Assembly (NCBI GenBank): GCA_903642275.1
Contig: CAHJWK010000029.1
Span: forward strand, 1 to 40,662
Direction of reading: 5' to 3'
DNA length: 40,662 nucleotides
DNA from: Chitinophagaceae bacterium
GTDB taxonomy: Bacteria > Bacteroidota > Bacteroidia > Chitinophagales > Chitinophagaceae
Shown: positions 1 through 40,662 of the stretch, piece by piece
Layout of the letters: every line of letters begins with the position of its first letter
How positions within the stretch are numbered: the stretch's first letter is position 1
Notes under the pieces: generated by a model
The model's database searches: none
The model's input: the letters and a program-made list of their open reading frames with translations, nothing else
What the model was told of the DNA's origin: nothing
Position numbers and translations under genes: made by a program

Positions 1-501
1 CAATCTTTTAATAACGTTGATGGAGCTGCAATTTTTGCCTATGAGGTAAGCGACCCTGAACGCTATGGTGTGGTTGAGTTTGATGAAAACTTTAAAGCGT
101 TGTCAATTGAAGAAAAACCTTCATCACCCAAATCAGATTACGCAGTGCCAGGCTTATATTTTTATGATAATGATGTTATAGACATTGCAAAAAATATTGC
201 GCCTTCGCCACGCGGTGAGTATGAAATAACGGATGTAAACAAAGTATATCTTGAAAGCGGCAAGTTAAAAGTTGGTGTTATGAATCGTGGCGTTGCATGG
301 CTTGATACAGGAACATTCGATTCATTAAGCGATGCGAGTGAATTTGTACGGGTTATTGAAAAACGTCAATCACAAAAAATAGGTTGTATAGAAGAGGTTG
401 CATTTAGAATGGGGTTTATAAATTATGATCAACTAATGAAGCTGGCTGAATTATATTCAAAAAGTGGCTATGGAAATTATTTAAAAAGGATTAAATTTTA
501 A
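1..501 (+). CDS. rfbA: Glucose-1-phosphate thymidylyltransferase, 3' part (5' end outside window)
   Basis: The reading frame is open from the first base and ends at TAA 499-501, giving about 166 residues of a family that is usually near 290. The visible part contains the RfbA signature [20 protein letters not shown], then [26 protein letters not shown] and GVAWLDTGT, all in family order, and the usual C-terminal helix ([12 protein letters not shown]). RfbA joins glucose-1-phosphate and dTTP into dTDP-glucose, the first step of dTDP-L-rhamnose synthesis for surface polysaccharides. The first ATG in frame is at 70, but homology continues upstream of it, so 70 is not the start. A strong hairpin follows at 537-567. 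The rest of the pathway (rfbB, rfbC, rfbD) is not downstream; it could lie upstream, outside the window. Confidence 0.95.
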
Positions 502-536
502 GCAGTGCTGTTATAAATACTTTTAAAAATGCTACT

Positions 537-567
537 AAAAAAGTGCCCTTATTAAGGGCACTTTTTT
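537..567. terminator. Bidirectional terminator between rfbA and the histone-like gene
   Basis: A perfect 14-bp stem (537-550 with 554-567) surrounds a 3-nt loop. The arms begin with an A run and end with a T run, so the hairpin has a U-tract on either strand. It lies between two converging genes and abuts the stop of the minus-strand gene at 569. Confidence 0.88.
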
Positions 568-568
568 A

Positions 569-1030
569 TTATTCTGTTGCAGTATTTTTATCAGCATTAT
601 CATCCATTGGTAAGTCATCTGGTGTTGGAGCGGGCTTATCATTTGTTTCAGGCATTGGCATTTCTGCCGGTTCAGCCTTTAAAGTAGTTGATTTTTTTGC
701 AGCTTTTTTCGGTGCTGCTTTTTTTGCAACTGTCTTTTTCGGTGCTGTTTTTTTCGGTGCCGTTTTTTTCGATGCAGTCTTCTTAGCAGCTTGCGCCTTT
801 TTTAAATTTTTTAAAACAACTGCTTTCTTTGCAGCTTTTTTGGCAATTTTCTTGGGCGCTGCTTTTTTGGCAGCTTGGGCCTTCTTTAAATTTTTCAGGG
901 CAACAGCTTTTTTAGGCGCTGCTTTTTTGACTACTTTTTTAGGAGCAGCTTTTTTAGCTGCATTTGCTTTTTTTAGATTTTTTAAAGCAACAACTTTTTT
1001 AGGAGCTGCTTTTTTATTTGCTTTTGCCAT
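569..1030 (-). CDS. Histone H1-like Lys/Ala-rich DNA-binding protein
   Basis: This is a 153-residue protein built from Lys, Ala and Pro (AAPKK, KKAAPKK), with three copies of a LKNLKKA block about 30-40 residues apart, and an acidic, Pro-rich tail (PMPETNDKPAPTPDDLPMDD). This composition matches bacterial histone H1/Hc1-like proteins, which bind DNA non-specifically and affect nucleoid packing. I place the start at ATG 1030 (MAKANKK). The frame can be extended to 1090, but the added 20 residues lack the composition of the rest. The acidic tail could limit or tune DNA binding, which is inference. The plus-strand open frame across this gene (543-1040) is a Phe/Ala-rich mirror of the Lys codons and is not a gene. 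Confidence 0.82.
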   Translation of the reverse strand: MAKANKKAAPKKVVALKNLKKANAAKKAAPKKVVKKAAPKKAVALKNLKKAQAAKKAAPKKIAKKAAKKAVVLKNLKKAQAAKKTASKKTAPKKTAPKKTVAKKAAPKKAAKKSTTLKAEPAEMPMPETNDKPAPTPDDLPMDDNADKNTATE

Positions 1031-1211
1031 GGATGTATGATTTTGTTTCTTTTTTTGAAATGAATTGTAAGGTAAAAATGTTTTTACCAATTACATCAAT
1101 AAAATTAATTTTTTCTTTTTTACGCTCATTTCTTCAAGCTTCAAATAAATTAAACATAACTTATAAAGCACGGTGTGTTATTTGCATGTTGAAGTACATA
1201 ATGTTAATGTG

Positions 1212-1574
1212 ATGAATAAAAAAACTGTTGTATTAGGAGCTTCATCCAATCCTTCACGCTATAGTTATCTTGCCATAAACAGGCTGGTTGCACATGGGCA
1301 TGATGTAATAGCAATCGGTAAAAAAACAGGCAAGGTTAATAACATTGAATTGATAACTGATTTGCCTGCTGAGGATAATGTGGACACTGTAACTTTATAT
1401 CTTAACGCAGCTAATCAAAAGCAATATTATGATTACATTTTTTCGTTGCATCCTAAACGAATTATTTTTAACCCCGGAGCTGAGAATGATGAACTTGAAC
1501 AGCTTGCCGTGAAAAATAATATACAACCAATGGAGGCATGTACATTGGTATTATTGAGCACCAATCAGTATTAA
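1212..1574 (+). CDS. CoA-binding domain protein (YccU-like)
   Basis: This 120-residue protein has a Rossmann-type CoA-binding fold. It opens with KTVVLGASSNPSRYSYLA, a glycine-rich nucleotide loop typical of the CoA_binding family, and contains VDTVTLYLNA, KRIIFNPGAEND and a final EACTLVLL strand. The family relates to the CoA-binding domain of succinyl-CoA synthetase. The small stand-alone members have no established reaction. I chose ATG 1212 because homology starts there; the longer frame from 1173 adds 13 unrelated residues. The gene is divergent from the histone-like gene across a 181-bp AT-rich gap and is followed by the decayed gene at 1581-2672. Confidence 0.85.
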   Translation: MNKKTVVLGASSNPSRYSYLAINRLVAHGHDVIAIGKKTGKVNNIELITDLPAEDNVDTVTLYLNAANQKQYYDYIFSLHPKRIIFNPGAENDELEQLAVKNNIQPMEACTLVLLSTNQY

Positions 1575-1580
1575 TGCATC

Positions 1581-2672
1581 TTATTTTATCAATACAAAAT
1601 TTCCTTTTCTTTTTATCACTATTCCATTAATTGTTGTACCTGTTGCAAACAAACATAAGTTCCCTGTGGCTGAATAAAACCTTTGTAGTAGCCATTCCAT
1701 CCTTCACCTGCCTTCTGAGAATTGTATTAATACGCCCCCAGCGGTTGTAAATTTCAAATGCGTTATACCTACCGTTATTAATTTAAAAAAATCATTGATG
1801 CCATCACCGTTGGGTGTAAAAGCAGTAGGAGCATAAATATCTGGGCTTTTTTCAACTTTAAGATGCAAGATGTCTTTGCTTGCACAACCTAACGTAGTTG
1901 AAGCAGTTATTATATACGTTGCATCATTTGTAAGCGTGGCAACAGGGTTTGCTATAAATAGATTATTTAAACCTGCTGATGGCGACCATATATAAATATC
2001 ACCTCCACTTGCCTGTAATTGATATGGATAGTTATATAATATGGTCGTATTTCTTTCGGCGTAAGCATTGGTTGAATATATTTTTAAAGGTTTGTTTATA
2101 GTATCAGTTACACATCCGTTACCAGCCTGCGTAACTAATTGTACATATAATTACCTCCATTTGAGTAAGCATTGCATCACTACAGAATCACCTGAAAAAT
2201 TATTATCATCAAAATTAAAATACCATTGTTTTATACCGGTTGTATCATTAAAGTTTTCTGCTTTAAAAGTAACAGGCGAGTTTTTACATGCTTCGTTTGC
2301 AGATAAACTAAAATCAATTGCAGGTGATTGTTTTACATCAATCAATTTTTCAACTGTATTAGATACACAACCTTCTTTGCTTTGCAACACCAAGGCTGGT
2401 ACTTATTGGCTGTAAAACAAATGCAATTCCATCAGCGCCATCTTCATCCAGGCATCCTAAAAAACATTAAAATAAAAATCAAAAGGCTTGCTTAGATCAA
2501 TTCTATTTTTACTCCATATTGAGCCTGATTCAAAAGTATTTGCCGTGGTTAATGTATAACAATGACAATTGTTTTGTGTGGCTTTACCGTTAAGTACATA
2601 AGGGTTTTTAGCAATTCCGTTAAACCATGTTATTATCAGCCCTGCTAAAAAAATATACTTTTTATACTTCAT
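1581..2672 (-). pseudogene. Decayed T9SS surface protein: lectin-like start, PKD/Ig fragment, CHU_C-type end
   Basis: On the minus strand the 5' end (ATG 2672) encodes a hydrophobic signal and NCHCYTLTTANTFESGSIW, the start of a lectin-like domain found in Bacteroidota adhesins. The frame stops at an A6 run (2459-2464), and one added base restores GCLDEDGADGIAFVLQP. The text then jumps to a PKD/Ig-like fragment (SPAIDFSLSANEACKNSPVTF, near 2200-2340) and to PDIYAPTAFTPNGDGINDFF, the opening of the gliding-motility-associated C-terminal domain. That last domain is split over several frames: AFEIYNRWGR, then GEGWNGYYKGFIQPQGTYV, then INGIVIKRKGNFVLIK before TAA 1581. Several frameshifts plus internal deletions make sequencing error an unlikely sole cause. 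Intact relatives usually exceed 1000 residues. The gene was probably a secreted, cell-surface-anchored adhesin. Confidence 0.85.
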
Positions 2673-2817
2673 TACAAACCGCGGCAGGCATTTTTTACAA
2701 GATAATTATTATAAATTGTAAGCTGCTTGATTGCATTAAAGTCCAGTGACAATAAAAACAGAATGTCTGATTTTTCTATTTTAATTTGCTGCTATATTTA
2801 GGGATTATAATCTTGCT

Positions 2818-3546
2818 ATGAATACAGATAAAGTTTTTAATGAAGAAATAAAAAATGCAGCTGATTTTAAATTTGGAAGCACGGTTGTAAATGTTTTTGA
2901 TGATATGGTAAACCGTTCTGTGCCTTATTATGGTGAGATGCAGCGCATGATTGCAGAGCTTGCTGCCGATCATGCGAAGAAAGGCACGTATTTATATGAC
3001 CTTGGCTGTTCAACCGGAACAACTATGATTGGTATGAATACATTAGTGCCTGAAACCATTGAATTTATTGGTGTTGATGATTCCCCCGAAATGCTTGAAA
3101 AATGTGATACTAAATTAAAGGAAGCTGGCTTTACCCGGAAGTACCAGTTAGTGAATGCAGATTTGAACAGTGGAGTTGAAATTAATAATGCATCTGTTGT
3201 AGTGTTGTGTTTAACACTGCAGTTTGTACGGCCATTATACCGTGAAAGGTTGGTGAAAACAGTTTTTGATGGTTTGCAAAAAGATGGTGTTGTAATATTG
3301 ATTGAAAAAATTTTAGCTGAAGAAAATAATTTCAATCGTGATTTTATAAAATATTATTATGACATGAAGCGCCGCCATCAATACAGTGAAATGGAAATTT
3401 CTCAGAAGCGCGAAGCATTGGAAAATATTTTGATACCTTATAAATTAAGCGAAAATAATTTAATGCTGCGTGAAGCAGGTTTCGGGCATGTAGAAGTGTT
3501 TTTCAAATGGTATAATTTTGCCGGTCTGATCGCTGTAAAAAAATAA
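2818..3546 (+). CDS. cmoA: Carboxy-S-adenosyl-L-methionine synthase-like methyltransferase
   Basis: The 242-residue protein matches CmoA in order: SVPYYGEMQRMIAELA, the SAM-binding loop DLGCSTG (residues 61-67), GVDDSPEML, ASVVVLCLTLQFV, EKILAEE, and the C-terminal YSEMEISQKREALEN block. CmoA converts SAM and prephenate to carboxy-SAM, which CmoB uses to make 5-oxyacetyl-uridine at the wobble position of tRNA. No cmoB is in the window. The next gene, a membrane methyltransferase, starts two bases after this stop, so the two are almost certainly co-transcribed. The fold is shared by many methyltransferases, but the YSxxEISQKR block is specific enough to favour CmoA. Confidence 0.88.
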   Translation: MNTDKVFNEEIKNAADFKFGSTVVNVFDDMVNRSVPYYGEMQRMIAELAADHAKKGTYLYDLGCSTGTTMIGMNTLVPETIEFIGVDDSPEMLEKCDTKLKEAGFTRKYQLVNADLNSGVEINNASVVVLCLTLQFVRPLYRERLVKTVFDGLQKDGVVILIEKILAEENNFNRDFIKYYYDMKRRHQYSEMEISQKREALENILIPYKLSENNLMLREAGFGHVEVFFKWYNFAGLIAVKK

Positions 3547-3547
3547 A

Positions 3548-4273
3548 ATGGTAACAATCGGTAATTTCTTTTTTAAATACCGCAACCGGCTCTTTATTAT
3601 TTTTTATGCTTTATTGTTTGTGCCGTATGTGCCGCAATTGTTTACACCCGGTGCTTTTGGCAAAAAATATTATTTCTACCCAATAATTATCGGGCTTATT
3701 ATAACAATTACAGGGCAAGCCATACGCGGTGCAACCATTGGCCTTGCTTATATTATTCGTGGTGGAAAAAATAAAAAAGTATATGCTGAAGACCTTGTAA
3801 CCACTGGTATATTTGCGCATTGCCGCAACCCATTGTATGTAGGAAATATTTTAATGCTTGCCGGCGTTGGATTCTTATCTAACTCATTCTTGTATGTTGT
3901 AGTAATGATACCTTTTTTTCTTTTTGTTTACCAGGCAATTGTATTAGCTGAAGAAAATTTTTTACGCAACAAATTCGGTGACCAGTTTAATAACTATTGT
4001 GCAAGAGTTAGTCGGTGGATGCCGCGCCTTAAAGGTATGAGCACTACATTCAGCAGCATGCGTTTTAACTGGAAGCGTTATATTAACAAAGAACACACAA
4101 CTACTTTTATTTGGCTTTGCGGCATTGTGTTACTGCTGTTATTTTATTATCCTCAGTTAACACATTATAATGCTTCGGTACGCAACACCTTGATCATTAT
4201 TATTCTTTCACTGTTGCTCGTTATTTATATTGTTATCCGAATATTAAAAAAATCAGGCCGGTTGGTTGAATAA
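3548..4273 (+). CDS. Isoprenylcysteine carboxyl methyltransferase (ICMT/PEMT)-family membrane protein
   Basis: This 241-residue polytopic membrane protein shows the family core: LVTTGIFAHCRNPLYVGNIL (about residues 84-103), then AEENFLRNKFGDQFNNYCARVSRWMP. Both stretches line the SAM and substrate site in ICMT-like enzymes. N-terminal helices precede this core and two further helices follow it (IWLCGIVLLLLFYY and NTLIIIILSLLLVIYIVI). Bacterial members methylate lipids or small molecules; the substrate here is unknown. It starts one base after the cmoA stop, which suggests translational coupling and perhaps a shared pathway, although that link is inference. Confidence 0.85.
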   Translation: MVTIGNFFFKYRNRLFIIFYALLFVPYVPQLFTPGAFGKKYYFYPIIIGLIITITGQAIRGATIGLAYIIRGGKNKKVYAEDLVTTGIFAHCRNPLYVGNILMLAGVGFLSNSFLYVVVMIPFFLFVYQAIVLAEENFLRNKFGDQFNNYCARVSRWMPRLKGMSTTFSSMRFNWKRYINKEHTTTFIWLCGIVLLLLFYYPQLTHYNASVRNTLIIIILSLLLVIYIVIRILKKSGRLVE

Positions 4274-4319
4274 TCTGTATGTACTGGCATGTTTTTAGTC
4301 GTTATAAAATAAAATTATT

Positions 4320-4829
4320 ATGGGTGATTTAAAAAATATATCTAATAGTGAAGCCATTGAAAAAATAAAAACAATTTCAAAAAGAGCCGGAACCTGTTTG
4401 TTTTGTACGCAGATTGAAACCGGTAAACCTTTTTCAACACGGCCAATGAGTGTGCAGGAAGTTGATGATAGCGGCAACATTTGGTTTTTAAGTGGAAAAG
4501 ACAGTACCAAGAACATGGAAATTAAAGACGACGATAAAGTGCAGTTGCTGTTCAGCGGATCAAGCCATTCAGATTTTTTAAGTGTGTATGGGAATGCAAC
4601 AATTTTGTATGATAAAGATAAAATTAAAGAGTTATGGGAACCGATTGTAAAAGCTTGGTTCAAAGAAGGCAAAGACGACCCGCATATCAGTGTAATTAAA
4701 GTTGCACCGGAAGAAGGTTATTATTGGGATACTAAACATGGTAAGCTTGTATCACTTGCAAAAATTGTTGCATCAATGGTTTCAGGTAAAACAATGGATG
4801 ATGGTATTGAAGGAACTATAAAATTATAA
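4320..4829 (+). CDS. Pyridoxamine 5'-phosphate oxidase-fold (general stress protein 26-like) protein
   Basis: The 169-residue protein has the split-barrel flavin-binding fold of the general stress protein 26 group. Visible family features are GTCLFCTQIETGKPFSTRPMS near the N-terminus, GNIWFLSGKDSTKN, VQLLFSGSSHSDFLSVYG and a C-terminal KVAPEEGYYWDTKHGK. Family members bind FMN or FAD; a few reduce F420, haem or other cofactors, but most have no known substrate. The gene is 46 bp behind the membrane methyltransferase on the same strand and is closed by the hairpin at 4840-4872. Confidence 0.88.
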   Translation: MGDLKNISNSEAIEKIKTISKRAGTCLFCTQIETGKPFSTRPMSVQEVDDSGNIWFLSGKDSTKNMEIKDDDKVQLLFSGSSHSDFLSVYGNATILYDKDKIKELWEPIVKAWFKEGKDDPHISVIKVAPEEGYYWDTKHGKLVSLAKIVASMVSGKTMDDGIEGTIKL

Positions 4830-4839
4830 TTGAAGTATA

Positions 4840-4872
4840 AATAAAAGTTGATCATCCTGGTCAACTTTTATT
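4840..4872. terminator. Terminator between the PPOX-fold gene and rarA
   Basis: The arms AATAAAAGTTGA (4840-4851) and TCAACTTTTATT (4861-4872) pair perfectly, and the stem can extend by further bases including a G-U pair. A/T runs at both ends allow termination in both directions, which fits the convergent gene arrangement. Confidence 0.8.
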
Positions 4873-4889
4873 ATATTTAAACTATAGTA

Positions 4890-6149
4890 TCAATAACCGT
4901 ATTTATTCTTCCATCTACTCTTTAAAAATTTACGCAGTTCATCTTCTCTCGTATTATTTCCCGGATCAAAAAACTTAGTTCCTTCAATTTCTTTTGGTAA
5001 ATACTCCTGCTCTTCAAAATTGTTTTTATAAGAATGGCTATACTTATAGCCTTTACCATAATCAAGGTCTTTCATTAAGCGTGTTGGCGCATTACGGATA
5101 TGTAAAGGCACTGCTAAATCGCCATGTTGCTTAACAGCAGCTGAAGCCGTTCCAATAGCAGTTGTTGCAGAATTACTTTTTGGTGATGAAGCCAGATAAA
5201 TTGCGCATTGGGATAATATAAGCTGCGATTCTGGCCAGCCGATTTTATTTACAGCATCAAAAGTGGCGTTTGCCAACAGTAACGCATTAGGATTGGCATT
5301 ACCAATATCTTCACTGGCAAGAATCAACATTCTTCTTGCTATAAATTTTACATCTTCACCGCCTTCAATCATCCGCGCAAGCCAATAAACAGCTGCGTTC
5401 GGGTCGCTGCCACGAAGGCTTTTTATAAAGGCTGAAATAATATCATAATGTTGTTCGCCCTGTTTATCATACAAGGCAATCTTTTTCTGCGCCACATTCA
5501 TTACCAGTTCATCAGTAATAATTAGTGTTTTATTTTTTGATGATGATGTAACTACCAATTCAAACAGGTTTAATAATTTTCTTGCATCACCGCCACTGAT
5601 ATTTATTAAAGCTGATGTTTCCTTTAAATCAATTTTATACTGATTTAATATATCATCTTTTTGCATTGCATTGTTAAGAAGCTGGATTAAATCTTTTTCA
5701 TCAAGTGGCTTGAGAATGTATACCTGGCTGCGGCTAAGTAATGCAGATATCACTTCAAATGATGGGTTTTCTGTTGTAGCGCCTATCAATGTAATAATGC
5801 CTTTTTCAACAGCGCCAAGCAAAGCATCCTGCTGTCCTTTATTAAAGCGGTGAATTTCATCAATAAACAAAATGGCTTTTGTTTGCTGCTTTGCTTTTTC
5901 AATTACTTCACGTACATCTTTTACGCCGCTGCTTATAGCACTCAACTGGTAAAACGGTACACTTAATGTATGCGCAATAATGTTTGCGATAGTTGTTTTG
6001 CCACTGCCCGGCGGTCCCCAAAAAATCATTGACGGAATGCTGGCGTTTTCAATGGCTGTGCGCAAAATGCTGCCTTTGCCAACAAGGTGCTGCTGGCCTG
6101 CCAGTTCTTCTAAAGTTGTTGGCCGCATTCTTTCAGATAAAGGAGGCAT
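4890..6149 (-). CDS. rarA: Replication-associated recombination protein A (RarA/MgsA, AAA+ ATPase)
   Basis: The 419-residue AAA+ ATPase has Walker A GPPGSGKT at residues 45-52, Walker B AILFIDEIHRF at 92-102 and sensor 1 LIGATTENPSFEV. The C-terminal part contains the MgsA tetramerisation region (KSLRGSDPNAAVYWLARMIEGGED, then LASEDIGNANPNAL). RarA acts at stalled replication forks and is related to eukaryotic WRNIP1 and to clamp-loader subunits. The start MPPLSERMRP is the standard beginning of the family and the length is typical. A short direct and inverted repeat lies about 17 bp upstream of the start (6166-6186). Confidence 0.96.
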   Translation of the reverse strand: MPPLSERMRPTTLEELAGQQHLVGKGSILRTAIENASIPSMIFWGPPGSGKTTIANIIAHTLSVPFYQLSAISSGVKDVREVIEKAKQQTKAILFIDEIHRFNKGQQDALLGAVEKGIITLIGATTENPSFEVISALLSRSQVYILKPLDEKDLIQLLNNAMQKDDILNQYKIDLKETSALINISGGDARKLLNLFELVVTSSSKNKTLIITDELVMNVAQKKIALYDKQGEQHYDIISAFIKSLRGSDPNAAVYWLARMIEGGEDVKFIARRMLILASEDIGNANPNALLLANATFDAVNKIGWPESQLILSQCAIYLASSPKSNSATTAIGTASAAVKQHGDLAVPLHIRNAPTRLMKDLDYGKGYKYSHSYKNNFEEQEYLPKEIEGTKFFDPGNNTREDELRKFLKSRWKNKYGY

Positions 6150-6165
6150 GATAAAGTGAAATTAT

Positions 6166-6186
6166 GAAGTACGAAGTACGAACTTC
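6166..6186. repeat. Short GAAGTAC direct repeat with inverted end, upstream of rarA
   Basis: GAAGTAC occurs twice in tandem and is followed by GAACTTC, so the outer five bases can also pair. It lies in the 104-bp gap between apaG and rarA. It could be an operator or a common intergenic repeat of this lineage; nothing in the sequence decides between these. Confidence 0.4.
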
Positions 6187-6253
6187 AATATAAAATTGAT
6201 TGTAATTTTTAATTGCAATATTCAGGGCAAATATTGAACTGTAACTAAAGTTA

Positions 6254-6640
6254 TTAATTCATTTTTAAGGGAGCTATTAAATCAAAAGGAGGAATTTTTA
6301 CTTCAAACACTTTTTTATTATTTTGATTTTCCATTTCGTAAGTGCCACACATTCTTCCAAGCTCACTGCGCAGGTTGCAGCCGCTTACATATTGAAATTG
6401 TTTTGTTGGCTGCAATACAGGCTGCACACCAACTACGCCCTCACCTTCCACATCTTTGTATTCACCATTGCTATCAAAAATCTTCCATTGCCTGCGTAAT
6501 AATTTCACGCTGAAATTATTGTGATTTTCAATAGTTATTTTATAAGCAAACATGTACTCATTATTAGCCGGATTACTGTAATCTGATTGATAATAACTTT
6601 CAACACTGATTTCTACGCCTTCTGAAATTTTTGAAACCAT
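6254..6640 (-). CDS. apaG: ApaG family protein (DUF525)
   Basis: The 128-residue protein is a single ApaG beta-sandwich domain: GVEISVESYYQSDYSNP, YMFAYKITIENHN, VKLLRRQWKIFDSNGE, DVEGEGVVGVQPVLQP, FQYVSGCNLRSELGRMCGTYEM and FEVKIPPFDLIAP. The block from WKI to FDL is diagnostic. ApaG-type domains bind phosphate or nucleotide ligands in some members; the bacterial protein has no settled role. I place the start at ATG 6640 (MVSKISEGVEI). An earlier ATG at 6658 would add six residues. The gene may share a transcript with rarA, 104 bp downstream. Confidence 0.92.
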   Translation of the reverse strand: MVSKISEGVEISVESYYQSDYSNPANNEYMFAYKITIENHNNFSVKLLRRQWKIFDSNGEYKDVEGEGVVGVQPVLQPTKQFQYVSGCNLRSELGRMCGTYEMENQNNKKVFEVKIPPFDLIAPLKMN

Positions 6641-6705
6641 ATTGGATTGATTGCACAATAAAGATATGTATTAATGATTTGTGTTTTCAATAAAAATTAA
6701 TTTTA

Positions 6706-6936
6706 ATGTATATGCAACGTTATCAAAATGCAGGTAATTCCGGTGTGCAGTTATTTGAAGCAGGCAGCGAATTTATAATACTTGAATTTAGAGATGCAAC
6801 ACGTTATTTATATAACTATATACGCCCTGGCAGGCAGCATGTGCATGCAATGATGAAGCTTGCTGAAAAGGGAATTGGGCTTGCTACATATGTCAACAAA
6901 CATATTAGGGATAATTACTTTGAAAGACTTAAATAG
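6706..6936 (+). CDS. KTSC-domain small protein
   Basis: This 76-residue protein resembles the KTSC domain family: it has IILEFRDATRYLYNYI, a small beta segment in which a Tyr pair follows an F-R-D-G/A-x motif, then KLAEKGIGLATYVNKHIRDNYFERL, a helix rich in conserved polar residues. KTSC domains are found alone or fused to lysyl-tRNA synthetase-like and nuclease domains and have no established function. A second ATG two codons in (6712) is an alternative start. It is divergent from apaG across a 65-bp gap. Confidence 0.75.
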   Translation: MYMQRYQNAGNSGVQLFEAGSEFIILEFRDATRYLYNYIRPGRQHVHAMMKLAEKGIGLATYVNKHIRDNYFERLK

Positions 6937-7014
6937 AAAGCATAAGAAATATAACTCTTGGCATAGTTTTATCTATCTCTTCGCTGCCATTTTTATCAAT
7001 TTAAATTTTACATT

Positions 7015-9357
7015 ATGAGACACCTGTTATTGAATTATATAAAGTGCTTGTTCTTTGCTGCAATTTGTTTTTGCCTGGTTAGTTCTGCTTCAGCACAATA
7101 TCTTGCAGGTTCTCCGGTTGCTATCAATGGTAAGCTTAAGGTGTCGGGTACACATCTTGTAAATGCCTGTGGAAATATTATTCAGTTAAGAGGAATAAGT
7201 TCTGCCGGTTTGCAATATTTCCCTCAATGTTATAACAATTCATCATTAAGTATATTGGCAACAGACTGGGGCATTGATATATTTCGTCTTGCTATGTATG
7301 TAGATGAAGGCGGTTACCTGACTAATCCATCTTACTGGAAGACTCATATAGACAGTATGGTAACGGAATGCGGTAAGCTTGGTGTTTATTGTGTGATTGA
7401 CTGGCATATACTTAACCCAGGTGATCCTAATGCGCATTTATCTGACGCTGAAGATTTTTGGTCTTACATGTCAGCCAAACATGCAAATGATAAGCAGGTT
7501 TTATATGAAATATGTAATGAGCCAAATGGCGTATTATGGTCAACAATAAAATCTTATGCAAATGACATCATACCAAAAATACGCGCTAATGATCCATCAA
7601 CTATTATCATAGTTGGAACACCAACCTATAGCCAGGATGTTGATGTTGCATCAGCAGATAAGCTGACTTTTTCAAACATTATGTACACGCTGCATTTTTA
7701 TTCAGGCACACATGGGCAATCTTTACGTGATAAAGGCAACCTTGCCATTGCAAATGGTGCAGCTTTATTTGTAACGGAATGTGGCACCAGTACTGCCAGC
7801 GGTGATGGCGGCCCTTATCTTGATTCAATGCAAACATGGCTCGATTGGATGTCAACGAATAAAATTAGTTGGATAAACTGGAATTTTTCTGATAAGTCTG
7901 AAACCTCTTCAGCATTAACAGCCAATGCATGTTCTACTTCAAGCTGGAACAGTACTTCCACTTCAGGCACATTCATGAAACAAAAAATTTTAAGTCCTGC
8001 AGATAATTTTGTTTGTAGTGGAAGTACAAATTCGCCTCCTTCAGTCAGTATTACTTTTCCTGCAAACAATGCTGTTTACAACACATCACCAACAAGCATA
8101 ACGCTTAAAGCAGTTGCCTCCGATATAGGCGGCACTGTTAAATGGGTTAAGTTTTATAATGGCAGTAAATTAATAAGAACAGACAGCACCAGCCCTTATC
8201 TTTATACATGGAGTAATGTAGCCGCAGGTACGTATTCAATTACAGCTAAAGCTGCTGATGATAGCGGTGCAATAACGATATCTTCACCGGTTAGCATAAC
8301 AGTAAAATCGGCTTCAAATAAATCACCTACAGTCTCCATTACAACGCCTGCAAATAATGCAACTTATACTTTACCTGCAACTATAGAGTTAACGGCCACC
8401 GCATCTGACGCAGATGGTTCTATAAATTATGTTGCTTTTTATAGCGGATCAACTTTAATCAATACACAATATAGCAGCCCATATAGTTTTACATGGAAAA
8501 ATGTAAGTGCAGGTGTATATCGCATTACTGCACATGCAAAAGATAATGAAGGAGCAGTAACGACTTCTTCTGTCATAAATATAACCGTGACTGGCAATTC
8601 AACAAGCAGCCTGAAAGTGCAGTACAAAAATGTAGATGCCAACGCAACTACAAATACTTTGCGGCCATGGATGCAGATTATAAATACCGGTGCAACTGCT
8701 GTTAATTTAAGTGACCTTAAACTGAGGTATTGGTACACAAATGATGGTGCCACTTCGCAAAATTATTATTGTGACTATTCTGCTGTTGGATGTGGTAATA
8801 TCACAAGCAGGTTTGTAAATCTTTCAGGCAGTATTACAGGTGCTAACAATTATCTTGAACTTGGCTTTACTTCAGGTGCGATTGCCGCCGGCAGCAGTTC
8901 CGATGAGATACAGGATAGAATTGCAAAATCTGACTGGAGCAATTATACGCAAACAGGTGATTACTCATTTGATGCAAGCAAAACAGATTATGCTGACTGG
9001 AATAAAATAACATTATATAAAAACGGTGTGCTGGTTTGGGGAACAGAACCTTCAGGTTATAGTTCATCAGCCATTGCAGCCACAATGTCAACAGATGATA
9101 AAGCGGCGCTGACGCTTAATCCAAATCCATCTGCAAGCTATACTAATTTATATTATTCATCTTCGGTAAAACAACAGGCTACAATTTTTATAAGAAGTAT
9201 TACTTCTGTAAATCAGTTAGAAATAAATCACACTATGGATGCAGGGCTGAATAAAATAAGGCTTGATTTATCATCATTAGTATCTGGAAATTATTATATA
9301 AGTGTTGTTCCTGTAAATGGAAAGATAGTTGTAAAAAAGATGGTGATAATAAAATAA
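7015..9357 (+). CDS. Secreted GH5 endoglucanase with two Ig-like domains, CBM3 and a T9SS sorting tail
   Basis: The 780-residue protein starts with a signal peptide (cleavage likely after SSASA, residue 27). The glycoside hydrolase family 5 domain spans about residues 35-330: LRGISSAGLQYF, VIDWHI, acid/base Glu169 in YEICNEPNG, nucleophile Glu255 in FVTECGTS, and WINWNFSDKSE. Two Ig-like repeats follow (about 341-432 and 435-527; each begins PS/TVSIT-PANNA-Y). A family 3 carbohydrate-binding module spans about 533-680 (LKVQYKNVDANATTNTLRPW to ITLYKNGVLVWG). A T9SS type A sorting domain occupies about 699-780 (LNPNPSASYTNLYY to GKIVVKKMVIIK). The enzyme probably cuts beta-1,4-glucan, and the tail sends it across the outer membrane. 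No other polysaccharide-degradation genes adjoin it. The GH5 subfamily assignment (subfamily 2-like) is by resemblance only. Confidence 0.95.
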   Translation: MRHLLLNYIKCLFFAAICFCLVSSASAQYLAGSPVAINGKLKVSGTHLVNACGNIIQLRGISSAGLQYFPQCYNNSSLSILATDWGIDIFRLAMYVDEGGYLTNPSYWKTHIDSMVTECGKLGVYCVIDWHILNPGDPNAHLSDAEDFWSYMSAKHANDKQVLYEICNEPNGVLWSTIKSYANDIIPKIRANDPSTIIIVGTPTYSQDVDVASADKLTFSNIMYTLHFYSGTHGQSLRDKGNLAIANGAALFVTECGTSTASGDGGPYLDSMQTWLDWMSTNKISWINWNFSDKSETSSALTANACSTSSWNSTSTSGTFMKQKILSPADNFVCSGSTNSPPSVSITFPANNAVYNTSPTSITLKAVASDIGGTVKWVKFYNGSKLIRTDSTSPYLYTWSNVAAGTYSITAKAADDSGAITISSPVSITVKSASNKSPTVSITTPANNATYTLPATIELTATASDADGSINYVAFYSGSTLINTQYSSPYSFTWKNVSAGVYRITAHAKDNEGAVTTSSVINITVTGNSTSSLKVQYKNVDANATTNTLRPWMQIINTGATAVNLSDLKLRYWYTNDGATSQNYYCDYSAVGCGNITSRFVNLSGSITGANNYLELGFTSGAIAAGSSSDEIQDRIAKSDWSNYTQTGDYSFDASKTDYADWNKITLYKNGVLVWGTEPSGYSSSAIAATMSTDDKAALTLNPNPSASYTNLYYSSSVKQQATIFIRSITSVNQLEINHTMDAGLNKIRLDLSSLVSGNYYISVVPVNGKIVVKKMVIIK

Positions 9358-9373
9358 TAACCTTGATTATTTT
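9351..9373. terminator. Possible AT-only convergent hairpin between the cellulase gene and ispG
   Basis: AAAATAAT (9351-9358) and ATTATTTT (9366-9373) pair around a 7-nt loop, overlapping the stop codons of both convergent genes. The stem has no G-C pair, so terminator activity is uncertain. Confidence 0.35.
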
Positions 9374-11460
9374 ACTTCCATTAAGTCAGCGACAGAAGTT
9401 GGCTCAACCCATGCGCTATATTCTTTTATTAGATTAATGAGTTCATCTACGGCAACGTTATTATCAACATTTCTTTTAATAATGTCTTTGCCTTTATATA
9501 AAGTTATTTTGCCAACACCGCTGCCAACATAACCAAAATCGGCATCAGCCATTTCTCCGGGACCATTTACAATACAACCCATGATAGCAATCTTTACACC
9601 TTTAAGATGATTGGTTACTGCACGTATTTTTGCAGTTGTTTCCTGAAGATCAAATAATGTTCTGCCACAGCTTGGGCAACTGATGTATTCGGTTTTTGAA
9701 ATGCGTGTGCGTGTTGCCTGTAATATTGAAAACGAGGTTGCGTTTAAAAACTGGTGATTGTTAGTAACAGGAATATAATTGCGGCCACTAAGTTTTATAT
9801 TCTTCATTTTCTTTGGGTCATTCATCAGCCACAGACCATCACCAAAACCATCCAATAACAATGCGCCGGCTTCCGCAGAAAATTGAATGAGTTGTTCATC
9901 AACTTCGCTGCAATTACTGTCAATACAAATAATAACCGGCGTTTTAATATTACGTTTCATTAAAGCAGTTATTGTTTGGCGAATATCAGCCATGCTGTTT
10001 TTGCCGGTTGAATACAAACAAAGCACTGCAGTAACATCTGTTGCAATAAGGTCAATTATTTTTTGTTTGATAGTTGTATCAATAGTATGTACATCCATCG
10101 AAATAAAATTTTGGGCGGATGATTTTTGTTCCGCATCCAAATATTCAACACCTTCAAATAATGGGAAAGCAACCATTGCTTCATTGCCTGAAAGCTTCAA
10201 CCATGTTTTTGCATTGCAGACAATTTTTAAGGTGCCGGGCAAATGGAAACCCAATATTTTATCAGCTGTATAAATATAATCAGCCGCTGAATCAGCAATG
10301 TTCCATTTATCAGTTACTATATTATAGTTATATCCAATTACTTGTAAATCTTCAGTATTTATTTTTTCTTTTTGCATGAAGTCTGCAACAACAACCGGCA
10401 TCAGCATTCTACCAATATTATTTACTTCATGTGTTTGCCTTCTTTTATATTCAAAGGGATTGTAAGAAAGTGTAACCGGTGACTTTTTGCCATTGACTGT
10501 TGACCGATGACCATTTGAAACATGCAGCTTATCAGAAATGTTATGCAATAAATTTTTTACAGGTGAATGATGATTGCGATGTTCATAACGTTTCACCAAA
10601 TCTTTACAAACAGGAATTTCAAATTCAGGATCTTCCGTTAAAGAAACACGTATCGTATCACCTAAACCATCTTCCATTAATGTACCGATGCCTACCGCGC
10701 TTTTTATTCTGCCATCTTCACCATCACCGGCTTCTGTAACACCAAGATGCAAAGGATAAATTTCATTGAACTCTTCAAACATTGTATTCACCAGCAAGCG
10801 ATAAGCCTGTACCATAACAAGCGTGTTGCTTGCCTTCATGCTCAATACAATGTTGTTATAATTTTTATTGCGGGCAATACGTAAAAACTCCATTGCGCTT
10901 TCCACCATTCCCATCGGCGAATCACCATAACGGCTCATAATTCTGTCGCTCAAAGAACCATGATTTGTACCGATACGCATGGCCGTTCCATACTCTTTAC
11001 AAATCTTAACCAATGGTGTAAAGCGTTCACGTATGCGGTCTATTTCTTCTGCATATTCCGCATCTGTATATTCAATTTGTTCAAACTTTTTCTTATCAAC
11101 ATAATTGCCCGGGTTCACCCTAACTTTTTCAACAATACGTGCAGCAATTTCTGCTGCATTTGGCGTAAAATGAATATCTGCAACAAGTGGCGTTTTATAA
11201 CCGCGTTTATGCAATTCATTTTTTATGTTGAGTAAATTTTCTGCTTCTTTTTTTGAGGGAGCCGTAATGCGAACCAGCTCTGCACCTGCTTCAATACAAC
11301 GGATGGATTGTTCAACGGTTGCAATCGTATCCATTGTATCAGTAGTTGTCATGGTTTGCACGCGAACCGGGTGCAGGTTGCCTAATAAAAGGTCACCAAC
11401 CTTGACCTCTAACGTTTTTAAACGGCTGTATTCTGTAAGTGAATTACAATATAACTGCAT
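9367..11460 (-). CDS. ispG: 4-hydroxy-3-methylbut-2-enyl diphosphate synthase (long form)
   Basis: The 697-residue protein is IspG/GcpE of the MEP isoprenoid pathway. It reduces methylerythritol cyclodiphosphate to HMBPP using a 4Fe-4S cluster. The N-terminal TIM barrel shows VRVQTMTTTDTMDT, ELVRITAPSKKEAENL, PLVADIHFTP, VRVNPGNY, MRIGTNHGSLSDRI and LHLGVTEAGDGEDG. The C-terminal domain holds the cluster ligands Cys595, Cys598 (CPSCGR) and Cys629 with Glu636 (GCIVNGPGE); the Cys629-Glu636 spacing is the family one. A central insert of over 200 residues (about 300-570) separates the domains, as in the three-domain form of Bacteroidota, Chlamydia and plants. A 64-bp gap separates it from the membrane protein gene upstream. 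Confidence 0.97.
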   Translation of the reverse strand: MQLYCNSLTEYSRLKTLEVKVGDLLLGNLHPVRVQTMTTTDTMDTIATVEQSIRCIEAGAELVRITAPSKKEAENLLNIKNELHKRGYKTPLVADIHFTPNAAEIAARIVEKVRVNPGNYVDKKKFEQIEYTDAEYAEEIDRIRERFTPLVKICKEYGTAMRIGTNHGSLSDRIMSRYGDSPMGMVESAMEFLRIARNKNYNNIVLSMKASNTLVMVQAYRLLVNTMFEEFNEIYPLHLGVTEAGDGEDGRIKSAVGIGTLMEDGLGDTIRVSLTEDPEFEIPVCKDLVKRYEHRNHHSPVKNLLHNISDKLHVSNGHRSTVNGKKSPVTLSYNPFEYKRRQTHEVNNIGRMLMPVVVADFMQKEKINTEDLQVIGYNYNIVTDKWNIADSAADYIYTADKILGFHLPGTLKIVCNAKTWLKLSGNEAMVAFPLFEGVEYLDAEQKSSAQNFISMDVHTIDTTIKQKIIDLIATDVTAVLCLYSTGKNSMADIRQTITALMKRNIKTPVIICIDSNCSEVDEQLIQFSAEAGALLLDGFGDGLWLMNDPKKMKNIKLSGRNYIPVTNNHQFLNATSFSILQATRTRISKTEYISCPSCGRTLFDLQETTAKIRAVTNHLKGVKIAIMGCIVNGPGEMADADFGYVGSGVGKITLYKGKDIIKRNVDNNVAVDELINLIKEYSAWVEPTSVADLMEVK

Positions 11461-11524
11461 AGAAATATTTACGAAGCAAAGTTACAGATTAGCTATTGCT
11501 GGTATGTGAAATTTTGGAGCCTTA

Positions 11525-12109
11525 TTAAAGATGTTCTTTATTGTATTGGAGGCGTTCCTGGCAAAATGCATTAAACTCTTTTTCTGTCTCGCTGCTTACG
11601 TCAGATTCAGTTTCTTTTTGCAGGATTTTATTGTTCTTGAAATCAACAGTAACCATATTATCTTTTAAAACAATGTTGTTTATTTCCTGCCATTGATAAT
11701 GTTTTGGAGGAAAGCTGTTGATAACAATTTCTTCTTTATCAAAACCTATTTCCTGTGGTAATTTTAATTGCCTTTCTATAAAAGAAGCGACGATATATAA
11801 TAAGGCAATCAACAAATTATTTTGCGGTGGTAGGAACCATAAAACAGCACCCGCCGTTAAAGCCCACCGGAATATAATTATCGAATCTTTTTTTCTATTG
11901 TGAAAAAAACTATAGAGCAAAAAAATAATAATGAAGCCATCAAGCAACAATATTAAATAAAAAGCATTGGCTGAAGTTCCTGTATAAATTAAACCATAAA
12001 CAGATACGCTTACTGCCAGCACACACATTAGAGCACTCACAAGATTAAGAGCTTTGTAAATCGAACGTTTTAGTGTTACAATAAAATCATATTCTTTTTC
12101 AGCAGGCAT
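11525..12109 (-). CDS. Hypothetical membrane protein, four helices plus PH-like tail
   Basis: I do not recognise a named family. The 194-residue protein has a short cytosolic start, about four hydrophobic segments (ALNLVSALMCVLAVSVSVYG, FYLILLLDGFIIIFLLYSFF, then IIIFRWALTAGAVLWFLP and NLLIALLYIVASFI), and a soluble tail of about 80 residues (EEIVINSFPPKHYQWQEINN, MVTVDFKNNKILQKE). That tail reads like the small PH-type beta domain seen in bacterial membrane proteins, which is inference. Its ATG overlaps the stop of the upstream agmatinase-family gene by one base, so translation of the two is probably coupled. ispG follows 64 bp downstream. Confidence 0.7.
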   Translation of the reverse strand: MPAEKEYDFIVTLKRSIYKALNLVSALMCVLAVSVSVYGLIYTGTSANAFYLILLLDGFIIIFLLYSFFHNRKKDSIIIFRWALTAGAVLWFLPPQNNLLIALLYIVASFIERQLKLPQEIGFDKEEIVINSFPPKHYQWQEINNIVLKDNMVTVDFKNNKILQKETESDVSSETEKEFNAFCQERLQYNKEHL

Positions 12110-13152
12110 TAATTATTGCTTTTCACTAAAAGGTTACACATTTTCCAGAGCAACCTTGCAGCAACCAGTGCATCATAATTGCTGTCACCGACGCCTACTT
12201 CTACCATATCAAAGCCAATTAATTTTTTGCCGCTTTCCACAATTTTTTTAAGCAGGTATAAAATCTGTTCGCTTTGAAAGCCGCCGGGTACAGGTGTGCC
12301 GGTATGTGGGCAAAGCTTCGGGTCAAGCCCATCAATATCCAAACTAAAATAAATACATTCGGGTAAATGATAAATCATTTCCTCTACTATATGCACCCAA
12401 TGATCGCCGGCAAACAAACGTTCTTTTATTTGCTGATCAAAATACGTAATTACTTTAAAATTACTGCTGCAGATATACTTCCATTCTTCCTGGCAAAAAT
12501 CTCTGATGCCGGCTTGAACCAAACGCTCTATTGCAGGTATTTCTGAAAGTGCATTATACATAATGCTTGCATGCGAATAATTGAAATTTTCATATGCTTT
12601 GCGCAAATCGCAATGCGCATCAATTTGTAAAATGCCAAATTTCGGATGCTTTTCTGCCAGCGCTTTGTAATAACCAAAAGCAACACTGTGGTCGCCACCA
12701 AGCAGGCCTACAAGTTTACCTCTCTCCAAAAGAGTTTTTGTTTGTTCATATACCCAATTATTCATCATTACGCTGCCTTCATTAATTTCCTTAAGGCTTT
12801 TAAGCATGAACTTATTGGTTTGAATGTCCTGGCCATGCGCAATAAAATCAATATATAGCTCCGCTTCTTTACGCAGATAATCACTTTTCATGAGGATTTT
12901 TTTATCAATATCACGCATAAAAAATCCCTGCTTCCATTCTTCCGGCATATCAGTGTCAAACAAATCTATATTCGTACTGGCTTTGTATATATGTTCAATT
13001 GCTCTGGCAGTACCGGCGTTGCAGCTAACAGTAACTTCCCACGGTACAGGTAGCAATACAACTCTTGAATCTTCTTCATTAAAAGGTAATCCGAATATAT
13101 TATTATTGCGATTAGCAACCGCGTTGATATCAAATTTTGAAAGGTCGGTCAT
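12109..13152 (-). CDS. Agmatinase/arginase (ureohydrolase) family enzyme
   Basis: The 347-residue protein carries the di-manganese site of ureohydrolases: GGDHS with His155, DAHCD with Asp178, His180 and Asp182, and SLDIDGLDP with Asp272 and Asp274. The family hydrolyses guanidino compounds (arginine, agmatine, formimidoylglutamate) to release urea or formamide. The unusually long N-terminal part (about 145 residues before GGDHS) resembles the group annotated as agmatinase family or formimidoylglutamase in Bacteroidota. The exact substrate cannot be fixed: no speA, hut or arg genes are nearby. It is followed, with one base of overlap, by the membrane protein gene. Confidence 0.85.
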   Translation of the reverse strand: MTDLSKFDINAVANRNNNIFGLPFNEEDSRVVLLPVPWEVTVSCNAGTARAIEHIYKASTNIDLFDTDMPEEWKQGFFMRDIDKKILMKSDYLRKEAELYIDFIAHGQDIQTNKFMLKSLKEINEGSVMMNNWVYEQTKTLLERGKLVGLLGGDHSVAFGYYKALAEKHPKFGILQIDAHCDLRKAYENFNYSHASIMYNALSEIPAIERLVQAGIRDFCQEEWKYICSSNFKVITYFDQQIKERLFAGDHWVHIVEEMIYHLPECIYFSLDIDGLDPKLCPHTGTPVPGGFQSEQILYLLKKIVESGKKLIGFDMVEVGVGDSNYDALVAARLLWKMCNLLVKSNN

Positions 13153-13289
13153 TATATATTTTTAGAAAAGTTGTGCAAGATACTAGCAATTTTAAAACCA
13201 TATTTTGATATTAGCTTTACGTTTAATTGATGCTTAAACTTAACAAAATGCTTTTGAAATGTTTGGAACAATCTGATACGCTTTTGAGT

Positions 13290-13297
13290 TAATTTTG
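13290..13297 (+). promoter_or_regulatory. Candidate -7 box (TAATTTTG) for ccmE-ccmF
   Basis: TAATTTTG fits the Bacteroidota -7 pattern TAnnTTTG and lies 17 bp before the ccmE start in the 161-bp gap divergent from the agmatinase-family gene. The nearest upstream TTG (13262-13264) is about 25 bp away, longer than the usual spacing. Confidence 0.4.
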
Positions 13298-13313
13298 CAG
13301 CCGAATTTTAAGT

Positions 13314-13724
13314 ATGAAAAAAATGCACATAGTTGCGCTGGTGCTTATTGCACTTGCCATTGCAACACTTATAAGTTTTATGGGCGATGTTACAATGTAT
13401 GAAACAATTGCTTCTGCAAAACAAAAGCCTGGCAAAGCCGTAACGCTGATTGCAAAAATGGATAAAGCGCAGCCTTTTAATTATAATCCGATTAAAAATC
13501 CTAATTATCTTGAGTTTACTGCTATTGACACATTAGGTAATTCTATTGAAGTTGTATATCATAACACCAAACCAACAGACATGGAAAAAAGTGAAAGGCT
13601 GGTATTGAAAGGAAAAGTGGAAGATGGTAAGTTTGAATGTAAAGATATATTGCTGAAATGCCCTTCAAAATATAAAGACGACGCAAACGCCAATGCAAAA
13701 AATGTGAGCGCATCCGTTCAATAA
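13314..13724 (+). CDS. ccmE: Cytochrome c maturation protein CcmE, CxxxY type
   Basis: The 136-residue protein has one N-terminal membrane anchor (IVALVLIALAIATLISF) and an OB-fold domain, the layout of the periplasmic haem chaperone CcmE (YLEFTAIDTLGNSIEVVYH, ERLVLKGKVEDGKFECKDILLKCPSKY). Classical CcmE holds haem covalently through a His in an H-x3-Y motif. Here the aligned motif is Cys116-Pro-Ser-Lys-Tyr120, so Cys replaces His. A CxxxY CcmE is established in Desulfovibrio, where haem attaches to the Cys. The gene is followed 6 bp later by ccmF and carries a Lys/Asn-rich tail. It probably hands haem to CcmF for ligation to apocytochrome c. Confidence 0.87.
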   Translation: MKKMHIVALVLIALAIATLISFMGDVTMYETIASAKQKPGKAVTLIAKMDKAQPFNYNPIKNPNYLEFTAIDTLGNSIEVVYHNTKPTDMEKSERLVLKGKVEDGKFECKDILLKCPSKYKDDANANAKNVSASVQ

Positions 13725-13730
13725 ACAATA

Positions 13731-16172
13731 ATGAAGTATAATGGTGAACATTTATTGTGGGGAGAAGCGGGTCATTTTTTTGCGGTGCTTTCATTTGTCG
13801 CTTCACTCGTAGCAACCATCAGTTTTTTTAAGTCTTCACGTAATAATTTATTGGCTGAACAACAAAGCTGGATAAAGCTTGCAAGGATTTCTTTCTTTAT
13901 TGAAACAGCATGTGTATTTGGCATTTTTGGATTGATGTATTTTATCATTTCGCACCATTATCATGAGTACTATTATGCATGGAATCATTCATCACGCAGC
14001 CTTGAAAAAAAATATTTGTTTGCAAGCTTTTGGGAAGGGCAGGAAGGTAGTTTTATGCTATGGAATGTGTGGCATTGTGTGCTTGGCTGGATATTAATCT
14101 GGCGCAGCAAAAAATGGGAAGCGCCGGTTTTAAGCGTTATAAGTTTTGCCCAGGTGTGTATATCAACCATGTTGTTAGGTATTTATTTTTTTGGATGGAA
14201 GACCGGCAGCAACCCGTTTGCTTTATTAAGAAATGAACTGAATGCGCCGGTACTTTTTACTAATCCTGATTACTTACAATTTCAAAAAATTTACGAAGGC
14301 AACGACTTGAATGCAGCATTGCAGAATTACTGGATGGTGATACATCCGCCAATTTTGTTCTTAGGTTTTGCTTCAACCGTAGTTCCTTTCGCTTATGCCA
14401 TTGCGGGGTTGATGAAGAATGATCACAGTTGGGTTAAAGCTGCAATTCCGTGGGCTGCGTTTACAGGCGCCGTTTTAGGAACAGGTGTTATGATGGGGGC
14501 AGCATGGGCCTATGAAAGCTTAAATTTTGGTGGTTATTGGGCATGGGACCCTGTAGAAAATGCATCGCTTGTTCCATGGCTTGTTATGATTGGCGGTTTG
14601 CATACAGCCATTGTTTATAAGAACAGCGGCTACTCGTTAAAAGCAACTTATATTTTTTTCATACTATCTTTTTCACTTGTATTGTATGAAACTTTTTTAA
14701 CACGCAGTGGCATTTTAGGTGATACTTCTGTACATGCATTTACAGAATTGGATATGAGTACACAGCTTATTTGTTTCGTACTGATATTTTTTGTTCCTGC
14801 AATGGTTTTATATTTCTATCGCAGCAAAAAAATTCCATCCATTCACAAAGAAGAAAGCAGTTACAGCCGCGAGTTTTGGATGTTTATTGGTGCACTGGTT
14901 TTGTTTTTATCATCTATAATTATCACTGCAAAAACATCCGTACCGGTATTCAACAAAATCTTCGGCACTAAAGTAGCCATGCCGGAAGACCCTGTTTTTT
15001 CTTATAACCAGGTTCAGGTTTTTATTGCCATTATTATCGGTGTACTTACAGCCATCACCCAATATTTTAAATATAAGAACACTCACAAAAAAGTTTTTTT
15101 AAAAAAGATTTTGCCGCCAACAATTATTGCACTTATTATAAGCCTTTGTATAAGTTTAATCGGCAATATTAATTACCAAATAAAAGGCGTTGGCTTTATG
15201 ATTGCGATTCATATTGCCATGTTTGCTGCTGTATATGGTTTGGTTGCCAACCTTGCTTACTTATGGATTGGTTTAAAAGGCAAAATGAAATCCGCAGGTG
15301 CGTCTGTAGCACATATAGGTTTTGCGCTGGCTTTAATGGGAATTTTAATTTCATCAAGCCGAAAAACTACGCTTAGCGAAAACACAACAGGCATTGCTTT
15401 ATTACCTAAGTCAAAAGACTATGACCCGCAGGAAAATATAACCTTGTTTAAAGGTGTGCAAACAGACATGGGTAGGTATGATGTTACATATGCTGGTGAT
15501 TCAGTAAATAATTCAAATCATAAAAAATATTTTGAGCTGCAGTTTGCCAGTAAAGATGGGAGAGAGAAATTTAATATCTATCCTGACCTGATTAAAAATA
15601 ATAAAGGCGCAGAAGGTAATTCAGCAAATCCTGATAATAAGCATTACTGGAATCGGGACATATTTGTATATGTTTCTGCAGCACAAAATGGTGAACAGGA
15701 TGATACAAGCCAATACAAGCCTGTTGCCATGAAAGCAGGTGATTCAGCATTTTTCTCAAACGGAATTATCGTGTTGAATAAGGTTGAAAAAAACACTGAT
15801 TCACTCAATAAAAAGTTATTGCCGGGCGAAGTAGGTATTGGAATGAACATGACAATAATATCAAAAGATGGAATGCATTACAAAGCTATGCCGGTTGTTG
15901 CTTTAAAAAATGATGCGCTTAGAAATATACCTGATACAATAATTGCGCAAAGCTTAGTTATACGCTTTAATAAATTATCTGATGCCGGTGGTGGTAAAAT
16001 TGAATTAGGCATTAAAGAAGATAAAAGTATTCAAAGCATTATTACGCTTAAAGTTTACCTTTTTCCTTTTATTAATGTATTATGGATTGGTATTATTATA
16101 ATGGTTGCCGGATTTATCATGAGTATGGTTCAGCGCATTCGTACAGGTTTTAAAATGGCTGTTTCCGGTTAA
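13731..16172 (+). CDS. ccmF: CcmF-type cytochrome c haem lyase subunit
   Basis: The 813-residue polytopic membrane protein has the haem-handling WWD-type signature GGYWAWDPVENASLVPWL (about residues 266-283) and the conserved periplasmic His segment MVIHPPILFLGF, plus EGQEGSFMLWNVWH near residue 100. These are features of the CcmF/NrfE/CcsA superfamily. A periplasmic domain of about 200 residues (about 550-780) precedes the last helix (INVLWIGIIIMVAGFIMSM), as in CcmF. With CcmE it attaches haem to CXXCH motifs of exported apocytochromes. No ccmA, B, C, G or H is in the window, so the remaining components must be encoded elsewhere. Confidence 0.95.
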   Translation: MKYNGEHLLWGEAGHFFAVLSFVASLVATISFFKSSRNNLLAEQQSWIKLARISFFIETACVFGIFGLMYFIISHHYHEYYYAWNHSSRSLEKKYLFASFWEGQEGSFMLWNVWHCVLGWILIWRSKKWEAPVLSVISFAQVCISTMLLGIYFFGWKTGSNPFALLRNELNAPVLFTNPDYLQFQKIYEGNDLNAALQNYWMVIHPPILFLGFASTVVPFAYAIAGLMKNDHSWVKAAIPWAAFTGAVLGTGVMMGAAWAYESLNFGGYWAWDPVENASLVPWLVMIGGLHTAIVYKNSGYSLKATYIFFILSFSLVLYETFLTRSGILGDTSVHAFTELDMSTQLICFVLIFFVPAMVLYFYRSKKIPSIHKEESSYSREFWMFIGALVLFLSSIIITAKTSVPVFNKIFGTKVAMPEDPVFSYNQVQVFIAIIIGVLTAITQYFKYKNTHKKVFLKKILPPTIIALIISLCISLIGNINYQIKGVGFMIAIHIAMFAAVYGLVANLAYLWIGLKGKMKSAGASVAHIGFALALMGILISSSRKTTLSENTTGIALLPKSKDYDPQENITLFKGVQTDMGRYDVTYAGDSVNNSNHKKYFELQFASKDGREKFNIYPDLIKNNKGAEGNSANPDNKHYWNRDIFVYVSAAQNGEQDDTSQYKPVAMKAGDSAFFSNGIIVLNKVEKNTDSLNKKLLPGEVGIGMNMTIISKDGMHYKAMPVVALKNDALRNIPDTIIAQSLVIRFNKLSDAGGGKIELGIKEDKSIQSIITLKVYLFPFINVLWIGIIIMVAGFIMSMVQRIRTGFKMAVSG

Positions 16173-16185
16173 AAATATTTAAGGT

Positions 16186-16193
16186 TACTTTTG
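16186..16193 (+). promoter_or_regulatory. Candidate -7 box (TACTTTTG) before the DUF4294 gene
   Basis: TACTTTTG fits the Bacteroidota -7 pattern TAnnTTTG and lies 45 bp before the DUF4294 start, just after the ccmF stop. No clear TTG was found at the -33 position. Confidence 0.35.
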
Positions 16194-16237
16194 CTTTCAA
16201 TAAAATATTGAGGTAACATTTCTGTTTATATAGTGTT

Positions 16238-16885
16238 ATGCAGCCAAACGTGTTGATAAGAAATTGTGCAGTTTTAATATCCTTAAGTATTGCCTTGCAT
16301 GCATCAGCACAAACCAACCCAAATCTTGCCGGTAAAAATCGTCTTGGAGTTAATGATACAGTAGTTGTCCAGGCTTGCATAGAAGCTAATGGCGATACTA
16401 TTCCATGCTCATGGCTTAATGACGTTTATCTGTTAGCACACATGAATGATGCGCAAAGAAAAAGATTTGCTGAATGGACACGTTTACGTAATGCTGTGTA
16501 TGTTACATATCCATATGCAATTGCCGCTTCGCAGGTTATGAATAAGATAAACATGCAGCTTGTTAATGTAACCGATAAAAAGAAACGAAAAGAAATTATA
16601 CAGGCGAATGAAAAGCAACTGAAAAGCCAGTTTGCAGACAAGCTTACGCAGCTTTCTGTTTATCAGGGCAAGGTTTTGATGAAATTAATTTATCGCCAGA
16701 CAGGCAACAATTGTTATGAAATAATTGAAGATTATAAAGGAAGATTTAACGCCGGCTTCTGGCAAACGGTGGCTATTTTGTTTGGTTCCAACCTGCGCCA
16801 GACTTACGATCCTGTTGGCAATGACCATGATATGGAAATGATTGTGCAGGATGTTGAAAAAATGTATGGTGTAAGACATACTTAA
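16238..16885 (+). CDS. Secreted DUF4294-domain protein
   Basis: The 215-residue protein has a signal peptide (AVLISLSIALHASAQ) and one DUF4294 domain, recognised by DTIPCSWLNDVYLLAH, RLRNAVYVTYPYAIAAS, a charged helix (DKKKRKEIIQANEKQLKSQF), KVLMKLIYRQTGNNCYEIIE and FNAGFWQTVAILFGSNLRQTYDP. The domain is nearly confined to Bacteroidota and has no known function. It lies 65 bp after ccmF and 83 bp before bshB1 on the same strand. TAnnTTTG boxes precede both it and bshB1, so these may be separate transcripts. Confidence 0.88.
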   Translation: MQPNVLIRNCAVLISLSIALHASAQTNPNLAGKNRLGVNDTVVVQACIEANGDTIPCSWLNDVYLLAHMNDAQRKRFAEWTRLRNAVYVTYPYAIAASQVMNKINMQLVNVTDKKKRKEIIQANEKQLKSQFADKLTQLSVYQGKVLMKLIYRQTGNNCYEIIEDYKGRFNAGFWQTVAILFGSNLRQTYDPVGNDHDMEMIVQDVEKMYGVRHT

Positions 16886-16953
16886 CAGTCAATGGTTACT
16901 AGCGAAGAGTAAATTAAAAACTTTCTGACTTCCCGTCTTTTAGACTTCTACTT

Positions 16954-16961
16954 TACTTTTG
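16954..16961 (+). promoter_or_regulatory. Candidate -7 box (TACTTTTG) before bshB1
   Basis: The same TACTTTTG octamer seen before the DUF4294 gene occurs here, only 7 bp upstream of the bshB1 ATG. If active, it would give an almost leaderless mRNA. No TTG is seen at -33. Confidence 0.38.
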
Positions 16962-16968
16962 ATTTATT

Positions 16969-17697
16969 ATGAAGGTTGATATTCTTGCTTTTGGCGTACA
17001 TCCTGACGATGTGGAACTGGGTTGCTCGGGTACATTAGCAGCAGCTGTTGCCCAGGGTAAAATAGTTGCTGTCGTTGATTTGACAAGAGGTGAATTAGGA
17101 ACACGCGGATCAGCTGAAACAAGAGACATTGAAGCGGCTAATGCAGCAAAAGCAATGGGCGTACATGCAAGAGAAAACCTGCAGATGGCAGATGGATTTT
17201 TTCAGAATGATGAAAACAATGTGCGGAAAGTGATACAAGTTATCAGAAAATATCAGCCTGAAGTTGTATTATGTAACGCACCCGAAGACAGGCATCCGGA
17301 TCATGGCAGAAGTTCAAAGTTGGTTTCGGATGCGGCATTTTTATCAGGCTTAAGAAGAATAGAAACAATTTATAATGATGAACCGCAGCAACACTGTCGG
17401 CCACATTATGTGTTTCATTACATACAGGACCGTTATTTAAAACCTGATTTTTTATTTGATATTTCTGATTATTATGATCAGAAGATTAATGCTGTTTTAT
17501 GTTATACAACGCAGTTTAATACAACAGATACCAGCGAGCCTGAAACTTATATTTCCAATCCTGATTTTCTAGATGTAATTAAAGCAAGAGCATTAATGTT
17601 TGGCAAGCGCATTGGCGTGCAATATGCAGAAGGTTATTTAACCACGAAGATGATCGGGGTGAAGAGTTTTGACGCATTTATTCAAAATGTAACCTGA
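16969..17697 (+). CDS. bshB1: Bacillithiol biosynthesis deacetylase BshB1
   Basis: The 242-residue PIG-L/LmbE-family zinc deacetylase starts with MKVDILAFGVHPDDVELGCS, where His11 and Asp14 are zinc ligands and Asp13 is the catalytic base of the family. The third ligand is in RHPDHGRSS (His112). The region LTRGELGTRGSAETRDIEA is typical of BshB1, which removes the acetyl group from GlcNAc-malate to give GlcN-malate, the substrate of BshC in making the thiol bacillithiol. bshA and bshC are not in the window. The gene is followed by the 21-bp repeat array. Confidence 0.95.
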   Translation: MKVDILAFGVHPDDVELGCSGTLAAAVAQGKIVAVVDLTRGELGTRGSAETRDIEAANAAKAMGVHARENLQMADGFFQNDENNVRKVIQVIRKYQPEVVLCNAPEDRHPDHGRSSKLVSDAAFLSGLRRIETIYNDEPQQHCRPHYVFHYIQDRYLKPDFLFDISDYYDQKINAVLCYTTQFNTTDTSEPETYISNPDFLDVIKARALMFGKRIGVQYAEGYLTTKMIGVKSFDAFIQNVT

Positions 17698-17739
17698 TTA
17701 ATTCCTTTTGAGAAGTAAAGTTTAATCTGGCTGGCGTTG

Positions 17740-18012
17740 CAATGCATGTAAACAAGCCCACAATGCAGTTAGTGAATGTCGCTATGACAGTGGAAATAAC
17801 CACAATGCAGTTCGGCAATGCCCCAATGACGGTTGAAGGCTTCACAATGCGAATAACCTCGTCCACAATGCGGTTAGGTGGGTTCACATTGAGGTTCGAC
17901 ACATATACAATGATGTTGGACTGCTCCACAATGATATTGAACCAGCCCACAATGCGGTTCGGCACATCCACAATGGAGTTCAATGAGTTCACAATGCGAT
18001 CGGGCTAGTGCG
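17740..18012. repeat. Array of 13 head-to-tail 21-bp units, each starting CAATG or a close variant
   Basis: The 273 bp divide into exactly 13 units of 21 bp with no insertion or deletion. Units start at 17740, 17761, 17782, 17803, 17824, 17845, 17866, 17887, 17908, 17929, 17950, 17971 and 17992. The first five bases are CAATG in 11 units (CTATG and CATTG in the other two). Positions 6-12 lean to CGGTTCG or CAGTTCG; position 10 of each unit is T in 12 of 13; the last two bases are usually CA. The rest varies freely. Because 21 is a multiple of three, open frames run through the array on both strands (17742-18008 plus; 17678-17992 minus). The array fills the gap between the convergent bshB1 and tyrS and is visibly richer in G+C than its flanks. 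The units are too short and uninterrupted for CRISPR. Confidence 0.9.
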
Positions 18013-18082
18013 ATATGCCGGTAAATCACCTGAATACCGAATAAATTGCTAAAGGGCTAAGCAAAGTTCGACCTACTACTTT

Positions 18083-19363
18083 TTAAATTGCAACGATCAC
18101 CAAATAATAATTCTTCTTTCCTTTTTGTACGAGCAAGTATTTGTTATGAAGCAATAAAGAAGTGTTAACCGTCATCTGCAAGCCATCAACTTTCTTCCTG
18201 TTAATACTTACGCCGCCGTTTTGAACCATTTTTTTTGCTTCGCCTTTGCTTTGAAAAATATTTGTTTCAGCAAGAAAAGAAGTTATATCAATGCCGGCAT
18301 TAATCTTTAATAAATCAAAATTAATTTTAATAATGCCTTCAAGGTTTTGCAGATCTTCTTCGCTTAAACTTTCTGCAGCTGCATTTTGATTGGCGAATAA
18401 TTTTCCAGTTGTTTCAAGCGCCTGCTGCAAGCCATTTTCATCATGCACAAAAACGGTAATTTGTTTTGCCAGTTCTTTCTGTAATATACGTTTTGAAGCA
18501 TCTGCTTTATGCTGATTAATTAAATTATCAATTGCATCTTTAGATAAAAAAGTAAAAATCTTTATCCATTTTTTTGCATCATCATCAGACGCATTTAACC
18601 AGAACTGGTAAAACTCGTAAGGTGAAGTGCGGTTTGCATCAAGCCAAATATTTCCTTTCTCGGTTTTGCCAAACTTTCCGCCATCAGCTTTTGTAAGTAA
18701 CGGGCAGGTAAATGCAAACGCTTCGCCACCTGCCTTGCGGCGAATTAGTTCTGTGCCCGTTAATATATTTCCCCACTGGTCGCTGCCACCCATCTGCAGT
18801 TTGCAGTTATGATGTTTATAGAGCCAGTAAAAATCATAACCCTGTATTAACTGGTAACTGAATTCAGTAAAGCTTATGCCGCTTTCGCCTTCAATTCTTT
18901 TCTTTACGCTGTCTTTTGCCATCATATAATTTATGGTAATGTGCTTGCCCACATCGCGTATAAAATCAAGAAAAAACATTTCTTTAAACCAGTCATAATT
19001 ATTCACCAGAACGGCTGCGTTTGGCTTTGCTTCATCAAAATCTAAAAACTTTGAAAGTTGTTTTTTTACTGCTGATTGATTGTGCTGTAAAATATCTTCA
19101 CTTAATAAATTACGCTCTTCGCTTTTGCCGCTTGGGTCGCCAACCATACCTGTAGCACCACCAGTTAATGCATAAGGTTTATGACCGGCTTTTTGTAAAT
19201 GCACCAACAATAAAATGGGAACAAGGCTTCCAATGTGTAAGCTGTCAGCAGTAGGATCAAAACCAATGTAAGCAGATGTTTGTTCTTTATTTAACTGCTC
19301 TTCAGTGCCGGGCATTATATCCTGTATCATTCCGCGCCAGCGCAGCTCTTCAATAAAATTCAT
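18083..19363 (-). CDS. tyrS: Tyrosyl-tRNA synthetase
   Basis: The 426-residue class I synthetase has the HIGH-type motif HIGS at residues 43-46, the tyrosine pocket [13 protein letters not shown], the GGSDQWGNI block (192-200) and the KMSKS-type loop KFGKT at 230-234. The C-terminal S4-like RNA-binding domain reads [20 protein letters not shown]. It charges tRNA-Tyr with tyrosine. The length is normal. No T-box or tRNA-like leader is visible upstream, and the nearest minus-strand gene (DUF1328) has its own terminator at 19416-19443. Confidence 0.97.
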
Positions 19364-19415
19364 TAAAAAATTTTTGTAAAAATAAGTTTAGCCTGCTATG
19401 TGTTTACACAAATAA

Positions 19416-19443
19416 AAAAGCGCAAACAAATGTTTACGCTTTT
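19416..19443 (-). terminator. Terminator downstream of the DUF1328 gene
   Basis: Read on the minus strand, AAAAGCGTAAAC and GTTTGCGCTTTT form a 12-bp stem with one mismatch and a 4-nt loop, followed by a TTTTTTATTT-like tract. It lies 25 bp past the DUF1328 stop and 53 bp before tyrS, separating the two genes. Confidence 0.75.
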
Positions 19444-19468
19444 AAGTTTTTAATTAAATAGCCTTAAC

Positions 19469-19633
19469 CTATACCTTGCCTCTTCTTCCAAAAATTAATG
19501 AGATGATAAATAATACCACAAACACAAAGAATAAAACCTTAGCAATACCTGCAGCACTGGCAGCAATACCGCCGAAACCGAAGATTGCTGCAATAATTGC
19601 AACCACTAAAAAAATAACAGTCCAGCGTAACAT
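19469..19633 (-). CDS. DUF1328 family small membrane protein
   Basis: A 54-residue frame from ATG 19633 to TAG 19469 starts [20 protein letters not shown], continues [20 protein letters not shown] and ends in [10 protein letters not shown]. This is the complete DUF1328 (YtjA-like) pattern: two membrane helices joined by a GGIA-x-AAGIAK turn. The family is widespread and often stress-associated, but no biochemical role is settled. A terminator hairpin follows at 19416-19443, which supports an independent gene. Confidence 0.88.
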
Positions 19634-19757
19634 AATTTTTTGAATTTAAATTTTATAAAATAATAGTTCATACGTTAAAATATCATGCCAGATGTTACTG
19701 AATTTTAATATGCGTTAATTACAAAAAAGATTACTGCTATATTTGAATACACTTTAA

Positions 19758-20849
19758 TTGATACCTGCATTGAATCAATCAAAACTGTTTATACAATTAC
19801 TGGTACTGTTGTTCCCGTTATTCATTCATGCCCAAAATAACAGCACTGCATTTAAAGATGATTTGTTTAGTGATACAAGCCTGTTGCATTTTAAATTGTA
19901 TGCAAATTTTAAAACGGTGCAGAGAGACAGGAATGATAATCCTGCTTACCACGCCGCAGTATTAAAATATAAAAATAATGACAGTGTTGAAGTTAAAATA
20001 CCTATAAAAATAAAAGCAAGAGGCAATTTCAGAAAGGACAGGAGCAACTGTGTTTTTCCACCTTTATATTTAAATTTTTCAAAGCACAATATTGATTCTG
20101 CCGGCTTGTTTAAAGAGCAAAAAAAATTAAAACTGGTAACACATTGCCAGGGTGATCAATATGTGATTCATGAATGGCTGGCGTATAAATTATATAATTT
20201 GCTTACACCAAAAAGCTTTCTTGCGCGGCTTGTAAAAGTGGATTATTATGATTCTTCTTCGCGTTTAAAACAAGATGAGCATTATGGAATTTTGCTTGAA
20301 AGTGAAGATGAGATGGCGAAGCGTAACGAAACGGTAATTATTACAAAAAAATTAGTTGAACCGCAGGCAACTGAACACAAACAATATCTTTTAATGACCA
20401 TATTTGAATACATGATAGGAAATACAGATTGGTCAATTCAGTTTTTGCATAATATACGATTGATTTCTGCAGACTCAACCAAAGTGCCGTATTCTACCGT
20501 TGCCTACGATTTTGACCATGCGGGAATTGTTGCGGCACCTTATGCTTTACCGCCGGAACAACTTGAACTTAAATCTGTGCAGGAAAGATTATATCGAGGT
20601 TATTGTTTGCCTTATACAGATTTTGATGAAACGGTGAAACTATTTGACAGCGTAAAAACAAATGTTTACAATGCATATACAAAATGCACATTATTGCAGC
20701 CGAGGTATATAAAGCAAACGGTTGCTTATCTAAATGACTTTTATAATACAATCAATAATAAAAAACTCAGGCTGGTTGAATTTGGAAAACCCTGTTCGCT
20801 GGAAGGCAAACAAAATGTTTTGATTAAAGGATTGAAAGGTTCTGATTAA
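19758..20849 (+). CDS. Secreted CotH-like protein (tentative), probable TTG start
   Basis: The 363-residue protein has a signal peptide (LFIQLLVLLFPLFIHAQ) and then IPIKIKARGNFRKDRSNCVFPPLYLNF, KKLKLVTHC, YVIHEWLAYKLYNLLTP, VKVDYYD and YGILLESEDEMAKR. Further on are FEYMIGNTDWSIQ, HNIRLI and VAYDFDHAG. The order (a R-G-N-F/S strand, KLKLV, a helix preceding L-x-Y-x-LY, then an acidic D-x-D near the C-terminal half) recalls the CotH-type atypical kinase fold, but the match is by eye and uncertain. No ATG precedes the signal peptide. The frame opens right after a TAA, and the only usable starts are TTG 19758 or TTG 19770. The CDGSH gene follows 9 bp later. Confidence 0.62.
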   Translation: MIPALNQSKLFIQLLVLLFPLFIHAQNNSTAFKDDLFSDTSLLHFKLYANFKTVQRDRNDNPAYHAAVLKYKNNDSVEVKIPIKIKARGNFRKDRSNCVFPPLYLNFSKHNIDSAGLFKEQKKLKLVTHCQGDQYVIHEWLAYKLYNLLTPKSFLARLVKVDYYDSSSRLKQDEHYGILLESEDEMAKRNETVIITKKLVEPQATEHKQYLLMTIFEYMIGNTDWSIQFLHNIRLISADSTKVPYSTVAYDFDHAGIVAAPYALPPEQLELKSVQERLYRGYCLPYTDFDETVKLFDSVKTNVYNAYTKCTLLQPRYIKQTVAYLNDFYNTINNKKLRLVEFGKPCSLEGKQNVLIKGLKGSD

Positions 20850-20858
20850 TTTTGAGTT

Positions 20859-21086
20859 ATGGCATCAACAAAAATTACAGTAAACAATAACGGGTCTTTA
20901 AAAGTAGAAGGTGATTTTGAAATTTTTGACAGGAATGGTAGTCTATATGATTTAGGTGGCAGAACAATAGTTTCAATTTGCCGCTGTGGGCTTTCGCAGA
21001 CAAAACCATTTTGCGATGGCTCTCATAAAAATCATTTTGAGCATGAAGCAATTGCATTTTCACTTCCTCCAAAAAAAGAATTATAG
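20859..21086 (+). CDS. CDGSH iron-sulfur domain protein
   Basis: The 75-residue protein holds the full CDGSH signature: Cys41, Cys43, Cys52 and His56 in CRCGLSQTKPFCDGSH, which bind a redox-active 2Fe-2S cluster with three Cys and one His ligand. The N-terminal part (KITVNNNGSLKVEGDFEIFD) fits the small bacterial single-domain class. It probably serves in electron or cluster transfer; the partner is unknown. It starts 9 bp after the CotH-like gene, so the two likely share a transcript. Confidence 0.92.
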   Translation: MASTKITVNNNGSLKVEGDFEIFDRNGSLYDLGGRTIVSICRCGLSQTKPFCDGSHKNHFEHEAIAFSLPPKKEL

Positions 21087-21147
21087 ATTGTTGTACTTGG
21101 TAAGTAGCGACATATTTATTTAAGTTGTTATATTTTAATTTGCCGGC

Positions 21148-21912
21148 ATGAACGAAAAGATAATTATTTCGGTAAAAAACCTGGTGAAAGATTACGGTGA
21201 ATTTCATGCAGTGAAAGGTATAAGCTTTGATGTGTATGAAGGTGAAGTGTTTGGATTGTTAGGCCCGAATGGTGCAGGCAAATCAACCACGCTTGAAATA
21301 ATTGAAACACTGCGTAATAAAACAAGCGGCAAAATAATTGTTGATGGTTTTAATCTTGATGAATCACCAAATGACATAAAAAAGATTATTGGTGTGCAGT
21401 TGCAAACATCAGGTTATTACCCTGGTTTAAATCTTACAGAATTGATTGTTTTGTTTGCAGGCTTGTATAACGAAAATGTGAATGCACTTGAATTACTGGA
21501 TACGGTTAATCTGCGTGATAAAGCAAAATCAAAATACAAGGAATTAAGCGGCGGGCAGAAGCAACGGTTCTCAATAGCCACCACTTTAATAAATAAGCCC
21601 AAAATTATTTTTTTAGATGAACCTACAACGGGTTTAGATCCGCAGGCAAGACGCAATCTCTGGGATTTGATTAAAAGCATTCAAAGTCGCGGCACAACAG
21701 TTATTATTACTACGCATTATATGGATGAAGCCGAAAGGCTTTGTAACCGCGTTGCGATTATTGATGCAGGAAAAATTATTGCAATGGCCTCGCCGGATAA
21801 ACTGATTGATGACCTTGTTGCTGCCGGTTTTGAAAAACCAAAAGAAGTTAAACAGGCCAATCTTGAAGATGTGTTTATACAACTTACGGGTAAGCATTTA
21901 AGAGAAGAGTAA
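21148..21912 (+). CDS. ABC transporter ATP-binding protein (ABC-2 exporter type)
   Basis: The 254-residue ATPase has Walker A GPNGAGKST (39-47), the ABC signature LSGGQ (133-137) and Walker B KIIFLDEPT with Asp157, followed by a switch His in TTHYMDEAERL. The C-terminal EDVFIQLTGKHLR is typical of ATPases paired with ABC-2 type permeases (drug, lipid or polysaccharide export). No permease gene is next to it. Instead, its stop overlaps the ATG of a leaderless receptor-fold protein by one base. The permease must be elsewhere, or this is a non-transport pairing. Confidence 0.92.
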   Translation: MNEKIIISVKNLVKDYGEFHAVKGISFDVYEGEVFGLLGPNGAGKSTTLEIIETLRNKTSGKIIVDGFNLDESPNDIKKIIGVQLQTSGYYPGLNLTELIVLFAGLYNENVNALELLDTVNLRDKAKSKYKELSGGQKQRFSIATTLINKPKIIFLDEPTTGLDPQARRNLWDLIKSIQSRGTTVIITTHYMDEAERLCNRVAIIDAGKIIAMASPDKLIDDLVAAGFEKPKEVKQANLEDVFIQLTGKHLREE

Positions 21913-22697
21913 TGGTTGCTGTTACAGACCAGTTGCAACGGGAGATTGTTCTTGACGCATTTCCTAAACGCATTGTTTCACTTGTTCCTTCTATAACAGA
22001 ATTATTGTTTGATCTTGAACTTAATGATGCAGTTGTTGGCATTACAAAATTTTGCGTGCATCCAAAACACTGGCATCAAACAAAAACAAAAGTTGGCGGC
22101 ACAAAAAATATTAATGTTGATGTTATCGCTTCATTAAAACCGGATTTAATAATTGCCAATAAAGAAGAAAATGTAAAAGAACAGGTTGATGCAATAGAAA
22201 CTTTGGCGCCTGTTTTTATAACTGACGTAAGCAATCTGGACGATGCATTAAAGATGATTGAATCAATTGGTGAAATAACAAACTCAAAAAATAAAGCGCA
22301 GCATATTATCCAGGAAATACAAACAACGTTTTTGAAAATTTTTTTGCCAATAAACAGACTGCGTGCATGTTATTTTATCTGGAAAGATCCATACATGACT
22401 ATTGGTGGCGATACTTTTATTAATGATATGATGAAATGTTGCGGCTTTATAAATGTATTTGCTAATGATAAACGCTATCCTAAGATTTCAATCAGTCAAC
22501 TTTTATCTCTAAAATGTCAGCTCATAATGCTTTCGTCAGAGCCTTATCCTTTTAAACAAAAACATAAAGATGAATTGCAGCCGTTAATATCATCAGCAAA
22601 AATTGTATTAGTTGACGGTGAAATGTTTAGCTGGTATGGAAGCCGTTTGAAATATTCAGCTGAATATTTTTCTGGCTTAATGAACAGTATAATGTAG
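21912..22697 (+). CDS. Metal/cobalamin receptor-fold protein lacking a signal peptide
   Basis: The 261-residue protein matches the TroA/BtuF helical-backbone receptor family: RIVSLVPSITELLFDL, VVGITKFCVHP, VGGTKNINVDVIASLKPDLII, CYFIWKDPYMTIGGDTFINDMMKCCGF, YPKISISQLL. These receptors normally sit in the periplasm or on a lipid anchor, bind B12 or iron complexes and feed an importer. Here the start MVAVTDQLQREIVLD has no signal peptide or lipobox, and the ATG overlaps the stop of the ABC ATPase (taATG). It may act in the cytoplasm. An upstream alternative start with a signal is not possible within the overlap because that sequence codes the ATPase in another frame. Confidence 0.85.
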   Translation: MVAVTDQLQREIVLDAFPKRIVSLVPSITELLFDLELNDAVVGITKFCVHPKHWHQTKTKVGGTKNINVDVIASLKPDLIIANKEENVKEQVDAIETLAPVFITDVSNLDDALKMIESIGEITNSKNKAQHIIQEIQTTFLKIFLPINRLRACYFIWKDPYMTIGGDTFINDMMKCCGFINVFANDKRYPKISISQLLSLKCQLIMLSSEPYPFKQKHKDELQPLISSAKIVLVDGEMFSWYGSRLKYSAEYFSGLMNSIM

Positions 22698-22722
22698 CCG
22701 TAGAACAATAAAATTTACCGCC

Positions 22723-22730
22723 TATATTTG
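22723..22730 (+). promoter_or_regulatory. Candidate -7 box (TATATTTG) before the aldolase gene
   Basis: TATATTTG matches the Bacteroidota -7 consensus TAnnTTTG. It lies 45 bp before the aldolase ATG and 25 bp after the preceding stop. No TTG was found at -33. Confidence 0.42.
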
Positions 22731-22775
22731 CCAACCTATTTAAACTAAGATTTGCCTTAATAAAATTATCTACAA

Positions 22776-23834
22776 ATGAGCAATGTTAAAATCACACAAC
22801 TTCTAAAAGATAAAGCAGAATACTATCTGAATTTTTCAAACCCGGCTATTAATAAGTCAGACCTGCATTTGCCTGGTCCGGATCATTTAGACAGAATTTG
22901 GATTAATAGTAACCGCAGCAATGTTGTGTTGCGTAGTATGCAGCAATTGCTTGGTCATGGGCGTTTAGCAAACACAGGTTATTGTAATATTTTTCCTGTT
23001 GACCAGGGAGTTGAACATAGCGCCGGCGCTTCATTCGCGCCAAACCCGATTTATTTTGATCCGGAAAATATTGTAAAGCTTGCCGTTGAAGCTGGTTGCA
23101 ATGGCGTTGCTTCAACATTTGGGGTGCTTGGTATAATGAGTCGCAAGTATGCACATAAAATTCCGTTCATTGTTAAGATAAATCATAATGAATTTTTAAG
23201 TTATCCGAATACCTATGATCAAACATTGTTCGGCACGGTAAAAAGTGCCTGGAACATGGGCGCTGTTGGTATTGGTGCAACCGTTTATTGGGGCAGCGCA
23301 GAAAGCCGCAGGCAGTTAAAAGAAATTGCAGAAGCATTTGAACTGGCGCATGAACTGGGCATGATGACTATTTTGTGGTGCTATACAAGAAATAATGCTT
23401 TTGTGGTTAACGGTGTTGACTATCATACTGCTGCAGATTTTACAGGCCAGGCAAATCATTTAGGCGTTACCATACAGGCAGATATTATCAAACAAAAATT
23501 ACCTACCAACAATGGTGGTTATCTTGCAACAAAACATGGAAAAACAAGCCCGTTGGTTTATTCAAAATTAACTACTGATCACCCGGTTAATCTTTGCCGT
23601 TACCAGGTTTTAAATTGTTATTCAGGAAGGGTTGGGTTAATAAATTCCGGCGGTGAAAGTAAAGGTGATTCAGACCTCGCAGATGCAGTAATAACTGCTG
23701 TTGTAAATAAGCGTGCCGGTGGCATGGGTTTAATACTAGGCAGGAAAGCTTTTCAACGCCCGATGAAAGAAGGCATTGAAATGATGCAAATGATAATGGA
23801 TGTTTATCTTGATCAAAGCATTACAATAGCTTAA
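22776..23834 (+). CDS. fbaB: Class I fructose-bisphosphate aldolase (DhnA/FbaB type)
   Basis: The 352-residue protein is a DhnA-type class I aldolase, which makes a Schiff base with its sugar phosphate substrate and splits fructose-1,6-bisphosphate in glycolysis (or joins it in gluconeogenesis). Family features are [53 protein letters not shown] (with the likely Schiff-base-region Lys), [39 protein letters not shown] and a C-terminal [15 protein letters not shown]. Length and order are normal. A TATATTTG box precedes it and a long-loop hairpin follows. Confidence 0.92.
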
Positions 23835-23862
23835 TAACTTGGCTTACTTTCAATTGTAAGAT

Positions 23863-23899
23863 TAATCAATTAAATTTACTGTTGCAGCTTAATTGATTA
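23863..23899 (+). terminator. Possible terminator after the aldolase gene
   Basis: TAATCAATTA (23863-23872) and TAATTGATTA (23890-23899) are perfect inverted repeats with a 17-nt loop, followed by GCTTGCTTTTT. The stem is AT-rich and the T run starts several bases later, so strength is uncertain. Confidence 0.45.
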
Positions 23900-23932
23900 G
23901 CTTGCTTTTTCTGCTTTACTAAACGTATAAGA

Positions 23933-24865
23933 ATGATTGAAGAAAAAGATGATGAACTGGCTGATTCTCTTTCGGGCGATGATGCATCGAAAGAAATAAC
24001 AGCCGGTAGTGAAGCCAGAACAAAATGGTATAAACGCTTACGTAAAGGCATAACCACATCTACTTCGGAAAAAAGAGAAATGCCGGAAGGCTTATGGAGC
24101 AAATGCCCAGAATGTCACTATATATGCACAACCAGTGAACTGAAAGAAAATTTATATGTATGTCCTAAATGCAATTATCATCACCGCATTGGCAGTGAAG
24201 ATTATTATGCAATTTTATTTGATGATAATATTTACACTGAACTTTTTGATAACATCCGAAGCATAGATTTTCTTGGCTTTACTGATTTGAAATCTTACCA
24301 GAAAAGACTCGATGAAATAAATGCAAATACAGATTTGAAAGATAGTATGCGTGTTGGCGTTGGCTTTGTCAACGGCATTGAAATGGTGATTGCCTGTATG
24401 GATTTTGAGTTTATCGGTGGTTCGCTTGGTAGTGTAATGGGTGAAAAATTCAGCCGTGCGGTTGATTATTGCATTGTGCATAAACTTCCTTTTTTTGTTA
24501 TTAGTAAAAGTGGCGGAGCCCGTATGATGGAAAGCGCGTTTAGCTTAATGCAGCTTGCAAAAACAAGCGGAAAGCTTTCACAGCTAAGTGATGCTGGCTT
24601 ACCATTTATATCGTTACTAACTGATCCCACATTTGGGGGCATCTCCGCAAGCTTTGGTATGTTGGGTGATTTCAATATCGCAGAACCTGGCGCATTAATT
24701 GGCTTTGCTGGTCCGCGTGTAATCAAAGAAACTATAAAAAAAGATTTACCCGAAGGCTTTCAACGAAGTGAATTTTTATTAGAACATGGCTTTCTTGATT
24801 TTATTGTTGACCGAAAAATACTCAAGCGGAAAATTACTACGCTTATAAAGTTGCTGCAGCATTAA
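23933..24865 (+). CDS. accD: Acetyl-CoA carboxylase carboxyltransferase subunit beta
   Basis: The 310-residue protein has the AccD zinc ribbon, Cys58, Cys61, Cys77 and Cys80 ([23 protein letters not shown]), followed by the crotonase-fold carboxyltransferase core: [70 protein letters not shown] and [18 protein letters not shown]. With AccA it transfers the carboxyl group from biotin to acetyl-CoA for fatty acid synthesis. The first 30 residues ([20 protein letters not shown]) are an acidic extension before the usual start [10 protein letters not shown]. No internal Met offers a shorter start. fabF, another fatty acid gene, lies 2.4 kb downstream. Confidence 0.96.
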
Positions 24866-24902
24866 TACTTACTCCACGCTTTAAATATTTTCTGTTTAAG
24901 TT

Positions 24903-25343
24903 ATGGCGAAAGAAATGAATAACAGGCAGGCGTATTTTAATTATTACATAGAGGATAAATATGTTGGTGGTATTATTTTACTGGGTACGGAAGTAAAGTC
25001 AATACGCGAAGGAAAAGTTAGCTTTAATGACGCTTTTTGTTTGTTTGATAAAAGCGAACTTTGGCTGCGTGGCTTATATATTGCAGAATATAAACTAGGT
25101 ACATCTAACAATCATATTGCAGTTCATGACAGGAAAATTTTGCTGACGCAGAAAGAATTAAAGCGTATTCAAAGTAAGATGAAAGAAAAAGGGTTTACGC
25201 TTGTTCCTTTGCGTATATTTTTCAATGAGAAGAATTTTGTGAAGGTTGAAATTGGTTTGGCGCGTGGTAAAAAAACACATGATAAGAGAGAATCAATTAA
25301 AGAAAAAGATGCACAGCGTGAGGTTAACCGCTTTATAAATTAA
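24903..25343 (+). CDS. smpB: SsrA-binding protein SmpB
   Basis: The 146-residue protein has the SmpB OB-fold: QAYFNYYIEDKYVGGIILLGTEVKSIREGKVSFND, LWLRGLYIAEYKLG, DRKILLTQKELKRI, GFTLVPLRIFFNEKNFVKVEIGLARGKK, and the basic tail THDKRESIKEKDAQREVNRFIN that enters the ribosomal mRNA channel. SmpB binds tmRNA and is needed for rescue of stalled ribosomes by trans-translation. The tmRNA gene (ssrA) was not seen next to it. The gene is 37 bp after accD and ends 217 bp before the htrA start. Confidence 0.96.
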   Translation: MAKEMNNRQAYFNYYIEDKYVGGIILLGTEVKSIREGKVSFNDAFCLFDKSELWLRGLYIAEYKLGTSNNHIAVHDRKILLTQKELKRIQSKMKEKGFTLVPLRIFFNEKNFVKVEIGLARGKKTHDKRESIKEKDAQREVNRFIN

Positions 25344-25560
25344 ATAAAATCTTTATTTGCTTTCTCAAAACGAAATAAGGTAATTTACATATCTTGAAGA
25401 TATATTATAAACGTTATGAAATAATTACAGTTCTACGATAACCTTCGTCAAATGTTTGTTAAATGGTTTTAATCAGAAACTGACGTTTCAAACAGCTTCG
25501 TTAATTTGCTATCAGAAAGGCACATTTATTGACCTTTTAAAAAATAAAATTGAACAGAAA

Positions 25561-27084
25561 ATGAAATTCAGACAAATTTTTTTAATTGTAGCCATAAGTA
25601 TTACTACTTCGCTGTTGAGCATTTGGGGTTATGGCACCTGGTTGCACAATCAATCAACAACTTTGCAAAGTGATGGAAGAGTTCCTGTGAACTATGCAGG
25701 CTTCTTTAATAAAGATGCGCCGACAGGAATACCTGATTTTACAGCCGCAGCTACATCTGCAACCCCTGCCGTAGTGCATATAAAAACAAAAATTAAAGGC
25801 ACTGCTGTTTCGTCAAAAAACAGTAATCCTTTTGGTGATCTTTTTGGCGATAATGATCCGTTCTACCAGTTTTTTGGCGGACCACGCAATATGACGATGC
25901 CTGACCAGCAGGCAAGTGGAAGCGGTGTTGTGATAAGCAACGATGGATATATCATTACAAACAATCACGTTATTGATGGGGCAAGTGATATTAATGTTAC
26001 GCTTTCAAACCGTAAGAGTTATAAAGCAACTGTTATTGGTGCTGATCCGAATACTGATCTTGCTGTACTAAAAATAAATGAAACTAACCTTCCCTACATG
26101 TTGTATGGCAATAGTGATGATGTTAAATTAGGCCAATGGGTAATGGCAGTTGGTTATCCTCTTTCACTTGATGTAACTGTTACAGCTGGTATTATCAGTG
26201 CTAAATCAAGAAATATTGGCATTAATAAAAGCACTCGTGCAATAGAATCATTTTTACAAACCGATGCGGCAGTTAATCCTGGTAATAGTGGCGGCGCATT
26301 AATAAATACAAATGGTGAATTGATAGGTATTAATTCTGCTATTGCTTCTCCAACAGGCTCTTATGCAGGTTATTCTTATGCTATTCCGGTTAACATAGTT
26401 AAAAAAGCAGTAAACGATCTTATTAAGTTTGGTACTGTGCAAAGGGCTTACATGGGTGTTAATTATTTACCTGATTATTTATCTGATGATCAAAGAAAAG
26501 CAAATGGTATTAAAGATGGTCCTGGTGTTTATGTTAGTGGAGTAGCTGATGATGGTGCTGCAAAAACCGCAGGAATTAAAAAAGGAGATTTTATCACAAA
26601 AATCAACGGCGTTAATATCAACAGTGGTTCTGAATTACAGGAACAAATTGCAGGTTATAAACCCGGCGATAAAGTTAATGTTACTTATGTACGTGACGAT
26701 AAAGAAAACACTACATCGCTTACATTAAAAAATAAATCCGGCAATTATGAAGTTGTAAAAAATGAAACCGCTTTTGATGATTTGGGTGCTGATCTTGTTA
26801 CCGTTGATAAGCAAGCCGCACAAAAAAATGATATAAGCGGTGGCGTTCAGGTTAAAAAAATAAATAAAGGCTTGCTGAATAATACAAAAATTCAGGAAGG
26901 TTTTATAATAACAGGTATTGATGGTCAGGATGTCAATAATCTTGATGACCTGAAAAACATTCTAAATAATTCCCATGGTACAATAAAGCTGGAAGGTGTG
27001 TATCCGGGCTATGACGGCACCTATAGTTATCCTCTGGCACTTGATGATAACAGCAGTGATAATAACAATGGTTTTAACCCATAA
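25561..27084 (+). CDS. HtrA/DegP/DegQ-family serine protease with two PDZ domains
   Basis: The 507-residue envelope protease has an N-terminal membrane anchor or signal (IFLIVAISITTSLLSIWGYG), then a trypsin-like domain with triad His136 (NNHVID), Asp166 (NTDLAVLKI) and Ser243 (NPGNSGGALIN). Two PDZ domains follow: one around AYMGVNYLPD ... GVYVSGVADDGAAKTAGIKKGD, and a second around GVQVKKINKGLLNNTKIQEGF. These proteases degrade or hold misfolded periplasmic proteins. I place the start at ATG 25561 because it begins the signal; the frame extends to 25456, but the 35 added residues would bury it. A strong terminator follows at 27104. Confidence 0.95.
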   Translation: MKFRQIFLIVAISITTSLLSIWGYGTWLHNQSTTLQSDGRVPVNYAGFFNKDAPTGIPDFTAAATSATPAVVHIKTKIKGTAVSSKNSNPFGDLFGDNDPFYQFFGGPRNMTMPDQQASGSGVVISNDGYIITNNHVIDGASDINVTLSNRKSYKATVIGADPNTDLAVLKINETNLPYMLYGNSDDVKLGQWVMAVGYPLSLDVTVTAGIISAKSRNIGINKSTRAIESFLQTDAAVNPGNSGGALINTNGELIGINSAIASPTGSYAGYSYAIPVNIVKKAVNDLIKFGTVQRAYMGVNYLPDYLSDDQRKANGIKDGPGVYVSGVADDGAAKTAGIKKGDFITKINGVNINSGSELQEQIAGYKPGDKVNVTYVRDDKENTTSLTLKNKSGNYEVVKNETAFDDLGADLVTVDKQAAQKNDISGGVQVKKINKGLLNNTKIQEGFIITGIDGQDVNNLDDLKNILNNSHGTIKLEGVYPGYDGTYSYPLALDDNSSDNNNGFNP

Positions 27085-27103
27085 TTAAAAATATAAAAGC
27101 AGT

Positions 27104-27131
27104 AAAAACCGTCTTTAACGACGGTTTTTTT
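27104..27131 (+). terminator. Terminator after the HtrA-type protease gene
   Basis: AAAAACCGTC (27104-27113) pairs perfectly with GACGGTTTTT (27120-27129) around a 6-nt loop, and the T run continues to 27131. This is a classic intrinsic terminator 20 bp after the stop. Confidence 0.9.
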
Positions 27132-27258
27132 GTTTACATTATCACTATGAAACTTGCTTATTGCCGTTTAATAAGTTATTTTGATATTTGTAATGATTGC
27201 TTAAAAATCTAAATACGTAAATTATATTCCATTTATAATTGCAATCAGCAATAATTTA

Positions 27259-28518
27259 ATGCAAATGAGAAGAGTTGTAATTACAGGAATGGGAGCTGTT
27301 ACACCCTTGGGTAATTCGGTAGAAGAGTTTTGGAAAAATTGCGTTGCGGGCAAAAGCGGCGCTGCACCAGTTACCAGGTTCAATCCTGAAAAATTTAAAA
27401 CAAAGTTTGCCTGCGAGGTTAAGAATTTTAATGCTGAAAAATATTTTGATAAAAAAGAATTGCGTAAGTACGATTTGTTTGCGCAATATGCAGTGGCAGC
27501 AACAGATGAAGCTGTAGCAAATGGCAAAATTAATTTTAACTTATTTTCAGAAGATGAAAGAAGTGAGATGGGTGTAATCTGGGGCTCAGGTAATGGTGGC
27601 ACTGTTACATTTGAAGAGCAGGTAAGTGAATTTGCACTTGGAAATGGTATGCCGCATTTTTCGCCATTTTTTGTACCTAAAATAATTAACGATATAGCGG
27701 CTGGCATTTTATCTATCAGGTATAAATTGTATGGTCCCAATTATTGCCCCGTTGCTGCATGTGCTTCATCAAACAATGCCATTATAAATGCATTTGATAC
27801 TATTCGTGCAGGTAAAGCTATACTTATGGTTGCCGGAGGTTCTGAAGCATCGGTAACCACAGCTACAGTGGGAGGTTTTAATGCAGCACAAGCTTTATCT
27901 AAAAAAAATGATAACCTAACTTCAGCATCAAAACCTTTTGATAAAGACAGGGATGGTTTTGTTTTAGGTGAAGGCGCCGGTGCATTAATATTGGAAGAGT
28001 ATGAACATGCCATAAAACGCAACGCAATAATTTATGCCGAAATGATTGCTGGTAGTCTGGCTGCAGATGCGTTTCATTTAACCGGAACACCGCCTGATGG
28101 CAAAGGCGCTGTGCTTGGGATGGTTAAGGCACTTAAGGAAGCACAATTACAACCCGGTGATATTGACTATATAAATGCACATGCTACATCAACCTACCTT
28201 GGAGATTTGAGCGAAGCTGTTGCCATTGATCAGGTATTTCATGAAAATAAAAAATTATTAATCAGTGCCACTAAATCTATGACAGGACATTTACTTGGCG
28301 CTACCGGTGCCGTTGAAGCTATAATTTGTGTGCTGGCTTTAAAGAATGATTTAATTCCTGCTACTATCAATACAAAAAATTTTGATGAAAATATCCCGAA
28401 AAATTTAAATATTATTATAGGCGAATCTGTGCATAAGAATATAACCTACGCTATGAATAATACATTTGGCTTTGGTGGCCATACTGCAACATCTTTATTT
28501 AAAAAATTTAAAGAATAA
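27259..28518 (+). CDS. fabF: Beta-ketoacyl-ACP synthase II-type condensing enzyme
   Basis: The 419-residue thiolase-fold enzyme has the FabF start RRVVITGMGAVTPLGN and catalytic triad Cys168 (VAACASSN), His308 (NAHATSTYLGD) and His344 (SMTGHLLGATGA), with FGFGGHTATSLF at the end. It extends acyl-ACP with malonyl-ACP in fatty acid synthesis. A house-keeping fabF normally follows acpP; here none is seen, so this may be a second, specialised copy (the final PNYCPVAACASSNNA environment and the N-terminal MQM start do not decide it). A 9-bp hairpin without a T tract follows. Confidence 0.93.
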   Translation: MQMRRVVITGMGAVTPLGNSVEEFWKNCVAGKSGAAPVTRFNPEKFKTKFACEVKNFNAEKYFDKKELRKYDLFAQYAVAATDEAVANGKINFNLFSEDERSEMGVIWGSGNGGTVTFEEQVSEFALGNGMPHFSPFFVPKIINDIAAGILSIRYKLYGPNYCPVAACASSNNAIINAFDTIRAGKAILMVAGGSEASVTTATVGGFNAAQALSKKNDNLTSASKPFDKDRDGFVLGEGAGALILEEYEHAIKRNAIIYAEMIAGSLAADAFHLTGTPPDGKGAVLGMVKALKEAQLQPGDIDYINAHATSTYLGDLSEAVAIDQVFHENKKLLISATKSMTGHLLGATGAVEAIICVLALKNDLIPATINTKNFDENIPKNLNIIIGESVHKNITYAMNNTFGFGGHTATSLFKKFKE

Positions 28519-28533
28519 GCTGAACGATTATGG

Positions 28534-28557
28534 GTATGAATACTCTATTATTCATAC
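28534..28557. other. Perfect hairpin between fabF and the LysE-type gene
   Basis: GTATGAATA (28534-28542) and TATTCATAC (28549-28557) form a perfect 9-bp inverted repeat with a 6-nt loop. No T run follows, so it is not a standard terminator. It could be an operator or an mRNA processing hairpin in front of the exporter gene at 28591. Confidence 0.55.
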
Positions 28558-28590
28558 TGCACATTGAACGTGAGGCAAACAAGCTTTAAA

Positions 28591-29250
28591 ATGGAAGCAA
28601 TTATCAAAGGTCTTATACTGGGTATTTTATTAGGTGTTTCTGTTGGTCCAATAATTTTTTCTGTGCTTAAACAAAGCCTTAATAATGGCCACCTTGGCGG
28701 CTATGCTTTTATTGCCGGCGTTTCAGGAAGCGATGTTTTTCTTGTTGTAATCTGTAATTTGTTTACACAAATTTTTGATGCTGCTATGCAGCATCAGCTA
28801 ATCATCGGTATTGCAGGAAGCTGCTTGCTTATTATACTTGGTGTATTTAATTTCTTCTTTCGAAAAGTGCAAAATTCAGATAAAGGCATTCATGTTATTG
28901 TAAACCTGCGTAAAAGAGACTTAGCCGGTATTTTTTTTTCCGGATTCTTTATGAATTTGCTTAACCCGGGCACCATGCTTTTTTGGTTTGCAGCTACGGC
29001 AACAATAACGGCTGATTCAAAACTTATGAACCATCCTGAACAATATCGCCTTATTGTTTTTTTGGTTGCACTTGCATTTAATCTTTCCGCTGACTTTTTT
29101 AAAGTGTTGCTGGCAAATAATATAAGAAATAAACTCACGCCACATAACATTCATCTTATCAACCGCATTTCAGGTGCCATACTTATAATATTTGGGATAG
29201 CGTTAGCAACAACTATTTTTATACGCAGCCATGCTGCAGGACAGATTTAA
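28591..29250 (+). CDS. LysE/RhtB-family translocator
   Basis: The 219-residue inner membrane protein has about six helices and the LysE-family opening GLILGILLGVSVGPIIFSVLKQSLNNG, with FSGFFMNLLNPGTMLFWFAA in the middle (the N-P-x-T/A-x-x-F turn of the family). Such exporters move amino acids or related small molecules out of the cell; the substrate is unknown. I place the start at ATG 28591 (MEAIIKGL). The frame reaches a TTG at 28564, but the nine extra residues are polar and not conserved in such proteins. Confidence 0.85.
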   Translation: MEAIIKGLILGILLGVSVGPIIFSVLKQSLNNGHLGGYAFIAGVSGSDVFLVVICNLFTQIFDAAMQHQLIIGIAGSCLLIILGVFNFFFRKVQNSDKGIHVIVNLRKRDLAGIFFSGFFMNLLNPGTMLFWFAATATITADSKLMNHPEQYRLIVFLVALAFNLSADFFKVLLANNIRNKLTPHNIHLINRISGAILIIFGIALATTIFIRSHAAGQI

Positions 29251-29284
29251 TTTCTTCTTTAATTATGATGTAACATTCGTATTT

Positions 29285-29292
29285 TATGTTTG
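29285..29292 (+). promoter_or_regulatory. Candidate -7 box (TATGTTTG) before mtgA
   Basis: TATGTTTG matches TAnnTTTG and sits 7 bp before the mtgA ATG, the same near-leaderless position as the box before bshB1. No TTG is visible at -33. Confidence 0.35.
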
Positions 29293-29299
29293 TAGTTAA

Positions 29300-30022
29300 A
29301 TGAAGAACCAGTCAATTGCATCAAGAGTGTTTCGCCGCATTCTAAAAATAATTGTATATGCATTTGTAATTTCACTTGTTTACCTGTTTGCTTGCAAATG
29401 GGTGATGCCTCCAATAACAATTATGCAATTAAGCAGTTGGTTAAGTGGTTACGGCTTGCAAAAAAATTATGTTTCATGGGATAATATTTCTGTTAATGTA
29501 AAGCTGGCTGCTATTGCCGGTGAAGACCAGTTATTTGCAATACACAATGGCTTTGACTGGAAAGCGATTGACAGAAGCATTGATAACAATCATAAAACAA
29601 ATAACCGGCCTGCCGGTGCAGCCGCAAGTACTATAAGCCAGCAAACAGCCAAGAATGTTTTTCTTTTTCAAGGGGAAGGTGTTTTGCTATATATTAGAAA
29701 GCCGGTAGAAGCTGTTTACACAAAACTTATTGAATGGTTTTGGGGCAAGCAACGCATACTGGAATTATATCTTAATACTATTGAAATGGGCAAAGGCATT
29801 TTCGGTATTGAAGCTGCGTCACAACATTATTTTCATAAGTCTGCCAAAGCTTTAAACCGTAATGAGGCTGCACAGATAATTGCGCTTTTACCAGATCCTA
29901 AACACTTAACCATACATCCGGAAAGCGCCTTCGTTGCTTTTAAGAGTAACTGGATTTTAAGACAGATGAATAATTTACAAGGTGATAAAAACGTTCATCA
30001 ATTAGTAACAAGTATAAAGTAA
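29300..30022 (+). CDS. mtgA: Monofunctional biosynthetic peptidoglycan transglycosylase
   Basis: The 240-residue protein has one N-terminal membrane helix (IIVYAFVISLVYLFACKWVM) and a GT51 glycosyltransferase domain: catalytic Glu75 in AIAGEDQLF, GFDWKAIDRSID, GAASTISQQTAKNVFL, the second acidic motif region KQRILELYLNTIEMGKGIFGIEAASQHYF and NEAAQIIALLPDP. It polymerises lipid II into glycan strands in the periplasm and lacks a transpeptidase domain. The aminotransferase gene follows after 24 bp and is probably co-transcribed. Confidence 0.96.
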   Translation: MKNQSIASRVFRRILKIIVYAFVISLVYLFACKWVMPPITIMQLSSWLSGYGLQKNYVSWDNISVNVKLAAIAGEDQLFAIHNGFDWKAIDRSIDNNHKTNNRPAGAAASTISQQTAKNVFLFQGEGVLLYIRKPVEAVYTKLIEWFWGKQRILELYLNTIEMGKGIFGIEAASQHYFHKSAKALNRNEAAQIIALLPDPKHLTIHPESAFVAFKSNWILRQMNNLQGDKNVHQLVTSIK

Positions 30023-30046
30023 TAAAGCCCATTATTATCAAAACAA

Positions 30047-31183
30047 ATGCATTCCAAACTTCCTGATACTGGCACAACCATATTCACAGTAATGAGCCAG
30101 TTAGCTGTTGAATACAATGCTATTAATCTTGGCCAGGGCTTTCCTGATTTTATGATGAGTGAAGAGCTGATTGCATTGGTAAATAAAGCAATGCTTGATG
30201 GTAACAATCAATATGTACATACTAACGGTCTGCCTTTATTAAGAGAAAAGCTTGCGCATAAAGTAGGGCAGCTTTATTCAACATCAATTAACGCAGATGA
30301 ACAAATAACCATAACGCCTGGCGGCACGTATGCTATTTATACAGCGCTTACGAGCATTTTAAATAAAGATGATGAGGTGATTGTTTTTGAGCCTGCTTAT
30401 GATAGTTATATTCCAAACATAATTATAAATGGTGCAAAGCCTGTATTGATACAAATGCAGTTTCCATCTTTTAATATTCCATGGGATGAAGTAAAAAGTA
30501 AAATAACTGATAATACTAAAGCGATTATTATAAACTCACCACATAATCCAACAGGTGCTGTGTTGCGGGAAGATGATATTGAACAGTTAAAGCAAATCGT
30601 ACTTGATAAAAACATTTTTATCATAAGCGATGAAGTGTATGAACATCTGATATTTGATGATATTTCGCACCAAAGCATCTTACGTTATCCTGAACTTCTT
30701 GAAAAAAGTTTTGTTTGTTTTTCGTTTGGGAAAACATACAACTGCACCGGCTGGAAGATTGGTTATTGTGTTGCATCAGCAACATTGATGAAAGAGTTTA
30801 GAAAAGTTCATCAGTTCAATTGTTTTAGCTGCAACAGTTTTGTGCAGGTTGCGTTGGTAGAATTTTTAGACAATGAAGCGGCGTATCTTTCATTAGGCAA
30901 ATTCATTCAACGCAAAAGAGATTATTTCCAAAGCCTGATGCAGGCAACAAATTTCAAAGCCATTCCATCTTACGGAAGTTATTTTCAATGTTATAGTTAT
31001 AAAGATTTCTCGGATGAAAATGACATGGAGTTAGCTATCAGGTTAACAAAAGAATATGGCGTAACTACTGTTCCTTTAAGCAGCTTTTATCAATCAAAAA
31101 AAGATGATAAAGTATTGCGTTTTTGTTTTGCAAAAAAAGAGGACATTTTAAGAGAAGCTGCAGAAAGATTAAGCAGGGTATAA
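30047..31183 (+). CDS. PLP-dependent aminotransferase, methionine aminotransferase (YbdL) type
   Basis: The 378-residue fold-type I aminotransferase has NLGQGFPDF, the cofactor stretch TPGGTYAIYTALTS, SPHNPTGAVL, ISDEVYEHLIFD and the PLP Lys229 in CFSFGKTYNCTGWKIGY, with the C-terminal LRFCFAKKEDIL for carboxylate binding. The sequence is closest to the YbdL/methionine aminotransferase group, which uses 2-keto-4-methylthiobutyrate in methionine salvage and also acts on aromatic or glutamine keto acids. Substrate is inferred. It is 24 bp behind mtgA. Confidence 0.9.
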   Translation: MHSKLPDTGTTIFTVMSQLAVEYNAINLGQGFPDFMMSEELIALVNKAMLDGNNQYVHTNGLPLLREKLAHKVGQLYSTSINADEQITITPGGTYAIYTALTSILNKDDEVIVFEPAYDSYIPNIIINGAKPVLIQMQFPSFNIPWDEVKSKITDNTKAIIINSPHNPTGAVLREDDIEQLKQIVLDKNIFIISDEVYEHLIFDDISHQSILRYPELLEKSFVCFSFGKTYNCTGWKIGYCVASATLMKEFRKVHQFNCFSCNSFVQVALVEFLDNEAAYLSLGKFIQRKRDYFQSLMQATNFKAIPSYGSYFQCYSYKDFSDENDMELAIRLTKEYGVTTVPLSSFYQSKKDDKVLRFCFAKKEDILREAAERLSRV

Positions 31184-31258
31184 AATTTATTAAAGCATCA
31201 AACGTTTAATAAGCATTAACACAAGGTTGTTTTTTATTTAATGTAGTTTTACGTCTTA

Positions 31259-31636
31259 ATGAAGTTTAAAATTCTATTTGCTAAGTTGATTGTCTTTATA
31301 ATGGCTGTGCAAATACTTAACCTGAGTATTTATGCACAGGATTATAATCCAATCAAGATAGGCAAAACGCTATACGAAACCAACGAAATAAATTCTATTG
31401 CAGAATACGTTGGCGAAGTTGTACTTCATCATAATAACCAGTTTCCTGAATATCCTAATGATGGCCATAAAGACCTGCAATTTTTAAAACATTTTACGCT
31501 TACTGCTTTTTCCATTCCTGTTTTAAAAATTCAGCATAAAGATTACGCTGTTAATGTTAACTACAGCGTTCCTTTAAATGAACATTACGATTTTTTGTTC
31601 TACAAAGAAATAAATCCGCCCCCGCCGAAAGCTTAA
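31259..31636 (+). CDS. Small secreted protein at the head of the metal-efflux operon
   Basis: I do not recognise the family. The 125-residue protein has a signal peptide (LIVFIMAVQILNLSIYAQ) and a mature part of about 100 residues with His-rich stretches (EVVLHHNNQ, NDGHKD, LKHF, IQHKD, NEHYD) and a Pro-rich end (NPPPPKA). It lies 52 bp before the TolC-like gene, on the same strand as the whole RND operon, and no terminator separates them. The His content and position suggest a periplasmic metal-handling accessory, which is inference only. Confidence 0.7.
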   Translation: MKFKILFAKLIVFIMAVQILNLSIYAQDYNPIKIGKTLYETNEINSIAEYVGEVVLHHNNQFPEYPNDGHKDLQFLKHFTLTAFSIPVLKIQHKDYAVNVNYSVPLNEHYDFLFYKEINPPPPKA

Positions 31637-31688
31637 TTTTCTCTAACATACTTGCCAATATGATAAGTCTTAACCAAAGGACTATCAT

Positions 31689-33002
31689 TTGATTTTATCA
31701 AAAAATAATAAAGTGACAATTTTAAAAAAGATTGCCAAACAAAGGTTTTTCTGTGTAGTTGTTTTGTTGTTGTGCATAAAAAAAATCAATGCACAAACAG
31801 ATACTATCGCTGTTTCATTACCGCAGGCAGAACAACGTTTTCTTGATAGTAATTTACAAATACTCGCAGCGCATTATAATGCTGATGCAGCAAAGGCTTT
31901 AATTAACCAGGCGAAGTATTGGGATAACCCGGTTCTGAATACAGACCAAGTTATTGCGGCTAATCATAAAGTATTTCCGTATAAAACTTTGTCTGATGGT
32001 ACTTCCGGCGAACAATATTTTATTCAGGTACAGCAACTGGTTAAAACAGCAGGCAAGCGCGGAAAGCTGATTGCATCTGCGAAAACAAATGCTGAAATTA
32101 ATAACCTGCAATTGCAGGATGTAATCAGAAAATTAAGAAGCCAGCTGCATATAGATTATTACACTATTGCAAGGCAGTTACGGAGCTACAATTTTTTTGT
32201 GCAGGCAAAGCAACAGCTTGATACATTGCTTAACGGCATGCAGTTACAGTTTAATGCAGGCAATATTTCTGAAAAAGATTTATTGCAGATACAATCACTT
32301 TCAGTTTCGTTATTGCAGGATGCAACAGCGTTAAGCAATTCTATCGCAGATGAAGAAGCTGATATGAAAACGCTGCTTCATTATGATACCGGCTTTTTCA
32401 TTAAGCCTGCCGATACACTTTTGCCAAGGTTAACATTACCGGAAAGTCTTAATGTATTTATCAGCCAGGCAATAGAAAACAATCCATATTACAAGATTCA
32501 AAGAGAACTAACCGTTTATCAGCAGCAACAGCTTTCATATCAGAAAGCCTTGCGTTCACCTGATATAACGTTAACGCCGAATTTTGATAAGCAATCTAAT
32601 TATGCACCTGATTATTATGGTGTCGGGTTCTCATTACCGCTGCCTGTATTCAACAGGAATAAAGGCAACATTCAATCAGCGGAATTTAATGTAAAGCAAC
32701 AGCAGGCTTTGGAAAGTAATGCAGACAATGAACTAAAAAATAATGTTGAAAGAGCTTACAGGAAAATCAACTTTTTAATTCAGCAAAACAATGCTGTGGC
32801 AACAAGTTTTTATTCAAAGTATGATACGCTTTATAATAATGTATTGAAGAGTTACCGGCTAAGACAAATAAGCCTGCTGGAGTTTATAAGTTTCTTTAAT
32901 GATTATAGAGACCTGCAGGAAAGAATACTTCAGCAAAACCTCAACCTGTTGCTTGCAACAGACGATTTAAATTACCAGGTAGGTATTGATATAATAAAAT
33001 AA
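31689..33002 (+). CDS. TolC-family outer-membrane efflux channel (CzcC/CusC-like), non-ATG start
   Basis: The 437-residue protein has a signal peptide (FFCVVVLLLCIKKINAQ) and the OEP layout of two half-repeats rich in Gln/Asn coiled helices: SLPQAEQRFLDSNLQILAAHYNADAAKALINQA, then QFNAGNISEKDLLQIQSLSVSLL, and in the second half AIENNPYYKIQRELTVYQQQQL, YGVGFSLPLPVFNRNKGNI and SYRLRQISLLEFISFFNDY. It forms the outer-membrane duct of a tripartite pump. There is no ATG: candidate starts are TTG 31689, with AAAGGA seven bases ahead, or GTG 31713. The adaptor gene follows 10 bp later. Confidence 0.88.
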   Translation: MILSKNNKVTILKKIAKQRFFCVVVLLLCIKKINAQTDTIAVSLPQAEQRFLDSNLQILAAHYNADAAKALINQAKYWDNPVLNTDQVIAANHKVFPYKTLSDGTSGEQYFIQVQQLVKTAGKRGKLIASAKTNAEINNLQLQDVIRKLRSQLHIDYYTIARQLRSYNFFVQAKQQLDTLLNGMQLQFNAGNISEKDLLQIQSLSVSLLQDATALSNSIADEEADMKTLLHYDTGFFIKPADTLLPRLTLPESLNVFISQAIENNPYYKIQRELTVYQQQQLSYQKALRSPDITLTPNFDKQSNYAPDYYGVGFSLPLPVFNRNKGNIQSAEFNVKQQQALESNADNELKNNVERAYRKINFLIQQNNAVATSFYSKYDTLYNNVLKSYRLRQISLLEFISFFNDYRDLQERILQQNLNLLLATDDLNYQVGIDIIK

Positions 33003-33012
33003 CAAGCAACTA

Positions 33013-34113
33013 ATGAAAAAATTTATCAGCTATACAATCATATCAGCATGTGTTATATTGATTGTATCATGTCATCATAAAACAGAAGAAGCGGCACCGG
33101 AGAAATTTGTGCTTAGCGATACGATGGCAAAAATGATACAGGTTGGCACTGTAAGCAATTGCAATATTGACAACGCTTTAACCCTTAGCGGGCAGGTAAG
33201 CTTTGATGAAAATAATGTAAATAAAATTTATCCTAACAGCAGCGGGCAGGTGTTGGAATCAAAAGTTTCACTTGGCGATAAAGTTACCAAAGGGCAGGTG
33301 CTTGCTGTTGTAAGAAGTGCTGATATTGCCGGCAACTATGCTGACCTTTCAGGCAGTGAATCTGACATTGCCATCACAAAAAAAGAACTGGATAACCAGC
33401 AGTCGTTATATCAAAGCGGTATAGCAAGCGAGAAGGATTACCTCGAGGCAAAAGAAACTTATCAAAAGGCATTGTTCGCAAAAAATAAAATTGCTTCATC
33501 CATTAGTCTTAATAGTGGCGTACAAACATCTGCCAATGGCACATACAAACTTGTGTCGCCTATTAACGGTTATATTGTTGAGAAGAAAATTAATGCAGGC
33601 GATTTTATTCGTGGTGATGCAGGCGATAATCTCTTCACCATTTCTGATTTAAAAGATGTTTGGGTTTGGGCTAATGTGTTTGAAGAAGATATATCAAAGA
33701 TTGCTGTGGGTGCAGATGCACAGATAACAACACTGGCTTTTCCCGGTAAGGTTTATAATGGCAAAGTTGATGATATGAGCCAGGTGTTAGACCCTGATAA
33801 CAAAGCCATGAAGGTGCGTATCAAGTTACCTAATTCAGACCTTACATTAAAGCCGGATATGTTTGCCAAGGTTATAGTAAGCTCAAAAAATTCTAACCAG
33901 GCTATGTGCATACCATTCAGCAGTGTGCTTACAGAAGACGGCAAAAATTATATCGTTTGTTATTATTCAAAAGACAGTCTTAAAGTAAAACAGGTTGACC
34001 TGCTCCAGGTTGCCGGTGCAAATGCATATATAAACGGCGACCTGCATGTTGGCGATAAAGTAGTTACGAAAAATCAACTGCTTTTATACAACGCACTTAA
34101 CGCAGAGTTTTAG
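33013..34113 (+). CDS. RND efflux periplasmic adaptor lipoprotein (CzcB/CusB-like)
   Basis: The 366-residue membrane-fusion protein has a lipobox (LIVSC, Cys20), so it is likely lipid-anchored in the inner membrane. Then follow the first half of the lipoyl hairpin (NKIYPNSSGQVLESKVSLGDKVTKGQVLAVV), a coiled coil (SESDIAITKKELDNQQSLYQSGIASEKDYLEAKETYQKA), the second lipoyl half (YKLVSPINGYIVEKKINAGDFIRGD), a beta-barrel (DVWVWANVFEEDISKIAVGADAQITT) and the membrane-proximal domain. It bridges the CzcA-like pump and the TolC-like channel. It begins 10 bp after the channel gene and ends 15 bp before the pump gene. Confidence 0.93.
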   Translation: MKKFISYTIISACVILIVSCHHKTEEAAPEKFVLSDTMAKMIQVGTVSNCNIDNALTLSGQVSFDENNVNKIYPNSSGQVLESKVSLGDKVTKGQVLAVVRSADIAGNYADLSGSESDIAITKKELDNQQSLYQSGIASEKDYLEAKETYQKALFAKNKIASSISLNSGVQTSANGTYKLVSPINGYIVEKKINAGDFIRGDAGDNLFTISDLKDVWVWANVFEEDISKIAVGADAQITTLAFPGKVYNGKVDDMSQVLDPDNKAMKVRIKLPNSDLTLKPDMFAKVIVSSKNSNQAMCIPFSSVLTEDGKNYIVCYYSKDSLKVKQVDLLQVAGANAYINGDLHVGDKVVTKNQLLLYNALNAEF

Positions 34114-34128
34114 TACAAAAAATTTACA

Positions 34129-37100
34129 ATGAACAAGTTCATTAAAAGCATTATATATTTTTCTTTACGGCACAGGTATCTTGTTTTTTTTCTTACGGCA
34201 GTAATGGGTGTAATTGGTTTTTTTAGTTATAAAGCTACGCCGATAGAAACCTTTCCTGATGTTACCAATACACAGATAATCATTATTGCGCAATGGCCCG
34301 GCCGCAGCGCAGAAGAGGTTGAAAAGTTAATTACGATACCGCTTGAAGTTGCATTAAACAGCGTGCAGAAAAAAGCTAACCTGCGCACCACATCAGCATT
34401 TGGCTTATCATACATAAGAATAATTTTTGACGATGATGTTGATGATGCATTTGCACGGCAGCAGGTATTAAGCCGCATTGGGAACGCAGATTTACCGGAT
34501 GGTGTTAAGCCTGAAGTAGAACCACCTTACGGACCAACCGGTGAGATTTATCGTTATACTTTAAAGAGTGAAACCTATTCTATCCGCGACCTTACAACCA
34601 TACAGGAATGGGTGTTGGACAGGCAGTTTAAATCAGTGCCTGGTGTTGCAGACGTGAACAGCTTTGGTGGTGAAGAAAAGACGTTTGAGGTTGATGTTAA
34701 TCCAAGCATACTTACCAAGTATAATTTTTCACCATTGGATATTTTTAACGCCATACAAAAAAGCAACATAAATGTTGGTGGTGATGTAATTGAACGCAAC
34801 GGCCAGGCTTATGTGGTTCGCGGCATTGGCATATTAAATAACATAAGTGATATTGAAAATATTATTGTTGCCAACATAAAAGGCGTGCCCATTCTTGTTA
34901 AAGATGTGGCACAGGTAAAAGAAGCCGGTGTGCCGCGTTTAGGCTGGGTAACAAGAGATAAACAGCCGGATGTTATTGAAGGAATTGTCGTGATGCGAAA
35001 AGGCGAAAACCCTGCAATTGTATTAGACTTAATTCATAAGAAAGTTGATGAGCTGAATAAAAATATTTTGCCTGTCGGCGTAAAGATTGATACGTTTTAT
35101 GACCGCACCAACCTTATGGACTTTGCGCAGCATACAGTGCTGCATAATCTTACAGAAGGCATTATACTCGTAACAGTAATTGTGTTTTTATTTATGGCTG
35201 ACTGGCGCACAACTGTTACCGTAAGCATCATCATTCCATTATCATTACTGTTTGCATTTATATGCATGCGCATAAAAGGCATGACGGCAAATTTGCTCAG
35301 CCTTGGCGCCGTTGATTTTGGAATTATTATAGATGGCGCCGTGGTAATGGTCGAGGGTTTGTTTGTGGTGCTTGACCACAAAGCCCGGGAAGTGGGCATG
35401 GAGAAATATAATAAGCTGGCCAAGCTGGGTATATTTAAAAACACCGGCGCAGAAATGGGTAAAGCCATTTTCTTTTCAAAACTTATCATCATCACCTGCT
35501 TAATTCCCATTTTTTCATTTCAAAAAGTGGAAGGCAAAATATTTTCACCACTTGCTTATACATTAGGTTTTGCGTTGCTTGGCGCATTGTTTTTAACGCT
35601 CACTTTTGTACCTGCTATATCAAGCATCTTACTTAAAAAAAATGTACGGGAAAAGCATAATGTTATTGTTGCATTTTTTGAAAAAGGCATTATCAAACTA
35701 TTCAGTAAAACATATAAATATCCAAACACAAGCTTGCTTATTGCGGTTGCATTTATGGCTGTTACTTTCTTCTCGGTTAAGTTTATCGGTACTGAATTTT
35801 TACCGGCATTAAATGAAGGCGCATTATGGGTGGAAGCAGAATGCCCGATGAGCATTTCGTTGAATGAATCCCGAACCGTATCTGATAAAATGGTTGAGAT
35901 ACTGCATGAGTTTCCCGAGGTAAAACAAACACTGGCGCAGGTAGGAAGAACCAATGATGGCACCGACCCTAAAGGCTTTTTTGATATACAGATACAAGTT
36001 GATTTGCTACCGCATGATGAATGGAAGCGCAAGCTTTCCGAAGATGATTTGATTGATAGCATGAACACCCAGTTAAGCAAAATTCCGGGCATTGTGCTTA
36101 ACTATTCACAACCCATTCGTGATAATGTGGAAGAAGCTGTTGCAGGTGTAAATGCTTCACTTGCTGTAAAAATTTACGGTCCTGAATTCGGTACATTGGA
36201 TACATTGGCTAAACAGGTGGCAAGGCAATTAAAAACTGTTTATGGTATTGAAGATTTAGGTTTGTTAAGAAACCTCGGCCAGCCTGAATTTCGCATACAG
36301 TTGGACCAGCAGCGCATGGCTTTGTATGGCGTGAATACAACGGATGCAAACTCTGTAATTGAAATGGCAATCGGTGGTAAAGCTGCTACCGAATTGTATG
36401 AAGGTGAAAGAAGGTTTGATGTGCGTGTGCGCTTTCCGCAGGAGTATCGGGATACCAAAGAAAAAATTGAAAACCTGATGGTGCCTACAGAAAGCGGCAC
36501 AAAGGTTCCGTTAAATGAAATTTCTGATATTGTATTGCTTACCGGCCCGGCGTTTATTTATCGTGATAATAATACACGCTATATAGCAGTTAAGTTTTCA
36601 AACCGTGAACGTGACCTTGGAAGCACCATTGCAGAAGCACAGCAAAAGGTGCAGCAGAACGTGCCTTTGCCTAAAGGTTATTCTTTAACATGGAACGGCG
36701 AATTTGAAAACCAGGAAAGAGCAAGTGCAACTTTATCGCATGTGGTGCCAATATGTTTGCTTGCCATCTTTTTAATTTTATTCATCACGTTTGGCAATGT
36801 AAAAGATGCAGTGCTTACTATATTAAATGTGCCGTTTGCATTAATCGGTGGCATACTCGCAATACATATAACAGGCATTAATTTCAGCATTAGTGCAGGT
36901 ATTGGTTTCATTGCGTTGTTTGGTGTGTGTATTCAGAATGGTGTGATACTGATAAGCGTGTTCAGAAAAAATCTTGAAAACAAAATGCCTTTACATAGCG
37001 CAATAGCCGAAGGTGTGCGTTCCCGCATAAGGCCTGTTGTAATGACGGCCCTCATGGCTGCCATTGGTTTATTACCGGCAGCAGTAAGTACCGGCATCGG

Positions 37101-37272
37101 CAGTGAAACACAAAAGCCTTTGGCAATTGTTGTAATTGGCGGCCTGGTAACATCAACTATACTTACATTATTATTACTACCGGTTATTTATGCCAAGGTG
37201 TATAACCTTATGCATAAGCGTGAGAACAGGAAATTATTAAGAAGAATGAATTTGATTAATTCGGGTAAGTAA
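34129..37272 (+). CDS. czcA: Heavy-metal RND efflux pump (CzcA-like, divalent-cation signature)
   Basis: The 1047-residue pump has twelve predicted helices and two large periplasmic loops. Signatures are YKATPIETFPDVTNTQI, AQWPGRSAEEVEKLITIPLE, RTTSAFGLSYIRIIF, and GIGFIALFGVCIQNGVILIS in the second half. In helix 4 the proton-relay segment AVDFGIIIDGAVVMVEG carries Asp396, Asp402 and Glu409, the D-x5-D-x6-E pattern of divalent-cation pumps (Co/Zn/Cd) rather than the Ala-Asp pattern of Cu/Ag pumps. The metal is inferred. The last 17 codons and the stop are part of a 50-bp sequence that recurs twice downstream (38458-38515 and 39558-39607). No regulator is nearby. Confidence 0.94.
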   Translation: MNKFIKSIIYFSLRHRYLVFFLTAVMGVIGFFSYKATPIETFPDVTNTQIIIIAQWPGRSAEEVEKLITIPLEVALNSVQKKANLRTTSAFGLSYIRIIFDDDVDDAFARQQVLSRIGNADLPDGVKPEVEPPYGPTGEIYRYTLKSETYSIRDLTTIQEWVLDRQFKSVPGVADVNSFGGEEKTFEVDVNPSILTKYNFSPLDIFNAIQKSNINVGGDVIERNGQAYVVRGIGILNNISDIENIIVANIKGVPILVKDVAQVKEAGVPRLGWVTRDKQPDVIEGIVVMRKGENPAIVLDLIHKKVDELNKNILPVGVKIDTFYDRTNLMDFAQHTVLHNLTEGIILVTVIVFLFMADWRTTVTVSIIIPLSLLFAFICMRIKGMTANLLSLGAVDFGIIIDGAVVMVEGLFVVLDHKAREVGMEKYNKLAKLGIFKNTGAEMGKAIFFSKLIIITCLIPIFSFQKVEGKIFSPLAYTLGFALLGALFLTLTFVPAISSILLKKNVREKHNVIVAFFEKGIIKLFSKTYKYPNTSLLIAVAFMAVTFFSVKFIGTEFLPALNEGALWVEAECPMSISLNESRTVSDKMVEILHEFPEVKQTLAQVGRTNDGTDPKGFFDIQIQVDLLPHDEWKRKLSEDDLIDSMNTQLSKIPGIVLNYSQPIRDNVEEAVAGVNASLAVKIYGPEFGTLDTLAKQVARQLKTVYGIEDLGLLRNLGQPEFRIQLDQQRMALYGVNTTDANSVIEMAIGGKAATELYEGERRFDVRVRFPQEYRDTKEKIENLMVPTESGTKVPLNEISDIVLLTGPAFIYRDNNTRYIAVKFSNRERDLGSTIAEAQQKVQQNVPLPKGYSLTWNGEFENQERASATLSHVVPICLLAIFLILFITFGNVKDAVLTILNVPFALIGGILAIHITGINFSISAGIGFIALFGVCIQNGVILISVFRKNLENKMPLHSAIAEGVRSRIRPVVMTALMAAIGLLPAAVSTGIGSETQKPLAIVVIGGLVTSTILTLLLLPVIYAKVYNLMHKRENRKLLRRMNLINSGK

Positions 37273-37282
37273 CTATTTGCAG

Positions 37283-37583
37283 CATGGCAATGCAGGGTGC
37301 AGGATGCCTGCTCATGGTTCTGACTAATAGTAATGCAATGTGCAGGATACCTACTCACATTTTTGACTAACCATATTGCAGTGTGCAGGATGATTGCTCA
37401 CATTTTTGACTGATGGCAATGCAGTGTGCGGGATGCCTGCTCATATTTTTGATTAACCATATTGCAGTGTGCAGGATGATTGCTCACATTTTTGACTGAT
37501 GGCAATGCAGTGTGCAGGATGCCTACTCATATTTTTGACTAACCATATTGCAGTGTACAGAATGGTTGAACCTCTAAATAGTC
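37283..37583. repeat. 43-bp tandem array (six good units, one decayed) behind czcA
   Basis: Units of exactly 43 bp start at 37283, 37326, 37369, 37412, 37455, 37498 and 37541; the last is degenerate. Units 3 and 5 are identical and units 4 and 6 differ at three positions, so an 86-bp dimer was duplicated recently. Type A units (1, 4, 6) contain GGCAATGCAG and GCAGGATGCCTGC-like palindromes (5-bp stem, 3-nt loop); type B units (3, 5) have CATATTGCAG and GATGATTGCTCAC. Each unit ends with a T5 tract and GACT (unit 1 has a GGTTC variant). 43 is not a multiple of three and stops occur in all frames, so the array is non-coding. It starts 10 bp after the czcA stop. Confidence 0.9.
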
Positions 37584-37605
37584 TTTCAAATTAGTATAAA
37601 TGAAT

Positions 37606-37652
37606 GCTGTTGGTGACGAACACCAACAGCGGCGTGAAAGAACACCAACAGC
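37606..37652. repeat. Hairpin with a duplicated 3' arm (GCTGTTGGTG / CACCAACAGC)
   Basis: GCTGTTGGTG (37606-37615) pairs perfectly with CACCAACAGC at 37621-37630 (5-nt loop) and equally with a second CACCAACAGC at 37643-37652. The 15-mer GAACACCAACAGCGG is repeated at a 22-bp interval. Two mutually exclusive hairpins are possible. No T run follows, so a terminator is unlikely. Such palindromes resemble REP-like elements. Confidence 0.75.
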
Positions 37653-37655
37653 GGT

Positions 37656-37700
37656 AAACAATCAGAAAACTTCATGCCTCGCATTGACGTTAAATACTTG
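37656..37700 (+). repeat. Partial copy of the dispersed repeat (CATTGACGTT part)
   Basis: AACAATCAGAA followed within 20 bp by CGCATTGACGTT recurs at about 38272-38308 and, without the first part, at 39332-39360. Only the left end of the dispersed repeat is present here. Confidence 0.6.
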
Positions 37701-37759
37701 CATTGATTTCTTCTTTAATTAAATTCGCATTTTGTCAATTACTAAACTGAAGCAACCTG

Positions 37760-38230
37760 ATGAAACTAATAAGCAGAATCTTTCTAATTATATTAATGAT
37801 AATTACTTTTCAAGCAAACAGCGTGTTTGCTCAGGTGGGCGCAGTTGTGGGCGGGTTTGTCAACCGCTCGGAAAAACTGGATAGGATTGTTAAACGATCT
37901 GTAACGCAGGAAAACATAAACGGGTTGAATATAACAGTATTGCGAATTGCGGAAGCAGATATAAAAAGTAAAGCGAAAAGTAATATTATAGCGTTGCAAA
38001 ACAGGTTAAGTGAATATCTTATGCTATATAAAAATAATCAACTGGTTAATGTGCCAAGAAAAGACGATGATTTAACAGCAATTATTAAGAAAGATGAAGA
38101 CTGGCCAATAAGGTATTACACTGATGAGTTAAATGCTTATATACTTTTTACTATTAAACGGCAGCAAAAATTTCTCGTCGTTCCCCAGGCAGTTGATAGC
38201 TTACATGGAGATTCAATAAAGAAAGGTTAA
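37760..38230 (+). CDS. Orphan secreted protein of unknown function
   Basis: I do not recognise the family. The 156-residue protein has a signal peptide (ISRIFLIILMIITFQANSVFAQ) and a mature part of about 133 residues: a short Gly/Val start (VGAVVGGFVNRSEKLDRIVKR), a predicted helix with Lys and Ala (IKSKAKSNIIALQNRLSEYLMLYKN), and an acidic C-terminal half with WPIRYYTDELNAYILFTIKRQQ. The only clean translational start is ATG 37760. It stands alone inside the repeat-rich segment, about 490 bp after czcA, and is flanked on both sides by dispersed repeats. No link to the efflux operon can be shown. Confidence 0.6.
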   Translation: MKLISRIFLIILMIITFQANSVFAQVGAVVGGFVNRSEKLDRIVKRSVTQENINGLNITVLRIAEADIKSKAKSNIIALQNRLSEYLMLYKNNQLVNVPRKDDDLTAIIKKDEDWPIRYYTDELNAYILFTIKRQQKFLVVPQAVDSLHGDSIKKG

Positions 38231-38280
38231 TCTATAGTTGCCATATATTTTTCTTCACCAGTGAAAATATCAAACAATCA

Positions 38281-38515
38281 GAATGCTTCGTTCTTCGCAT
38301 TGACGTTGAGTTGTGCTGATATTTGATTCAACAATTCAGTGGCTGCGGGATTGAAATGGAAACACGGTGAAGGTTTTGTGCGTTGGCTTTGTGCCGGATT
38401 TGTAATGTAAAGCCCGTACTAAAGCTGATAGATAGATGGACGATGAGAAGCCCCAAAGAGAAAACAGGAATTCAATTAATAAGAATGAGTTTGATTAATT
38501 CAGGCAAGTAACTAT
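38281..38515 (+). repeat. Dispersed repeat, copy 1
   Basis: This 235-bp segment matches 39332-39607 from GAATGCTTCGTTC through AGTGGCTGCGGGATTG, ACACGGTGAAGGTTTTGTGC, AAGCCCG and GAGCCCC-like bases to the tail TTTGATTAATTC-GG-AAGTAAC. It lacks a 49-bp internal piece present in copy 2 and carries scattered substitutions. Its final 58 bp (38458-38515) resemble the 3' end of czcA. No transposase, and no clear terminal inverted repeats were seen. Confidence 0.82.
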
Positions 38516-38745
38516 CGCAGTACGAAACGGTTGTCGTAATTTGTTTATTAATCATCAGTTAAGCTTGTGTCTTAAAATACAATTCCTGAGGGGCAATGTC
38601 GTGTAGATTATTTTATGAGAAATAATTTACTTAACCTATATCTTACTGCTTCCTATTTCGCTTATTCTAAGTATCTAATATTTTTCGTTTGATAATCCAT
38701 TATTAGTTATATAAAGCAACTAATTATACAAATTGAAAAGAATAT
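38516..38745. other. Non-coding stretch without recognised features
   Basis: These 230 bp between dispersed repeat copy 1 and the small gene at 38746 are AT-rich. I see no convincing gene, RNA, hairpin or promoter box. Confidence 0.5.
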
Positions 38746-39051
38746 ATGTTTAATTGGATTTTATTACGCAACTTACACTCACCTTGTTCGTTAGAATCTA
38801 AAAAACTCCTCATTAGTCTAACCCACCAGAGAAAGTACACTATCCGCTTTTTTTTAATTTTTAAAGTGTTTTTTGTGGATGCAGTAAATGTTCAATTGGA
38901 AAAACTGCGCATTGCTATCAACATAGAAAAGACTGAATTTTATCAAGCTATTTCGGATGGTAAGAAATTTTGCGACGTGATTAAAATTTACGCAAAAATT
39001 AAGAAGCTTGAGAATATGGCAGGCTGGTGTTTGCAAGATATGTTGAGCTAA
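38746..39051 (+). CDS. Small hypothetical protein with strong terminator
   Basis: The 101-residue frame starts MFNWILLRNLHSPC and ends LENMAGWCLQDMLS. The last 55 residues read as a two-helix hairpin rich in charged residues (VQLEKLRIAINIEKTEFYQAISDGKKFCDVIKIYAKIKKLEN), whereas the N-terminal half looks unlike a folded protein. The true start may therefore be internal, for example a GTG near 38875. The helix-D/G-K-x-F-helix layout faintly recalls Spo0E-like helical hairpin proteins, which is weak. The best support for a real gene is the perfect 15-bp terminator ten bases after the stop. The gene lies between two dispersed repeat copies. Confidence 0.5.
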   Translation: MFNWILLRNLHSPCSLESKKLLISLTHQRKYTIRFFLIFKVFFVDAVNVQLEKLRIAINIEKTEFYQAISDGKKFCDVIKIYAKIKKLENMAGWCLQDMLS

Positions 39052-39060
39052 ATGTGTTAT

Positions 39061-39098
39061 AATAACATAGGTATTTAATAATACCTATGTTATTTTTA
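39061..39098 (+). terminator. Strong terminator after the small gene at 38746
   Basis: AATAACATAGGTATT (39061-39075) pairs perfectly with AATACCTATGTTATT (39080-39094) around a 4-nt loop, followed by more T residues. It can work in both directions, but the only nearby gene end is at 39051. Confidence 0.85.
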
Positions 39099-39331
39099 TT
39101 TGTTTTCGTTTCTGATTTTCGAGTGCTGGGTTATTAATGAAAAGAGGCATTCGCCATCAAATCAGCTAAACATTTGCAGCGTTATTTGCAATGAATTAAG
39201 CTATCATTATAACAGCCTCAAGATAAAGACCATGAAAGATTTGCGCTCACCTTGACACAAGTCATACAATATTACCTTGTAAATTACTTGTACATGGCAA
39301 AGCAGTGTAACAAACCAAACCACAGCGTTTG
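39099..39331. other. Non-coding stretch without recognised features
   Basis: Between the terminator and dispersed repeat copy 2 I see no supported gene or RNA. A plus-strand frame (39252-39488) runs from here into the repeat and is treated as non-coding. Confidence 0.5.
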
Positions 39332-39607
39332 GAATGCTTCGTTCCTCGCATTGACGTTGAGTGTGCTGAAATTTTATTCATCAGTTCAGTGGCTGCGGGA
39401 TTGCAATTTAAAACACGGTGAAGGTTTTGTGCGTTGGCTTTGTGCCGGATTAATTTCGGGCATATTTGTTTTTTATTTGTCTCAATGAATGCTGCGCATG
39501 TGTAATGTAAAGCCCGAACAATAGCTAATAGATTGATGAACGATGAGAGCCCCAAAAGAGAAAACAAAAATTATTAAGAATGAATTTGATTAATCCGGGC
39601 AAGTAAC
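39332..39607 (+). repeat. Dispersed repeat, copy 2
   Basis: This 276-bp copy is the longer one; it keeps the 49-bp piece (about 39449-39500) that copy 1 lacks. It ends with a tail (39558-39607) similar to the czcA 3' end. Conserved landmarks are CGCATTGACGTTGAG, CAGTGGCTGCGGGATTG, GTGAAGGTTTTGTGCGTTGG and TGTAATGTAAAGCCCG. A 78-codon frame crosses it, but the corresponding frame in copy 1 is broken by the 49-bp difference. Confidence 0.82.
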
Positions 39608-39886
39608 ATTATTACCAAAACATTTTTTAATGCACATATAGTATTGCCGCTCATCATACGATTAACACAACTTAACAAACGCGTAATGTTTTATTAATAC
39701 AGTGTTCGATTTGTGTTTAACGGTAATAAACATACGTTCATGTTACCTTTTATATGCTTTCAACGATATATACGCCAGCAATAAAATTGCATTAACGCTA
39801 ATTAACAAACCAGTGGTGTAGAAGTGCTTGACTTTAGCCTCTGCGTGAACCTAACTTAGCACTTTCAAAATCAATAAAAAAAATGT
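39608..39886. other. Leader region of the PepSY-like gene
   Basis: The 279 bp before the PepSY-like gene contain no open gene. A TTG at 39828-39830 lies 21 bp before TAACTTAG (39852-39859), close to the Bacteroidota promoter layout. Nothing else stands out. Confidence 0.5.
39828..39859 (+). promoter_or_regulatory. Candidate promoter for the PepSY-like gene
   Basis: TTG (39828-39830) and TAACTTAG (39852-39859) are 21 bp apart, which fits the Bacteroidota -33/-7 arrangement, although the -7 box deviates from TAnnTTTG at one base. The ATG lies 27 bp downstream of the box. Confidence 0.42.
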
Positions 39887-40312
39887 ATGAAAAGGATTTT
39901 TGTTTTTGCAGCTTCAATTTTAATAACTGTTTCTGCTATGGCTGCAGCACCTAACTCAAAAGTTATTAAGTCGTTTAGTGAAACATTTCCAAATGCCACT
40001 AATGTAAAGTGGAATGATGAGAGCAATGGTTACTCTGTTAGCTTTGCACAAAATGGCAACTTGCAAAAAATATTTTACAGCAAGCATGGCAACTTTGTAT
40101 GTTCATGGAAGTATAATGATGGAAAGCAACTGCCTACAAATCTTACAGTGGCTTTGCAACAGAATTATAAGAACAGCAACATCATTGGTGTTACAGAATT
40201 TACCAATAACGATGGAGTGATGTATGAAGTAAAGTTGTCAAGCAATGACGATATTTATTCAGTAAAATCTTCTGCAGATGGTAATATTATCAGCAGCGAT
40301 AAAATAAATTAA
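39887..40312 (+). CDS. Secreted PepSY-like (beta-lactamase-inhibitor-fold) protein
   Basis: The 141-residue protein has a signal peptide (IFVFAASILITVSAMAA) and one small domain with two similar halves: VIKSFSETFPNATNVKWNDESNGYSVSF and LQQNYKNSNIIGVTEFTNNDGVMYEVKL. The F-x-x-x-F-P-x-A-x-x-V-x-W opening and the paired beta hairpins are typical of the PepSY-like proteins abundant in Bacteroidota envelopes. Their function is unsettled; some act as inhibitors or binding proteins in the periplasm. A candidate promoter lies at 39828-39859 and a hairpin terminator follows the stop. Confidence 0.82.
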   Translation: MKRIFVFAASILITVSAMAAAPNSKVIKSFSETFPNATNVKWNDESNGYSVSFAQNGNLQKIFYSKHGNFVCSWKYNDGKQLPTNLTVALQQNYKNSNIIGVTEFTNNDGVMYEVKLSSNDDIYSVKSSADGNIISSDKIN

Positions 40313-40326
40313 TCTCTTAAAAAACA

Positions 40327-40365
40327 TTGCCCGTTATTGATTGTTTTGCAATTGATGACGGGCAA
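40327..40365. terminator. Hairpin terminator between convergent genes
   Basis: TTGCCCGT (40327-40334) and ACGGGCAA (40358-40365) pair perfectly around a 23-nt loop that may pair further inside. It follows the PepSY-like gene by 14 bp and overlaps the stop of the minus-strand gene. A short T-rich tract follows on the plus strand. Confidence 0.6.
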
Positions 40366-40662
40366 ATTCTTTTATACCAGGCGAGAAAGTTACATAACAA
40401 TTTTGCAGTGCTTCGTAGTTTTCTGTAAAGCATGCAAAAGGCAAACTGCTTTTGTTTAAATATTTTGCACGATGTATTAAACCTCCAAAGCTCATTTCTA
40501 TGCCGTGCAAAGTTTTGTAATTATACAACCAGTTATCACGCTTCATGTAAGGTAACATGCGTTCAAATTTTTCAGGCAATATTGTTTGATATTCTTCGAG
40601 CGTTTTATAAACGCCCAGAGAAAAATTCATCAGTGTATTATCTGTAAATTCATTTTTATCTG
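40334..40662 (-). CDS. 3' part of an unrecognised gene (5' end outside window)
   Basis: The minus-strand frame is open from the window edge to the stop at 40334, about 108 residues. The first ATG in frame is at 40630, but codons upstream of it (DKNEFTDNTL) are open and of similar character, so the gene probably continues beyond the window. Visible text includes NFSLGVYKTLEEYQTILPEKFERMLPYMKRDNWLYNYKTLHGIEMSFGG with several aromatic residues. I do not recognise a family. It converges on the PepSY-like gene, with a shared terminator between them. Confidence 0.6.
   Translation of the reverse strand, partial: DKNEFTDNTLMNFSLGVYKTLEEYQTILPEKFERMLPYMKRDNWLYNYKTLHGIEMSFGGLIHRAKYLNKSSLPFACFTENYEALQNCYVTFSPGIKEFARHQLQNNQ

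Follow-up and report, generated by a model that had tools for sequence, protein, structure and literature searches.

Bacterial tandem repeats of several kinds resemble the array described here. The iterons of plasmid replication origins are direct repeats of about 17-22 bp with a spacing of about two helical turns; they lie beside a replication initiator gene or origin and are read by a Rep protein. The REP and BIME elements of enterobacteria are clustered intergenic palindromic units, many per genome; they are longer and keep no single exact step. The STRR of cyanobacteria are heptanucleotide arrays. Intergenic tandem repeats in bacteria are usually taken as slippage products or mobile debris.

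Three reports are close to the present case. The accessible part of the first presents BrickBuilt of Porphyromonas gingivalis as a 23-nt intergenic minisatellite/MITE found in 19 places in one strain, and also mentions repeats of 22 and 41 nt (PMC4596501). In the accessible part of the second, TAACTGA heptanucleotide arrays are intergenic, have a fixed unit length and occur in Bacteroidetes as well (PMC4679880). The third, likewise accessible in part, places intergenic tandem repeats of lake Planctomycetota behind deletions (PMC9426551). A literature search of titles and abstract openings returned no description of a genome-constant step with variable units; this is weak evidence, subscription papers and preprints being mostly uncovered.

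The 21-bp array of the window

The window (the whole stretch analysed, 40,662 nucleotides from a Chitinophagaceae bacterium) contains an array of abutting units with starts at 17740, 17761 and so on to 17992 (Table 1). The sequence-only reading had reported 13 units of 21 bp without an indel over 273 bp, CAATG intact in 11 of them and a T at unit position 10 in 12. The alignment is gap-free and both recounts agree; unit positions 1, 4 and 5 are C, T and G in 13 of 13.

Table 1. Features at and around the arrays of the window
Feature	Position	Strand	Remarks
PIG-L family deacetylase, left neighbour	16969..17697	+	PF02585, E 2.8e-25; stop codon ends 42 bp before array
Opposite-strand open frame, 104 aa	17678..17992	-	judged not a gene; no Pfam match at E 0.1
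21-bp array, 13 units	17740..18012	.	consensus about CAATGCGGTTnGn(9)CCA; lag-21 identity 0.52
Array open frame, 88 aa, M-x-hydrophobic heptads	17742..18008	+	judged not a gene; no Pfam match at E 0.1
Degenerate 14th unit, barely recognisable	18013..18033	.	by eye: ATATGCCGGT...
Tyrosyl-tRNA synthetase, right neighbour, convergent	18083..19363	-	PF00579, E 1.9e-80; ends 70 bp after 13th unit
Second intergenic array, period 43 bp	37284..37575	.	alternating half-units of ~21 and ~22 bp, after AcrB-type transporter gene

Identity within the array is 0.52, 0.59, 0.56 and 0.55 at lags 21, 42, 63 and 84. The remaining lags from 5 to 89 give 0.17-0.31, and lags 20 and 22 (0.26 each) show no side peak. 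The best 105-bp stretch has 65/105 matches; control peaks, taken over all lags 12-69 in six 20-kb first-order Markov sequences, lie at 49-54. Tandem Repeats Finder returns fragments only (17758-17837 at period 42, 17907-17954 at period 21 and 17971-17991 at period 9). The array is confirmed as real.

Arrays of the same class in the genome

Periods were surveyed in 40 stretches plus the window (835,583 bp, chosen without regard to arrays or sequence) at lags 10-74. An array was counted as intergenic unless most of it lay inside an ORF that had 110 aa or more and exceeded 1.6 times the array length. The period was taken as the shortest lag whose identity reached 0.8 of the best value, and period calls depend on this rule. 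Fifteen of 17 intergenic arrays have a period of 21, 42 or 43 bp (21 in twelve, 42 in two, 43 in one; the others are 6 and 7). The 11 arrays inside ORFs have mixed periods of 7, 9, 13, 15, 24, 27, 39, 42, 48 and, twice, 51 bp. Within the window, a 173-aa ORF at 569-1090 on the minus strand has 15-, 45- and 60-bp periodic repeats and looks by eye like a Lys/Ala/Pro-rich repeat protein.

Scaled from 15 in 835,583 bp to the full 4,287,644 bp, the genome would hold roughly 77 arrays of the 21 type. The 43-bp array of the window is possibly a variant of the 21-bp class. For the dyad, stop-free and indel tests below, 25 arrays of this genome were used. Eleven (loci L144-L154) were found by the CAATG pattern at 21-bp steps, and the 14 from the sampled stretches and the window are the ones unbiased for period.

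A DNA search of the genome finds a second array of the window motif on contig C24, at about 31838-32136, and a pattern search points to a short third one (C24:44729-44775). CAATG at 21-bp steps (three anchors, at most 2 mismatches) gives 147 overlapping matches, while its reversed control gives 28; many of the 147 sit in arrays whose other positions are unrelated. The view that length is more constrained than sequence is supported, and extends to a genome-wide class.

The unit sequences belong to several unrelated families: the window array with C24; C5, C33, C41 and C21; C10 and C15; C28 and C46; C30 and C40; C118 and C134. Weaker links join C18 to C34 and C8 to C57. The motif TGAGATGCGATTCTCA (at most 2 mismatches) has 23 copies genome-wide, all of them in four arrays; by hand count, every one of the 19 neighbour distances is a multiple of 21.

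The arrays may be ordinary minisatellites or mobile debris of slippage or MITE-like origin, with a step that reflects descent from one 21-bp ancestor. Array families do recur at different loci, and C118 and C134 share, besides the array, 65-75 bp of one flank. A precedent is the 23-nt minisatellite inside a MITE in P. gingivalis, as given in the accessible part of that report (PMC4596501). However, when 350-bp flanks of 26 arrays were compared with the sampled sequence of the same genome, C118-C134 was the only pair to share a flank; the other families lack shared flanks in the sequence compared. In addition, slippage does not predict one period for unrelated units, and the ORF arrays of this genome have mixed periods. 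Such an origin is unlikely.

Arrays in other genomes

The class is patchy among the genomes sampled, since several samples hold no arrays or arrays of other periods. In 220 kb of G026 (same family, other genus) the periods are 21 (three arrays), 42 (two), 22 and 10. Five of the seven share the 21-bp step, and the array called 10 (L258:16363) actually has its best lags at 21 and 42. G059, a Prevotella MAG (180 kb), has period 7 in six arrays, 22 in two, and 42, 9 and 15; one of its arrays is called 15 in the census and 22 in another scan. Periods are 7 (three arrays) and 12 in 80 kb of G010, 8 in 60 kb of G009, and 7 in the cyanobacteria G063 and G064 (seven and four arrays, 80 kb each). Samples of G004 and G032 (80 kb each), G067 (60 kb), G060 (40 kb) and G068 (24 kb) have no arrays. 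A 20-kb sample of G001 has none either; 21-bp arrays are present elsewhere in that genome. For the congeneric G004, the density seen here predicts only about 1.4 arrays in 80 kb, a sample too small to establish absence; CAATG x3 matches (at most 1 mismatch) number 7 in G004 against 58 in G000. Arrays from other phyla were picked for CAATG at 21-bp spacing and prove only that similar arrays exist; many overlap ORFs.

Two other repeat types were seen. Arrays of 7 bp (CAATGGT, CAATGAC and others) occur in G059, G061, G065, G063 and G064, that is, in Prevotella/Bacteroidaceae, Mucilaginibacter and cyanobacteria; there too the unit length is constant while the sequence varies. A short dispersed repeat (L226:1785-1860) adjoins a G001 array and has many matches in G001, some in G002, G003, G006 and G007, and one in G000.

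G062, the genome of L092 (a Bacteroidaceae MAG from yak cecum), has a step of its own: 160 kb contain fifteen arrays of period 22 and one of period 15. The pattern GGTTAACC N{4,34} GGTTAACC gives 105 pairs per strand, the count being equal on each strand because GGTTAACC is a palindrome, and 0 in the reversed control. The step is 22 in all 50 distinct pairs listed. The 14-bp site AAnGGTTAACCnTT (at most 1 mismatch) occurs 444 times, against 10 in the control. Among the sites listed, each of the 30 neighbouring pairs no more than 300 bp apart is spaced by a multiple of 22 (19 x 22, 9 x 44, 2 x 66); the count uses 63 exact sites among those listed on contigs C1, C3 and C4, of which 12 stand alone. 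Several motif types in G062 have the 22-bp step in common. The sequence-only reading had tied helical phasing to a 21-bp unit in relatives. A unit of 22 bp is found in this more distant genome, but the step is constant there, and phasing survives in modified form.

Viral contigs have 20 GGTTAACC pairs at step 22 and 68 at step 21, so viruses show no 22-bp preference; 3 of 65 viral step-21 loci hold any 21-, 42- or 63-bp array. The step-21 pairs of viral stretches L342-L344, L348 and similar ones lie in shared sequence context on short contigs (about 5-8 kb). The window motif has two matches in viral contigs, both inside long ORFs; L407 and L408 are viral stretches with 21-bp coding repeats in long ORFs, where the match arises by chance of codon use. 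The idea of a mobile-element decoy was rejected on the window array, the one array tried, which has no match in plasmid or phage records.

Constraint on the units

Non-consensus counts per column are uneven, with a variance of 8.0 against 2.7 simulated in the window array and 9.4 against 3.1 in the C24 array. The two arrays have their pattern of conserved and free columns in common (r 0.80; 0.82 by information). Each of the three P values is 0.00005, which is the simulation floor. Unit identity is about 0.50-0.60 between the two arrays, depending on offset, and 0.50-0.60 within them; there is no collinearity. Across 21 arrays of this genome, mean unit identity drops from 0.64 between neighbours to 0.54 at distances of more than four units; therefore neighbour duplication plays a part in some arrays, partly through phase slips.

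In neutral bacterial DNA, indels arise at roughly a tenth of the substitution rate. Wrap-around alignment of the 25 arrays of this genome gives 1,491 substitutions and 34 indel bases, those substitutions shared by descent being counted more than once. Three G026 arrays give 212 and 17, relatively more gaps, and 48 other arrays 1,500 and 41, with 32 of the 41 in two L105 arrays. By eye, the indels in this genome are mostly compensating pairs or terminal. Four to seven interior phase shifts were seen by eye (L174:3303, L236:5855, L251:18043 and L148:2215; less surely L245:3237, L147:2125 and L243:19011).

In 13 of 28 arrays the dyad symmetry of the units is above that of a column-order null (P < 0.05; Fisher 1.4e-11, with arrays of one family not independent). 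The window array's own dyad is weak (P 0.04), and 15 of the 28 have no dyad at P < 0.05. A column-shuffle covariation test gave mixed results and carries no weight here, as alternating units and phase slips confound it. A dispersed intergenic hairpin stretch with the core GGCGAAGTTTGCAACTTCGCC lies near three arrays of this genome (L149:1953-2029 and 1254-1306, L241:2354-2429, L174:3560-3611).

The chief rival to a binding-site reading is a fixed-length duplication process. An enzyme or replication process would duplicate or insert a set length (21 bp here, 22 bp in G062), and the step would be its scar, with no function needed. This fits one step across unrelated sequences that is lineage-specific and without spread, some arrays of nearly identical units (such as C134, and L226 in G001) and the drop of identity with distance in several arrays. 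It does not fit two unlinked, non-collinear arrays that agree in which positions are conserved and which are free; furthermore, the step outlasts heavy substitution, whereas a passive scar should drift. We know of no enzyme that duplicates such a fixed length. We consider this process rather unlikely.

Coding potential

The plus and minus frames were correctly described as open: both ORFs were found (Table 1), and the C24 array, like that of the window, has an open frame on both strands. Twenty-one bp are also seven codons, and the array could be a small gene for a protein of seven-residue repeats. A slight excess of stop-free frames is seen in 48 arrays of other loci (113 frames against 88.3 expected, in 45/48 arrays against 41.0), nearly all of which were chosen by the CAATG pattern. 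The arrays of this genome are at chance under the same null of random column order: 14/25 have stop-free frames against 14.0 expected, with 24 frames against 23.1. In G026, two of three arrays do, against 1.2 expected. The test cut the window array with an edge unit and scored stops in every frame, although its 13 core units are open.

At the Thr position of the M-x-hydrophobic frame, 26 codons of the window and C24 arrays were examined; 22 are ACN codons, and all 22 are ACA. This constancy counts against coding because a protein would leave the silent third base free. The sister arrays have a step of 22 bp and therefore no heptads and no kept frame. Together with ORFs that lack a Pfam match, these results led us to reject coding heptads; the protein-level side of the sequence-only reading does not hold up, and a gene here is highly improbable.

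Gene context

The left neighbour of the array is presumably BshB1. The position between convergent genes had been emphasised before; it is true of the window array but incidental. Of the 13 arrays of the class placed in this genome, 3 are in convergent, 4 in divergent and 6 in tandem gaps; the corresponding shares of gap length are 0.22, 0.28 and 0.50. A special link of the class to convergent genes was rejected on these figures. Five of the six arrays in tandem gaps start no more than about 30 bp from where the upstream gene stops (the limits of the arrays are approximate).

Flanking proteins were scanned for at least one neighbour of 24 of the 25 21-bp arrays, many with one neighbour, and for both neighbours of the 43-bp array; L152 was left out. 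The 34 proteins include the PIG-L deacetylase, TyrRS, EF-Ts, methylmalonyl-CoA mutase, lipoyl ligase, TrmD, OsmC and BipA. They have no common family and give no functional hint; 11 of the 34 have no Pfam match. A carboxypeptidase-regulatory-like domain, which adjoins two arrays (L241, L144), is the sole family seen twice.

Among 29 loci of relatives around the deacetylase gene, one (G005, L180) also has TyrRS within the 1.5-kb flank. The array is absent from its deacetylase-TyrRS gap; an intervening gene resembles, by eye, an alpha/beta hydrolase. One G001 array has an upstream gene whose counterpart in G006 lacks a neighbouring array; this is not a clean empty site, since the two flanks are on different G006 contigs. 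Arrays seem to come and go between species. A local slippage product had been the expected verdict if relatives lacked the array and the genome held no other copy. The array is indeed missing from the one congeneric gap that keeps both genes, but with many arrays at other places of the genome, local slippage is not a sufficient explanation.

Physical and RNA tests

Intrinsic curvature of the arrays shows no clear excess (Fisher P 0.06, computed from wedge angles), and they have no 10.5-bp A+T phasing (Fisher P 0.56). The window gap contains three promoter-like matches against 1.4 by chance.

If transcribed, an array could act as RNA, in the form of a row of hairpins or of sites for an RNA-binding protein. 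The dyad symmetry of many units and the start of most tandem-gap arrays near the upstream gene's 3' end, their ends being approximate, are consistent with this. However, G-T mismatches in the dyads are not above A-C mismatches (121 against 149), an Rfam search matched no family, no terminator-like site was found in the window gap, and 4 of the 13 placed arrays lie in divergent gaps. An RNA element is very unlikely.

Interpretation

The tentatively favoured explanation, at a probability just short of even, is that the window array is a DNA element of binding-type sites two helical turns apart and a member of a genome-wide class. Its basis is the phased sites, the genome-constant step, the shared column constraint, the rare phase shifts and the class-wide dyads. 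The DNA-level side of the sequence-only reading is thus the one retained. That differing motifs of one genome keep a single step suggests that the spacing is dictated by contacts between proteins or by the helix itself. Whatever reads the arrays should respond to the step and, within a family, to part of the motif.

We infer the protein, its binding and its function on the arrays. A DNA-binding protein, probably a dimer, would oligomerise along one face of the helix and occupy the units; its occupancy of arrays in the gaps between genes may organise or insulate the chromosome locally. Any effect would extend over the whole genome if the density of the sample is typical, since roughly 77 arrays are then expected.

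Some observations count against the favoured explanation. Firstly, as to helical phasing, one and the same helix cannot complete exactly two turns in 21 bp and also in 22 bp, and the G062 step, without a 1-bp spread, is stricter than phasing needs. Secondly, binding sites are disfavoured by the weak dyad of the window array, the trace of neighbour duplication, the gappier G026 arrays, the lack of curvature and A+T phasing, and the uninformative flanking genes. A mixture is possible, in which arrays are born by a ruler and kept by binding.

Some bacteria may have a genome-wide system of length-ruled intergenic arrays, with one step per genome and dozens to hundreds of arrays of unrelated motifs; this is a possibility that we hold as somewhat doubtful. 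If true, it needs an undescribed trans-acting ruler, either an oligomerising nucleoid protein whose contacts set the step or an enzyme that makes duplications of one set length. A step that stays the same throughout a genome, varies from lineage to lineage and survives changes of sequence indicates selection on spacing or a machine that measures length, and each of the two would be a novelty.

Comparison with known systems

The window array resembles iterons in its direct repeats about two helical turns apart. It differs in that the 34 flanking proteins include no replication initiator (Pfam, E 1e-5; 11 of the 34 without Pfam match), in that the window array has no plasmid or phage match, and in the many loci and motifs per genome. 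A CRISPR array has identical repeats and unique spacers of similar length, whereas the units of the window array abut and vary position by position. Heptamer arrays have a unit of 7 bp; here there is no lag-7 signal (0.21 in the window array, 0.16-0.33 in nine arrays of this genome).

BrickBuilt is also a case of intergenic tandem repeats in a Bacteroidota. As presented in the accessible part of its description, it has one unit sequence with a leader, a tail and terminal inverted repeats, whereas here the units differ and the flanks are mostly unshared (PMC4596501). The likeness to REP and BIME elements, whose palindromic units are bound by nucleoid proteins or gyrase, would lie in intergenic palindromic units that are clustered and numerous in the genome; dyads are seen at P < 0.05 in 13 of the 28 arrays. 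The difference is that here the step is fixed and the sequence varies.
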